From: Roseiflexus sp. | GTDB taxonomy: Bacteria > Chloroflexota > Chloroflexia > Chloroflexales > Roseiflexaceae | Length of the DNA: 54,086 nucleotides | Direction of reading: 5' to 3' | Assembly (NCBI GenBank): GCA_017743475.1 | Contig: JAGHYV010000027.1 | Span: 1-54,086, forward strand | Shown: piece after piece, positions 1 to 54,086 of the stretch | Layout: the number at the start of each line of letters is the position of its first letter | How positions within the stretch are numbered: the first letter of the stretch is position 1 | Program-made: the position numbers and the translations under genes | Notes under the pieces: model-generated | What the model saw: only the letters and a program-made list of their open reading frames with translations | Told to the model about the DNA's origin: nothing | The model's database searches: none

Positions 1-773
1 CTTGACACGGATGGATATCAGTATAACGGAATATTTTTTCAAAGTCCATCAGCCCGACGGCTCGTTCGGTAGAGCGGATTATAGCAGTTCCCGTAGAGGT
101 TGAACCAATTACGAGGTTGAACACTCCCAGAATCGCGCTACCAACACGGTGACCAAAATATCGGTCTACATTCCGCTGGACGCGGGCGTCTTGTGCGACA
201 CGACAGACCCGGACAGGGGTCGACGTATCTGAGAACTGCTATAAATTCTCAATCTCCATCAGCCCCATGGCTAGCGCGATAGAGCGGATTTATTTCTCAA
301 TCTCCATGATCCCGACGGCACAAGGCGCATACCGGATTACAGCAGTTCTCACAAAGATTGGTCTTGTTAGACAGGGTTGAACACGCCATCAAAAGCAGAC
401 GCCTTGTGCGACATCTCTCCGCGTGATCCGTGTCTCCGCGTGCATCAGACCAGCTCGCGCGGAGGCGCGGCAGCGCGGAGATGGGGAAATGACCATGCGC
501 CGTAAGGGTGTTAATTCTCAATCTTTATTAACCCGCAGTCTCCGCATGTGGGCGTGGACGCCAGCGCATCCAGGATGCACGTGGTTCAATCATTCTGCGC
601 ATCGCTATAAATGCTCAATCTCCATGAGCCCCCACGATAAGAGGCGAAAACCGGATTTATTTCTCAATCTCCATTTTAGTGGTGCCGTCACCATCAAACT
701 GTCAACCGATGGTGCATCAACTACGAAGAAACAGGTTGTCGGGAGGGCGCGCACCCCACGACATGTCCGACCT
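1..773. repeat. Left-edge intergenic repeat tract (modules R2, R3 and family C)
   Basis: No credible gene lies here. The tract is a mosaic of short degenerate repeats found again in other intergenic regions. Module R2 (ending CTCAATCTCCAT, with an AGCGGATTTA core) begins near 43, 249, 286, 515 and 614. Module R3 (GGTCTACATTCCGC through CGTATCTGAGAACTGCTAT) lies at about 161-245 and recurs at 5048-5135 and 29220-29305. A family C copy (GCGCATCCAGGATGCACGTGG, CAATCATTCTGCGCATCGCTATAA) lies at about 563-612 and matches 25678-25728. Copies were matched by eye and are imperfect. Short ORFs in the tract have no coding character. Confidence 0.75.
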
Positions 774-3518
774 TCAACCTTGCAGATACCGCACCCAACA
801 CAGCAGTAGGTACGCGGCTGCGGTGTTGCGAGCGATGCCGGAAGGTTGTTCACCTGCGCCGCCGTAGAGACGAAGTGTGCTTACGATCACTCGTCCATCG
901 CCCCACGTCAGTTCAGCGGCATAGTCGTGAACCGCTGCCGTCCGGGTGTCGATACGACGCAGGATCGGGCGGGTCAGCCCGCCGAGCGGTTGCGTATCGA
1001 GCGCATAGTCGGTTGCACACCCAAAGAACTGCAACCCGGCCCATCCATCGTGTGGGAAGTCGCCCCATGCCGGGTGTGGCTCACAGAGTCGCAACGCTTC
1101 GCGCCAGAACGGCATCGCTGCCGTCGCAACCGGTCCTGGAGGACCGTCGCCGTCCTGGATCAGCACAACACGCCCTCCGGATCGGGTATACGCTGATAAC
1201 GTGCGTGTCCAGGCGCTGGCGACAACAACGAATGTCGATCCGCGGAGATTGATGCGCGCTCCCGCGTCACCTCGCAGATCAGCATGCGTGACTTCCACTG
1301 CCTGAGGTGCGAGATGCACCAGGTCGCGCAGCCGTCCTGTCAAATCGTAGAGTGCGACATTCTGCGTGGATGCCCAGAAATTGGCGGGGAAGAACCAGAG
1401 TGACCACGCATTTTCTGTCTGTTGGGTGCCGACGCTCAGCGTTACGTGCAATGTTGCACGCTGCGGAGCACTCACTTCGGGTGCAGTGAACTCTGCCACG
1501 CCAATTTCGCGCACCTCCCCTGGCATTAAGTCACGGTCAGTCGCTACCTCACCAGATGCAAACGGTGGTCTGTCGTCGAATGCGACGCTCCAGACGGCGC
1601 GCGCCGGACCGCTCTCCGCGCCATAGTGCGACGCGATCAGATGTGGCCGGACGAGCGTGCCAGCGGTGTAACTCCAGACATCCCACCACGCCACGCGATC
1701 GCCGCCGCGCACCCAATCGCGCCGCCGATCCCACCCGATGAGCGCCACCAGGTCGCCGTTGAAGCGTCGAAATTCTGCAGGATCGTATTTGAGCGTCCCA
1801 GTTGCATCCCACATACCGGCGCTGGAGATTGGCGTATCCGCTTCGCCAGTGATGACGTAGCCGGAAATCTCGCGGTAGGTGCGTGTCAGTTCGACTTTCC
1901 ACTTGCGGTGGAGCAATCCGTGGGCGTAGGAAATGGCTTCGAGTTCGGCGCTGCGCTCCCATAACCCCTGGGCGCGCAACCGTTCCTCAAGGAAGGGCGC
2001 TTCATTTATCCAGCGTGCGCCGGTCGGGTTGATCGTCTCATCGGCGCTTAACCACCAGGGACGCGAGCCATCAACGTTGCGGTAGCGCCGCAGATCACGA
2101 AAGGTATCATAGTCGCAGTATTCACCGAACAGCCAAGGGTACGCTCCGCGCCAGCGCGGTGTAAAAGCATCGAGAAGACCGCGAAAGAAGTGCAGGTCAG
2201 CATAGAAATGGTAATCGTAGTACTGAGCAAACTCGTTGAGCAAGCCGCCATACGCCTCGCCTGAACCGCTGTTATCGCGCACCAGCGCCTCGCCGCACAT
2301 ACTGCGCGTCATTGCGTACAGCGAGCCAAGGATGTCGGCACCGACGTCCTTTCCCAGTTCACACCCCAGGCTGTAGATCACAACCGACGGATGGCGGCGC
2401 GCCTGGCGGATCAGGCGTTCGTATTCGACGTACACCTGCTTGCGAAAGTGGTCGGTCACGAGGGGCAGCCACATCGGCAATTCGACCCACACCAGCATGC
2501 CCATTTCGTCCGCCAGATCGAAGTAGTACTGCGGCGGGAACCACAGGCAGCACTTGATGCCGTTGTACCCCAGACGTTTCAGGCGCTCGAAATCGACGCG
2601 CACCCGTTCCATGCTGGGATTGGGGGCGAAAGTTTCCCAACGCCATCCCCACGACAGGATCATGCGCGGGTAGATTGGCCTGTCGTTGAGCCGCAGCGTT
2701 GTTCCGTCCGCCTCGAACGAGCGCAGCCCGAAGCGTAGTTCAACCCGGTCGTCGTGACCGGCGCGCAGCACAGCGCGGTAGAGCGCGGGGTCGGCGGGCG
2801 ACCAGGGGCGCGGATCGGGAATGGGACCGTTCATCCGCAGCACGTAGCGCTCCCCGGTTGGCGTTTCCTCACGCACAGCATCTTCTTCGGCGGATAGAAT
2901 GAAACCACCGTCGGGTCGGTACAACTCCAGTATTACCCGCGCCGGACCGTCGAGCTCTGCTTCCACGAAGACATGCCCATTGGCTGAACCGCGCACCCAT
3001 GCATCAAGGAAGCGGGTTCCGCCAGTAGCGACCAGCGCAACCTCCTGCCAGATTCCACCATGGCTATGCCCCCAAACATACGGCAGAAAACCGGCGAGGG
3101 TCTCGCGCAGTGGGAAGCGACCCGGCTGTGACGGCGACTCCGGTCCACTGGTCAGGCTTGCAGGTTTTTCAACGCGCACCAGCAGTGTGACGCGCTCACC
3201 GGCTGCCGCTGCGTCGCCGAGCGCCAGGTCAAATGTGTCCCACATGCCGGTGTGCGCGCCAATACTGTGCATCTCACCCGAATCGCGCACAATGAACGCT
3301 TCGCAGTGGTAACTGACGGCGCCAAAGCGCAGGAAGAAACGACGTCCTGCCAGTTCTTGCGGGAGAACGAATGTCGTGCGATACCACGCTGGACCGGCGC
3401 GATCCTTCGGGAAACCAGCATCTTCCCAGCAACCAGGAACGGTGATTGGCGTCCAGTCGGATTGATCGTCGAACCGGAACTCCCAGGGACCGGGAAGCGG
3501 CATGTGATAGGAAAGCAT
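774..3518 (-). CDS. Glycoside hydrolase family 2-type protein
   Basis: A 914-residue protein with the family 2 layout: N-terminal sugar-binding jelly roll (about 1-160), Ig-like sandwich (about 165-265), TIM barrel (about 270-560) and a long C-terminal region of sandwich character. The expected acid/base is Glu387 in SLGCELG and the nucleophile Glu466 in FGEYCD. The Asn that normally precedes the acid/base Glu in this clan is Cys here, so the substrate class is uncertain. Known family members cleave beta-galactosides, glucuronides or mannosides. The frame stays open upstream to 3617, but the start at 3518 follows a TACGAGGTT ribosome site and begins just before the first domain. There is no signal peptide from this start, so it is probably cytoplasmic. 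It has no close operon partner. Confidence 0.85.
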   Translation of the reverse strand: MLSYHMPLPGPWEFRFDDQSDWTPITVPGCWEDAGFPKDRAGPAWYRTTFVLPQELAGRRFFLRFGAVSYHCEAFIVRDSGEMHSIGAHTGMWDTFDLALGDAAAAGERVTLLVRVEKPASLTSGPESPSQPGRFPLRETLAGFLPYVWGHSHGGIWQEVALVATGGTRFLDAWVRGSANGHVFVEAELDGPARVILELYRPDGGFILSAEEDAVREETPTGERYVLRMNGPIPDPRPWSPADPALYRAVLRAGHDDRVELRFGLRSFEADGTTLRLNDRPIYPRMILSWGWRWETFAPNPSMERVRVDFERLKRLGYNGIKCCLWFPPQYYFDLADEMGMLVWVELPMWLPLVTDHFRKQVYVEYERLIRQARRHPSVVIYSLGCELGKDVGADILGSLYAMTRSMCGEALVRDNSGSGEAYGGLLNEFAQYYDYHFYADLHFFRGLLDAFTPRWRGAYPWLFGEYCDYDTFRDLRRYRNVDGSRPWWLSADETINPTGARWINEAPFLEERLRAQGLWERSAELEAISYAHGLLHRKWKVELTRTYREISGYVITGEADTPISSAGMWDATGTLKYDPAEFRRFNGDLVALIGWDRRRDWVRGGDRVAWWDVWSYTAGTLVRPHLIASHYGAESGPARAVWSVAFDDRPPFASGEVATDRDLMPGEVREIGVAEFTAPEVSAPQRATLHVTLSVGTQQTENAWSLWFFPANFWASTQNVALYDLTGRLRDLVHLAPQAVEVTHADLRGDAGARINLRGSTFVVVASAWTRTLSAYTRSGGRVVLIQDGDGPPGPVATAAMPFWREALRLCEPHPAWGDFPHDGWAGLQFFGCATDYALDTQPLGGLTRPILRRIDTRTAAVHDYAAELTWGDGRVIVSTLRLYGGAGEQPSGIARNTAAAYLLLCWVRYLQG

Positions 3519-4056
3519 TGGAACCTCGTATCCCAGAAACAGTGTAGAAAGGGGCGCATATCCGCTGGAACGTATTGTACACGATGCGCCCATACGCAAA
3601 GCATGTCGGTTGACCACTCACTATTCGCAGAAAAAGAGGCGGCAGCACCCACCTGGCAGGATGAGATTACAGGTAGAGCGTTTTCTGGTGTCTCCTGGCC
3701 TCGCACTCCCCATGTGGGAGATCAGGAAGCCCGGTTCCAGTCTCTCCCGCGCACGCTTACAGGGGCAGGTTTTTGGAAAAGCACCTGTGTTCCTTCTCTC
3801 GTTTTGGGCTTCAGGACGCCCAAACTCCCCCTTCTACCCTTGTGGGAGAAAGGAGTTGGGGGGATGCAAAAGCGCACAGGAACGCAGAAAATCGCTCTTG
3901 AAAGCCTCTGTTCGTCGGGTCGCCAAATCTGTTCACCAGATTGTGAAGCATTTCTTCGCAAAGTACGCTGCCGGGTGTACGATAAACAATGCGAGGGACC
4001 GATGGCGGCAAACGGTGCAGCGCAGCACACACTCCCTCGTGCTCAGAAGGTGATCT
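3519..4056. other. Intergenic region with a family B repeat copy
   Basis: No gene seen. The part at about 3745-3905 is a family B repeat in reverse orientation: the reverse complement reads CTGCGTTCCTGTGCGCTTTTG, then a hairpin of CTCCTTTCTCCC type, then GGGCGTCCTGAAGCCC and AACGAGAGAAGGAAC. The same order occurs at 41710-41858 and, cut off, at the right end of the window. The rest (3519-3744 and 3906-4056) shows nothing recognisable except a likely leader for phoU. Confidence 0.6.
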
Positions 4057-4716
4057 ATGCGAGCGCGAGTCCACTTCGATGAGGATCTGGAAACATTGAC
4101 GGCGGAACTGTACAATCTCGGCGATATGGTCGTCCAGGCGATCCGGGAGTCATTCCAGGCATTGAGCAGGCGTGATATGCAACGCGCACAGCGCGTGATT
4201 GAGCACGATAGGGAGATCAATTAGGTCGAGCGCGACATCGAGGCGCACGCGTTGAGACTGATCGCTACCCAGCAACCGGTTGCCTCCGACATGCGTCGGT
4301 TGATTGTTGCCGTTGAGATCGCTGGCAAGCTTGAGCGCATTGCAGACTATGCCAAAGGGATTGCCCGGATGGCACTGCGCGATACGCCTGCGCCAGAACC
4401 TGCGCTTCCTGCTGAAATGGAACGTATGGCGCGGATGGCAATGGCGATGCTTCAAAAAGCGCTCGATGCCCTCGTTGCCAGGGACAGCGCCACCGCTGAA
4501 ATGCTCGCCGCAGACGACGATGAAGTCGACGATCTGTATGAGCGTGTGGAAACGATGCTCACGCACCAGATGGCGCAGAACCCTCTCACCGTTGCGTGGG
4601 TTTCAGGACTGTTGTTTGTGGCGCACTACCTGGAGCGGGTTGCCGATCGCGCGACGAATATCGGTGAACGGGTAGTGTACCTGGTAAAGGCGCAGGTGGT
4701 GGAGTTGAATCCATGA
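4057..4716 (+). pseudogene. phoU: phoU-like phosphate regulator interrupted by an amber codon
   Basis: Read through one stop, this gives a 219-residue PhoU, a normal length: two three-helix PhoU repeats with the metal-site patterns around ERDIEAHALR and DDDEVDDLYERV. Codon 56 (4222-4224) is TAG in the context DREIN-stop-VERDIEAH. Homologues usually carry a polar residue there, so CAG to TAG is the simplest explanation. The start at 4057 has AAGGTG upstream, and the first 55 codons are clearly PhoU-like (HFDEDLETL). A rescue start exists (TTG at 4252) but would remove the first helix. No pst genes are next to it. PhoU normally restrains the PhoR kinase and the Pst transporter; here it is probably inactive unless the base is a sequence error. 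Confidence 0.85.
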
Positions 4717-4728
4717 TAGAACTGCGGG

Positions 4729-4759
4729 AGGACTGGGAACGGTGCGCCCCGTCCTTTTT
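4729..4759 (+). terminator. Possible rho-independent terminator after phoU
   Basis: AGGAC at 4729-4733 can pair with GTCCT at 4751-4755, extended by GGG/CCC across a mismatch, and five T residues follow. It lies 13 bases after the phoU stop codon. The stem is modest. Confidence 0.45.
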
Positions 4760-4825
4760 GCTGCTCTGAGTCCTGGTTCATCTGAGACAGACGCGCATCT
4801 GTACGCAGCAGAAGACAGGCAGATG

Positions 4826-5135
4826 AACGGGGCAGGTTTTTGTTTTTTTTCAGCTCTCACATGAGGTTGAACCTGATCGGCGAGGTTGAACACTCCCTGA
4901 GTCGAGCCCCCACGCGGCAAATGAAATGATGGTCTTTGAATACATAATTCGCTCTCGCCCGCGCAGGCGGGCTTTGCCCTGGATAGCCGAGGGTTTCAGC
5001 CCCATGGCTCTTGTGGTATAGCGGATTTGATGCTCAATCTCCATAGTTTTGGTCTACACTCCGCTGAAAGCGGGTGCCTCGTGCGACACGACAGATGCGA
5101 ACGATGCTCAATATATCTGAGAAATGCTATCATTG
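4826..5135. repeat. Intergenic repeat mosaic (B fragment, R1, R2, R3)
   Basis: The interval between phoU and cheR holds no gene. GGGGCAGGTTTTTG at 4829-4842 is the end of family B. One R1 unit runs from ATGGTCTTTGAAT near 4930 through GCGCAGGCGGGCTTTGCCC to ATAGCCGAGGG (about 4995). R2 follows (CAGCCCCATGGCT to CTCAATCTCCAT, about 4998-5044), then R3 (GGTCTACACTCCGC to ATATCTGAGAAATGCTAT, about 5051-5131). It shows the module order R1-R2-R3 in its simplest form. Confidence 0.7.
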
Positions 5136-5145
5136 GATCACGGCG

Positions 5146-6551
5146 TCATGAGCGTAACGTCGCCATCCGACGGTGAATAAACATCTGGAGTTCTGCCGCT
5201 GTCACACCGTTCAGTGAGGGAACCGGTGCATCCGGCTGAAGGGTTGCGAGTGAACGGAGCAACCGCCGGTATGCGCGACATGCATCATCGGTGTGACCCG
5301 TGCGCTGCAAGATGCCTGCCATTGCTAGCGATGCGAGGTACAATGTATGATCGAGATAGATGGCGCGTCGGTAGGCAGCGATCGCTTCATCGAAACGCTC
5401 CAGTTGCTCCAGAATCTGTCCAGTAAGCAGATGCGCCTCAGCGCACAGCAGCTCACGCTGGATAATAGTCGCACACAGGCGCAACGCTTCTTCCAGATCA
5501 CCGCGATCAGCTGACTGCCGCGCAGCTTGCAGGTCGTCGAACGCGTGAGCGTCGGCGTCGGCTGCCCTCACTGGCGCCGGTTCGGAAGGTGACAACGCTA
5601 CTGGCAGTGCAGGGAGACCTGACGAAACATCGCTGGAAGAGACATTCAGCAGTGAAACGGGCATGATGCGCGCTGGCGAAAGCGGAGGAACAGCCGTCTC
5701 ATCGAAGAGCAGTGCATTGAGCGGCTTGCGATAGATGACAGTTCCTGGACAGTTGATCACCTCGAAATGGGCAAAAAAGTCGGAACGCGCTTCGGCATGC
5801 CCAACGATTAGCCAGCCGCCAGGGGTGAGCGCCCGATACAGGCGGCGTACAACTGCGCGTATTGTCTCATCGTCGAAATAGATCAGTACATTGCAGCAGA
5901 GAATGACATCCTGCATACTCGTGCCATTCGTCACAGCAGGATACTCGTCCTCGACCAGGTTCAGTCGCGTGAACAGCACCTGACGACGGATCTCCGAACG
6001 AATCCGCCAGCGCGTGCCTTCGATACGTTCAAAGTAACGATCACGCACTGTCGGGTCTGTCTCGCGAAACGACCATGCGCCGTACACCCCTGCACGCGCC
6101 CGTTCCAGGAATCCAGCATTGATATCGGTTGCCAGAATAGTGATCTGCCAGTTGTCGAAATCGGGGAGGGTATCGCGGAGCAGGATCGCCAGTGAGTACG
6201 GTTCTTCTCCTGTGGCGCAACCGGCACTCCAGAAACGCAGTGACCGGATCGCCTCCCGTCGGGCTATCAGGTCGGAATGATCTGATCACGGAGCGCGGCG
6301 AACTGCGAAGCATTACGAAAGAAATAGGTTTCACCGACGGTGACGCTCTCGATAATCGTATGCAGCACGCGCTCGCTGGAAACTGCAGCAGTGTACAGCG
6401 CTTCGAGCGATGCGCAACCGGTGGCAGGCAAAACTGACATCAGGCAGTGGTGGAGATCGTTCTGCCGATGGTCGGGAAAGTAGAGACCGCTGCGAGTTAG
6501 CAGCAGATCACGGAATCGCTGAAAGAGATCGCTCGTAAATGTTGTACTCAT
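5146..6551 (-). pseudogene. cheR: CheR-type chemoreceptor methyltransferase with TPR tail, frameshifted
   Basis: CheR methylates glutamates of chemoreceptors using S-adenosylmethionine. The N-terminal helical part is open from 6551 to a TGA at 6267. The SAM-binding Rossmann part follows in the next frame: SAGCATGEEPYSLAI (motif I), ILATDINAGFLERAR, then CNVLIYFDD and GGWLIVGHAE. A TPR-like C-terminal region (RFDEAIAAYRRAIYLD) makes it a CheR-TPR hybrid of about 468 residues when repaired. One missing base near 6270-6275 (CCGGACC to CCGACC would explain it) breaks the frame. The ATG overlaps the cheB stop as ATGA, so it is the last gene of the chemosensory operon. As written it yields only a 94-residue fragment, plus possibly a GTG-started C-terminal piece from 6087. 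Confidence 0.85.
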
Positions 6552-7588
6552 GCAGTTACAAGCGTCAGTATGTGCGGTGCAATCTCGTTAAGTGCTGCCA
6601 CCTGCACTGCCGCGCCAGCTTCGATAGCGCTGCGCGGCATGCCATAGACAACGCAACTCGCCTCGTCTTGAGCAATGGTAACGGCGCCTCGTTCGCGGAG
6701 TTCTTTGAGACCGCGCGCCCCATCGTCTCCCATACCGGTCAGAATCACACCGATTGCGTGCGCGCCATATGCCTGCGCTACCGAATGGAACAGCAGATCG
6801 GTGGAAGGGCAGTACCGGTCTTCGGCGAGCGCTGGACACAACTCGACAAAGCCGCGCCTGCCTGCCAGCAGGTGAAAGCCGTCTGGCGGCAGGTACAGGC
6901 ATCCAGGCGCCAGACGTTCGCCGTGGGTCGCAACCCGCACCGGCAGCGGTGTCGTTCGCTGAAGCCAGTCCCGGAGCGCTGCCACGAAATCACGCGCAAT
7001 GTGTTGCACCAGCAGCACAGGCAGCGGAAACTGCGCTCCCAGACCGCTGATAACTGTCTGCACCGCCGCTGGTCCGCCAGTCGATGCTGCAATTGCCAGC
7101 ACCTGCGCAGTGCCTGGAGCCAGCGCTCTCTGCACATTCCCTGGTGATGCTGGCAGACGCACGCATGGCGCAAATCGCGTGACGACTCGCACACCAGCCA
7201 TGATCTGCAACGTTTTCAGAAAGGTCTCGTGCTCGTCAGGATCGACGTGACGCCCGCCTGGTTTACGAATAACGGTCAACGCGCCGACTGCCAATGCGTC
7301 GATCAACTTCTTCTCGCCAGCACTGGCGCTGATCAGGACAATCGGCGTCGGGCAGCACTGCATAATCTCGCGCGTCGCCTCGTAGCCATCCATCAGCGGG
7401 AGATGAATGTCCATGGCAATCACATCGGGGCGTAAACGTAACGTCTCCTGCACTGCCTGACGGCCATTTCCCGCCACACCGACCACGGTGAACGAATCGC
7501 TCGCATTGAGCAACCCAACCAGCAATGCACGCTGACCGGGCGAGTCTTCCACTAGCAGCACGCGAATTGGCGACGCTGCTTTGTTCAC
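6548..7588 (-). CDS. cheB: CheB receptor methylesterase
   Basis: A 346-residue two-domain response regulator that removes methyl groups from chemoreceptors. The receiver domain (about 8-125) has acidic residues in LLVEDSPGQ, phosphoacceptor Asp60 (IAMDIHLPLMDG) and Lys109. The esterase domain (about 162-340) has the triad Ser169 (AASTGGP), His196 (VQHIARDF) and Asp289 (GMGDDGARG). The start is GTG at 7588, overlapping the stop of the upstream cheW by GTGA; its own stop overlaps cheR as ATGA, which suggests coupled translation. It is intact, unlike its partner CheR. Confidence 0.93.
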   Translation of the reverse strand: MNKAASPIRVLLVEDSPGQRALLVGLLNASDSFTVVGVAGNGRQAVQETLRLRPDVIAMDIHLPLMDGYEATREIMQCCPTPIVLISASAGEKKLIDALAVGALTVIRKPGGRHVDPDEHETFLKTLQIMAGVRVVTRFAPCVRLPASPGNVQRALAPGTAQVLAIAASTGGPAAVQTVISGLGAQFPLPVLLVQHIARDFVAALRDWLQRTTPLPVRVATHGERLAPGCLYLPPDGFHLLAGRRGFVELCPALAEDRYCPSTDLLFHSVAQAYGAHAIGVILTGMGDDGARGLKELRERGAVTIAQDEASCVVYGMPRSAIEAGAAVQVAALNEIAPHILTLVTA

Positions 7589-8025
7589 AGGACCATCCTT
7601 CGTAGCTCAGCAACGTTGAACACCAGACATGATCGTTGTTCCAGATAAATGATGCCACAAAAGAGAGCGCCTGCATAACTGTTGCGCAACGGATGGATTG
7701 CCGACGACGGATGCTGTGCGAGACCGTACACTTCGTCGACTAGCAGACCCAGCGCTGGTATTGCACGATCCTGATCGTCGCCAATGATGACAATATGGTT
7801 GGTCACGTCGTAGTGCGATGGCTCCCCGACCAACCGCCAGCCATCGATCACCGGCAGATGGCGTCCGTTCAGATTGATCAGTCCGCACACTTCCGGGCGG
7901 CTATCGGGGACGGCAGTCAGCGCTGGCAACCGCACCACACGCAGCGCGTCATTGAGCGGCAACGCATAATCCTGTGCCCCGATACGACAGACCACTAGTG
8001 TCTGCATTGTCATCTGAGTTTCCAT
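7585..8025 (-). CDS. cheW: CheW-like coupling protein (second copy)
   Basis: A 146-residue single CheW domain that would link receptors to the CheA kinase. Visible family features are the GAQDYALPLNDALRVVRLP start, the CGLINLNGRHLPVIDGWRL core and IPALGLLVDEVYGL. It sits 14 bases after the RsbT-like gene and overlaps cheB, so it belongs to the same operon. A second CheW gene opens the operon at 13646. Their divergence suggests separate coupling surfaces rather than a recent duplication (inference). Confidence 0.9.
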   Translation of the reverse strand: METQMTMQTLVVCRIGAQDYALPLNDALRVVRLPALTAVPDSRPEVCGLINLNGRHLPVIDGWRLVGEPSHYDVTNHIVIIGDDQDRAIPALGLLVDEVYGLAQHPSSAIHPLRNSYAGALFCGIIYLEQRSCLVFNVAELRRMVL

Positions 8026-8039
8026 CGTTTGTCATCAGG

Positions 8040-8414
8040 CTACGCGTGAAAACGCAAGGTCAGTTGACCGGCTTCCTGATTCGTCGTCAGTACATTGTCG
8101 CCAACCAGTGCCTGGACATCATGTGCGAGATGCGCCAGCGTATTGGTGTCTCGCCGGATACTGTCGGAAGTGCATTGCACTTCGATCACGCTCCTCCCAC
8201 GATGAAAGGACAGGCGAAACGTGAAATGCGCATTCCAGTGATGTTCGAGCGCCACACGTGCGATTTCGCTGACCACAGCAGTCATGCGCGCCTGCAATGG
8301 AAGGTTGAAACCGGCTTCTCGCGCCATCTGCCGCATATGCTGACGCGCGAGTACCACGTCGTACCCTGAAGCAACACGCACCTGTTGCGTATCCAGAGCC
8401 ATACGGTGTGCCAT
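8040..8414 (-). CDS. RsbT/anti-sigma type ATPase-fold protein, degenerate
   Basis: A 124-residue protein resembling RsbT and other small GHKL anti-sigma regulators: VRVASGYDVVLARQHMRQMAREAGF, then TAVVSEIARVALEHH at the N-box helix. The usual Asn of the N-box (SEIARN) is Val, and no DxGxG loop is visible where ATP is normally bound (the corresponding stretch reads CTSDSIRRDTN). It may therefore keep the fold without kinase activity. The frame is open upstream to 8612, but the ATG at 8414 follows GAGGTTTCAT and lies 8 bases after the receiver gene. Its place between a receiver and CheW suggests an output or partner-binding role in this chemosensory system (inference). Confidence 0.7.
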   Translation of the reverse strand: MAHRMALDTQQVRVASGYDVVLARQHMRQMAREAGFNLPLQARMTAVVSEIARVALEHHWNAHFTFRLSFHRGRSVIEVQCTSDSIRRDTNTLAHLAHDVQALVGDNVLTTNQEAGQLTLRFHA

Positions 8415-8422
8415 ATGAAACC

Positions 8423-8803
8423 TCACGTCTGCGTCAACACGCCAAGAGCGCGCAGCGACTCGATAAGATTCTGCTCGGCAAACTCGTCTTTGGGGATGTA
8501 ATCGTCGGCACCAGCTTCCAGCCCAGTCTGCGCACTGCGTGCATCTTCTCGATGTGTGAGCATAATGATTGGCACGGCAGACGTTGCCGGTTCCTGCTTC
8601 AGGCGCTGGCAAAGGGTATATCCATCGATGCCTGGCAGATCAACGTCGAGTACAATCGCTTTGGGACGCAGCGCACGCGCGCACTCCCACCCTTGGATGC
8701 CATCGCAGGCAATATCGACGCGCGCGCCGCAGCGCTGGAGTTCGAGCTGAAAGCGCAACGCCTGCGTCCGGCTATCTTCGACGATCAAGATATGTGGCGT
8801 CAT
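8423..8803 (-). CDS. Single-domain response regulator (CheY/PilH-like)
   Basis: A 126-residue stand-alone receiver with acidic pocket IVEDSRTQ, phosphoacceptor Asp53 (VLDVDLPGIDG), the Thr in IIMLTHRE and the conserved Lys in YIPKDEF. The IVEDS..Q and DGYTLCQRLKQ patterns resemble regulators of Wsp/Pil-Chp-type systems more than flagellar CheY. It starts 10 bases after the CheA-hybrid stop. The probable phosphodonor is the adjacent CheA. It has no output domain, so it must act by protein contact or as a phosphate sink. Confidence 0.9.
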   Translation of the reverse strand: MTPHILIVEDSRTQALRFQLELQRCGARVDIACDGIQGWECARALRPKAIVLDVDLPGIDGYTLCQRLKQEPATSAVPIIMLTHREDARSAQTGLEAGADDYIPKDEFAEQNLIESLRALGVLTQT

Positions 8804-8813
8804 TGCTTTACCC

Positions 8814-11161
8814 TTATATCAGACGAGCGATGGTATCCAGCAATGTTTGTTGATCGAATGCACGTTTGACGATATACGCATCCGCACCGACGGTCACCCC
8901 GCGTTCGCGGTGTTCTGGAGCATCAAGCGATGTTACCAGCACGATCGGCAGGTGTTTAAAACGCTCACTGGCGCGCAGTTTCTCGGTCAACTCAAAGCCA
9001 TTCAGACGCGGCATGTCGATATCGCTAATCACAAGATCGCATCCGCCATTCGTGGATAGACGCTGCAAAACTTCCAGCGCTTCGATGCCATCGGTGGCCA
9101 GATGCACCTGGTAGCCGGCTGTTTCGAGAATGTTCTTCTCCAGCATCCGTGTTGTCAGCGAGTCGTCTACAACCAGAATCTGCGGTATGCGCCGCTGTTG
9201 ATTGACATCAGGCATCACAGGCGCTGGCAGACGCTGCGCCCCCGATGCCGCCCGTACAATATCAACTGTATCCAGAATTGGCGCAATTGCACCATCGGGC
9301 AGGATGGCAGCAGCAGCAATAAACTGCACCCGTCTGATAGGAAACGGTAGTCGATGCACGACCAGTTCTTGCTCGCTTACGACACCATCAACCAGGCACG
9401 CTACCAGGCGTTCTCCACTGCTCCCCAATAACAGCGCCGCACAGCGCTCCTCGCCGCGTGAGAATGATCCCATCCCATTACCGGCTTCCACCAGATCCGC
9501 CAGATGCACCAGCACGACCGGACGACCGTCCACCAGAATGACTGTCCTGCCTTCAAGCACACGTACATCACTGGGTTGAACCGCCACAATTGGATCGACT
9601 CCAGCGGCACGGCGCAGATGTGTTGCCCGAGTTTCACCAGCAAGCCGTGAGTGCTGGTCAGTGAAACTGGAACGCTCAGCACGAAGCGACATCCTGCACC
9701 TGGCGTGCTGTGCACCTGAATCCGGCCCCGCATTCGCTCAATATGCGAATGGACGATATCGAGACCAACCCCGCGCCCCGACAGATGGCTGGCTGTCGTG
9801 CGCGTCGAAAAGCCTGGCAGGAAAATAAGATTGGCTGCGTCGGTCGGTGTGAGACGCTCCAGATCGGTCGCCGTTAGCAATCCCAGTTCAAGCGCCCGAC
9901 GTCGAATAGCCTCATCGTCCAGCCCGGCGCCATTGTCGGCAATCTCAATTGTCAACCAGTCGCCGTCAACGGCTGCATTCAGGCGAATCGCCCCCTGCTC
10001 CGGTTTACCACGATGCCGACGCACTGTTGCTTCTTCGATACCGTGATCAATGGCGTTGCGTAGGAGATGAGTGAGCACTTCACGCAGCGTGTCGAGCACC
10101 TGACGATCAGCTTCAGCACCCCCATCGTCGAAGAACAGATCGACCGGTTTGCCAGCGCTGCGACTGACATCGCGCGCAACCAGACGCAGCGACTGGAAGA
10201 TAGTCCGCAGCGGCAGCATGCGAGTGCGTCGGATCTGGAGATGCAGACGGTCGGTGACCGTACTCAACGTTGATTGATCGGCGGCAAGATCACGTGCACA
10301 TGCCGTCAATTGTTGATCAATCTCATCGATCAGCGCTGCTGCCCGGTTCAATGCGCCTGCCAGTTGCTGAAGATCACGCTGCTGAAGCTCGTTGCTATAG
10401 CGCTCATGGGTAATTGGACGGATGTCAAGATGATGCACCACCGGGTGGAAGGCATCGCTGTGAGCCTGATATCGCGCAACAACCGGGCGCACCTGACGCC
10501 ACAGGCGTTTCCAGGGCGCTAACATGCGTCTGAGATCCTGGATCCGGCGCGCCTGAGCGCGTATTCGCATCACCCCGGTCATCAGTTCGCCGACATCGTT
10601 GAGCAGGGTATCCAGTACCTCGATCGCACGGCGAACTGTGGTCACCTCCCCAATACCGGTCGGCGCTACAGGAAGACCGGCAGAAACGACCGGCGTTTCA
10701 TCACCGGAGATTGTGGCGTCTTCTGTTTGTTCCGCCAACTCCTGATCCGACGGCGGTTGCGCAAGAAAGGCGCGCAACTGGTGAACAGTCGTCTCGATAA
10801 GGGCGTTGTCTGGCGGGTGATGGGCAATTGCCCGATCCACTAAAACGCCGATCACGTCCAGCGCAGCGTACACCGGATCGCACAACGCTGGCGTCACGCG
10901 CAGGCGACGCTCTCGCAGCGCGGCAAACAGATCCTCGATGGCATGCGCAATTTGCTCAATACCCGGCAAACCAGCCGCGCGGGCGCTGCCTTTCAGGCTG
11001 TGCGCAGCGCGGAAAAGCTGGTCAACGAGTGCGCGGTCATCGGGATGATCGGGATGCTGCTCCATTTCAAGCAACAATGACGCGATTGCAGCGCGATGCT
11101 CCGCCTGCTCTTCGCAAAAAGCGGCAAAGACCTGCGTCATAATGTCATTATCGTTCTCCAT
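8814..11161 (-). pseudogene. cheA: CheA histidine kinase with C-terminal receiver, frameshifted in the P5 domain
   Basis: Repaired, this is a hybrid CheA of about 783 residues. HPt domain: His54 in AAHSLKGSARAAG. Dimer/ATPase region: LLRNAIDHGIE, IEIADNGAGLD, GRGVGLDIVHSHIE. CheW-like P5 domain: VSLTSTHGLLV onwards. Terminal receiver: ILVVDDSLTT, SDIDMPRLNG, Lys in YIVKRAF. The first frame is open from 11161 but leaves register at about 9588-9596 (AVPLESIQ, then out-of-frame residues to a stop at 9401). The continuation IVAVQPSDVRVLEGR lies in another frame, open down to 8814. Spacing against the family suggests a loss of about 4 bases. As written, the receiver and most of P5 are cut off, so coupling to receptors should fail. 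Confidence 0.87.
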
Positions 11162-11178
11162 ACCGCCGCACCTGCCTG

Positions 11179-13005
11179 CTATAGTCGATACCTGGCAATC
11201 GTCGCCTGCAACGACTGAGCAAGCGTGTGCAGGTCTTGCGCTGCGCGTTCTGCCTGGCGCGTACTGGCAAGTGCCTGGGTTGTCGCCTGCTGGATGGATG
11301 TCATCGCCTGAGCGATCTGATCCATGCCTGCGGTTTGTTGCTGGGCGGCAGCTGCCATTTGTACATTTGCCTGCGCTCCGCTCTCAACCTCTTTCGACAT
11401 TTGTATGGATCACCTGACCGGCGCGGATCGCCAGACTCACCCCTGCTCAACACCTTTCGTTCCTTCTTCCGTCACCATAACGGCGGCGTTGGTCGCGCGC
11501 TGAATTTCGCTCAGGATCTCACGTACCTGGACTGTTGCGGCTTTCGAGCGTTCCGCCAGATCGCGCACGTGCTGCGCCACGACGGCAAAACTCCTGCCCT
11601 GCTCACCGGCGCGTGCTGCCTCAATAGCCGCGTTCAGCGCCAGCATATTCGACTGGTCGGCCAGTTCGGCAATGGTGGTGGTAATGGCGCCAATCGCCTG
11701 CGTTTGCTCTGCCAGCGAAAGGATCGTCTGGGCAATACTCTCGACTCGCTCGCGGATCTGTCCCATACCGTTAATTGTGTCTTCGACCGCTTGTGCACCC
11801 TGACGCGCCACCTGGAGCGCCGTCTGGCTATCCTGTGCTACTTGCGCCGCCTGGCGCGCTGTCTGAAGCACAATCGCCTTTACCTCCTCGATGGTCGTCA
11901 ATGTCTGGGTAATCGCAGCGGATTGTTCGGTCGCAGATGCTGCCTGTTGCGTTGTGGCGGCAAGAATTTCGGCGGCAGCAGAGGCGATAGCTGCATTGGC
12001 CTGCTGAATCTGGAGCGTCATGGTGTGCAGACTGGCGACCATGGCATTCAAGCCTTTGCCAAGTTGCCCAAGCGCCCCGTTCTGGTGCACTTCCAGGCGC
12101 CGGGAGAGATCGCCCTCAGCAATGCGCTGGGTGAACGCCAGATATTCGGCGACCGTTTCTTCCAGCATCCGGCGGCTCTCGGCTTCCGCCTGACGCAATC
12201 GCTCCTCGGCTTCGCGCGCCTCCGCCTCTGCAGCACGACTGGCGCGCAGGCTGGCGACCATCTGGTTGTAGGCAGCGGCGAGTGTCCCGATCTCATCGTT
12301 CGATGACGCCTGAACTTCACGCGACAGATCGCCCCGCGCTACTGCGTTCGTCGCTTCGGTCAGACGCCCGATGTTCCGCGTAATCATCGATGCTAGAGCA
12401 ATGCTGACTACTGCAGAAGCAACCAGTGCCACAATCAGCAGGCTGGTGATCGTCATGGTTGCACTGCGGTACGCTTCCTGCGCTGCACCTGTGGCTTCGA
12501 GCGCCTGGCGGTTGTTTTCCCGCTCAAGTGCGGTAGTATCCTGGTTCAACTGATCGAATAGCGGTTTCAGCCCGATGAAGACGGACAATGCGGATTGCGG
12601 ATCATCGGTCTCAAAGATCTTTGTTCCAACCTCCTCGGTATATGCGCTCCAGTTTTTGCGAATGCGCGTGTACAGTTCACGTTCAATATCCGTTACGATA
12701 AATGTTTCATACTTCTGCAACAGGGCGTCCATTTCGGTCTCAAGTTCACGCCGCTCGCTATTGGTGCGGGACACCTGTTCGGGACGTGGATCTGCAATAC
12801 GCACCGCTGCCAGACTGCGGTGCCGGTTGACAATGCGCCGCATATCGCTGCTGGTGCGTGTCGCTGGCACGATGTTCTCGCTCAGGTGTTGAGCGCGATC
12901 ATTCATTAGTTCCATCTGATAGAGCGCAATCACGCCCAGGGCAATCATGAGCGCCGGTGTAAGTCCAGAAGCGCCGAGGAGTTTGAAGTAGATCGAGAGT
13001 TTCAT
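11179..13005 (-). pseudogene. Methyl-accepting chemotaxis protein with a short out-of-register patch
   Basis: A chemoreceptor of about 608 residues: N-terminal membrane helix, periplasmic four-helix sensor (about 35-185), second membrane helix ([20 protein letters not shown]), HAMP, then a long coiled-coil signalling domain ([44 protein letters not shown]). Its tip matches family 1 receptors. At 11401-11439 the frame contains TGA twice; the correct residues [14 protein letters not shown] can be read in a neighbouring frame, and the original frame resumes at 11400 (MSKEVESGAQANVQM). This fits a one-base loss followed by a compensating one-base gain. The start at 13005 has AAGGA upstream. Translation as written would stop in the second signalling helix. 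Confidence 0.85.
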
Positions 13006-13097
13006 ACCATCCTTGCTCAGCAGATATGAAGATAGCAGCATACCGTCGTGCCATGCACAACGGTTTCTGGACAGGAGGAAGGCGCCGGGCGGCAATC

Positions 13098-13646
13098 TCA
13101 GGCGACCGCCTGATGGTCGACGATCAGACGCGGATCGGCAAGCAGTGCAACTGGGTCGATCACGATGGACAGATCGCGGTCCACGCCGCGGATCCACGAG
13201 ATGGCAGCGTTTGCTGTCGTGACAGGTGCAGGACTGAGTTCAAGCGCATCTGAAGTCATATCCAGAATGCTATCCGCCAGCAGCACCGCATCGCCGCCGG
13301 TTCCCTGGAGTACGATCAGGAACGAGCCGGGAGCGGGCGGATCGACTGGCAGATCGAGCAGTGGACGCAGATCGAGACAGGTCAGCAAACGCCCGTGGAT
13401 GTTGACCAGCCCGACGATGAACGGCGGTGCGCGGAACAACGGCGTGTATGCGCGTAGCGGTTGCACCTCGCGTGCATAACGCGCCGGAAGCGCATATTGT
13501 CCGTCACCAAGACGGAAACGGATCATCACCTCGCCGCCGATTGCCGTGTCGATGACATCGTGCGCTGCGAGTGCACGTGCGCGCGCTTCGAGGATAGCGC
13601 GCAGTTCGGGTTGCGACTGAAATGTTCGCAGATCGTTGGTGTTCAT
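13098..13646 (-). CDS. cheW: CheW-like coupling protein (first copy)
   Basis: A 182-residue CheW-domain protein with an N-terminal extension of about 40 residues ([17 protein letters not shown]). The CheW fold is seen as [23 protein letters not shown], then [21 protein letters not shown] and [12 protein letters not shown]. It is the first gene of the chemosensory operon; mcp starts 92 bases after its stop. The 135 bases upstream, up to pth, should hold the operon promoter. A weak candidate on the minus strand is TTGTGA, 17 bases, TATCAA. Confidence 0.88.
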
Positions 13647-13781
13647 AGGGCTGTACCTGCTTCATTGCATGATCGCCAACGCTGGCGTTTTTGTGGCATC
13701 GCATAACAATATACAACGAGTACACACGGGGTGTCCGTACGGTTTGATAACGGAGTGCGATCAATTTCACAACCGGCACGT

Positions 13782-14477
13782 TTATTCATCAGAAGTATTG
13801 CTCGTGTTCGAATCGGACGATAGATCAGGCGCTTCTAGCAAGCGCTTTTGCTCACGCTTCGACCTTGGCAGCGGCGCGTTGATACGGTTCATTGCCACAA
13901 CTATTCCCTCACGTACCACCAGATCCAGCGCATCCGCTGCTTTTTGGATGATGTCTGGCAACTGCGCTTCCTGTTCAGGCGTGAAACGCCCCAGCACGTA
14001 GTTCGCCAGATCCCACGCAGGCGGCGGACGATCAATGCCAATCCGCAATCGAGGGAAGACCTGTGAGCCGAGCAGGGCGATGATCGAGCGCATGCCGTTG
14101 TGCGTCCCTGCGCTGCCGCGTTCGCGCAAACGAAGGACGCCAAACGGCAGATCGACATCATCATACACGACCAACAACTCTGTTGCTGGATTGATCTTGT
14201 ACCACTGGCGCAACCCGACAACCGCCTGCCCGCTGAGGTTCATATAGGTCTGCGGAAGTGCAAGCGCCACCCGCTGCCCGGCAATGACTCCTTCAGCAAT
14301 CTGTGCATTTGCGCGTTTTTGTGAGAATTCGAGCTGGTGTCGCTGCGCTAGTTCCGCGACGACGCGAAACCCGATGTTATGGCGCGTCCGGGCATAGGTT
14401 TCGCCAGGGTTGCCAAGCCCAACAATCAGCCACACGTAGTTTTCTCCTGCACTTGCGGCGATACTTACAGTGTTCAT
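13782..14477 (-). CDS. pth: Peptidyl-tRNA hydrolase
   Basis: A 231-residue bacterial Pth, which frees tRNA from prematurely released peptidyl-tRNA. Catalytic residues by comparison with the E. coli enzyme are Asn23 (GLGNPG), His33 (TRHNIGF) and Asp106 (YDDVDLPFG). The substrate-binding GSAGTHNGMRSI stretch is present. A tail of about 35 residues (KREQKRLLEAPDLSSDSNTS) exceeds the usual length. The frame is open to 14576, but the start at 14477 is the last Met before the conserved WLIVGLGNPG, so it is preferred despite a weak ribosome site. A hairpin separates it from the sortase genes upstream. Confidence 0.95.
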   Translation of the reverse strand: MNTVSIAASAGENYVWLIVGLGNPGETYARTRHNIGFRVVAELAQRHQLEFSQKRANAQIAEGVIAGQRVALALPQTYMNLSGQAVVGLRQWYKINPATELLVVYDDVDLPFGVLRLRERGSAGTHNGMRSIIALLGSQVFPRLRIGIDRPPPAWDLANYVLGRFTPEQEAQLPDIIQKAADALDLVVREGIVVAMNRINAPLPRSKREQKRLLEAPDLSSDSNTSNTSDE

Positions 14478-14537
14478 GATACGCGCTGAACGTAACCTGG
14501 ATGTCGGCGGATTCCAGAGGGTGCGCGCAACATCAAA

Positions 14538-14566
14538 GGCAGGTGCAGGATCTGACCGCACCTGCC
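14538..14566 (-). terminator. Terminator-like hairpin after the sortase substrate gene
   Basis: GGCAGGTGC at 14538-14546 pairs perfectly with GCACCTGCC at 14558-14566, with an 11-base loop. On the minus strand the stem is followed by only TTTG. It lies 34 bases beyond the stop of the surface-protein gene and upstream of pth, so it probably insulates pth. Confidence 0.5.
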
Positions 14567-14600
14567 CTGGCGTCACGATATCGGATTGTGCACCAGCGCC

Positions 14601-16580
14601 TTAGATACGAGACCGGGCGCGGTGGAGGCGCCATGTCCGCGCCAGCAGGGTTGCGCCGAGTAACGCAAACCCCGCTAGTGGCACACCTGTACTGGTCGCT
14701 GGCAACGGCGCGGCTGGTGCCGGACCGGTCGCGCTTCTGGCTGCGCCGGGGGTCGCGGTTGGGACGACCGCTACCGGCTGCGCTGCTTCGACAACTACCG
14801 TTGGTACTTCGGTTGTCGGTAGCCGGGTTGGTTCGGTAGTAACGGTCGGCGTTGCGGTTGGCGTAGTTGTCGCAGTGTTCGTCGGCAACACCTGCGCCTG
14901 CGCCGCATTGACCACATCAACGGTCACAATATTGGAGTAGAGCGGGATGGCGAGACCGGCGAAGGTCAACTCCGCCTGCGCCACAATCCGCGTTCCGGCA
15001 GGAACCGTCGGCTTGATCCTGGTCTGGACGATGACCTCGAATCCCTGCCCGGCGGGTAATTCGGCGATACCGAGCGAAACGCGGTTATCGGTGCGCGACG
15101 GATCACCTGGCGTAAATGCGCCTGGAAGGTTGCGATCAATCGGACCGGAGGAGAGTCCAGTGATTTCCAGGTTCGCCGGAAAGACGCTGCGCAGCGCCAG
15201 ATCGCGCAGTGCCTGGGTGGGATGCGTGTTGCGTACAGCGATCACGTAGGTCACTGCATCGCCAGGGAAGGCGCTGCCCCAGTTGCTCGCCATACGGAAG
15301 AAGACAGCATCGATGGCGGCAATGACGGTTGGTGACGCTACTGGTGTTGCAGTGCGTGCGCCACCTGTAGGGCGGGTTGGTCGCAGTTGTTGCGCAACCG
15401 GCGTGGCAGGCGCGACTGGCGCGGGGGTTGGCGGAAGCACCAGATCAACCGGCAGTGGCGGTGGAGCGCCTTCTGGCAGCGCGCCTCCCTCATCACCAGG
15501 AGGCGCTGGCGGTTGTGGCAGTGGCGGTGGTTGCGGTGGTTGTGGCGACGTTGATGGTGGTGTTGGCGATTGAGGAACCGGCGTTACCGGCGGCGGAGTG
15601 GGTCGGTTGGGGTCTGGCAATGGGGTTGGAGGAACGACGCCGCCACCCGGAATACGCACAATCACCGGATCCGAGGCAGCGGTAAAACTGCGGGCGTCCT
15701 GGGCGGCTGCCTGATTGGTAATAATCACTTCCGACTGCACAGAAGGGCGCACACGAACATTGATGTTGATCGACACTGGTTGATTGACAACCGCAGTAAC
15801 GTTACACACCACCGTATTGCCACTCACCTGGCACGAACCATTCGATGCGCTTGTTCCAACCACCTCAAGTTGCGCGTTGATTGGGTCGCGCACCTCGATC
15901 TGGATTGGAACCGATGAATTCGTGCCGACTGCCAGAGAATAGGTAAATTCCTGACCTGGTGAAGCAAACTGCACCGAAGCAGACTTCGAGAGAGTCAACG
16001 GCGGCACATCCAGAACTGGTGTCGGGCTGGGACCAGGCGTTGACGACGGGGTCGGCGTCCTGGTCGGTGAGAATGTCGGGATAAGCGTCGGAGTCGCGCC
16101 TCCATCGGTCGTCGGGGTAGGTGTATTGGTCGACGGCGGAGTCGCGTCCCCATCGCTTGTTGGGGTAGGTGTACTGGTCGGTGTTGGCGTGTTCACCGGC
16201 GTTGGGCTGCTCGTTGGGCTTGGTCCGGCCGTCGGGCTTGGTTCAGGCGTTTCTGTCACACGCTGCTGCGGTTCCGCAGGTGGCGTTTCATTCTGCTCAT
16301 TTGCGGGCACACTGGTTGGCGCACTGGTTGGTACACTGGTTGGCGCGTCAGTGGCGCTTTCACCTGGAGCAGGCGTGGCACCCACGGTCGGCGCCTCCTG
16401 CGCACGCGGAGCAGCTGGAACGAAGGCAGGATACACCCAGCGATATACCTCCGCATATAGCGGGAAGACGATCAGCGCGATGCTCAGAGCAATCAACGCC
16501 AGTTCGTAGAATGTCCAGCGCGCCGGCGCGCGCCCGCGCCCGAAGCGGGGTGAACGATGACGACCAGAGAGGCGCTGCAT
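14601..16580 (-). CDS. Pro/Thr-rich surface protein with sortase-type C-terminal signal
   Basis: A 659-residue protein. A membrane helix lies at about 24-44 (YELALIALSIALIVFPLYAEV). A long TPTPTS-rich stalk follows (about 60-190), then a DUF11-like beta domain (LTLSKSASVQFASPGQEFTYSLAVGT to about 310), a proline-rich linker, a second DUF11-like domain (about 420-555), a second Thr/Pro stretch and a C-terminal LPATSTG (626-632). A hydrophobic segment and Arg-rich tail end the protein. That ending has the shape of a cell-wall sorting signal, though two residues longer than LPxTG. It lies 33 bases downstream of a sortase on the same strand. Probably displayed on the cell surface; a structural or adhesive role is likely, with no enzymatic domain visible. 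Confidence 0.8.
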   Translation of the reverse strand: MQRLSGRHRSPRFGRGRAPARWTFYELALIALSIALIVFPLYAEVYRWVYPAFVPAAPRAQEAPTVGATPAPGESATDAPTSVPTSAPTSVPANEQNETPPAEPQQRVTETPEPSPTAGPSPTSSPTPVNTPTPTSTPTPTSDGDATPPSTNTPTPTTDGGATPTLIPTFSPTRTPTPSSTPGPSPTPVLDVPPLTLSKSASVQFASPGQEFTYSLAVGTNSSVPIQIEVRDPINAQLEVVGTSASNGSCQVSGNTVVCNVTAVVNQPVSININVRVRPSVQSEVIITNQAAAQDARSFTAASDPVIVRIPGGGVVPPTPLPDPNRPTPPPVTPVPQSPTPPSTSPQPPQPPPLPQPPAPPGDEGGALPEGAPPPLPVDLVLPPTPAPVAPATPVAQQLRPTRPTGGARTATPVASPTVIAAIDAVFFRMASNWGSAFPGDAVTYVIAVRNTHPTQALRDLALRSVFPANLEITGLSSGPIDRNLPGAFTPGDPSRTDNRVSLGIAELPAGQGFEVIVQTRIKPTVPAGTRIVAQAELTFAGLAIPLYSNIVTVDVVNAAQAQVLPTNTATTTPTATPTVTTEPTRLPTTEVPTVVVEAAQPVAVVPTATPGAARSATGPAPAAPLPATSTGVPLAGFALLGATLLARTWRLHRARSRI

Positions 16581-16613
16581 GGGAACGTTCCTCCTTGCGA
16601 TCCAGGCGCTGCG

Positions 16614-17519
16614 CTAATCGTCGGTCAGCGGCTGCGCCCCCACCAGATCGCCGATGACGATCAATCGCTGCGTATCCCAGTTGGTGCAGGTGATCAGGGT
16701 AAGTGTCGGCGTTGGCGTTGGATCGAGCACATTGACTTCTGTGGGCCAGACATTTCGCATATCACGAACCCGGTACTGATACCGCCACGAACCGGCATCG
16801 ACAAATATATCCGCCCCTATACGCAGGTGTCCCAGGTCGCGGAACACTGCCCCGCGCAGACCGGCATGACCTGCCAGCGCCATATTGCCGGGATCGCCCG
16901 GCAACCCCGTGCCGTGCAGATACCCGGCGGCATAGTCGGCGACCTGCCATGCGCCATTAACGACAAATACCTCAATCACCGGCGTATCGAGATCAATATC
17001 TGGAATGATCAGACGATGGGGCAGCAATCTGTGCCGTCCATCTTCCGGTGCACTGATGATCGAACGCGGCGCAAGAAACCCCTCCGACACCAGCGGTTGC
17101 TGCATGTCTGGCGTTGTGAATGGGAGCGGCACGTTCGCAGGAACGACACGGTCAGGTACCACTGGCGCCGATAAACGCACGACCGTCGTTGCGTGCGAAG
17201 AAGCATGCGCTGGTGCAGCGTGCCGTACCATCTGCTGTGCGTGCCACCAGTCGCGTATCGGTCCGTCCACTGCCCATTCGATAAAGATCAACAGCGCCGC
17301 AATACCGAACAGGCGTTCCGCGTGATGGAGCCAGTGATCAATCCACGTGCGCAGGCGATACCCTTTGAGCGCATAACGACGGTGCTCATCGAGAGAACGC
17401 AGCACGATTTGCTTTTGCCATGCTTTCTTTGGCGCAAGCGGTGTGCTGATCAGCGTTTCGAGCAGCGTTTCGTCTTCCTGTTGCGTTGAACCGGGCTGGC
17501 GAGGCGGTTGTACAGACAT
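16614..17519 (-). CDS. Sortase family transpeptidase
   Basis: A 301-residue membrane-anchored sortase. The cytoplasmic N-terminus (about 1-68) is followed by one membrane helix (LFGIAALLIFIEWAV, about 70-85) and a catalytic beta-barrel from about 165. Catalytic residues visible are His218 (ALAGHAG), Cys278 (LTLITCTNWD) and Arg285 (DTQRLIVIG). The long N-terminal cytoplasmic arm is unusual. It is the first gene of a two-gene unit with the LPATSTG protein, which is the obvious substrate. The sortase class is not certain from motifs alone; the TLITC pattern fits class D/E-like enzymes. Confidence 0.92.
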   Translation of the reverse strand: MSVQPPRQPGSTQQEDETLLETLISTPLAPKKAWQKQIVLRSLDEHRRYALKGYRLRTWIDHWLHHAERLFGIAALLIFIEWAVDGPIRDWWHAQQMVRHAAPAHASSHATTVVRLSAPVVPDRVVPANVPLPFTTPDMQQPLVSEGFLAPRSIISAPEDGRHRLLPHRLIIPDIDLDTPVIEVFVVNGAWQVADYAAGYLHGTGLPGDPGNMALAGHAGLRGAVFRDLGHLRIGADIFVDAGSWRYQYRVRDMRNVWPTEVNVLDPTPTPTLTLITCTNWDTQRLIVIGDLVGAQPLTDD

Positions 17520-17764
17520 GATTCCGGGTCATCACCCGCAATGTTTGCGCTTTACACCTTGAATGATTATACGCGATGCATGGCACATGTGCAATAGGAA
17601 TGTGCGAATCTGCTCTATGCTATCGCATTGCATATTTTTGAAGTGTAAAGTGATCCGTATAAAACACAAAGCGCAGTATACTATTGCCAGACAAGACGGG
17701 CTGATCTATGCCGGAACATTAGCCATCATCCAGCGATCTGGTCACTAAACAGGGCATTGCGGAG

Positions 17765-18860
17765 GTGCATGCCACGCTTGCCGCTTGCTCCCAGGCAATA
17801 CGGATGCGGTGCACTGAGGAGGATCATCGCTGGCGGATGTTCTTTTTCCTGACACTGATTGTGCTGATCACGGCTATCTTCTTCGTTCCCGCGCCGACGC
17901 TAGAGCGCACGTTGATCCTAATCCTCAGTGGCGTTTGCGCTTAGATAGAGATTGAGAATTTAATCTGGTATACATCTCTCGCCGTCGGGCTATATTTACC
18001 TCTTGCCGTGGGGCTGAAGCCCTCGGCTATGTGGGGCAAAGTCCGCCTGCGCAGGCTGTACCGGACTTATTCTTGAAATTCTTAAGCCCTCGGCTATCTA
18101 GGCGAAGCTCACCTGTGCGGGCTATATCGGATTATTTATTTCAAAGACCATAAGCCCTCAGCTATGTTGGGCAAAGCCCGCCTGCGCAGGCTATGCCAGA
18201 TTATTTAATTGCAAAGACCATAGCAGCACAATCTGTTCGTTGGCGGAATCCAACTGCTGCTCTGTGCGCGATACGGGGATGTATCTCAGTGTCCTGGTAA
18301 CACCGGGCGTCATCCGGCTACGCAGGCGAATGCATGCCAGCGTGTTCCTGCCCTGGCGTATTCTGGCAACGCTGATCGGACTTGTCGCACTCATGGCACT
18401 GGATGGCATCAATTCGACTATCAATAAGATTCGGGATAGCGCCGTAGTACGAACTGTACAACGATTTGCGTGCTGCGACAGGCACGGGCGCCAGCATAGG
18501 GCTGGCAATGACATTGGCGCTTCTCTTCAACACTCACTGTGCCATGATGTAGCGTTGGACCTGCCGGTCAGGGCATTGGCGCAAGCTGGGCATGATCGCC
18601 CTGGATAATACCGCGACTCTAACTGTCATGCTATGTTGGATTGCTGGTGTGGCCCCCCGTGCTGCTCGATCTCGTCAGCGTTGCGGGGCGCTGTTTGTGA
18701 CATCAGTGACCGCAATCGTGGCAGTAATGAACTAAGACGAAGCGATCACGCGCGTGACGCAACTGGTGCGCCTGGCAACGTTCGTACTCCTGGTGACCGG
18801 CTCATTCCTGGCGCACAGAGGGCTGCTCCGCGCGACGCTGATGGACGGCGAGAGCACAGG
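17765..18860 (+). pseudogene. Decayed DUF2085 membrane protein gene, split by an inserted repeat element
   Basis: Translation in pieces recovers one recognisable DUF2085-type protein. At 17765-17941: FFFLTLIVLITAIFFVPAPT and LILILSGVCA, followed at once by TAG inside repeat DNA. At about 18225-18275: HNLFVGGIQLLLCAR, then a frame change to RDTGMYLSVL. At 18330-18425: PWRILATLIGLVALMALDG. At about 18445-18545, with an in-frame TAG: YNDLRAATGTGASIGLAM. Further fragments run to about 18860 (VRLATFVLLVTGSFLAH). Family members read GVCA-QRP-HxxFxGGxQLPLCARDTGMYLG without a gap, so the 283 bases at 17942-18224 are an insertion. Several further indels and stops show the gene is long dead. Confidence 0.75.
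17942..18224 (-). mobile_element. Modular repeat element (three R1 units and part of R2) inside the DUF2085 gene
   Basis: Read on the minus strand the element starts ATGGTCTTTG at 18224, runs through three tandem units of about 70-75 bases, each with TAGCCTGCGCAGGCGGGC-like and ATAGCCGAGGGCTT-like segments, and ends in an R2-like piece (CAGCCCCACGGC to ATTCTCAATCTC, near 17946). The same modules occur at 4930-5044 and 28850-29110. No protein is encoded. Each R1 unit can fold through GCCTGCGCAGGC. Because the flanks rejoin as one protein, this is a non-autonomous insertion. No target duplication was confirmed by eye. Confidence 0.65.
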
Positions 18861-18932
18861 ATCACGACGCAAGCGATCATTGCCCGCGTCTCATATCTGG
18901 GCGCGATGCTGATGGACAGCTAGAGTACAGGA

Positions 18933-19253
18933 TCACGAACGACCGGAGCGTAGCATTCGGGCGCGCCAGCGCGCAAGTTCCGCGAGATGCCCAAACGACT
19001 CGTACAGTCCAGGATCATGGGTCAGACGCGCCTGGTGCGCGACAATCTCCTCTGCCAGATGATCAAGAGCGTTGGCATCATTCGCAGCGTCCTTATAGCG
19101 CGCCATATATGCGTAAAAGTCGCTGTGCGCCGGGTTGCAGATGCGCAAATCATACCGCCGGTTGATTGCCTGCTCGTGTAGACGCTGCAACTCTTGTTCC
19201 GATAGAGCGGTGACGTTTGATGCACGTGCCGCCGATGCCCTGCGCCAGAACAT
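18933..19253 (-). CDS. Small conserved-looking hypothetical protein
   Basis: A 106-residue soluble, charged and largely helical protein. It has an N-terminal basic patch (WRRASAARASN), then a helix ALSEQELQRLHEQAINRRYD, a Tyr-rich centre (SDFYAYMARYKDA) and a C-terminal helix ending in RARMLRSGRS. I do not recognise a family. The ATG at 19253 is preceded by AGGAGGAAGACAGT, a strong ribosome site, which supports a real gene. It is divergent from the tandem thioredoxin gene, with 187 bases between them. Function unknown. Confidence 0.65.
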   Translation of the reverse strand: MFWRRASAARASNVTALSEQELQRLHEQAINRRYDLRICNPAHSDFYAYMARYKDAANDANALDHLAEEIVAHQARLTHDPGLYESFGHLAELARWRARMLRSGRS

Positions 19254-19440
19254 ACTGTCTTCCTCCTGTTCCGCTCACAATGATGTACGGTACCGTATTT
19301 CGGTTACAGACATCGAGGTACACTATGTTATTTTATGCTAATATCCCACCAACACACCGCTACCGTGGAACCAACACAATTGGCGTATAGTCGTACCAGC
19401 GTTGGGTGCAGGAAACGACAATAATCAGGAGAAAACGACA

Positions 19441-20220
19441 ATGGTATTCGCAACGCCTGTTCGTACAAGTGAGCAGAGCATCGATCGCGTGCTGCGCGCC
19501 GGTTTGCCAGTGGTATTAATATTCGACCGCCACGGTTGTCCAACCTGTCAGCAACTCGATGGGGTGATCGAGCGGCTGGCGAAACTCTTCGCGGGACGCG
19601 TCCTGCTGGCACGAGTGGATGCTGATGACAATCCGGCGCTGGTGCGGAAGTACGCTATCACTGCCCTTCCCGGTCTGGTCTTCGTTAAAAACGGCGCACC
19701 AGTGGCGCAAACAGCTGGCGCTGTAGCAGAAGAGTCTTTGCGGGCATGGTTGACATATCTGGCAGAGGGAGGGACACAACCGCCATTACCCACTGGTCCG
19801 AGCGTACCACTGCGGCGACCGGTTGCCTATCCAGCGTCCGATGTGCGCGCCACGCAACAGGAAGCAGGTGGACAGGGCGGCAGCACAAAGCCGGTTACAC
19901 TCAGTGATGCCACGTTCGATCAGATCGTCACACGCAGCGATCAACCAGTGCTTGTCGATTTCTGGGCGCCGTGGTGCGGTCCATGTCGCGCCGTGGCGCC
20001 AGCGGTCGAGCGACTGGCGCAGGAATTCGCCGGGCGCGCGGTAGTGGCTCAATTGAATGTGGACGAGAACCCGCGCACGGTGCAGCGCTTTGGCATCAGC
20101 AGCATTCCTGCACTTTACATCTTCAAGGGGGGGCGTGTAGTCGATCGATTGATCGGTGCACAACCATACCCAGTGCTGCGCCAGGCGCTGGCGCGGCATG
20201 CTGACACGGTTACAGCATGA
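19441..20220 (+). CDS. Tandem thioredoxin-domain protein
   Basis: A 259-residue protein with two thioredoxin folds and no signal peptide. Domain 1 (about 8-108) has CPTC (Cys33, Cys36) and the cis-Pro loop ITALPGLV. A Pro/Gly-rich linker (about 109-150) joins it to domain 2 (about 151-255), which has the classical WCGPC site (Cys179, Cys182) and ISSIPALYIF. The ATG at 19441 follows AGGAGAAAACGACA; an earlier in-frame start at 19402 lacks such a site. The CPTC site differs from thioredoxin, so the two halves may differ in redox potential and act in relay. Likely a cytoplasmic disulfide reductase. Confidence 0.92.
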   Translation: MVFATPVRTSEQSIDRVLRAGLPVVLIFDRHGCPTCQQLDGVIERLAKLFAGRVLLARVDADDNPALVRKYAITALPGLVFVKNGAPVAQTAGAVAEESLRAWLTYLAEGGTQPPLPTGPSVPLRRPVAYPASDVRATQQEAGGQGGSTKPVTLSDATFDQIVTRSDQPVLVDFWAPWCGPCRAVAPAVERLAQEFAGRAVVAQLNVDENPRTVQRFGISSIPALYIFKGGRVVDRLIGAQPYPVLRQALARHADTVTA

Positions 20221-20235
20221 TCGATCAGCAGTGTG

Positions 20236-20272
20236 GAACGCTCGACGCGGGAGAGACCAGCGTCGAGCGTTC
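20236..20272. terminator. Bidirectional hairpin between convergent genes
   Basis: GAACGCTCGACGC at 20236-20248 and GCGTCGAGCGTTC at 20260-20272 form a perfect 13-base-pair stem with an 11-base loop. It sits between the thioredoxin stop (20220) and the acyl-CoA synthetase stop (20281). No T-run follows on either side, but the position suggests it ends both transcripts. Confidence 0.6.
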
Positions 20273-20280
20273 TGCGACAA

Positions 20281-21834
20281 CTATGCGCTGGCAGTCGCTT
20301 CCATCTGATCAACCTGGCGAAGTTCACGTTTGAGGATCTTTCCAGTTGCTGTCTTGGGCAATGTATCGCGAATTTCGACGAAGCGCGGATACTTGTAGGC
20401 TGCCAGACGCTCTTTGCAATATTCGATAATCTCAGCCTCGGTGGCAGTTTGTCCCGGTTTGAATGCAACCACTGCCTTCACTTCTTCACCGAGTGCCGGA
20501 TCGGGTACGCCAATCACTGCGGCTTCGGCGATAGCAGGATGTCCGTAGAGCACCTCTTCGATCTCGCGTGGATAGACATTGAAGCCGCCGCGGATGATCA
20601 TGTCTTTCACACGGTCTTTGATAAAGAAGAACCCATCATCATCGCGGTATGCAATGTCGCCGCTGTAGAACCAGCCATTGCGGATCGCGTCAGCAGTGGC
20701 TTCGGGACGCTTGTAGTACCCTTTCATCACATTATGACCGCGAATGACGATCTCCCCCAACTCGCCATTGGGGACCTCGCGTCCTTCACTGTCCACCACG
20801 CGCATCTCGACGCCCCAGATCGGGATGCCGATCGAACCGGGCTTCGGCTCCCGGTCAAGATGGTTGAACGATGCAACTGGCGAGGTTTCGGAAAGACCGT
20901 ACCCTTCGAGGATGGTAACGTTGTATTTGCGGTTGAAGGCGTGCATCACCTCTACCGGCATCGCTGCGCCACCCGACACACAGAACTTGAGCGCGGACAG
21001 ATCGTACTGATCCGCATTTGGGAAATTGAGCAGGTAGAAGTACATCGTCGGCACGCCAGCAAAATAGGTCACCCGGTCGCGTGCCATTACCTCCAAAGCC
21101 TTCTGCGGCTCGAAGCGCGGCAGCAACGTGATCGTTCCGCCGAGGTAGATCAGCGTGTTCATCACACACGTCTGCCCGAAACTGTGGAACAACGGCAATA
21201 CTGCCAGACCGACCGAATCGGATGAGATGTTGAGCAACTTATCGGCGCAGATCGTCGCATTGAGGAACATATTGGCGTGGGTCAGTTCGGCGCCTTTCGG
21301 GTGGCCAGTAGTGCCGCTGGTGTACAGAATGACCGCCGTGTCGTCTGGCATCGTCTGGACGGTGTCGAAGACATGTGAATGTTCGGCAAGGATGCTGCCA
21401 AGCGGAATTGCGCCATCCGGGAGGGTCGTAGTTGAACCAGGCGCCTGTGCGACGATCAGATGACGACAGGTTTCAGCCATGCGAAAACCATACGCTGCTT
21501 CATCGAGGAAATCTTCCCAGACAATCAGCGCTACCGAGTCGCTATCCTCAAGATGATACTCGACCTCGTGGCGCTTGAACAGCACATTCAGCGGCACAAC
21601 GGTCGCTCCTGCCTTCAGAATGCCGTAGTAGCACATAGGGAAGTGCGGCGTGTTGGGGAGCATGATCGCAACCTTGTCGCCAGGACGAACACCGAGTTTC
21701 GTCAGACCATTAGCGATCTTGTTGGCAGCGCCGTTCAGTTCAGCATAGTTCAGGCGGATGCTATCGAGGATGATGGCGGTCTTTCCAGGCATGCGGCGAG
21801 CGCTCTCCTCCAGCAAGATGGCGAGGTTCAGCAT
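20281..21834 (-). CDS. Long-chain fatty acid-CoA ligase type AMP-forming synthetase
   Basis: A 517-residue ANL-superfamily enzyme that activates a carboxylic acid with ATP to an acyl-adenylate and then the CoA thioester. Motifs: P-loop YTSGTTGHPKGAE, A5-type YGLSETSP, hinge IKDRVKDMIIRGGFNVYPREIEE and the catalytic Lys in LPKTATGKILKREL. The closest family by overall look is FadD or medium/long-chain acyl-CoA ligases; the substrate cannot be fixed from sequence. The start at 21834 follows AAAGGAGGGACTCG. The longer frame to 21912 lacks such a signal. It stands alone and converges on the thioredoxin gene. Confidence 0.92.
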   Translation of the reverse strand: MLNLAILLEESARRMPGKTAIILDSIRLNYAELNGAANKIANGLTKLGVRPGDKVAIMLPNTPHFPMCYYGILKAGATVVPLNVLFKRHEVEYHLEDSDSVALIVWEDFLDEAAYGFRMAETCRHLIVAQAPGSTTTLPDGAIPLGSILAEHSHVFDTVQTMPDDTAVILYTSGTTGHPKGAELTHANMFLNATICADKLLNISSDSVGLAVLPLFHSFGQTCVMNTLIYLGGTITLLPRFEPQKALEVMARDRVTYFAGVPTMYFYLLNFPNADQYDLSALKFCVSGGAAMPVEVMHAFNRKYNVTILEGYGLSETSPVASFNHLDREPKPGSIGIPIWGVEMRVVDSEGREVPNGELGEIVIRGHNVMKGYYKRPEATADAIRNGWFYSGDIAYRDDDGFFFIKDRVKDMIIRGGFNVYPREIEEVLYGHPAIAEAAVIGVPDPALGEEVKAVVAFKPGQTATEAEIIEYCKERLAAYKYPRFVEIRDTLPKTATGKILKRELRQVDQMEATASA

Positions 21835-21936
21835 CGAGTCCCTCCTTTGGTGAACAGCCATGTCCAATTTTTTCAGAGCGCAAGCGGGGAATGAGGAAAT
21901 TATACGTGGCATAAACCGATGCTGTCAATCAGTTGC

Positions 21937-21965
21937 TTGCCAGGACCGACGCTTGCTGCTACAAT
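21937..21965 (+). promoter_or_regulatory. Sigma-70 type promoter for rpmG
   Basis: TTGCCA (21937-21942) and TACAAT (21960-21965) are spaced by exactly 17 bases, 50 bases before the L33 start codon. It is the clearest promoter seen in the window. Confidence 0.65.
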
Positions 21966-22014
21966 ACTTATAGCGTTATACGATAGCAGATGACATTCGA
22001 GGTAGTGATAGATT

Positions 22015-22179
22015 ATGGCAAGTAAAAAGGGGAATCGGGTTATCATCAAGCTGCGCAGCACTGAAAGCACACATACGTACACAACAACAAAGAACCGCAA
22101 GAACGATCCCAACCGGCTCGAACTGCGCCGCTACGATCCAACCCTGCGGCGGCACGTCATCTACCGCGAAACCAAGTAG
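22015..22179 (+). CDS. rpmG: 50S ribosomal protein L33, zinc-free form
   Basis: A 54-residue protein with the L33 signature [22 protein letters not shown] and ending RHVIYRETK. It binds 23S rRNA near the exit site of the large subunit. No cysteine is present, so the two CxxC zinc pairs of the C+ type are missing and this is the C-minus type (as in E. coli, YDPVVRQHVIY). The ATG follows GAGGTAGTGATAGATT. It is monocistronic, with a good promoter upstream and a hairpin terminator downstream. Confidence 0.95.
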
Positions 22180-22209
22180 CGCGCCGCTGCACGTCGATGT
22201 GTTCCGAAG

Positions 22210-22240
22210 CCGCATGATGGCGCTCATCGTGCGGTTTCTT
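22210..22240 (+). terminator. Rho-independent terminator after rpmG
   Basis: CCGCATGATG (22210-22219) pairs with CATCGTGCGG (22225-22234), one G-T wobble included, around a 5-base loop, followed by TTTCTTAATT. It lies 30 bases after the L33 stop. Confidence 0.7.
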
Positions 22241-22275
22241 AATTATGCATCCATATCAGGGGGAATACTGTCACC

Positions 22276-23832
22276 ATGAGGGTTGGTCTGCTTCCGCTCG
22301 ATGAGCGGCCAGTCAATACCCGGTATCCAGCGATGATTGCGGCAATCGCTGGGGTCGAACTGGCGCTGCCGCCGGATAATCTGCTCAGCCATTTGCGAGA
22401 ACCGGCACGCTGTGACGATCTTGCCGCCTGGTTGCGCGCCGTCGCGCCAGCACTAGACGCACTGATCGTCGATGTTGAGATGCTGGCATTTGGGGGACTG
22501 ATCGCATCGCGCATCTCTGATGACCCGCCCAGCGCTGTGATGAGCCGCCTGGATGTCCTGCGGGCAATCAGGGCTGAACTACCCGACCTGCCAATCCTGG
22601 CGTTCAATGTTATCACCCGTATTTCCAATGCCAATGCCTGCACCGAAGAGCCGCTCTACTGGGAAACCTACGGTACACGCCTTTACCGACTGTCACAGTT
22701 GCTCGACCGTGCTGCACAGGGTGAGCCGCTGCTCGACGAGATTGCCGCACTCCGCGACGAAATCCCCCCCGAAGTTCTGCGCGATATGCTGCGCCGCCGG
22801 TTACGCAACCATATCGTTAATCTTGCGTCGCTTCATCTGCTCGACTCGGGCACGATTAATCTGTTGGTCCTCAGTTCCGACGATACCAGTCCGTTCGGGC
22901 TTGGATCGCGCGAAAAACGATGGCTGGCGAGCTGGGCAGAACTGCTGACGCTCAGCAGAGATCACCCTCTGACGGATGGGCAGGATCAGGTGTTGCAAAC
23001 GCCAGGAACGCTCCTGATGTATCCCGGCGCTGATGAAGTGGGATGTGCACTGCTGGCGCGGGTTATCAATCAGCATGCCAGACGGGCGCCGCGTATTGCG
23101 CCACTGTATGCCATCCCTGGCGGCGAGGAGATTGTTGCGCCATACGAAGATGGTCCTGTCCGCTTGACGGTCGAACGGCAGATCCAGGCTATCGGTGGGA
23201 CACTTGCGACCGACAATAGCGAACCTGACCTGTGGCTGGCAGTTAATACGCCGTCGCCGCGTCGCACCGAGTGGGACGAGACGTTTGCTGCCGAAGAGCG
23301 CGATGAGCGCTACGATCATCTCGATGCGCTAGTGAATCGCGTTCATGAACTCCAGGAGCATGGTCAAAAGGTGATTGTGGCAGATGTTGCTTACCCGAAT
23401 GGCGCCGATCCGGTATTGATGGAATTGCTGATCGAGAAGGTTGACCTCCTCAAACTGGCAGGGTTCGGCGCATGGAATACCGCCAGTAATACGATCGGCA
23501 CAGCGCTGGCACAGGGATGCGCAGCGCTTTTGGCGACGACGCCAGTGCAGCAGATCGCCCATCTCCGCTTTCTGCTTCACCGTTTTGTTGAAGACTGGGG
23601 GTATCAGCATGTAGTGCGGCGCGCTGCGCGCGCCATGCTCGAACGGATGGTAGGAGTACATGAGCCGGATGATACGACAATCGGTGCGATCTGTCGTTGG
23701 ATCGAAACCCATCTCAATGCGCGTATCGGCGCACTTCCCGGCTTTGCCGGTCGCTGGCGCGTGACACCTGGCAGCACCCGTTTACCCTGGAATCGTCTGT
23801 TCGAGGTCGATTTCGCTCTGGAGCTGGTGTGA
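22276..23832 (+). CDS. DUF4127 family protein
   Basis: A 518-residue cytoplasmic protein of the DUF4127 family, recognised by the opening VGLLPLDERPVNTRYP, DVEMLAFGGLIASRI, NVITRISNAN and, near the end, ADVAYPNGADP with GFGAWNTASNTIGTALAQG. The family has no assigned reaction; conserved Asp, Glu and Asn clusters suggest an enzyme acting on a polar substrate. It has no membrane segment or signal peptide. Its stop overlaps the GTG start of the glycosylase gene (GTGA), so the two are translated together. Confidence 0.85.
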   Translation: MRVGLLPLDERPVNTRYPAMIAAIAGVELALPPDNLLSHLREPARCDDLAAWLRAVAPALDALIVDVEMLAFGGLIASRISDDPPSAVMSRLDVLRAIRAELPDLPILAFNVITRISNANACTEEPLYWETYGTRLYRLSQLLDRAAQGEPLLDEIAALRDEIPPEVLRDMLRRRLRNHIVNLASLHLLDSGTINLLVLSSDDTSPFGLGSREKRWLASWAELLTLSRDHPLTDGQDQVLQTPGTLLMYPGADEVGCALLARVINQHARRAPRIAPLYAIPGGEEIVAPYEDGPVRLTVERQIQAIGGTLATDNSEPDLWLAVNTPSPRRTEWDETFAAEERDERYDHLDALVNRVHELQEHGQKVIVADVAYPNGADPVLMELLIEKVDLLKLAGFGAWNTASNTIGTALAQGCAALLATTPVQQIAHLRFLLHRFVEDWGYQHVVRRAARAMLERMVGVHEPDDTTIGAICRWIETHLNARIGALPGFAGRWRVTPGSTRLPWNRLFEVDFALELV

Positions 23833-24719
23833 CTGACTATCGCGCATTGGGGGAACGGTTGCTGGCATGCTTTACCGCCCTCGACAAGCACTTCGGTCAC
23901 GAACCGCATTGGTGGCCCGTTATCACCGATGATCCGCCGTTCGAGGTGCTAGTCGGCGCAGTGCTGGTGCAGCAAACGCGCTGGGAAACGGTCGAGACGG
24001 CGATCATTCGGTTGCGCGACGCCGGGTTGATGTCGCCAGAGCGGCTTGCGACGGTCACGACCGACTCGCTTGCTGCGCTGATCCGTCCATGCGCCTTCCA
24101 CGCCCAAAAAGCCGCAGGGCTGCACGCTATCTGTCGTGAGATCGTGCAGAAGTACGGTGGTGACACGATACGGTTACTCACCGGCGACCGTATGACCGTT
24201 CGCAACCGTCTGCTAGCATTGCCGCGCATCGGGCGCGAAACGGCGGATACGATCATGCTCTACGGTGGCGGATGGTCGCTGTTCGTGGTCGATACGTATG
24301 CGCGCCGCCTGTTTGCGCGCCTCGATCTAGCGCCGGGATTCGATTTCCTGCGTGCGCCATACGATACAGTCCAGCGCCTGGTCGAGCACGCACTGATCCT
24401 GATCCTGCCTGACGTTTCGATCATCGTTCGAGAGAACTTCCATGTGCACCAGGCGATCAAGGCGAACGGCAGCAGCACCTTTTTCTTCGCTCAGTTCCAT
24501 GCACTGATTATCGAAGCCTGCGTTCACCACTGTCTGGCGCGTCACCCGCGCTGCAACCAGCCCGGTGTGCAGCGTACGTTTGCCGACCCACGCAAGTGCG
24601 CAACCCACTGCCTGACGTGCAGCGGGTGCCCGCTGCGGGAGCGTTGCGCCTTCAACGGAATAGTGACAGCGCATCATGCTGCTGCTGCGCTAGTGCGCGT
24701 TCCAGCTGATCGCGCGTAA
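23829..24719 (+). CDS. Endonuclease III-related DNA glycosylase with Fe-S cluster
   Basis: A 296-residue HhH-GPD protein. The helix-hairpin-helix is LLALPRIGRETADTIMLY and the catalytic Asp is in FVVDTYARR. In endonuclease III a Lys follows the hairpin (GVGRKTA); here it is Glu, as in MagIII-like glycosylases, so a monofunctional base-excision glycosylase without lyase activity is more likely. The C-terminus has a complete iron-sulfur motif, Cys-x6-Cys-x2-Cys-x5-Cys, in KCATHCLTCSGCPLRERC. A roughly 30-residue extension follows. The start is GTG at 23829, coupled to the DUF4127 gene. Its last 68 bases overlap the convergent gene at 24652. Confidence 0.87.
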   Translation: MTDYRALGERLLACFTALDKHFGHEPHWWPVITDDPPFEVLVGAVLVQQTRWETVETAIIRLRDAGLMSPERLATVTTDSLAALIRPCAFHAQKAAGLHAICREIVQKYGGDTIRLLTGDRMTVRNRLLALPRIGRETADTIMLYGGGWSLFVVDTYARRLFARLDLAPGFDFLRAPYDTVQRLVEHALILILPDVSIIVRENFHVHQAIKANGSSTFFFAQFHALIIEACVHHCLARHPRCNQPGVQRTFADPRKCATHCLTCSGCPLRERCAFNGIVTAHHAAAALVRVPADRA

Positions 24720-25401
24720 TCCACCGCCGCCGGATCAAAATCTCGCCGAGCGTCTCACGCCGACCAACCTGTCGGAGATAGATCTGCTCGGTCAATGCCT
24801 GTTCGAGACGCTCTGGCGGCAGTCCGCTGGCAATCAGGTATTCGCCAAGAGCGCGGGGCGCGGCATCATTCCCAATCCGCTGTTGAATCTGGGTTATCAG
24901 AGCGCGCGCTAGCGTTTCTGGGGTTACTTTGCCGCGCGCGATGGCGACATCACCAAACAGCATCTGTTCACCGCGGCGGCGGATTGCCGCCTGTTCTTCG
25001 AGCAACCATTCCAGTTCCTGTTGCGTGATTGCCCCCATCTGCACCAGAATTGATCCCAGCGTTGGCGAGGCATCCATCTGCTTGAAGATGCGCGGCTTAT
25101 GCCTCATCAACGCCCGCTGTGCGCGTGCAGCGCGCAGCGCACCGGAAGCTTCGGTATCACCCGGATCAACAATCAGGCGCTGTTCCAGGTAGGCGATTTC
25201 CAGTTCGATATCGTCTGGCGCCAGGGCGCTAGCACGCGCCAGGCAATCGAGACGGTACGCCGGAACGGTCACAATGTCTGCCAGCGCCAGCCATGCATCG
25301 ACGCAGCGATGACCGGTGACCAGGTGATCGCGTAGGGCGTTAAAATAGTTGCGCACGGCAGCAACTGTCGGGCATGGGCGGGGGCAGAGCGTGTCATTCA
25401 T
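24652..25401 (-). CDS. Protein with four MshEN/GspE-N-like repeats
   Basis: A 249-residue soluble protein. The N-terminal half (about 10-100) is helical and TPR-like (YRLDCLARASALAPDDIELE). From about residue 110 come four repeats of about 35 residues: LGSILVQMGAITQQELEWLL, FGDVAIARGKVTPETLARAL, LGEYLIASGLPPERLEQAL and LGEILIRRRWITRDQLERAL. These resemble the N-terminal domains of type II secretion and type IV pilus ATPases (GspE, MshE), some of which bind cyclic di-GMP. No ATPase domain is present, so it may be a stand-alone adaptor or sensor. Start at 25401 by position of the first domain; the ribosome site is weak. Confidence 0.65.
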   Translation of the reverse strand: MNDTLCPRPCPTVAAVRNYFNALRDHLVTGHRCVDAWLALADIVTVPAYRLDCLARASALAPDDIELEIAYLEQRLIVDPGDTEASGALRAARAQRALMRHKPRIFKQMDASPTLGSILVQMGAITQQELEWLLEEQAAIRRRGEQMLFGDVAIARGKVTPETLARALITQIQQRIGNDAAPRALGEYLIASGLPPERLEQALTEQIYLRQVGRRETLGEILIRRRWITRDQLERALAQQQHDALSLFR

Positions 25402-25766
25402 ACAAGTGTTCGATATGATGTCGAGCGATGCATCATGCCAGAGGCAATGATGCATTTTTTCCGAAGAACGTTACGAATATGCTGCATTCTCGGAAGATCC
25501 GGGCAATGGAAACCTCATCGCTTTGTCCAGATAATTTTACTATCGTATGTCGTATTGTACGACAATACCAGAGAAGTGACAAGAACTGAACTGAGGGACG
25601 AGAGGTTACAGCGACGTGCAAAACAGTTGACCGCCGGGATTGTGCACCTTATACATGCGGGTACATGCGGGCGAGACGCCCGCGCACCCGGCACGCACGT
25701 GGCCCAATCATTTCGCATTTCGCTATAGGGGTTAGGAGATCACCTTCCACCTGCAACCCGCAACCT
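25402..25766. other. Intergenic region with a hairpin and repeat copies
   Basis: No gene seen. It holds the hairpin at 25428-25460, a family C copy at about 25655-25728 (GCGGGCGAGACGCCCGC, then GCACCCGGCACGCACGTGGC and TCATTTCGCATTTCGCTATA) and a short family D stretch at 25743-25775 (CCACCTGCAACCCGCAACC and CTTCAACTCTCCA). The remaining bases show nothing recognisable. Confidence 0.6.
25428..25460 (+). terminator. Hairpin with T-run upstream of the MshEN-like gene
   Basis: ATGCATCATGCC (25428-25439) pairs with GGCAATGATGCAT (25443-25455), one bulged base, and a run of T follows. On the plus strand it looks like an intrinsic terminator although no plus-strand gene ends nearby. On the minus strand it lies in the leader of the MshEN-like gene. 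Role uncertain. Confidence 0.4.
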
Positions 25767-26303
25767 TCAACTCTCCACTGCTATATCCGGGCGAAATGCC
25801 AGCGACCAGCGCCACACCCGATCAGTGCGTACCCCGTGCCAGATTCCGGCGGTCGGCGTGTGGTTGCCGTTATCGTACCGATGCCCGCTCAGATCGATAC
25901 GGTCGCCAGTTGTATATTGCAGCGCAGCCAGGATGCAACCGCCATGGGTCACGAGCGCCACACGCTGCAACGGCGCGTCGTCGAGCTGATTGAGGAGATC
26001 GGCAATCCGGGCGCGCACCTCCGAAGGCTGCTCACCCGGTGCAACTTCACGCAGCGCTTCGATAATGGTCGGCGTCACTCCGATCAGTTGCCCAATCACC
26101 GTTGCTGTCGCAACAGTGCGTGTGAACGGCGATGAAAGCAGACGTTCAATGCCACGATCACGCAACCAGTGCCCTGCCTGCACTGCCTCTTCCTCGCCGC
26201 GCGGCGTCAAGGGCGGACCTGGCATTACCGTGTAGGGTAATCCGGTTGTGCGATCTGGTGCGGCATGTCGGATCAAAAACAGTTCATTCAACATACTGAG
26301 CAT
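25767..26303 (-). CDS. Histidine phosphatase family protein
   Basis: A 178-residue member of the phosphoglycerate mutase-like phosphatase family. The phospho-accepting His is in LFLIRHAAPDR, the second Arg in LLSSPFTRTVATA, and the distal His in VALVTHGGCI. The small size and single domain suggest a broad phosphatase (alpha-ribazole phosphatase or GpmB-like type); the substrate is unknown. The frame stays open to 26675 over the divergent patatin gene, but those residues are the shadow of that gene. Two Met codons, 26303 and 26294, lie just before the active site; neither has a clear ribosome site. Confidence 0.85.
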   Translation of the reverse strand: MLSMLNELFLIRHAAPDRTTGLPYTVMPGPPLTPRGEEEAVQAGHWLRDRGIERLLSSPFTRTVATATVIGQLIGVTPTIIEALREVAPGEQPSEVRARIADLLNQLDDAPLQRVALVTHGGCILAALQYTTGDRIDLSGHRYDNGNHTPTAGIWHGVRTDRVWRWSLAFRPDIAVES

Positions 26304-26378
26304 TGTACCAGATTGTGGTAGACTGCTTCGATGCACCCTGTCTCTGAACGTCGCACACTTGAACGAAGGGAAACTGGC

Positions 26379-28727
26379 ATGAGCCATGACAGCACTCCGG
26401 TCTATACCGACGCCGATTTCACTAGGGATGATCTGCGTCGCTGCGATCTGGTGATGAAAGGTGGGATCACCAGCGGTGTAGTATACCCGCCTGCAATCAT
26501 CGAGCTTGCCACGCGCTACCGTTTTGTTAATGTCGGCGGCACGTCGGCTGGCGCTATTGCTGCTGCTGCCGCCGCCGCCGCAGAGTATGGACGCGATGTG
26601 CCATACGCCGGGTATCGCAGCAGTTTTCTGCGGCTCGACCGGTTGCGCGTCTGGCTCGGCGAGCACGAGGATCACATTCCCGGACTATTTCAACCGCTGC
26701 CACGTATGAAACCCCTGTTCAACGTCCTGCTCGACCTGACCATCGCGTCCAGAACACGATCCCAGACTTCTCCGGGGCGTCCATCGACGCACATGCCTGG
26801 CGCAGGCGCACTCCGCATTCCTGCGATTGGAATGCGCTTTGCCTGGCGTGCCCTGACACTGTTCCTTCGCAGTGCACGGGTGTTGATACGCCGTCATCCG
26901 CAGGTGACGCTGGGAATCGGCATGATGGTTGTGTTAATCGTTCTTGCCTTCCAGATCCTGATTTCAATATCCAACGATGGTTTCGCTTCTCCAATACACG
27001 TCGTCGGATGGGTGGCGTCTGCCATCCTAATTGGCGCAATTGTCGGCATCCTGGCAGGTGCAGGGCATCTTGTCTGGCTGGCGGTTTACGAACTGCCGCG
27101 CAACCTGCTCGGTCTGTCCAGCGGTCACACGGCAGGCACAATGCCGCAGGGATGGCCGCCGACACTGGGAGACGATCAGGGACGTGGCAGACCTCCCGCG
27201 CTGACCGACTGGCTCCACGCGGTCATCAACGGGCTTGCGGGACGCGACGCGCGCCAGCCGCCGTTGACGTTCGGCGATCTGGAAAGGAAAGGCATTGCGC
27301 TGCGCACGATGACCAGCAACCTGAGTGAGCACATGCCATATGTGCTGCCGAAAGACCTGGGTCGGTTTCTCTTCGATCCGAACGAGTGGGCGCGCCTGTT
27401 TCCCGACATTGTTGTCGAACATCTGTGCACACACAGCGCTGGTGCTGCATATCGCATCGCCAATGCGCGGGGCGCTTCGCAAACGTTGCTGCCGCTCCCT
27501 GCATGGCGTGATATACCGGTGGTTGTGGGAGCTCGCATGAGCCTGAGTTTTCCAATTCTGATTGCTGCCGTGCCGCTCTACACCGTCAGCGTTGCCGGGC
27601 AACGCGAGGCGAGTACCGGAAAGACTCTGCGCTCGGATCATATTCAGCGACATGTCTTCAGTGATGGCGGGATTGCCAGCAACTTCCCGATCCATTTCTT
27701 TGACCGCTGGCTGCCGACCCATCCAACCTTTGGCATCAACCTGGTGCAACTCCCTGTCGATGAAGCCGACAATCAACAGTTTCTCCAGGCACTCCTCGCC
27801 GACGATGTTGCGGAAGCCGTAGCAGAACCGGTGCGAACCGGCGTTACTGTCAGACAGACACACCTAGGGCGCGCTGACTTTCGTGCCGCAGCGCCTGCAT
27901 CTCCGCCACAGACGCACGCCACTGCGCCGTTCAGCGACCCACAAGGAGAGATCTACCTGCCGCCAGCAGGACCGGGTGAAGATTATATCGAATGGCATGC
28001 AATTGGCAGCATTCAGGCGTTCTTCTGGTCGATCTTCGGCACAGCACAGAACTACCGCGACACGGCGCAGGCACGCCTGCCGGGGTACAATGAGCGGGTA
28101 GTGCGCGTGCGGCTGCGACCAGAGGAGGGAGGACTCAATCTGCGCATGCCGCGCCAGACCATTGCAGCGATTATGCGCAAGGGGCAACTTGCCGGGCGCG
28201 CGTTGCTGCCGCAGGAACCAGAGGCAGCTGGGAGAAAGGGTGGCGGATTCAAATTTAATGATCATCGCTGGGTGCGCCTCGTGACGCTCCTTTCGGAGAT
28301 CGATCAGCAACTCTGCGATATGCGCTCTGCCTACGACGATGTTCAGGCGGATTATGCCACGTTTCTGCGCGACGCGCTGACGAATGACAATCTGCCGGTT
28401 TGCCCGCCCTACTACTCCGGCAGCGCCGAAGAACGTGCACTCTTTGCGCGGCGTATTGAGGCATTGATTGCGCTCTACACCCTGTGGAGCGATCTCGATG
28501 AAGAGACAACGGCGCGTCTCAATACGATCCTGTTGCGCATGAACAAACGGACGCTGCAAAACTTGGCGCGTCTGTTTGATCAACCCGATGACCAGGAGGC
28601 GTTGAGCGCCATGCACCGTTGGCTCGCTGCAATGCATGCGGAAAAAGTTCGCCTGCCGAAAGCGGTAGAACGCGAGTCATCGCCAGTTGAGGACATGATC
28701 GACCTGCGGGTAATGCCAACGATTTGA
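26379..28727 (+). CDS. Patatin-like phospholipase with internal membrane segments
   Basis: A 782-residue patatin-type lipid acyl hydrolase. The oxyanion loop is KGGITSGVVYP, the nucleophile Ser56 lies in GGTSAG, and the catalytic Asp429 in SDGGIASNFPI. Between the two halves of the catalytic domain sits an insertion with two hydrophobic segments (about 174-197, LGIGMMVVLIVLAFQILI, and about 207-235, VVGWVASAILIGAIVGILAGA), so the enzyme probably sits in the membrane where its substrate is. The C-terminal 350 residues are helical and not recognised. Start at 26379, after AAGGGAAACTGGC; an earlier ATG at 26331 lacks a site. It is divergent from the histidine phosphatase with little space between. 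Confidence 0.85.
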   Translation: MSHDSTPVYTDADFTRDDLRRCDLVMKGGITSGVVYPPAIIELATRYRFVNVGGTSAGAIAAAAAAAAEYGRDVPYAGYRSSFLRLDRLRVWLGEHEDHIPGLFQPLPRMKPLFNVLLDLTIASRTRSQTSPGRPSTHMPGAGALRIPAIGMRFAWRALTLFLRSARVLIRRHPQVTLGIGMMVVLIVLAFQILISISNDGFASPIHVVGWVASAILIGAIVGILAGAGHLVWLAVYELPRNLLGLSSGHTAGTMPQGWPPTLGDDQGRGRPPALTDWLHAVINGLAGRDARQPPLTFGDLERKGIALRTMTSNLSEHMPYVLPKDLGRFLFDPNEWARLFPDIVVEHLCTHSAGAAYRIANARGASQTLLPLPAWRDIPVVVGARMSLSFPILIAAVPLYTVSVAGQREASTGKTLRSDHIQRHVFSDGGIASNFPIHFFDRWLPTHPTFGINLVQLPVDEADNQQFLQALLADDVAEAVAEPVRTGVTVRQTHLGRADFRAAAPASPPQTHATAPFSDPQGEIYLPPAGPGEDYIEWHAIGSIQAFFWSIFGTAQNYRDTAQARLPGYNERVVRVRLRPEEGGLNLRMPRQTIAAIMRKGQLAGRALLPQEPEAAGRKGGGFKFNDHRWVRLVTLLSEIDQQLCDMRSAYDDVQADYATFLRDALTNDNLPVCPPYYSGSAEERALFARRIEALIALYTLWSDLDEETTARLNTILLRMNKRTLQNLARLFDQPDDQEALSAMHRWLAAMHAEKVRLPKAVERESSPVEDMIDLRVMPTI

Positions 28728-29406
28728 TAGAGACGGGCGACCTGCCACCACGAGCAACCGCCGTCGCGGACGACCACCACAGGTGACCTTATACCCTCAT
28801 TGGGCGACTGCCCTGGTAGACGACCCGACGAGGAACCAGGCTATAATGGTCTTTGAATAAAGAATAATTGCTCTATCCTGCGCGGGTGGGCTTCGCATTT
28901 CATAGTCGAGGGCTTATAGTCTTTGAGTCATTATTCCGCTCTAGCCTGCGCATACGGGCTTCGCCTTGGCTAGCCGAGGGCTCTGGCCCCGCGGCTAGTT
29001 CGTTATACTGGATTCATTAGGGTCGAATACCGATTTTATATTCTTAATTTTCATTAGCCCGACGGCTAGTTCGGTATAGCGGATTTAATGCTCAATCTCC
29101 ATTAGTCCAACGGCAAGAGGCACATACCCAGATTTATAGCAGTTCTCACAAAGGATGAACCCAATGGACAGGGTTTAGCATTTCTGGTGTCACGCGCTAC
29201 ACGCGACAACCGAAATGAATTTCGGTCTACGCTTCGCCGGAAGCGGGCGTCTCGCGCGACATGGCAGACCCAGACACGGGGCAGCGTATCTGAAAACTGC
29301 TGTAATTCTCAATCTCCATTACAGTCAGGGGGATAACTGAGGCACAGCCACTATTAGCGATCACGTCTATCGAAATCACGGCGTCGGAACCCTCAACCCC
29401 TGACCC
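28728..29406. repeat. Intergenic repeat mosaic (R1 x2, R2 several, R3)
   Basis: No gene in 679 bases. From about 28853: R1 (ATGGTCTTTGAATAAAG, TCCTGCGCGGGTGGGCTTCG, TAGTCGAGGGCTTA), a second R1 from 28917 (AGTCTTTGAGTCATTATTCC, GCCTTGGCTAGCCGAGGG), then R2 units at about 28986-29024, 29050-29102 and 29103-29135, a TATAGCAGTTCTCACAAAG spacer, and R3 at about 29220-29305, ending with another CTCAATCTCCATT. The order R1-R2-R3 matches 4930-5131. Bases 28728-28840 and 29330-29406 show nothing recognisable. Confidence 0.7.
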
Positions 29407-30051
29407 CTACTCCCTAGCATCCAACTCCTCAAGCGTCTCGACCGGTATCCCCCAGCGGATGACGGTCTCGCGCTCTTCTTCCGGTGAGGTGCACTTCTTC
29501 CAGCGCGCGCCGGAGACGCCGTGTACCCGCGCGCGGCACTCCTCCCAGGTCGCATGGCGTACTAGTATGCCTTGCACCAGGCTCAGGTACGACATGTGTC
29601 TGTGCCCCTTCCCCTGGGACTGACCCGTCGCACGTCCATCAGCATACGCCTGAGCCAGCGTGTTTGCGCGTTCGTTCCATGGATCGCCGCTATGTCCGCG
29701 CACGTACCGCCATGTGACACGTTGATCGGCAAGCGCATCCAGTTCTTCCCAGAGATCGCGATGTTCGACCGGCATTTGTTCAATCGTGAGCCAGTTGCGC
29801 TTTTTCCACAACGGAAGCCAGTGGGTCGCGCCGTGCAGCAGGTACTCGCTATCGGTTGTCAGGCGCACCGGCGCATCGGGCGGAACCCGCCGCAACGCCT
29901 CGACTGCGGCGCGCAGTTCCATTCGGTTATTTGTCGTCCGCTCCTCGGCGCCGCCGATTTCGATCACCTCGCTGTTCTGAACGATGACTGCTGCCCAACC
30001 GCCGGGACCAGGATTGCCACGGCAGGCGCCATCGGTAAAAATGTCAATCAT
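29407..30051 (-). CDS. rnhA: Ribonuclease HI with C-terminal hybrid-binding-like domain
   Basis: A 214-residue enzyme that cuts RNA in RNA-DNA hybrids. Active-site residues are Asp7 (FTDGACRGNPGPGG), Glu45 (NNRMELRA) and Asp67 (TTDSEY), with His120 (VRGHSGD). The fourth carboxylate, Asp134 in E. coli (NERCDELA), is Asn130 here (NERANTLA). After a Gly/Gln-rich linker (about 143-152) comes a domain of about 45 residues, YLSLVQGILVRHATWEECR to GARWKKCTSPEEE. It resembles the hybrid-binding/viroplasmin-type domain that is N-terminal in eukaryotic RNase H1. Start at 30051, with AGGAG six bases upstream; the longer frame has no such site. Confidence 0.92.
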   Translation of the reverse strand: MIDIFTDGACRGNPGPGGWAAVIVQNSEVIEIGGAEERTTNNRMELRAAVEALRRVPPDAPVRLTTDSEYLLHGATHWLPLWKKRNWLTIEQMPVEHRDLWEELDALADQRVTWRYVRGHSGDPWNERANTLAQAYADGRATGQSQGKGHRHMSYLSLVQGILVRHATWEECRARVHGVSGARWKKCTSPEEERETVIRWGIPVETLEELDARE

Positions 30052-30213
30052 GGGGGGCTCCTGTGTATCTGAGGCGCAACGATTGTGTGCATCACATAAT
30101 GCTCGAGAAAACAATTCAGCATTACGTTATCTTCAGCAAACGCAACGCTTGACATCAATGTCGCTTTGCGGCTGATGCATAGCGCAAGACGGCAAAAGCG
30201 ATGTCTGAACAGG

Positions 30214-30219
30214 TATAAT
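30214..30219 (+). promoter_or_regulatory. Possible -10 element of the BTAD regulator gene
   Basis: TATAAT in AGGTATAATACC, 54 bases before the start codon. No good -35 box was found at the usual distance; TTGACA at 30149-30154 is too far. Confidence 0.35.
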
Positions 30220-30273
30220 ACCATCACACGCAGAGTATCCGGTTCAATCCGCCCGAATCGCAAGCGCATCGTC

Positions 30274-33200
30274 ATGATCGGTTCGCATCATCCACATCCA
30301 TCGCTCGAACTCCGGGTTTTCGGCGCGCCGCGCCTTTTGCTCGACCAGCGCGACGTACCGTTCCGCCGGCGACAACCGCTGGCAATTATGGCAGTGCTGG
30401 CACTCAGCGAACGTGCCGTTACTCGCGATGAACTAACGTACCTGTTGTGGCCTGACTCGCCGCAGACCGTTGGGCGTCAACGGTTGCGTCGGTCACTTTC
30501 ACAACTACGCCAGTTGGTCGGTCCGCTGGCCGACCGGTTGTTGACTGGTGAAGCCGGGATCGGCAGCAGCGTTATTCGTTTTAATACCAGTATGTGCCGG
30601 GTCGATGCCCGTGAGTTCGTGCGCTTATCCGCTCAGGCGCGTACGTTGCCTGATCCGGACGGCTTACACGCCGCCGAGCAGGCGACGCGACTCTACGCTG
30701 GACCGCTGTTGAGCGGGCTGGAATCCGGCGAGTCGCCGGAGTTCGAACACTGGCTCCTCCAGCAGCGCGAACGCTTCGAGCGCATGATCCTCGATATCTG
30801 GCAGCGGCTGGTCGATGGGTACGCCAGCACGGGCGACATTGACCGCGCTATTGCTGCGGTTGAACATGCGCTCGTTCTCGATCCGCTCTCTGAAACGCTG
30901 CACCGCAAGGCGATGTGGCTCTACGCAAAAACCGGTCGTCGCAGTGACGCCATTCGGCAGTTTACCGTCTGTACTGCATTGCTGGAACGTGAACTGGCGC
31001 TTGAGCCGGACGCAGATACTGCGGCGCTCTATCGGGCTATTCTGAATAACCAGCTCGATGCTGCGCGGTCGCTGGCATTCCGGGATCAGTCGCTTCTATC
31101 CGCCATCCGCAGTTCCACTGGCCACGCGGAACACACCTCGCCACCGACACTCACGACGACATTGACAGCAGATCTGGTCGCAGCCCTGTGCACAGCTCTC
31201 ACCGGATCGTCGCCGGTTGTCGTTGTGCAGGGACAGGCCGGCAGCGGGAAAACGCGCATGGTTCGACAGGCGCTGGATCAGATTCGGCAAACAACGACCA
31301 ATCTTCTGGTGTGGCTATCCGGCGCACGGCGATCAGGGCAGCAACGTCCCTTCGGCGTCATGATCGACCTGCTCGATACGGCGCTCCGCGAGCGACTGAA
31401 CCATCCTGACGCAAAGCGTGCTTTGCCGACCGACTTGCGGATGACCGAGGCCATCCGCGTGCTGCCAGAGTTGCGCGCCGTTTTCCTCAGGTTGCAACCT
31501 ATTCGCCAGCGTGCAGAAGAATCAACATCCTCCCATCACCTCTTACAGCGGCGGTTATTGCAGGCGCTGCCACGCGCTGTCCATGCGCTGGCGGGCGGAG
31601 AGCCAGTTATCGTGGTACTGGAAGACCTGGATCAGGCCGATCCACTCTCAATTGAAGCCGTTGCCTGGCTGGCGCGCTCGCTGCACGGAACGAATCTGGC
31701 ACTGGTGATCACCTGTCGCACAGCAGAGGGCGCCCTCGACGCAATACTCTCCAACCTGCGCGCACGCGGCATGCTGCAATTATTGACACTTCCTGCATTT
31801 GATTATCCAACAGTCATCCGTCTGGCTCAGCATGCGGGTCTGCCGACGAAGATGGCTGAAGAGATCTGGCGGCAGACAGGCGGGACGCCGCTGGCAACCC
31901 GCGAGATGGTGCGTGCGATGGTCGCTGACGGAAAAGACCTTTCCGCACTCCCTTCATCACTGCACGAAGCCATTCAGATTCAGTTGAAATCGCTTGCCCC
32001 GACCACCCGCCAGGTTATGGAAGCAGCAGCGGTGCTACAAAGCGGTGATGCGCTCGAGATTCAACAGGTCAGCGGACGCACCACTGACGAGGTGGAACAC
32101 GCCTGTGAGGAACTTCGGGCATGCGACTGGCTCACGTTTGACGGATCACGGTACGTCGTCGCTCACCCGGAGGTGCAGGAAGCAGTGCTGGAGAGCCTGA
32201 GTCCAGCGCGTCGCCAGCGTCTGCATTGTCAGGCTGCGTTGGTGTTGCGTCAGCACAACGCAGACCCCGCGCGGATTGCGTACCATCTTGAGTCTGCCGA
32301 TCAACCAGATGAGGCGGCCGCGATGTGGCTTCAGGCGGCGCGGCGCGCACGGTCGCTCTACGCGCACGATGCTGCACTCACGGCTCTTCAGTGTGGTCTG
32401 GGGCTGGTTCGTGATCGACACGTGCTGTTCGAGTTGTTGAGTGAACGGGAATCAATGCTGCACGAACACGGGTTGCGCGATGAACAGCGTGCGACGCTGG
32501 AGACACTGGAGCGCTTAGTCGAACAGTCCCCCGATCACCCCGACTGGCGTGCCGAAGTCTATCGCAAACGCGGGCGCCTTGCCCTTGCGTGCAATGAATG
32601 GAACGTCGCTGTCGACGCACTGCGCCGAGCGGCAGCACTCACGCTACATAGTGACTGGACGACGTTATGCCTGCTGGCCCGCGCCCTTGGCCACAACCGG
32701 CAGTGGCGCGAAGCAGATGAGGTGCTCGAACGTGCACTGGCCCTGGCACAGCAGCAGCGTGATCGTGAGGCGCAGGCGCGCTGCTGGCTGACACGCGCCG
32801 ACATCGAGCAGGGACGGGAGCGCTTCGATGCCGCCGAAAGCGCCTTGAAGCACGCCGTGCACCTGATCGAACCCTCATCACCCACATTGCCGCAACTGAT
32901 GTTGAACCTTGGGAATATGGCTACCGTGCGCAACGATTTCGTCAGTGCGCTGACGTATGGACAGGAGGCGCAACGTCTGTTTGCGCAGATGGGTGCGCCC
33001 GATAGCGAAGCGGCTGCCTGGGTTCTGATCGCCCGGATGCACGCCCGGCTGGGGCAGTTTGAGGCAGCATTCGAAGCGTACCAGTCCGCCTATGCCGGGT
33101 ATGCTGCGCTCGAACTGCGCCAGGGTATGGCAGCCGCTCGTATCAATGCATGCACCCTGGCGTTGCGCATTGGCAATTTTGACCACGGGTTGCGTCTGGC

Positions 33201-33825
33201 AGAGGAAGCCTGGGAACTGTTCCAGGCGATCAACGACGCACGTGGCATGTGTGTCACTGCCAGCAACAGGGGTGCGGCGCTAGTCTGGATGGGACGTGGC
33301 GCCGAAGCTGAGCCATGGCTGCGCGAGTCGTATGAGCGTGCGGTTGCAATTCCACTGCCTGCGCAACAGGCAGCAGCGCTGGCAAATCTGGGTGCGGCGT
33401 TGCTCCAGCAGGGGCGGCTGGAAGAAGCCCGTCGGTTGATGGAACAGGGACTGGCATTACGTGCCGCGCAGGGGCACATCGATGTGAGTATCGACCGCGC
33501 CTTTCTGGCGATTGCCTGCCTGCGTCTTAGCGACATCGAGGCTGCCGACCGGTATAGCCTGGAGGCTGTGGAGTACCTGGCGCAAGCGCCACAGGTAGAA
33601 AACCCACAGCAGGTCTGGTTTGCACGAGCTCAGGTTCTCCGCGCACAGGGTTTGATAACCGAAGCTAACAATGCTTTGCAGTCAGCCGTGGAATGTCTGT
33701 ACCGCAACGAGCAACAATTGCCGCCACCATACCGCGAACGTTACCGTAACGTGTTTGCATTCAATCGTGCGATCCTGCAAGCCTGGGACAGTGGCGTCTG
33801 GCCCGAACCACCGATGTTAGTGTGA
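30274..33825 (+). CDS. BTAD/SARP-type transcriptional activator with ATPase and TPR regions
   Basis: A 1183-residue regulator. A winged-helix DNA-binding domain (about 8-100; LELRVFGAPRLLL, RRRQPLAIMAVLALSE, TRDELTYLLWPD) is followed by the BTAD helical domain (about 105-250), a STAND-type NTPase with Walker A QGQAGSGKT (about 319-327) and Walker B IVVLEDLDQAD, then at least ten TPR-like repeats from about 650 to the end. Such proteins switch on target genes after an unknown signal is bound by the TPR part and ATP opens the switch domain. The targets are not evident; the downstream surface-protein genes on the same strand are candidates. The start at 30274 is chosen because it is directly before the DNA-binding domain; upstream in-frame codons have no signal. 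Confidence 0.88.
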   Translation: MIGSHHPHPSLELRVFGAPRLLLDQRDVPFRRRQPLAIMAVLALSERAVTRDELTYLLWPDSPQTVGRQRLRRSLSQLRQLVGPLADRLLTGEAGIGSSVIRFNTSMCRVDAREFVRLSAQARTLPDPDGLHAAEQATRLYAGPLLSGLESGESPEFEHWLLQQRERFERMILDIWQRLVDGYASTGDIDRAIAAVEHALVLDPLSETLHRKAMWLYAKTGRRSDAIRQFTVCTALLERELALEPDADTAALYRAILNNQLDAARSLAFRDQSLLSAIRSSTGHAEHTSPPTLTTTLTADLVAALCTALTGSSPVVVVQGQAGSGKTRMVRQALDQIRQTTTNLLVWLSGARRSGQQRPFGVMIDLLDTALRERLNHPDAKRALPTDLRMTEAIRVLPELRAVFLRLQPIRQRAEESTSSHHLLQRRLLQALPRAVHALAGGEPVIVVLEDLDQADPLSIEAVAWLARSLHGTNLALVITCRTAEGALDAILSNLRARGMLQLLTLPAFDYPTVIRLAQHAGLPTKMAEEIWRQTGGTPLATREMVRAMVADGKDLSALPSSLHEAIQIQLKSLAPTTRQVMEAAAVLQSGDALEIQQVSGRTTDEVEHACEELRACDWLTFDGSRYVVAHPEVQEAVLESLSPARRQRLHCQAALVLRQHNADPARIAYHLESADQPDEAAAMWLQAARRARSLYAHDAALTALQCGLGLVRDRHVLFELLSERESMLHEHGLRDEQRATLETLERLVEQSPDHPDWRAEVYRKRGRLALACNEWNVAVDALRRAAALTLHSDWTTLCLLARALGHNRQWREADEVLERALALAQQQRDREAQARCWLTRADIEQGRERFDAAESALKHAVHLIEPSSPTLPQLMLNLGNMATVRNDFVSALTYGQEAQRLFAQMGAPDSEAAAWVLIARMHARLGQFEAAFEAYQSAYAGYAALELRQGMAAARINACTLALRIGNFDHGLRLAEEAWELFQAINDARGMCVTASNRGAALVWMGRGAEAEPWLRESYERAVAIPLPAQQAAALANLGAALLQQGRLEEARRLMEQGLALRAAQGHIDVSIDRAFLAIACLRLSDIEAADRYSLEAVEYLAQAPQVENPQQVWFARAQVLRAQGLITEANNALQSAVECLYRNEQQLPPPYRERYRNVFAFNRAILQAWDSGVWPEPPMLV

Positions 33826-33871
33826 GTAGCTCTCAACTTCTCCTGTAAGCGCTTGCCGCGCCCCAACCACC

Positions 33872-33949
33872 CGGATCACGATGCCCCATCGTAATGACGC
33901 CCCGCCGGGTTCCCCGATGTAGACGTTGTGTGGACGCCTCTCCGGTAGG
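33872..33949. repeat. Duplicated 78-base segment, copy 1 (family F)
   Basis: Matches 36965-37042 at about 67 of 78 positions without gaps (counted by eye), beginning CGGATCACGA and ending CTCTCCGGTAGG, with GATGTAGACGTTGTGT identical. Both copies lie a short way upstream of a secreted-protein gene on the plus strand. The flanking intergenic bases 33826-34109 hold nothing else recognisable. Confidence 0.7.
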
Positions 33950-34109
33950 TTAGGTATGTCTTCATAACAACAGATAGGGAGGAACGTTACCGTTGTTTCC
34001 GGGTACGTGCTGCGACAAGTCAAACGTATATCACGGATGGGTGCAGATGAGCGTGGAGGAAACAGCCTTTACCCGTCGTTGATTCTGAGACCTACGGAGG
34101 AGGAATACG

Positions 34110-34970
<861 letters not shown>

Positions 34971-35088
34971 CTCTATTTCGCTTCCACGCCGTCAGATCGA
35001 CAAACGACAGGACTGGTCCAGCTCCTCAACGTATGTGCATTTTTGTCGGTCAAGCCAGGGTGCGAAAGTCAGGAAGAAAGGTTATCCT

Positions 35089-35157
35089 ACCGCTGAGACG
35101 CAGAGCACGCAGAGATTACACCAAAGGAAAATGCTACGCTCCCAGCGTCTCTGCGGT
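35089..35157. repeat. Imperfect terminal inverted repeat element
   Basis: ACCGCTGAGACGC at 35089-35101 is the inverse of GCGTCTCTGCGGT at 35145-35157 with one mismatch. The inside reads AGAGCACGCAGAGATTACACC and is otherwise non-coding. The motif resembles the ACCGCAGAGACGCAGAG repeats seen in many Chloroflexota genomes (memory, not checked). It occupies the gap between the lipoprotein and the DUF3592 gene. Confidence 0.55.
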
Positions 35158-35217
35158 GAGTTTCTGTAGCAAACTCATTTAGGCCATCACCTGACCACCA
35201 CCGAAAAGGCAAGTCTT

Positions 35218-35675
35218 ATGCAGGAGCCAAGGGAAGAGGCAAAGGGATTCTTAAGAGCCATTCTCACTTTCACAGCGATTGGGATATTCATGGTAGTGCT
35301 GGGATTCCTCCTGTTTTTTTTTTCCGTGATTTGCTTGGAGGTAACATTTTTGCAATCGTCCCGTTGTTGCTTGGGGGTTATACGGTCTATATGCGCGGAT
35401 TCGAGATGCGCTGGCTGGCTATGGAAGGAGTGGAGACGACCGGGACAGTAACACGCAAGTTGAAGTTTGTTCGCGGCCGCTATCAAATCAAGTACGAATA
35501 TTACGACTCTTTCGGTAATCGCTACTATCGCACCTCGTTTGTCTCGCGCGAAACCTACAATCATCTGGAGGTTGGCAGTCCCGTAAAGGTTGTATACCTT
35601 CCGAATCAGCCCTCTGTGAGTGGCCTGCTCTCGGATGTGGAGGATGCCTGCCGTGCTCCGGATCGCAAGACCTGA
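35218..35675 (+). pseudogene. DUF3592-type membrane protein, frame broken at a run of ten T
   Basis: The first frame from ATG 35218 (QEPREEAKGFLRAILTF, then membrane helix IGIFMVVLGFLLFFF) meets ten T at 35314-35323. The continuation, FFRDLLGGNIFAIVPLLLGG, lies in another frame, with the DUF3592 beta domain: GVETTGTVTRKLKFVRGRYQ, KYEYYDSFGNRYY, GSPVKVVYLPNQPSVSGL. Eleven T (or eight) would restore one protein of about 152 residues. The run is long enough for transcript slippage, which could make some full-length product. A related intact DUF3592 gene lies at 41037. Confidence 0.75.
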
Positions 35676-35694
35676 CTGCGGCATTGGAACGGCT

Positions 35695-35765
35695 CCCCTG
35701 CTGGTCATTGCAAGCCGCGCAGCAGCGAAGTGATCGCTCATTCATTGGGGATGGCCTGGCGAGTG
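35695..35765. repeat. Family E repeat copy
   Basis: CTGGTCATTGCAAGCCGCGCAGCAGCGAAG and CTCATTCATTGGGGATGGCCTGG resemble the CATTGCGAGCGCAGCGAAGCAATC type of repeat found in many bacterial genomes, and the more complete copy at 49620-49745. Non-coding. Confidence 0.4.
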
Positions 35766-35826
35766 CGCTCACAATGGTTGGCTGAGTAACCACCACAAAT
35801 GTTTACTCAACGAAAGGAGGTTCACG

Positions 35827-36201
35827 ATGCATGTCCTATTTAGCAAAATTCTACTGATCGGCTTGCTGGCGCTCGTGCTGAGCCTCAGCTAGCCAGCCTC
35901 CATTCTGGCGGAATTCAATACCTGGACCAGCATTGGTCCCATAGGCGGCTGGATCTATGCCCTGGCGATTAACCCGATGAACCCCAACACGCTCTATGCC
36001 GGGACGTATGGCGGTGGCGTGTTCAAGAGCACGGACGGTGGCGCAACCTGGAGCGCGGTCAACACGGGCCTGACAACCTCTAGGGTGCATGCCCTGGCAA
36101 TGGACTCGACCATGCTCTATGCTGGCACCTATTATGGTGGGACGTTCGCATTGCAGCATCGGGCGATGGTGTATCTGCCTATGATTGTGCATACTCCATA
36201 A
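35827..36201 (+). pseudogene. Secreted Asp-box (BNR) repeat protein with amber codon in the signal peptide
   Basis: AAAGGAGGTTCACG precedes ATG 35827. The signal peptide MHVLFSKILLIGLLALVLSLS is stopped by TAG at 35890-35892, then continues in the same frame with [19 protein letters not shown]. The body shows one full propeller-type repeat ([24 protein letters not shown], then the Asp-box [15 protein letters not shown]) and the beginning of another ([19 protein letters not shown]), which jumps to the C-terminal tail [10 protein letters not shown]. Family proteins have many repeats, so most of the propeller has been lost as well. Dead, or a short remnant. Confidence 0.75.
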
Positions 36202-36964
36202 ATGGGCATGCCCCTGTCTCCGACAGGTCGCTTCGTCGCGTTGACTACTCATGTGGGCTTCCGGGCGCACATCGTATCAAACCACGATAGATATCGGACA
36301 TTTCTGGTTGGGCAACAAATTGATGTCGAGGCGTCACGGTTATGCACCCCGACTTCCATACTGGAAGGAGCGGTTTGCAGACCGCTTCTTCCGCCTGTTC
36401 GTGGAACTTCGCACTGCCTCAAGGATGGCGCATACGTGTTTGAATCACCGGTCTAGGCGACCAGTGCCAGGGCTTTTCAACGTTTTCACCCTACCCTGCG
36501 GTAATAAGGAGATTGGAACGAAGAAAAGAGCGGTGAGCGAGAGAGTTGGGTGCCTAACCCGTTCGCAGCGCGTGCGAAGGCACGTAGCTTCCCGTACCGA
36601 GGGTGGTCTGCGACCACCCCCACCTGTTGTCTCACCGAGTCATGCCCGTCACCGCACGGTAGGGGCAGGTTCCAAACCTGTGCTGATGCGCCAAACGATA
36701 GGTTCCAACCACGTACCGCACAATGCGGGCCAGCGGCCCGCGCACCCAGGCGCCTGCGTGTGGGGTCGTCCCGCGCTCGTCGCGTCTGCGAGGGCAAGAT
36801 GCCCGCGCTCAAAGGAGAAATGTGAACACTTTCTGTTGCGGTAGTGCAACCCAAAGGACTATCTACGTCTTTCGCCCACGTATCACATGCGTCGGCAGCA
36901 CACACGCAGCCCTGCCAGGACCTGCCGTCCACTCCGGTGCAGTAGTGCCGTATCCTCGACCGTT
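36202..36964. repeat. Hairpin-rich intergenic tract (family C)
   Basis: No credible gene between the Asp-box remnant and the metzincin. The tract holds a series of short near-perfect palindromes separated by 30-100 bases: GCGGTTTGCAGACCGC (about 36371), GGTGGTCTGCGACCACC (about 36602), CAGGTTCCAAACCTG (about 36666) and GCGGGCCAGCGGCCCGC (about 36726), with GGGCAAGATGCCCGCGC near 36791. The unit GCGGGCC..GGCCCGCGCACCC repeats the family C element at 25665. These could be protein-binding or mRNA-folding units, or remnants of a repeat. Confidence 0.55.
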
Positions 36965-37042
36965 CGGATCACGACACACCATCGTAATAACTCTCTGCCG
37001 GGTTCTCTGATGTAGACGTTGTGTAGACGCCTCTCCAGTAGG
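36965..37042. repeat. Duplicated 78-base segment, copy 2 (family F)
   Basis: Second copy of the segment at 33872-33949. The minus-strand reading frames of both encode a similar peptide (HNVYI.EPG and LLRW..VIR), but differences are not concentrated at third positions clearly enough to call it coding. It lies 117 bases upstream of the metzincin gene. Confidence 0.65.
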
Positions 37043-37159
37043 ATGCGCACACCATGCATCTTCGCAACAGCGATAGAGCGCAGCGCATCGTCATGTTCTG
37101 ACGAACGAACACTGTGACGCACCGGAAGACCGTTCACACTATTTCAGGAGGCGATTGCG

Positions 37160-40100
37160 ATGAAAACCCCACTGTTCACGTTCCTGCTCATCATCAGCCT
37201 GATGACTGGATTGATCATTCCCGCCTACGCACAGGATGATCCGTCGACGCCTGAAGTGTTCGATGACGAAACAATCCCCGCGTCGGCAGTCCCGTCCGAT
37301 ACACCAGAAATCTGGGGCCAGGATGCTGCTCGGGGTCTGACGCACCACACCTTCGACGTGTTTTGGGCTGCGCAACCAGTATCGTGTGCAGGGCCAGGGG
37401 AAGATTTTCCCAAACCATGCCAGATCCGCAGGCGCACAGCCAATGGCGATGCGTCGTTCAGCCCTGTTCGCACGTTGCACGATGCCGGGAATACCGGACC
37501 ATTCATCCGCTCGAACCTTGCCGTTGACAACACCCATGTGTACTGGATCGGCAGCGACTTTCAGATCAGACGCCTGCCGCGCAGCGCCACAACCGGTACA
37601 GCGCCGGAGGTGATAGGGAGTACGGCATACACGACAGAGACCCTGGAATTCGAAATTGATGTAGACGCCAACCATATCTTCTGGACGGAAAGCAACACCG
37701 CTTCGCCAGTATCCGGCAGGCTGTACCGTATGCCCAAGACAGGTGGTGAACGTCAGCTCATGGCAGAGCGGATAATTACCGGTTTTGGGCAGGGTTACTT
37801 CCGGCAATTACGCGCCGACGGCAATGGTGGTGCATACTATGTGTCTACGTTTCTCAATACTCTGTTTCACACGAGACCCGAAGGTAGCGGCTTTACCTCT
37901 ACTGCTTTGGGAATAGCTGGCGTCGCGTCCTACACCCTTAGCAATGCTCACATCTACTGGGCAGAGAAGCTCGGCAACCTGATCATCAAACGTGCGCCAC
38001 GCAGCAATCCCAGCGCTGTAGAGATGCTGGAGAATCGCGGGAATGTCGGCAACCCGACAGCACTGGTGATCACTGTGGATTCTGAACACGTGTACTGGCA
38101 GGAAATACGTGGCTCGTTCGGACCGATCTTTCGCCGCAGTCTCACCGGTGGCCCGCCTGCGCAGATCACCGATGTGCTGGAGAACGCGTCGGCGCTGGTC
38201 AGCAATGGGCGCTATCTCTTTTGGAACAGCGGCAACATCTACCGTCTGCCGGTCAACGCTTCCACCTGGACGCTCGATCTGGACGTGAGTGGACTGGAGG
38301 TGGTACAGACCATCCAGAATCCCAACAATGATGTTCCACTAGTAAGCGGCAAAGAGACCTTCGTGCGCGTCTTTCCGCGCATACTTAGCAGTACGCCGCC
38401 CAGAACAAACGTCGATCTGTGGCCTAATGTTCTTCTGTACGGAACCCGTGGCGGAACACCGCTGCCTGGATCGCCGCTCGAACCAGTTCATTCCCCCGGC
38501 AATCGCCATAGCGTGGGGACGACAATCAACCGACGCGATGTCAATAACGGCGTCTGGTTCCGCCTGCCAGCTTCATGGACGGATGGAACGGTGCAGCTGC
38601 GTGCCGTCGTTAATCCGCGTCGTGTACAGGCCGAGACAAACTATGCCAACAACGAGGTGACACGCAATACTACGTTTGTGCGCAAGGCGCCTATCTGTCT
38701 CGACATCAAGCCGGTCAGCACTGAGCGTGGTGTAACCATTTCGGCCTGGTCCCTCGATGAGGGAAGACAAAGGTTTATCCGCTCATTCTTCAGGCGCGCT
38801 GAGCAGTTGTTACCTACTCATGAACTGCGCGTCTTTATGCGTGGCGGCAACCCGCTGCGTAAGCCGCGCTGGTATCTCTTCGAGAGCGATCCTTTTGGCC
38901 TTTCGCGCACCAATGCCGATAGCGGGTTGATGCTCTTCCTGCTGAAGGTTTCAACTCTCTTCGACGATAACCTGTGTCCTGATGGCGGCAGAACAATCCG
39001 CACGGTGATGGCGCAGGATTTTCCGGAGCGTGAAGTAAACGGCATGAATCTTGACGATACGGTGCTGTTCTTCACCTTTTGGGAGCCCGCAGGCGGATTC
39101 GCGCAGAATGTGCCGGGCGGCGGTGTGACGCTGGCGCATGAGCTCGGTCATGCGTATGGTCGTAGACACGTCAACTGTCCTCCAGGAGTACCTGACAATG
39201 TAGATAGTGGCTATCCACATCCGCCGTGTCAGCTCGACACCCCTGGACCGAACGAGTATCTCGGTTTTGATGGCTTCCGAACACTCAGTCTCCTTCTTCC
39301 CGACACCACCGGCGATGTGATGTCATACGCGCATCTGATCCCTCGTCCGCGCTGGACATCGAATTACACCTGGCTGGGTCTATTCAACCAGATTAACAAT
39401 CGCAGTTCGGCGGTTGCTGCCACGGAGGTAGAGGCGTCAACGCCGCAGTCCACCCTCTCATTCATTGTTACCGGCTTTATTTCGGGCACGGTCGCCGAGA
39501 TGCGCGAGTCGTTCGAGCTTCCTGAGCCGTTGCTCAGCCAGGTCACAGCTCAGATCAATGCCAGCACGGTGGAAAGCCCCGATTATCGCATCCGCGCCTT
39601 CAACGGAACCACCCTGCTTGTCGATCTGCCGTTGCGCATTGCCAGCGCCGAAGGCGATCTGGGTCCGGGCATGCCGGAACCAGACCTCACCGGTTTCTTC
39701 CAGCGCCTCGATCTACCTGCCCGTCCCACCCGTATCGAGGTAGTGCGGGTGACCGGCGGCAGCGTCATTGGCAGGCTGAACGTTAGCCCGAATCCGCCCA
39801 TAGTGACGATCACTGCACCGACAGCCGGAAGCTCTGTTGATCGCACCCTCACCGTAGGCTGGAACGCCAGCGACCCCGATGGCGGCCTGCTCCATCATAT
39901 GGTGCGCTATAGCGCCGACAATGGCGCCACATGGACGGTAATCGGTCAGGGGCTGACTGCTAATACGCTCACGGTGGACATCAGTAGTCTGCCAGGTGGT
40001 ACGGGGCGCATTCAGGTCATTACCACCGACGGGTTGAACACTGCCATCGCCACCTCCGCCCCCTTCACAGTGGCCCGGCGAATCCCTGAAGTCTCCATCC

Positions 40101-40924
40101 TGCTGAGTGATGGATCGGTCTTCGCCCCTGGTGATCCCATCACCCTGCGCAGCCGCGCCTACGACCCCGAAGATGGTTTTCTGAGCGGCGCGCGGTTGCA
40201 GTGGCAGGTGAGCGGTCCGATCAGTGTCACTGGCGATGGCGATCAATTGACGCTGCTCAACTTGCCTCCCGGTACGTACACGGCGCGACTCCAAGCGACC
40301 GACAGTGATGGCAACACCGGTGAGGGGACGGTGCAGATTACGGTTTCACCCAAGCGCATCACCAATGGTGCAGCGCCAGTTGTCGATGGCTACTGCGATG
40401 ACGCCGCCTACAACGCCGATCCGCATCCCATCTCACTGCGCTACAACGAAGGGACTGCTGAAGCGACTGCGGCGCAGGTGCGTTTCGTGCGGGCGGGGGA
40501 TGTTGTGTATGCCTGCTTCAGTGGTCTGCCGCGCAGCACAAGCACCACAGAAGCGGTCGTCCTGAAATTCGATGTCAACAACAGCGCCGATACGTTCCAG
40601 CAACCGGATGACGTCATCTTCGTGGTGCAACGGGATGGTCGCGCCCTCAGTGGACGTGGCAACGGCGCTACGTCCACGGTGTTCGATCCTGTCACCCAGG
40701 GCATGATTGGCACCGTCAGCGCGACGGCGACAAGCTGGAGCGTTGAGATGCAGATCGAGGTCGCCCGCCTGGGTGGATGGAACAAACTGGTGCGTATGCT
40801 GGTCGCCCATGATCCGGGTGCGGCGTGGCCACGTGGCAGCGTAGCGCACGAGCCTGGGCGCTGGGGGTTGACGATGCTGGGTGAGGTCAGTTACCGGGTG
40901 AACCTGCCGCTGGTTGTCAGGTAA
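37160..40924 (+). CDS. Secreted multidomain metzincin-type metalloprotease
   Basis: A 1254-residue exported protein. A signal peptide ends in IIPAYAQ (about 1-25). A beta-propeller-like region (about 65-375) shows repeated VDxxHVYWI-type strands (DNTHVYWIGSDFQIRRLP, DANHIFWTES). A CARDB-like domain (about 380-510) precedes the protease domain with HELGHAYGRRH (His660, Glu661, His664, His670) and a Met-turn at Met721 (DVMSYAH), the metzincin layout. Ig/PKD-like domains follow (about 870-1070; PPIVTITAPTAGSSVDRTL), then a beta-sandwich resembling carbohydrate-binding family 9 (VDGYCDDAAYNADPHPI) and the tail YRVNLPLVVR. The ATG follows AGGAGGCGATTGCG. Probably degrades protein outside the cell while attached to polysaccharide or the cell surface. 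Confidence 0.87.
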   Translation: MKTPLFTFLLIISLMTGLIIPAYAQDDPSTPEVFDDETIPASAVPSDTPEIWGQDAARGLTHHTFDVFWAAQPVSCAGPGEDFPKPCQIRRRTANGDASFSPVRTLHDAGNTGPFIRSNLAVDNTHVYWIGSDFQIRRLPRSATTGTAPEVIGSTAYTTETLEFEIDVDANHIFWTESNTASPVSGRLYRMPKTGGERQLMAERIITGFGQGYFRQLRADGNGGAYYVSTFLNTLFHTRPEGSGFTSTALGIAGVASYTLSNAHIYWAEKLGNLIIKRAPRSNPSAVEMLENRGNVGNPTALVITVDSEHVYWQEIRGSFGPIFRRSLTGGPPAQITDVLENASALVSNGRYLFWNSGNIYRLPVNASTWTLDLDVSGLEVVQTIQNPNNDVPLVSGKETFVRVFPRILSSTPPRTNVDLWPNVLLYGTRGGTPLPGSPLEPVHSPGNRHSVGTTINRRDVNNGVWFRLPASWTDGTVQLRAVVNPRRVQAETNYANNEVTRNTTFVRKAPICLDIKPVSTERGVTISAWSLDEGRQRFIRSFFRRAEQLLPTHELRVFMRGGNPLRKPRWYLFESDPFGLSRTNADSGLMLFLLKVSTLFDDNLCPDGGRTIRTVMAQDFPEREVNGMNLDDTVLFFTFWEPAGGFAQNVPGGGVTLAHELGHAYGRRHVNCPPGVPDNVDSGYPHPPCQLDTPGPNEYLGFDGFRTLSLLLPDTTGDVMSYAHLIPRPRWTSNYTWLGLFNQINNRSSAVAATEVEASTPQSTLSFIVTGFISGTVAEMRESFELPEPLLSQVTAQINASTVESPDYRIRAFNGTTLLVDLPLRIASAEGDLGPGMPEPDLTGFFQRLDLPARPTRIEVVRVTGGSVIGRLNVSPNPPIVTITAPTAGSSVDRTLTVGWNASDPDGGLLHHMVRYSADNGATWTVIGQGLTANTLTVDISSLPGGTGRIQVITTDGLNTAIATSAPFTVARRIPEVSILLSDGSVFAPGDPITLRSRAYDPEDGFLSGARLQWQVSGPISVTGDGDQLTLLNLPPGTYTARLQATDSDGNTGEGTVQITVSPKRITNGAAPVVDGYCDDAAYNADPHPISLRYNEGTAEATAAQVRFVRAGDVVYACFSGLPRSTSTTEAVVLKFDVNNSADTFQQPDDVIFVVQRDGRALSGRGNGATSTVFDPVTQGMIGTVSATATSWSVEMQIEVARLGGWNKLVRMLVAHDPGAAWPRGSVAHEPGRWGLTMLGEVSYRVNLPLVVR

Positions 40925-40937
40925 ATGCACTCTCCGA

Positions 40938-40965
40938 GGGAAGAGGCGCTGCTGTGCCTCTTCCC
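40938..40965 (+). terminator. Terminator hairpin after the metzincin gene
   Basis: GGGAAGAGGC (40938-40947) and GCCTCTTCCC (40956-40965) form a perfect ten-pair stem with an 8-base loop, 14 bases after the stop codon. A second short GC stem ending CGGGCTTTTTT follows near 40980. Confidence 0.65.
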
Positions 40966-41036
40966 CTATCGGCTCCTTTCGCGGGCTTTTTTATGCGAGC
41001 GCCAACCGCCACTGCATCACCACATGGAGGAAGACA

Positions 41037-41552
41037 ATGAACGTGAGAGTACGCTCCACCAATCGCATCGGCGGTCTCTTTGTTGGGCCAATAATGCTCG
41101 TTCTCGGATTTGGCGCCCTGTTCCTTGGATTGTATGTGCGGACCTTGACTCAGAACGAGATCGCCGCGATGCTTCCGGCAGAGGGCAGGGTGGTCGACAT
41201 CGTCTCTCGCACTACAACATCGGGTGGTGAGCGCAAGACCTACTTCTATCCGGTCGTAGAGTTTCGCACGGCTGGCGGGGAGAGTGTCCGTTTCGAGGGC
41301 AGCACGGGCAGCAACCCATCGTCGTACCGTGTCGGCGATATGGTCAGGGTGCTCTACGACCCGCAAACGCCACAGTCGGCGTTGATCGATTCGTGGGACC
41401 TCTGGTTGCCATCGGGTATCTTCATAGGGGTTGGCGGCTTTTTTGCGCTGATGGGCATCCTCGCCTTGCTCGACGCGCTGGCGGTTCTGCTGAAATGGGG
41501 GGGATTACTCGGATTGCTCGGCATTATTCTGCTGCGGCGGAAACGCACATAG
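41037..41552 (+). CDS. DUF3592 family membrane protein
   Basis: A 171-residue protein. Membrane helix 1 (GGLFVGPIMLVLGFGALFLGLYV), an extracytoplasmic beta domain of the DUF3592 type (AEGRVVDIVSRTTTSGGERKTYFYPVVEF to RVGDMVRVLYDPQTPQSALID), membrane helices 2 and 3 (LPSGIFIGVGGFFALMGILALL and LLGLLGIILL), then RRKRT. The start at 41037 follows GGAGGAAGACA. It is the intact counterpart of the broken gene at 35218. The family's function is unknown; it may act in stress or envelope processes. Confidence 0.85.
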   Translation: MNVRVRSTNRIGGLFVGPIMLVLGFGALFLGLYVRTLTQNEIAAMLPAEGRVVDIVSRTTTSGGERKTYFYPVVEFRTAGGESVRFEGSTGSNPSSYRVGDMVRVLYDPQTPQSALIDSWDLWLPSGIFIGVGGFFALMGILALLDALAVLLKWGGLLGLLGIILLRRKRT

Positions 41553-41986
41553 CGCGCTCCTGCGCCCAATCTGGATGGATTTCGCACCGCTATCCTGCGG
41601 CATCCTGCCTGGATTGCCAGGGTACGCGGGCTTCCAGCCTGCATCCGGCGCAACCGGCAGGCTGCTCAACCAGGAGGAGGCGATGGACGCCACTCCAGCC
41701 TGCGTGATGATGTGGTTTTCTGCATTCCCATGCGCTTTTGCCCTCATCCCCCCTGCCCCCTTCTCCCCTTGTGGGAGAAGGGGGAGTCTGGACGTCCTGA
41801 AGCCCAAAACGAGAGAAGGAACGCAGGGGCTTCCAAAAAATCTACCCCTGTAAGCATCCCCCCTGTCCCCTCTCTCACACGGGGAGAAGGGGGAATTTTA
41901 GCGTCCTGATGCCCGAAACGGCAGATAACACGCAGAGGCTTTCCAATATCCCTGTGCGATCAGGGCACCCCGATGCCAGCTTCCTG
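41553..41986. repeat. Intergenic region with a full family B repeat
   Basis: No gene. Family B runs from about 41712 (TTTTCTGCATTCCCATGCGC) through the hairpin CCCCTTCTCCCCTTGTGGGAGAAGGGG to GGACGTCCTGAAGCCC, AACGAGAGAAGGAACGCAGG and ends near 41858 (CCCCTGTAAGC). A second, more degenerate half follows at about 41860-41935 (CCCCTCTCTCACACGGGG, GCGTCCTGATGCCCG). A family C-like stem GCGGGCTTCCAGCCTGC lies at about 41628. Bases 41936-41986 show nothing. Confidence 0.65.
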
Positions 41987-42949
41987 CTATCGCTCAGGTG
42001 TTCTACTTGTCCTCAAATGACGCCTGGAGATGGTGAATATAGTGTGAATTCCGGGATACTGATCGGTCAGGTGCTGCAAAAAGGCATAGGTGATTGGTGA
42101 GAGTGGCCACTCTTTGTTCCAGATTAGTTTCAACTGACGCTGCAACTCGCAATCGGTCAGCGGCAACAGACGCAGTACCCCCAGGTCTACTTCGTGACGC
42201 ACCACATAGGCAGGCAGGATGGCAAATGCGCTTCCCGCAAGGAGCGCACGTTTGATCGTCTCCGGATTGTCAAACTCACCTACGTACCGCAGGCGAATAC
42301 GGTGCTCCTTCAGCAGTTTGTCGAGCCATGCCCGACTCTGGCTGCCGATCTGCCGCAGGATCACCGGCTGATCATGGAGTGCCTGAATGCTCAGCGATGA
42401 AAACGTCCACCACGGGTGCGCCTGACCAACGACAATGTACTGCTGTACAGTATCTAGCACCAGCACTCCGAAGCACGATGGCAGACGAATGCCATCCAGT
42501 TCGCCTTCGATAAAACCCGCCTCGCACTGGCTTTCGGTCAGAAGATTGATCACCTCAGCAGTCGTACCCGTCTTGATCGAAACTGTAAACTGAGGATAAC
42601 GGATGCGGAACCGTTCCACACACTCTGGCAGCACATAAATGCCAACGCCAGGCGTCGCTGCCAGTGCCAGACTGCCGCTGCTCAGATGTGACACATCGGT
42701 AATCGCTAGTTTCGCCTCTGCCACTAACCTGAAGATCTCTTGCGCATATTGGAGGAGCGTTTCTCCGGCAGGCGTCAACTCAACCCCGCGATGCTTGCGG
42801 ATCAGTAACTGCTTGCCGAACTCTGACTCCAGGTCCTGGATGTGCTGGCTCACATTCGGCTGAGACATCAGGAAATGATCCGCTGCCTTGCTGATGCTGC
42901 CTGCCTGCGCCACATAGACGAACAGTTCGAGTTTGTGCAGGGTTAACAT
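41987..42949 (-). CDS. LysR-type transcriptional regulator
   Basis: A 320-residue LTTR. The N-terminal winged helix is LHKLELFVYVAQAGSISKAA with recognition helix SQPNVSQHIQDLESEFGKQL (about 5-62). The effector domain (about 90-295) starts with SGSLALAATPGVGIYVLP and holds two alpha/beta lobes of the periplasmic-binding type, as in CysB and CbbR. Start 42949; a possible extended -10 (GGTATACT) lies at 42986-42991 on the minus strand. It is divergent from the DUF1641-SQR genes, the usual layout for an LTTR that controls its neighbour, so it probably senses a sulfur compound or redox signal (inference). Confidence 0.92.
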   Translation of the reverse strand: MLTLHKLELFVYVAQAGSISKAADHFLMSQPNVSQHIQDLESEFGKQLLIRKHRGVELTPAGETLLQYAQEIFRLVAEAKLAITDVSHLSSGSLALAATPGVGIYVLPECVERFRIRYPQFTVSIKTGTTAEVINLLTESQCEAGFIEGELDGIRLPSCFGVLVLDTVQQYIVVGQAHPWWTFSSLSIQALHDQPVILRQIGSQSRAWLDKLLKEHRIRLRYVGEFDNPETIKRALLAGSAFAILPAYVVRHEVDLGVLRLLPLTDCELQRQLKLIWNKEWPLSPITYAFLQHLTDQYPGIHTIFTISRRHLRTSRTPER

Positions 42950-43288
42950 AGCATAACTGCAGATAATAGCAGCGATAGCGAAAAGAGTATACCAGAGAAC
43001 GGGCATTTCCAGTATATTTTTTTGGTGCTACTCTTCACCAAAATCCCGCTAGCCACACCCTATGGACAAACGGCATGCCAAAGCAATCCACGACTGTCAA
43101 GTGGTAGCAACCTGATACTGTTGCTGCCTATGCCGACCATCTGGTTGCAGTATGGCGGGAGTCGCTCGATCAGTATGTGCCAGGAAACGCCAGGGACGAC
43201 GGTTGAGAGCGACGATAGCGTTCCTGGCGCACTACGTTTCGACCGAAGCAATAACGGTCCGTCAATCACGCGAAGGAGCAAGTAAGCG
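42950..43288. other. Divergent control region with possible decayed small ORF
   Basis: Contains the LysR promoter region. From ATG 43062 a disrupted reading frame can be followed in pieces: MDKRHAKAIHDCQV, then in a second frame TVAAYADHLVAVWRESLDQY, then back to RATIAFLAHYVSTEAITVRQ, ending at 43284. The pieces have coding-like composition but match no family I know. If real it is another frameshifted gene upstream of DUF1641. The LysR operator cannot be placed with confidence. Confidence 0.35.
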
Positions 43289-43942
43289 ATGACGATCCAA
43301 CAACCGCAATCACAATGGCGCCGTCCGGCAACAGCGCCTCTCCGGTAACGAACGGCAATGGCAAAATCGAAATGCTGGCGCTCATTCTCGCAAAACTCGA
43401 GCGGATGGAACAGCGTCTCGACCACTACGAAGCGCTTATCCAGCAGACGTTGCCCATGGTGGGAATGATGACCGACTCTGTCGATGGATGGATGCACGAT
43501 TTGACGCAATCCGGTATCAATGTCGACGAGCGAGTGAAAGAGACGCTCCGACTTCTTGCCGAACTGACTGCGCCGCAATCGATGGAGACGCTCCATACGC
43601 TGGTGAAGATGCTGCCTACACTAGGTGCGCTAGTCCAGCAAGTGCCGGGTATGGTTGCCACAATGGTGGACACTGGCGATGAACCGGCGATGCGTCTACG
43701 GGAAGCGGGCATCGATATCGAGCATTTGGGGCGAAGAGGATTGCACGCGGTAAAGGCGCTGATTAACTCCAATGTCCTTGAAGATGCAGCAGTTGCAGTT
43801 ATCAGCAACGCTGCCCAGTCATTGGAGGAGAGCGCCTGCACTGCTCGACCCACTTCGCTCTTTGGGTTGATTCGTGCGCTGGGCGGGATTTCTCCTTGCC
43901 TTTGCGAAGTCGTTTGGAAGCCGTTGCAAAACCAGCGCCTGA
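43289..43942 (+). pseudogene. DUF1641 protein with C-terminal indel that fuses it to SQR
   Basis: DUF1641 proteins accompany sulfide and other quinone-linked dehydrogenases; their role is unknown. The body reads LALILAKLERMEQRLDHYEALIQ, DSVDGWMHDLTQSGINVDERV and AGIDIEHLGRRG. Homologues end with about GLLRALRDPDVQRALGFLL. Here the frame goes from FGLIRAL into out-of-register residues, while GFLLAFAKSFG can be read in another frame down to the natural TGA at 43940. About 20 bases seem to be missing near 43885. The open frame then runs straight into SQR. The ribosome site AAGGAGCAAGTAAGCG precedes ATG 43289, whereas the open frame starts at ATG 43315 in a different register, so a second indel near the start is possible. 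Confidence 0.7.
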
Positions 43943-43953
43943 GGAGGTCATCA

Positions 43954-45144
43954 ATGTCATCCCATTACCCCATCGTGATTGCTGGCGGCGGCACAGCAGG
44001 ATTGACTGTCGCTGCTCAACTGGTCAATGCTATTGACCCATCTCGGATTGCCCTTATCGAGCCAAGTGAGTACCATTTCTACCAGCCGCTCTGGACGCTT
44101 GTCGGCGGTGGAGTTTTCCCGAAGGAAGAGTCGATGCGTCAGGAAGCAGACTATATCCCGGCTGGCGTAACGTGGATTCAGGAGTACGTTACTGCGTTTG
44201 ATCCAGATCAGAACTTGGTCGCTCTCAAGAATGGCGATACCATGTCCTACAATTACCTGGTGGTGGCGCTCGGCATTCAGATCGATTGGGACAGAGTGAA
44301 GGGCTTGCGCGAGGCGCTGGCGGAGTGCAATGGCGTGTGCAGTAACTATTCCTACGAGACGGTGAATCGCACCTGGGACAATATTCGCTCATTCAGAGGA
44401 GGCGTTGCGGTCTTTACCCAACCATCGACCCCTATCAAGTGTGGCGGCGCGCCCCAGAAGATTGCATACCTCGCTGATGATTACTTCCGCCGCGCCGGGG
44501 TGCGCAACAAGAGCGTGATCAAGTTCTTTTCCGGTACTGGCGGCATCTTCTCAGTCAAAAAATACGCCGACGCCCTCTCTGCTGTGTGCCGTCGCAAAGG
44601 GATCGAAACATACTTCCAGCACGAGCTGGTTGAGATCGATCATCGCCGAAAAGAGGCGGTTTTCCAGAAACTGGCGAATGGCGAACGAGTCACAGTGCAC
44701 TACGACATGATCCATGTCACACCGCCGATGAGCAGCCCAGATGTTATCAAGCAGAGCAAGCTCGCCGCTTCGACCGGTTGGGTCGACGTTGATCAATTCT
44801 CGTTACAGCACGTGCGTTATCCCAACGTTTTCGCGCTCGGCGATTGCAGCAACCTGCCAACATCCAAGACCGGCGCTGCCATTCGCAAACAGGCGCCGGT
44901 GCTGGTGGAAAATCTGCTCGCGGCAATGGATGGGCGACCACTTGAAGCCATCTACGACGGATACACTTCCTGCCCACTGGTGACCGGCTATGGCAGCCTG
45001 ATCCTCGCCGAGTTCGACTACCGGTTGACGCCGAAGGAGTCGTTCCCGTTTGATCAGTCGAAGGAGCGCTATAGCATGTATGCGCTAAAGGCCTATGGTC
45101 TACCGGCTATGTATTGGAACGGCATGCTACGTGGGCGCATGTGA
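43954..45144 (+). CDS. sqr: Sulfide:quinone oxidoreductase, type II
   Basis: A 396-residue flavoprotein that oxidises sulfide and passes electrons to membrane quinone. FAD-binding GGGTAGLTVAAQL at the start and ALGDCSNLPTSKTGAAIRKQ near 295-313. The two redox-active cysteines expected for type II SQR are Cys163 (PIKCGGAPQK) and Cys340 (YTSCPLVTGYG). Long stretches (HVTPPMSSPDVIK, PFDQSKERYSMY) match the mitochondrial SQOR group. The start at 43954 follows GAGGAGGTCATCA, an independent ribosome site, although the frame upstream is open into DUF1641 because of the indel there. Operon with the following MBL/rhodanese gene. Confidence 0.93.
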   Translation: MSSHYPIVIAGGGTAGLTVAAQLVNAIDPSRIALIEPSEYHFYQPLWTLVGGGVFPKEESMRQEADYIPAGVTWIQEYVTAFDPDQNLVALKNGDTMSYNYLVVALGIQIDWDRVKGLREALAECNGVCSNYSYETVNRTWDNIRSFRGGVAVFTQPSTPIKCGGAPQKIAYLADDYFRRAGVRNKSVIKFFSGTGGIFSVKKYADALSAVCRRKGIETYFQHELVEIDHRRKEAVFQKLANGERVTVHYDMIHVTPPMSSPDVIKQSKLAASTGWVDVDQFSLQHVRYPNVFALGDCSNLPTSKTGAAIRKQAPVLVENLLAAMDGRPLEAIYDGYTSCPLVTGYGSLILAEFDYRLTPKESFPFDQSKERYSMYALKAYGLPAMYWNGMLRGRM

Positions 45145-45165
45145 AACTTCATCAAGGAGTATGCC

Positions 45166-46635
45166 ATGATCTTTCGTCAGTTCCTTAATGAGTCGATCTC
45201 GGCGGCGTCGTACCTGATTGGGTGCATCCAGAGCGGGGAGTGTGCTATCGTCGATCCGGGGTTGCCGCCTGAAGAGTATCTGGTAGCAGCTGCTGACCGG
45301 GGACTCCGCATTACCGCAATTATCGAGACGCACTTCCACGCCGATTATTTTTCGACTGGCAGAGCACTTGCAGCGTTGACTGGTGCACCGATCTATGCAC
45401 CGAGCCGCGACGACATTGAGAACGACATTACCGGCGCTTCAGTCCACTACCCGCACACGCGCGTACGTGATGGCGATGAGATCCGGATCGGCAACATTAT
45501 TATTCGGGCCATCCATACGCCGGGGCATACACCAGAGCACATGGCGTATGCGGTGATCGATACACCGCGTGCCAATGAACCCTGGATGGTTCTGACTGGC
45601 GACTCGTTGTTCATCAACGATGTGGCGCGCACCGACCTGGTGAACCTGCCGCTTACAGGGCCGGAGGTGATCTACAACAGCATTCAGCGGTTGCTCGAAC
45701 TGCCCGACTACTGCGAGATTTATCCGGCGCACTACGGCGGTTCGGCATGTGGCGGCAAGCAGATGAGCGGTAAGCCGGTCAGCACCATCGGGTTCGAGCG
45801 TCGCTTCAACTGGATGTTGCAGGCACGCGATGTGCACGAGTTCATATCTCTCAGCGGCGTTGTGCCGCGTGAAGCAGTCGAGTCGGTGCTGATCCACCGC
45901 AACACGAATCGTGGCGTGCTACCCCTTCCTGAGGAGATTGCGACCGGTGATCGGCGCCACTGTCGTCGCCAGTTTACTGACGTTCTGGCGCTCTCGCTCC
46001 AGCAGGCATTTGAAGCGGCGCAGCGCGGTGCATTCATTGTCGATCTACGACCGCCGCTTGCATTCGCTGCAGGGCATCCAGCCGGTGCGATCAATCTCAT
46101 GTTCAACAAGGGTAACCTGGTGGAGCGCGCCAAAAAACTGTTTGACTCTAGTGATTCGCTGATCATTATTGGTGATATTCCACTGGTTGCACAGGAAGCG
46201 GCACAGATGCTGGTTGAGGAAGGAATGACTATTGCCGGGTATGTTCAGGAATCGGTCAGCGCGTGGCTATCGAGCGGATTGCCAGTCGACCGGATTGTAA
46301 CCGGCGATCTGGAAGTGCTCCATCGCCACGTACAAGACCGCGATGCGGTCATCCTGGACGTGCGTGAACCGTTCGAGTGGGAAAAAGGCGTAATTCCGAA
46401 TGGCAGCACCAACATCCGCCTGATTTCGCTCGGCGAGATTAAACAGCGCTGGCGTGAACTACCTACCGACCGTACCATTGTGGTGGTGTGTGAGAGCGGA
46501 ACACGTGCCAGCGCTGTCGTCAGCTTCCTGAAACGGTTGGGGTATTCCAATCTCGTTAACATCGCTCCTTGGGGAATGAGCGACTACTCCAAAAAGTATG
46601 AAACTGTTCGTCCGGAATTGACGGCTATGACCTGA
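45166..46635 (+). CDS. Metallo-beta-lactamase fold protein with two rhodanese domains
   Basis: A 489-residue protein resembling ETHE1-type persulfide dioxygenases fused to sulfur transferases. The MBL domain (about 1-240) has metal ligands His56, His58 and Asp60 (THFHADY), His121 (TPGHTPEH), Asp146 (LTGDSLF) and His189 (PAHYGG). The second His of the HxHxDH motif is Tyr61, tolerable for a one-iron dioxygenase. Rhodanese domain 1 (about 275-375) has no active-site Cys (GDIPLVAQ where the loop should be). Domain 2 (about 385-485) has Cys442 in CESGTRA. The ATG follows AAGGAG and lies 21 bases after SQR. Together they would take sulfide to glutathione- or enzyme-bound persulfide and on to sulfite. 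Confidence 0.87.
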   Translation: MIFRQFLNESISAASYLIGCIQSGECAIVDPGLPPEEYLVAAADRGLRITAIIETHFHADYFSTGRALAALTGAPIYAPSRDDIENDITGASVHYPHTRVRDGDEIRIGNIIIRAIHTPGHTPEHMAYAVIDTPRANEPWMVLTGDSLFINDVARTDLVNLPLTGPEVIYNSIQRLLELPDYCEIYPAHYGGSACGGKQMSGKPVSTIGFERRFNWMLQARDVHEFISLSGVVPREAVESVLIHRNTNRGVLPLPEEIATGDRRHCRRQFTDVLALSLQQAFEAAQRGAFIVDLRPPLAFAAGHPAGAINLMFNKGNLVERAKKLFDSSDSLIIIGDIPLVAQEAAQMLVEEGMTIAGYVQESVSAWLSSGLPVDRIVTGDLEVLHRHVQDRDAVILDVREPFEWEKGVIPNGSTNIRLISLGEIKQRWRELPTDRTIVVVCESGTRASAVVSFLKRLGYSNLVNIAPWGMSDYSKKYETVRPELTAMT

Positions 46636-46675
46636 TGCATGTTGCTCAAGTCAGTCTACTCCTAGTCGCCTGTAC

Positions 46676-46715
46676 GGGGAGCACAGCGCCGCTGCGCTCC
46701 CCACTTCACTTTTTT
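46676..46715 (+). terminator. Rho-independent terminator of the sulfide operon
   Basis: GGGGAGCACAGCG pairs with CGCTGCGCTCCCC (46676-46702), one mismatch and a very small loop, followed by ACTTCAC and six T. It lies 40 bases after the stop of the MBL/rhodanese gene. Confidence 0.75.
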
Positions 46716-46837
46716 CAATCACAGACAGCATGTGCGATAGTGAGAACCGGCGGAAGCCGTGGCACAGGCTTTTGCATGGATACGGGCAGGAGTCGGCATT
46801 ACTCGGAGACAAGTGTGTGACGCTTTGCGCACGATTG

Positions 46838-47653
46838 CTACGGCGCGCCACCGGGTGGCGTCGGCAGAACGATGTCAGGGTTGACCGGCACCTGAGCTGC
46901 AGTTTCAGGTGGTACACTCAGGAGCACAGCATTCACCCACCCGGCTACCCCGCGTACTGTCAGCACCAGATACCAGCGACCATTGTCGCTGCGTCCGAGG
47001 AGCTGCACTTCCTCACCTCGGTTCACCCGATCAAGTGGCGTTGCGTTCGGGTTCGGATCGGCGCGCACATTGCCGGGGTTTGCCACCGTACCGCGCAGCG
47101 ATGACACAATCGGCACCGGCGGGTAGGTAGGCGTCGGGGTGGGTGACGCCTTAGCACCGGGAGTTGGCGAGAAAACAGGAGTCGCTGTCGGCGTCGGGCT
47201 TGATGTTGGAGTTGCGGTTGGCAGCGCAGCGGTTGGCAAGCCGGGGATTGGCGACGGTTGCAGGTAGAGTGGCTCTTCCGTCGGACCGGCAGTGGCGCTG
47301 GGCATTGTGTCGGTCGCTGTTGGTGAAGGTGTGGGCGTGACGGTGTTCACTGCGACGGGTTCGGCGGCTGTCGGAAAGGGTTGCGCCGCAACTGGCGTTG
47401 CTTCAGCAATGCGCGTCGTTTCCGGTGAGGGTTGCGCTGTGACCGATGTCGCTTCAGCAGGAGGTGTCGTTTCTGGCGAGGGTTGCGCTGCAACCGGCGT
47501 CACCTCAATGGCAGGCGTGTCGGTCGTGGGAGGAGACGGCAGCTGTTCAACCGTGGGGAGCGCGCCGCCGATTCCCGGCAACGGCAGCCCGGCGCATCCT
47601 GCCAGCACCAGGAGAAGAGCAGCAATCCAGATAGTAGGTCGTATGTTCCGCAT
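46838..47653 (-). CDS. SH3-domain lipoprotein with Pro/Thr-rich linker
   Basis: A 271-residue lipoprotein: signal with lipobox LAGC (Cys20), then a 160-residue linker containing near-tandem units (VTPVAAQPSPETT, ATSVTAQPSPETT, ATPVAAQPFPTAA) and PTPTATP stretches, then a bacterial SH3 domain (about 185-250; GNVRADPNPNATPLDRVNRG, GRWYLVLTVRGVAGWV). Such domains often bind cell-wall peptides. A short Pro-rich tail follows. The gene is convergent with the sulfide operon. Likely anchored outside the membrane with the SH3 domain reaching into the wall. Confidence 0.87.
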   Translation of the reverse strand: MRNIRPTIWIAALLLVLAGCAGLPLPGIGGALPTVEQLPSPPTTDTPAIEVTPVAAQPSPETTPPAEATSVTAQPSPETTRIAEATPVAAQPFPTAAEPVAVNTVTPTPSPTATDTMPSATAGPTEEPLYLQPSPIPGLPTAALPTATPTSSPTPTATPVFSPTPGAKASPTPTPTYPPVPIVSSLRGTVANPGNVRADPNPNATPLDRVNRGEEVQLLGRSDNGRWYLVLTVRGVAGWVNAVLLSVPPETAAQVPVNPDIVLPTPPGGAP

Positions 47654-47975
47654 GATCTTGTCTTAACAGTCAGGGATTCGGGAACTGAGAACCAGGAACC
47701 GAGGACTGAGAACCGGGGGGTCAGGGTTTATGGTTTAGGGGCTAGATCGTCTGCCTTAACCTTTTGCCTTCCCTTATGCACCTTTTCCACCGGTACCATG
47801 CAACGCAACGATGCTTTCCAAACATGCAACGTGCAACTCTCACGCTCCATCAGGGTGCACCTGCGACCTTCAACGTCCAGCCTTCAACGTGCAGTGCGTC
47901 ACAACCTGTAACCTGCAACCTTCAACGTGTCACGACCTTCAACTTTCAACCTTCAGTCCTCGTCCCTCACACCTG
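47654..47975. repeat. Low-complexity AACCTTCAAC-type tract (family D)
   Basis: No gene. From about 47665 the sequence repeats GGGAACTGAGAACC and GAGGACTGAGAACC, and from 47805 TGCAACGTGCAACTCTC, CCTTCAACGTCCAGCCTTC, AACCTGCAACCTTCAACG and TTCAACTTTCAACCTTCAG. The repeat is built on a six- to eight-base (C)AACNTTC unit and recurs, short, at 25743-25785. It may come from slippage of a simple repeat. It runs up to the stop of the Memo-like gene. Confidence 0.55.
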
Positions 47976-49205
47976 TCACCCAAACACCATCCCGCAGATC
48001 GACACAACTGATGTTCCCTCGTCATCCGCCGGGCACTGTGCATAGCCTGTCAGTTCACCCTCAACAGCGCCCATCAACTGGAGCGCCACATAGGTCGGCG
48101 GCAACCCGCAGATATTCTGGCGATCGCCTGTATCAGCGATGACCTGGAAGAAACCAGCAGCATCACCAGCGCGCATGCGGTCGATCACTAATTCATCCGC
48201 CTGTTGAAGCGCCATCTTGTCAGAATCGCTCAGCGGCGCGCCGCCGAATGCCGGACCAACATGCGACATATCGCCAGAGATGACCACCAGCGCACGCCGC
48301 GTGTCCAACACCCGACGCAACGTCGCAACCAGCGCATTGAGGTGCGGATCAGCCGCCGGGTCGCCGCCGTCCATATAGCGCGCGAAGGAACCGACCAGAA
48401 TAGGAATGACGGGGCAGGGCGGATTGCCGCGCACATACTGTAACCATACTGCTGCCAGTTCGAGCGAATGTTCGATACGATGGTACAACTCGCCCGCAAA
48501 TGCCGCTTCTTCACCAAGTGCATTCGCTAGCGCGTCAACGATTGCAGTATCGGTCGGCAACACACCGAACGGAGTTGCGTAGCGCTGGCGCGTGAGCGTG
48601 ATCGGTTCGGGGCTGTAGTGATCCGTGCCAATCAGGATTACGATCTCGGCAGCGCGCACCATCTCTGCTGCCCGCTGCCAGACCTGTGCATACACTCGTC
48701 CGCCACGCTCATAGTCGATGTGTGGACTAAGCACGCCGCGACCAGTTGGTGGTGCTGGCGTCACCTGACCAACTGCAGCGACATAGCCATCGAGCAAGCG
48801 CCGGAGGTCCGCCGGATCAGCGGGGTACGACTGCCCGGCGAGTGCCGGTTGGCGAAACGGCGCGGCGCGATAGGCAGCCAGCGCGCGCGCCTGCGCCGTC
48901 TTGAAGCGCAGGTTATCCAACAGCAATGCCTCGTCGAGCGCATCCACCAGATTGTTCACCAGCGATACATCGACCGGCAGACCAAAGACAGAGCGCAACT
49001 TACCCGCAATTGCTGCGCGGTTGTGCTTTCCATCGCAGAACAATAGCGCCGGACCGAGACCGTGTGAGATCACCAGGAAGCGGTCCGAAATCTGGAGCGG
49101 ATCGCGCAGCAGCAGTGACGGTTGACCATCGTGCATCACCTGGCGAATATCAATGGCACGCAGCTTCGGATACTGATCAGAGGGAAGCAGCATGGCGCAG
49201 TTCAT
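47976..49205 (-). CDS. Memo-like protein (AmmeMemoRadiSam system protein B)
   Basis: A 409-residue protein. The N-terminal 115 residues are a helical extension (YPKLRAIDIRQVMHDGQPSLLLRDPL), followed by the Memo domain: QSYPADPADLRRLL, GVLSPHIDYERGG, IVILIGTDHYS, YHRIEHSLELAAVWLQY, VVISGDMSHVG and GLPPTYVAL. The family is related to metal-dependent dioxygenases and often sits with an AMMECR1 protein and a radical SAM enzyme; neither partner is here. The start may be 49205 or the Met four codons later (49193). The N-terminus overlaps the DegT remnant by 29 bases. Confidence 0.87.
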   Translation of the reverse strand: MNCAMLLPSDQYPKLRAIDIRQVMHDGQPSLLLRDPLQISDRFLVISHGLGPALLFCDGKHNRAAIAGKLRSVFGLPVDVSLVNNLVDALDEALLLDNLRFKTAQARALAAYRAAPFRQPALAGQSYPADPADLRRLLDGYVAAVGQVTPAPPTGRGVLSPHIDYERGGRVYAQVWQRAAEMVRAAEIVILIGTDHYSPEPITLTRQRYATPFGVLPTDTAIVDALANALGEEAAFAGELYHRIEHSLELAAVWLQYVRGNPPCPVIPILVGSFARYMDGGDPAADPHLNALVATLRRVLDTRRALVVISGDMSHVGPAFGGAPLSDSDKMALQQADELVIDRMRAGDAAGFFQVIADTGDRQNICGLPPTYVALQLMGAVEGELTGYAQCPADDEGTSVVSICGMVFG

Positions 49206-49503
49206 CCCGGTGATCGCGGATTCTGATCACTGCAGTAACAACATCGTCCATCTCGTGCGGATCGGCAAGCAGCAGCCACTGTGGCAGCCAGATCGCCTCA
49301 CGACACGTCTGTTTGGCATTCGGGCAATGAGTGGCGCGCGCGAACGCACGCTCAAACTCCTCAACCACCGGCGCGAAACCGCCCCAATCGTCGCTGCGGA
49401 GCACATCGAGCACTCGCTGCTCTTCCCGCGCATCCCACTGTGGCCAGCGGGGCCGGGGACGGGTGCGCACCGGTGAGCCGCCATTGATTGCGAGTGTCGC
49501 CAT
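49177..49503 (-). pseudogene. Internally deleted DegT/DnrJ-type aminotransferase
   Basis: An open frame of 108 codons with a good ribosome site (AGGAATATTCT). Residues 1-57 are the N-terminus of a sugar-aminotransferase of the DegT/DnrJ/EryC1 family (LAINGGSPVRTRP, WPQWDAREEQRVLDVLRS, VVEEFERAFARA). Residues from about 66 are its C-terminus (REAIWLPQWLLLADPHEMDD, VTAVIRIRDHRDEL). The roughly 250-300 middle residues, including the PLP-binding Lys, are missing. The join falls at about 49310 (ATHCPNAKQTCREA). It cannot be an active enzyme, and the frame is kept only by chance. Confidence 0.8.
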
Positions 49504-49619
49504 AGAATATTCCTGAGAACGTCATAATGCAATGAAACACCAATGCAAAGTAGCATAGCAACGGCGAATTGTCAATAGACTTTATCAGTACGCTTTCGTT
49601 GTGCGGGAGCGCAGCGTCT

Positions 49620-49745
49620 AGTGTGATTGCAAGGAAGCGCAGCGATCGACGCAAATCTTTCCGTGCGCCTGCGATCATTGCGCAGGAGATCGCCTCATTC
49701 CTGGCGCAGCGCACAATGACAGGCGAAGGCAGCGCCTTCGCCTGC
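49620..49745. repeat. Family E repeat copy with strong hairpin
   Basis: GATTGCAAGGAAGCGCAGCGATCG and GCGCAGCGCACAATGACAGG are family E. AGGCGAAGGC (49721-49730) and GCCTTCGCCT (49734-49743) form a perfect ten-pair stem with a three-base loop, 33 bases downstream of the SGNH gene stop on the minus strand, so it may also end that transcript. The rest of 49504-49775 shows nothing recognisable. Confidence 0.45.
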
Positions 49746-49775
49746 ACATCACCTTATGCCCCTATCTGACAACGC

Positions 49776-50576
49776 TTACGAGCACGACACGGGTATGGCT
49801 ATGGCTGGTTCGTACCCCAGCGCCCGCAGTTGCCCGGCAATGACCGCATGACCGGCTGCATTCGGGTGATAGCCATCAAATGAGAGATAGAGTGACGGTT
49901 GCCGGGGATCGTCATAACTGCCATTGAATGCCGCGTAGACATTGGCGACCCTGACGCCGCATCCAGTTGCATGAATGATGTCGTTCGCCTGCTTGAGATA
50001 TGGCAGCAACACCGGGAGACGACCGCTGGCAGCGTCCTGGGCGACAAACGGGTAGTACAGATCCATCGTGCGATAAACCGTCGGGCGTCCGCTGCGCAAC
50101 GTCGTGATTTCACGCACAATAGCGCGCCAGTTGTTCCTGAAGATTGTCACTGCTTCACGCAGGCACTCCTGGTTGTCCAGACCGCCGCACGTACCGGCGA
50201 TGTACCGATCGCGGGCGCGCAACAGGTCATTTCCGCCGATGTCCCACGTCACCACCTGCGCCGACATGACTGACAGACGGAATGTCCAGCGATTGCGGAG
50301 CGCATTCACCAGATCGCTGCTCGTCCATCCAGGCACGCTGAGATTGATCAACGAAACGGTCGCACCCGTGTCGACAGCTAGTGCTGCCCCATACCGATAC
50401 ACGTACCCTCCACGACTGAAATCCCACAGTCCGAACCCGAGCGAGTTGCCAAGCGCAACATACGTGATCCGGGGTGATGAGGCGGTTGTGGTCGCCTGTG
50501 CGGGAGTCGTCGGCACGAACACCGTGAGAGCGACGACCACGAGCAGCAGCAGAACCATGCGAGCAACGGGTCTCAT
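49776..50576 (-). CDS. Secreted SGNH/GDSL hydrolase
   Basis: A 266-residue exported esterase-type hydrolase. Signal peptide about 1-28 (MVLLLLVVVALTVFVPTTPAQA). Block I ALGNSLGFG has Ser45, with Asn in place of the usual Asp of GDSL. The oxyanion Asn lies in WDIGGNDLL, and the Asp/His pair in FDGYHPNAAGH. A Cys pair (CGGLDNQEC) could form a disulfide outside the cell. The ATG follows AAAGGAGGGACTG. The substrate is unknown (lipid, acetylated sugar or peptidoglycan). Confidence 0.9.
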   Translation of the reverse strand: MRPVARMVLLLLVVVALTVFVPTTPAQATTTASSPRITYVALGNSLGFGLWDFSRGGYVYRYGAALAVDTGATVSLINLSVPGWTSSDLVNALRNRWTFRLSVMSAQVVTWDIGGNDLLRARDRYIAGTCGGLDNQECLREAVTIFRNNWRAIVREITTLRSGRPTVYRTMDLYYPFVAQDAASGRLPVLLPYLKQANDIIHATGCGVRVANVYAAFNGSYDDPRQPSLYLSFDGYHPNAAGHAVIAGQLRALGYEPAIAIPVSCS

Positions 50577-50747
50577 CAGTCCCTCCTTTCGATTGAGGCG
50601 ACGTCAAGGAGGCGAGGCAGTGACGCGAAGAGGAATGCGCCCATCTCTATCGTACTACTGATAACCCTGGCGTAATCTTACGGTTTTGTCATCGACGGTG
50701 CTACCGATATGCTTACAAACGCACAAAGACGCATATTACATTCAACA

Positions 50748-51989
50748 TCACCGCAACGCCCGAATTTGCGGCACGGCGACAAAAATCGCCCCTGCGACAC
50801 CCAGCACTGCCAGCGCCCCGCTGATCACTGCCGCTGGTTCTCCCACCCGCTCGGCAACCACCCCGACCCACAACGCCCCCACCGGCATCATGCCGAAGAA
50901 AACCATGCTGTATACCGCCATCACCCGACCGCGCAACGCATCAGGGGTCAACGTCTGCACCAGCGCATTCGCCAGATTCATGATCAGGATGACCGCCAGA
51001 CCGGAAGCAACCAGGATCGCCAGGGTCAGCCACAACCGGTTAGTGAAGGTCATCAGGATCAGCAGGAGTGGAAAGGCAAACGTGCCAACGGTGAGCAGGC
51101 GCCCTTTGAACTGAAAGCGACCAAGCGATGCAATCAGCAACGCACCCAGCAGCGCGCCCAGACCGCGCGCCGATTGCAGCAGCCCGGTCGTTGTTGCATC
51201 GCCGCCTAAAATGCGCACCGCCCACGCCGGGAAGAGGGTCGCAAACGAAATACCGAAGCAACTCGTCGCCCCAACCAGCGCAATCAGCGTCCGCACCACC
51301 GGTTCGTGCAGGATGTAACTCAGACCCTCCCGGAGATCGCGCCACGCTGAAGCATTGCGCGACGCAACCGGACCAGATGCGATTCGCATCTGCCAGAGTG
51401 CGCCGATGACCGCCAGAAACGAGATGCCGTTGAGCATGAAACACCACGCCGGTCCGACCAGGTTGTACATGACGCCCGCCATTGCCGGTCCGGTCGTGGT
51501 CGCCAGGTTGAACATTGTCGCATTCAGTGCAATGCCGTTCGTCAGATCCTCCTTATCGACCAGTTCGCGCACGAACGCCAGGCGCGCCGGGGCGTCGAAG
51601 GCGTTGGCGACCCCCAGCAACAGCGACAGGACGATAATGTGCCAGGGTTGAACAATGCCGCTGAAGACCAGCCCTGCCAGAATGAACGCCAGCGCCATCT
51701 GCGCTATCTGCGTCACAATCAGGAGCGTCCGTCGCGGCACACGGTCGGCAACCACGCCGCCATACAGGGTCAACGCCCAGGCGGGCACGCCAGCGGCAAA
51801 GCCGACGTATCCCAGATACGCTGGCGAACCGGTCAACTGGAACACCAGGAATCCCTGGGCAGTGGTCTGCATCCAGGAGCCGAAGAGCGACACCATCTGA
51901 CCAAAGAACCAGAGACGATAGTTACGATAGCGTAACGCCGCGAACGTCCTTGCGGCAAATGTGCTGCGCTGCAACGATGGAATGGTCAT
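50748..51989 (-). CDS. MFS transporter, EntS/MFS_3-like
   Basis: A 413-residue membrane protein with twelve probable helices. The N-terminal LRYRNYRLWFFGQMVSLFGSWMQ is typical of the EntS/MFS_3 group of exporters. The loop 2-3 motif A is GVVADRVPRRTLL, and the repeat at loop 8-9 is LTPDALRGRVMAVYSM. The group contains siderophore and multidrug exporters; the substrate is not predictable. Its ATG is directly next to the upstream stop (TAAATG), so the two genes are one transcript. The gap at 50577-50747 shows nothing of note. Confidence 0.9.
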   Translation of the reverse strand: MTIPSLQRSTFAARTFAALRYRNYRLWFFGQMVSLFGSWMQTTAQGFLVFQLTGSPAYLGYVGFAAGVPAWALTLYGGVVADRVPRRTLLIVTQIAQMALAFILAGLVFSGIVQPWHIIVLSLLLGVANAFDAPARLAFVRELVDKEDLTNGIALNATMFNLATTTGPAMAGVMYNLVGPAWCFMLNGISFLAVIGALWQMRIASGPVASRNASAWRDLREGLSYILHEPVVRTLIALVGATSCFGISFATLFPAWAVRILGGDATTTGLLQSARGLGALLGALLIASLGRFQFKGRLLTVGTFAFPLLLILMTFTNRLWLTLAILVASGLAVILIMNLANALVQTLTPDALRGRVMAVYSMVFFGMMPVGALWVGVVAERVGEPAAVISGALAVLGVAGAIFVAVPQIRALR

Positions 51990-52424
51990 TTATTGCGGAA
52001 AGATGCTCAGATCGTTCTTCAGTGTCAGGGCGGGACGGTATGGTTCGATCATCTCAGCCGGTATGCCGAGACCCTCTATCAGTACATGGTAGCGCTCACG
52101 CACTGCGGGGCTTGCGCCTGCCGCCAGCGTCGCATCGAGCAAATTCAGCGCCAGGCAGCGGCGTTGCGCGTGGTTGAGCCGTTCACGCGCTTCGCGCAGA
52201 AAATCATCGAGCGGAACATGCCTCAATGAGCGCTCGACCCGTTCGATCAGATCGTTGTCCAGCGCCAGTCCACGACCGGCATCCGGCACAAAACGCATCA
52301 GCGCGCCTGTACTGTCGTAGATGCTCGTCGCTCCGTGCAGGTGTGCAAGCGCCGCCACAAACGCCGCGCCGGGGGTCAGCGCGCCAGGCGGATACGCTGC
52401 ATCCAGTTCCGACCACGCACCCAT
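51990..52424 (-). CDS. TerB-like small protein
   Basis: A 144-residue helical protein. FVPDAGRGLALDNDLIERVERSL and LNHAQRRCLALNLLDATLAAGASPAVRERYHVLIEGLGI resemble the TerB fold (counting helices, LLDATLAAG in place of the usual ADGxxxxxE metal motif). That Asp/Glu motif is incomplete, so the assignment is tentative. A strong ribosome site AAAGGAGGTTCGGCG precedes the ATG. It forms a two-gene unit with the MFS exporter and is divergent from the deacetylase gene. Confidence 0.6.
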   Translation of the reverse strand: MGAWSELDAAYPPGALTPGAAFVAALAHLHGATSIYDSTGALMRFVPDAGRGLALDNDLIERVERSLRHVPLDDFLREARERLNHAQRRCLALNLLDATLAAGASPAVRERYHVLIEGLGIPAEMIEPYRPALTLKNDLSIFPQ

Positions 52425-52549
52425 CGCCGAACCTCCTTTCTATTCACTGCACCCGGACAGGAAGCGCCATTATACCACGCTGTAACCATTGCACCTTGCG
52501 CTGCATCGTACCTTAACCAGACAGGGCATTCACAGGAAAGGGGCGAGCC

Positions 52550-53272
52550 ATGTCATACGATGTCATGGTCATCTCCGCACACCCCGACGATGCAGAAGTG
52601 CAGATGGGAGGCACGATTGCGCTGCTCACCGGACAGGGGAAACGGGTGTTGCTGGTGGATCTCTGCGACGGCGAACCGAGCGATTTTGCGCTGCCGGGAG
52701 TGCGTGTCGATCAGGCGCGACGGGCGGCAGCGCATCTGGGGGCGGATCGCATCTTTCTCGACGGGCAGGATCGACTGATCACCGACACGCTTCACCTGCG
52801 GTTTGAAGTCGCCCGCCTGATCCGCATCCATCGTCCGTCACTCGTCTTTGCCACAACCGACGCCTGCATCCACCCTGATCACGCTGCCGTCGGGAGTCTG
52901 GTCAGTGCAGCCGTCTTCTACGCGCGTCTCGATCACTGGGAGCGTGTGCCGGGTGGTGACGTGCTCGGCGATACGGCGCCGTGGGCAATTGATCGACTCT
53001 TCTACCCGCACTGCAAGATGGAACCGCCCTGGGGGCGCGACTTCGCCTTTGCGGTGGATGTCAGCGCCACCTACGACCGCAAACGCGCTGCGCTGGCAGA
53101 GTACGGTTCGATCTTCAAGGTCGAAGGGCATGACCGGTTGTTGACCCTCTACGAAGCGGAAGATACCTACATCGGCAGACTTTTCGGCGTGGCATATGCC
53201 GAGGCGTTCAAGAGTCACAGCCCGTTGCTCGTTTCCAGCCCGACGGTGTTCCTGCCGTCATTGCATGGGTGA
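52550..53272 (+). CDS. LmbE/PIG-L family deacetylase, BshB-like
   Basis: A 240-residue zinc hydrolase that removes an acetyl group from N-acetylglucosamine derivatives. Zinc and catalytic residues are in VISAHPDDAEVQMGG and CIHPDHAAVG. GDRL-type and PPWGRDF segments match the BshB1 subgroup, which acts in bacillithiol synthesis; no bshA or bshC is in the window. The ATG follows GGAAAGGGGCGAGCC. Its neighbour downstream is a disulfide oxidoreductase, 73 bases away, consistent with a thiol-related theme (inference). Confidence 0.87.
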   Translation: MSYDVMVISAHPDDAEVQMGGTIALLTGQGKRVLLVDLCDGEPSDFALPGVRVDQARRAAAHLGADRIFLDGQDRLITDTLHLRFEVARLIRIHRPSLVFATTDACIHPDHAAVGSLVSAAVFYARLDHWERVPGGDVLGDTAPWAIDRLFYPHCKMEPPWGRDFAFAVDVSATYDRKRAALAEYGSIFKVEGHDRLLTLYEAEDTYIGRLFGVAYAEAFKSHSPLLVSSPTVFLPSLHG

Positions 53273-53345
53273 TGTAACGTTCTCCGCGCCCGCTGCATCA
53301 TACCCGCAGAACGAATCGGCATCTATAAATAAGGAGACAGGCAGT

Positions 53346-54005
53346 ATGGCACTCTTGAACGATAAAGATCGCAAAATCGTGCGCGAGCAGCTGGACGAAG
53401 GATTGAAGCGACCGGTGACGATGGCGTTTTTCAGCAGCAAGAACAACTGCGAACTGTGCGATGTCACCGGCGAACTGGTGGAAGAAGTCGCCAGCATTCA
53501 CCCGCTGCTGCGCGTAGCGACCTACGACCTGGAAGCGGACGCTGCACGCGCTGCGGAACTGGGCGTCGATAAGGCGCCAGCGATTGTTGTGCTTGGCGGT
53601 GAGGATCAGCAGAATTACGGCGTGCGGTTCTACGGTATTCCGAGCGGCTACGAGTTCGTGACCCTGCTCGAAGCCCTGCGCATGGTCGGCAGCGACTCGG
53701 TGGAACTGCAACCGGCGACGCGCACGTTCCTGAACGAACTGAAACAACCGATGCACCTCCAGGTCTTTGTCACACCTGGCTGCCCCTACTGCCCGCGCGC
53801 TGGCGTGCTGGCGCACCGCCTGGCGTATGCCAGCCCGCTGATCACCGCCGATGTCATCGAGGTCACCGAGTTCCCGGAACTCGGCGAGCGCTACGAAGTG
53901 ATGGGAGTTCCCCGCACTGTCATCGACGATGTGGTGCACATCGAAGGCGCGGCGCCGGAAGGGATGCTGCTCGGCAAACTGCGCGAGGCGCTGGCGGCAG
54001 CGTAA
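53346..54005 (+). CDS. Protein disulfide oxidoreductase with two thioredoxin folds
   Basis: A 219-residue cytoplasmic protein of the PDO/glutaredoxin-like type common in thermophiles. N-terminal domain (about 1-115) with CELC (Cys35, Cys38) and cis-Pro loop KAPAIVV. C-terminal domain (about 118-219) with CPYC (Cys146, Cys149) and VMGVPRTVI. These proteins form or shuffle disulfides in cytoplasmic proteins and take electrons from thioredoxin reductase. The ATG follows AAGGAGACAGGCAGT; the longer frame upstream overlaps the deacetylase gene and is not used. Confidence 0.92.
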   Translation: MALLNDKDRKIVREQLDEGLKRPVTMAFFSSKNNCELCDVTGELVEEVASIHPLLRVATYDLEADAARAAELGVDKAPAIVVLGGEDQQNYGVRFYGIPSGYEFVTLLEALRMVGSDSVELQPATRTFLNELKQPMHLQVFVTPGCPYCPRAGVLAHRLAYASPLITADVIEVTEFPELGERYEVMGVPRTVIDDVVHIEGAAPEGMLLGKLREALAAA

Positions 54006-54027
54006 TCCTGCGACTCATCTGGCACGC

Positions 54028-54086
54028 TGGCGCCCCCTCATCCCCCCTGCCCCCTTCTCCCACAAGGGGAGAAGGGGGAGTTTGGG
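54028..54086. repeat. Family B repeat, cut by the window end
   Basis: CCCTCATCCCCCCTGCCC, then CCCCCTTCTCCC-ACAA-GGGGAGAAGGGGG, a stem of about 12 pairs, then AGTTTGGG. Matches 41748-41790 and the inverse of about 3824-3862. As it lies 23 bases after a stop codon, the hairpin may also serve as a terminator. Confidence 0.65.

Follow-up and report, generated by a model that had tools for sequence, protein, structure and literature searches.

Members of the Chloroflexales are known for gliding, Tad-type pili and receptor-array-like structures (PMC7332563), so that a role in taxis is plausible for their chemosensory genes. In the five other Roseiflexus genomes that we used for comparison (G001-G005), the che operon has the same gene set and order as the operon studied here, and in most of them phoU and pth lie close to it. 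The ancestral operon, like that of the relatives, would have encoded a methyl-accepting chemotaxis protein (MCP), CheW adaptors, a CheA-receiver hybrid, a receiver, CheB and a CheR with TPR; judged from these domains, its role was probably receptor-controlled kinase output with methylation-based adaptation. We examined this operon in a stretch of 54,086 nucleotides (the window), which is contig C171 of a hot-spring Roseiflexus genome (4.97 Mb, 206 contigs). The closest of the genomes compared is G002 (5,801,598 bp in one contig), whose DNA is 90.9% identical, and a wider contig scan with CheB as query returned, as nearest named relatives, Roseiflexus metagenome-assembled genomes that are all more distant.

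In the window, genes for an MCP, CheW and CheA stand together with cheR and cheB. Pfam searches place MCPsignal, CheW (twice), Hpt with HATPase, receiver, CheB and CheR matches in a single run of genes on the minus strand (13646 to 5146), in the order cheW1, MCP, cheA-receiver, receiver, small ORF, cheW2, cheB and cheR-TPR (Table 1). The small ORF, found in all six Roseiflexus genomes, has a weak match to part of RsbA-type anti-sigma factors (NCBIfam RsbA, sub-threshold, E 0.002). Between phoU and cheR lies a gap of 426 bases (4718-5143) where G002 has about 9 bases; positions ~190-417 of this stretch belong to a dispersed repeat, for which the genome gives 78 matches.

Table 1. Features of the che operon in the window and the adjoining phoU gene.
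Feature	Coordinates	Strand	Properties
cheW1	13098..13646	-	182 aa, intact; PF01584; 96% aa identity to G002, full length, single frame
MCP	11179..13005	-	broken; 4HB_MCP, HAMP, MCPsignal (Pfam)
cheA hybrid kinase	8814..11161	-	Hpt, HATPase, CheW-like P5, receiver (Pfam); broken by 4-base loss
stand-alone receiver	8423..8803	-	126 aa, intact; PF00072; 98% aa identity, dN/dS 0.03
small ORF	8040..8426	-	128 aa, intact; conserved across genus
cheW2	7585..8025	-	146 aa, intact; PF01584
cheB	6548..7588	-	346 aa, intact; receiver + methylesterase (PF00072 + PF01339)
cheR with C-terminal TPR	5146..6551	-	broken by one-base loss ~6273
phoU	4057..4716	+	beside operon; in-frame CAG->TAG at 4222; open in relatives

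Alignment of the whole operon with its syntenic counterpart in G002 (8867 bases, 90.9% identity) revealed four frame-breaking indels, spread over cheR, cheA and the MCP gene (two); the other gaps are intergenic, 5' of the MCP start or at the extreme end of cheA. In cheR, CCC in G002 is reduced to two C at ~6273-6275, with a CheR_N match (below the cut-off) upstream and the CheR methyltransferase and TPR matches downstream in a different frame. In cheA, four bases are missing at ~9590 (site 9586..9596, minus strand), at codon ~524 and the start of the CheW-like domain, so that residues 1-524 and ~525-783 of the G002 protein fall in different frames, with Pfam matches on both halves. The MCP gene has lost one base at ~11440 and gained one at ~11404, leaving an out-of-register patch of 36 bases (11404..11440, minus strand) with two TGA codons inside the MCPsignal match, both flagged independently by the PF00015 search; the same region is intact in G001-G005. 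A preliminary description of this DNA had placed a one-base loss near 6270, a loss of the CheA frame at 9588-9596 and a 39-base MCP patch with two stops at 11401-11439; the first two agree with our alignment, as do the patch and its stops, while its size is 36 bases. Its statement that five other operon genes are intact also held, as cheW1, the receiver, the small ORF, cheW2 and cheB are each open in one frame end to end with their G002 orthologues.

The same description had proposed a comparison with close strains; the five other Roseiflexus genomes gave a uniform answer. Every orthologue present in G001-G005 (the G005 contig stops before cheW2) reads as a single frame without stops, so the lesions are derived on the window lineage. 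Thus cheR, cheA and the MCP gene, which are open in the orthologous operons of the relatives, carry in the window frame-breaking lesions missing from those orthologues, and conserved Pfam domains flank the breaks on both sides. We consider it probable that these lesions reflect recent, lineage-specific decay of one of two chemosensory operons in this Roseiflexus, a redundant one.

The genome has three MCP genes, one in the window operon, one on contig C150 and an orphan on contig C26 (G000:C26:32245-34498; L245:2746-4998). The orphan has no frameshift and three in-frame TAG codons, each a CAG to TAG change derived on the window lineage; its orthologues are open in G002 (766 codons), G003 and G004. 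Despite three stops it has no excess of amino-acid changes (16 N, 57 S; N/S 0.28 versus 0.71). Thus two of the three receptors are broken; they lie on different contigs and differ in the kind of lesion, and the C26 receptor may once have been part of the broken system. As for phoU, two other copies in the genome are open.

Since every extra stop in phoU and in the C26 MCP is a CAG to TAG change and the window MCP regains its frame after 36 bases, we considered whether recoding, by programmed frameshifting in cheR and cheA or by stop readthrough, lets the cell retain the products. We regard this as extremely improbable: the sites are not conserved, all relatives having plain open frames there, and the MCP patch holds two TGA codons. 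Of ~106 genes aligned, 23 end in TAG, which hardly occurs within the others, and among 44 tRNA genes there is no stop-reading anticodon. Programmed frameshifting was rejected because the sites lack conservation in G001-G005, and amber suppression or a reading of TAG as Gln, raised by the four CAG to TAG changes, because no CTA anticodon occurs among the 44 tRNAs and TAG is still a stop. In the MCPs, about half of all opportunities for a nonsense change are of the CAG to TAG type.

The preliminary description had left the choice between early decay and sequence error, and we estimated the background rate of broken genes by aligning G002 genes to sampled contigs and keeping those with dN/dS below 0.35 in the G002 frame (108 genes, 138 kb). 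Automatic counts over-called, because in G002 some starts were over-extended and some antisense ORFs spurious, and the background was then counted with the dN/dS filter and by hand, so that it rests partly on judgement; compensated indel pairs a few bases apart were left out. Outside the operon, 3 of ~102 validated genes (~130 kb) are broken: phoU, a SWIM-type gene with two frameshifts and two stops on contig C2, and a winged-helix-type gene with two stops and one frameshift on contig C55, the types of the last two judged by eye. Several lesions including nonsense, as in the C2 and C55 genes, is the pattern of true pseudogenes. The remaining flagged events, placed within the first 25% of the G002 ORF or beside neighbouring genes, fit over-extended starts. 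At L177:8081-9922 and L186:14622-15837, two genes of this genome each differ from G002 by several lesions and are apparent pseudogenes. No lone internal frame-breaking indel was found in the ~100 other validated genes sampled (~130 kb); a genome-wide error-prone sequence, which would scatter lone indels across unrelated genes, was rejected on that account. Broken genes are enriched in the operon (3 of 8 versus 3 of 102; Fisher p = 0.005; p = 0.015 when the count is restricted to the final 70% of each gene), and with the background rate set at its upper bound the p value for four indels there is ~ 7e-5. Random sequence error thus fits poorly.

A local assembly or consensus error, in which a low-coverage or strain-mixed stretch acquired four false indels and the operon is really intact, is the more serious alternative. 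The genome is fragmented into 206 contigs, each of the four operon lesions is a small indel, the two in the MCP gene are only 36 bases apart, and dN/dS is not clearly relaxed. Against this, the lone-indel background is near zero in ~130 kb, and the -4 and +1 changes are not homopolymer slips. Substitution divergence is flat along the operon (~9% throughout), giving no sign of a poor-quality patch, and nonsense substitutions are what breaks phoU and, on a different contig, the C26 MCP. We therefore keep local error as a rival, possible but on balance doubtful, and favour decay, because the lesions are clustered against a low background, an unlinked chemoreceptor carries three nonsense changes and the lesions are derived.

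Relative to G002, dN/dS is 0.14 for cheR, 0.12 for cheA and 0.08 for the MCP, with neighbours at 0.06-0.24 (two values above 1 were left out, being in the wrong frame). As the broken genes are as low as their neighbours, the loss, if real, would be recent. When changes were polarised with the other four genomes, N/S in the broken genes was 0.57 on the window branch versus 0.32 on the G002 branch (nominal p 0.03), and on the window branch it exceeded that of the intact che genes (0.57 versus 0.33, nominal p 0.049), a weak signal of relaxed selection. The intact che genes (N/S 0.33 on the window branch, 0.45 on the G002 branch) give no such signal, and the dN/dS of the open genes, a measure the preliminary description had suggested, is low (for the receiver, see Table 1).

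This constraint on the intact genes would also suit a reading in which the truncated products still function, for example a split CheA with separate kinase-core and CheW-receiver parts, and in which the second CheA works with the CheW, CheB and receiver that survive; an ATG-started ORF of 292 aa does span the CheW-receiver half of CheA. We hold this to be very improbable, as CheA is cut inside its CheW-like domain and not between domains, the break in CheR falls between the N-terminal domain and the SAM-binding one, and the pattern fits genes merely not hit so far. There is slightly more, though still little, to be said for the idea that the CheW, CheB, receiver and small ORF, having lost their own kinase and receptor, were taken over by the second che system and that selection keeps them for this reason.

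That second system lies on contig C150, where all genes of a che operon are open: cheB (382 aa), a receiver, cheA (747 aa), an MCP gene (505 aa), two cheW and cheR (517 codons). It shares with the window operon the cheA-receiver hybrid, cheB, cheR, two cheW, a receiver and an MCP, and is only distantly related to it, the two CheA proteins being 30% identical. Since this operon is whole, neither a kinase nor a methyltransferase is missing from the cell, and the proposal that it has adaptors and a methylesterase without either enzyme applies to the window operon only. The genome also has open genes for T2SE-type ATPases, the family to which pilus motors belong.

Under decay, CheR would stop after codon ~93, CheA would be cut within the CheW-like coupling domain, so that a kinase core devoid of coupling and receiver domains is left, and the MCP would end ~65 residues early; with these truncations the link from receptor to kinase would be lost. 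The short intact genes would simply not have been hit yet, the unlinked C26 receptor would be dead too, and the C150 operon presumably carries on taxis, making redundancy the likely cause of the loss. Counting against decay, all four operon lesions are indels and none is a nonsense substitution, two indels 36 bases apart are unlikely as independent events in the 1.8-kb MCP gene, and the signal of relaxed selection is weak, and absent in the C26 MCP.

Our literature search found no description of such a loss. If real, it would show at an early stage how a gliding phototroph with two chemosensory systems loses one of them, when kinase, methyltransferase and two of the three receptors have been hit and the small genes are still open. 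It would also allow a natural comparison of what is under the control of each che system in Roseiflexus. The loss itself would be ordinary and points to no new kind of system. Set against ordinary pseudogenes, the window operon shows nothing outside known behaviour: bacterial pseudogenes of redundant systems carry small indels and nonsense changes and, when recent, have low dN/dS, as here.
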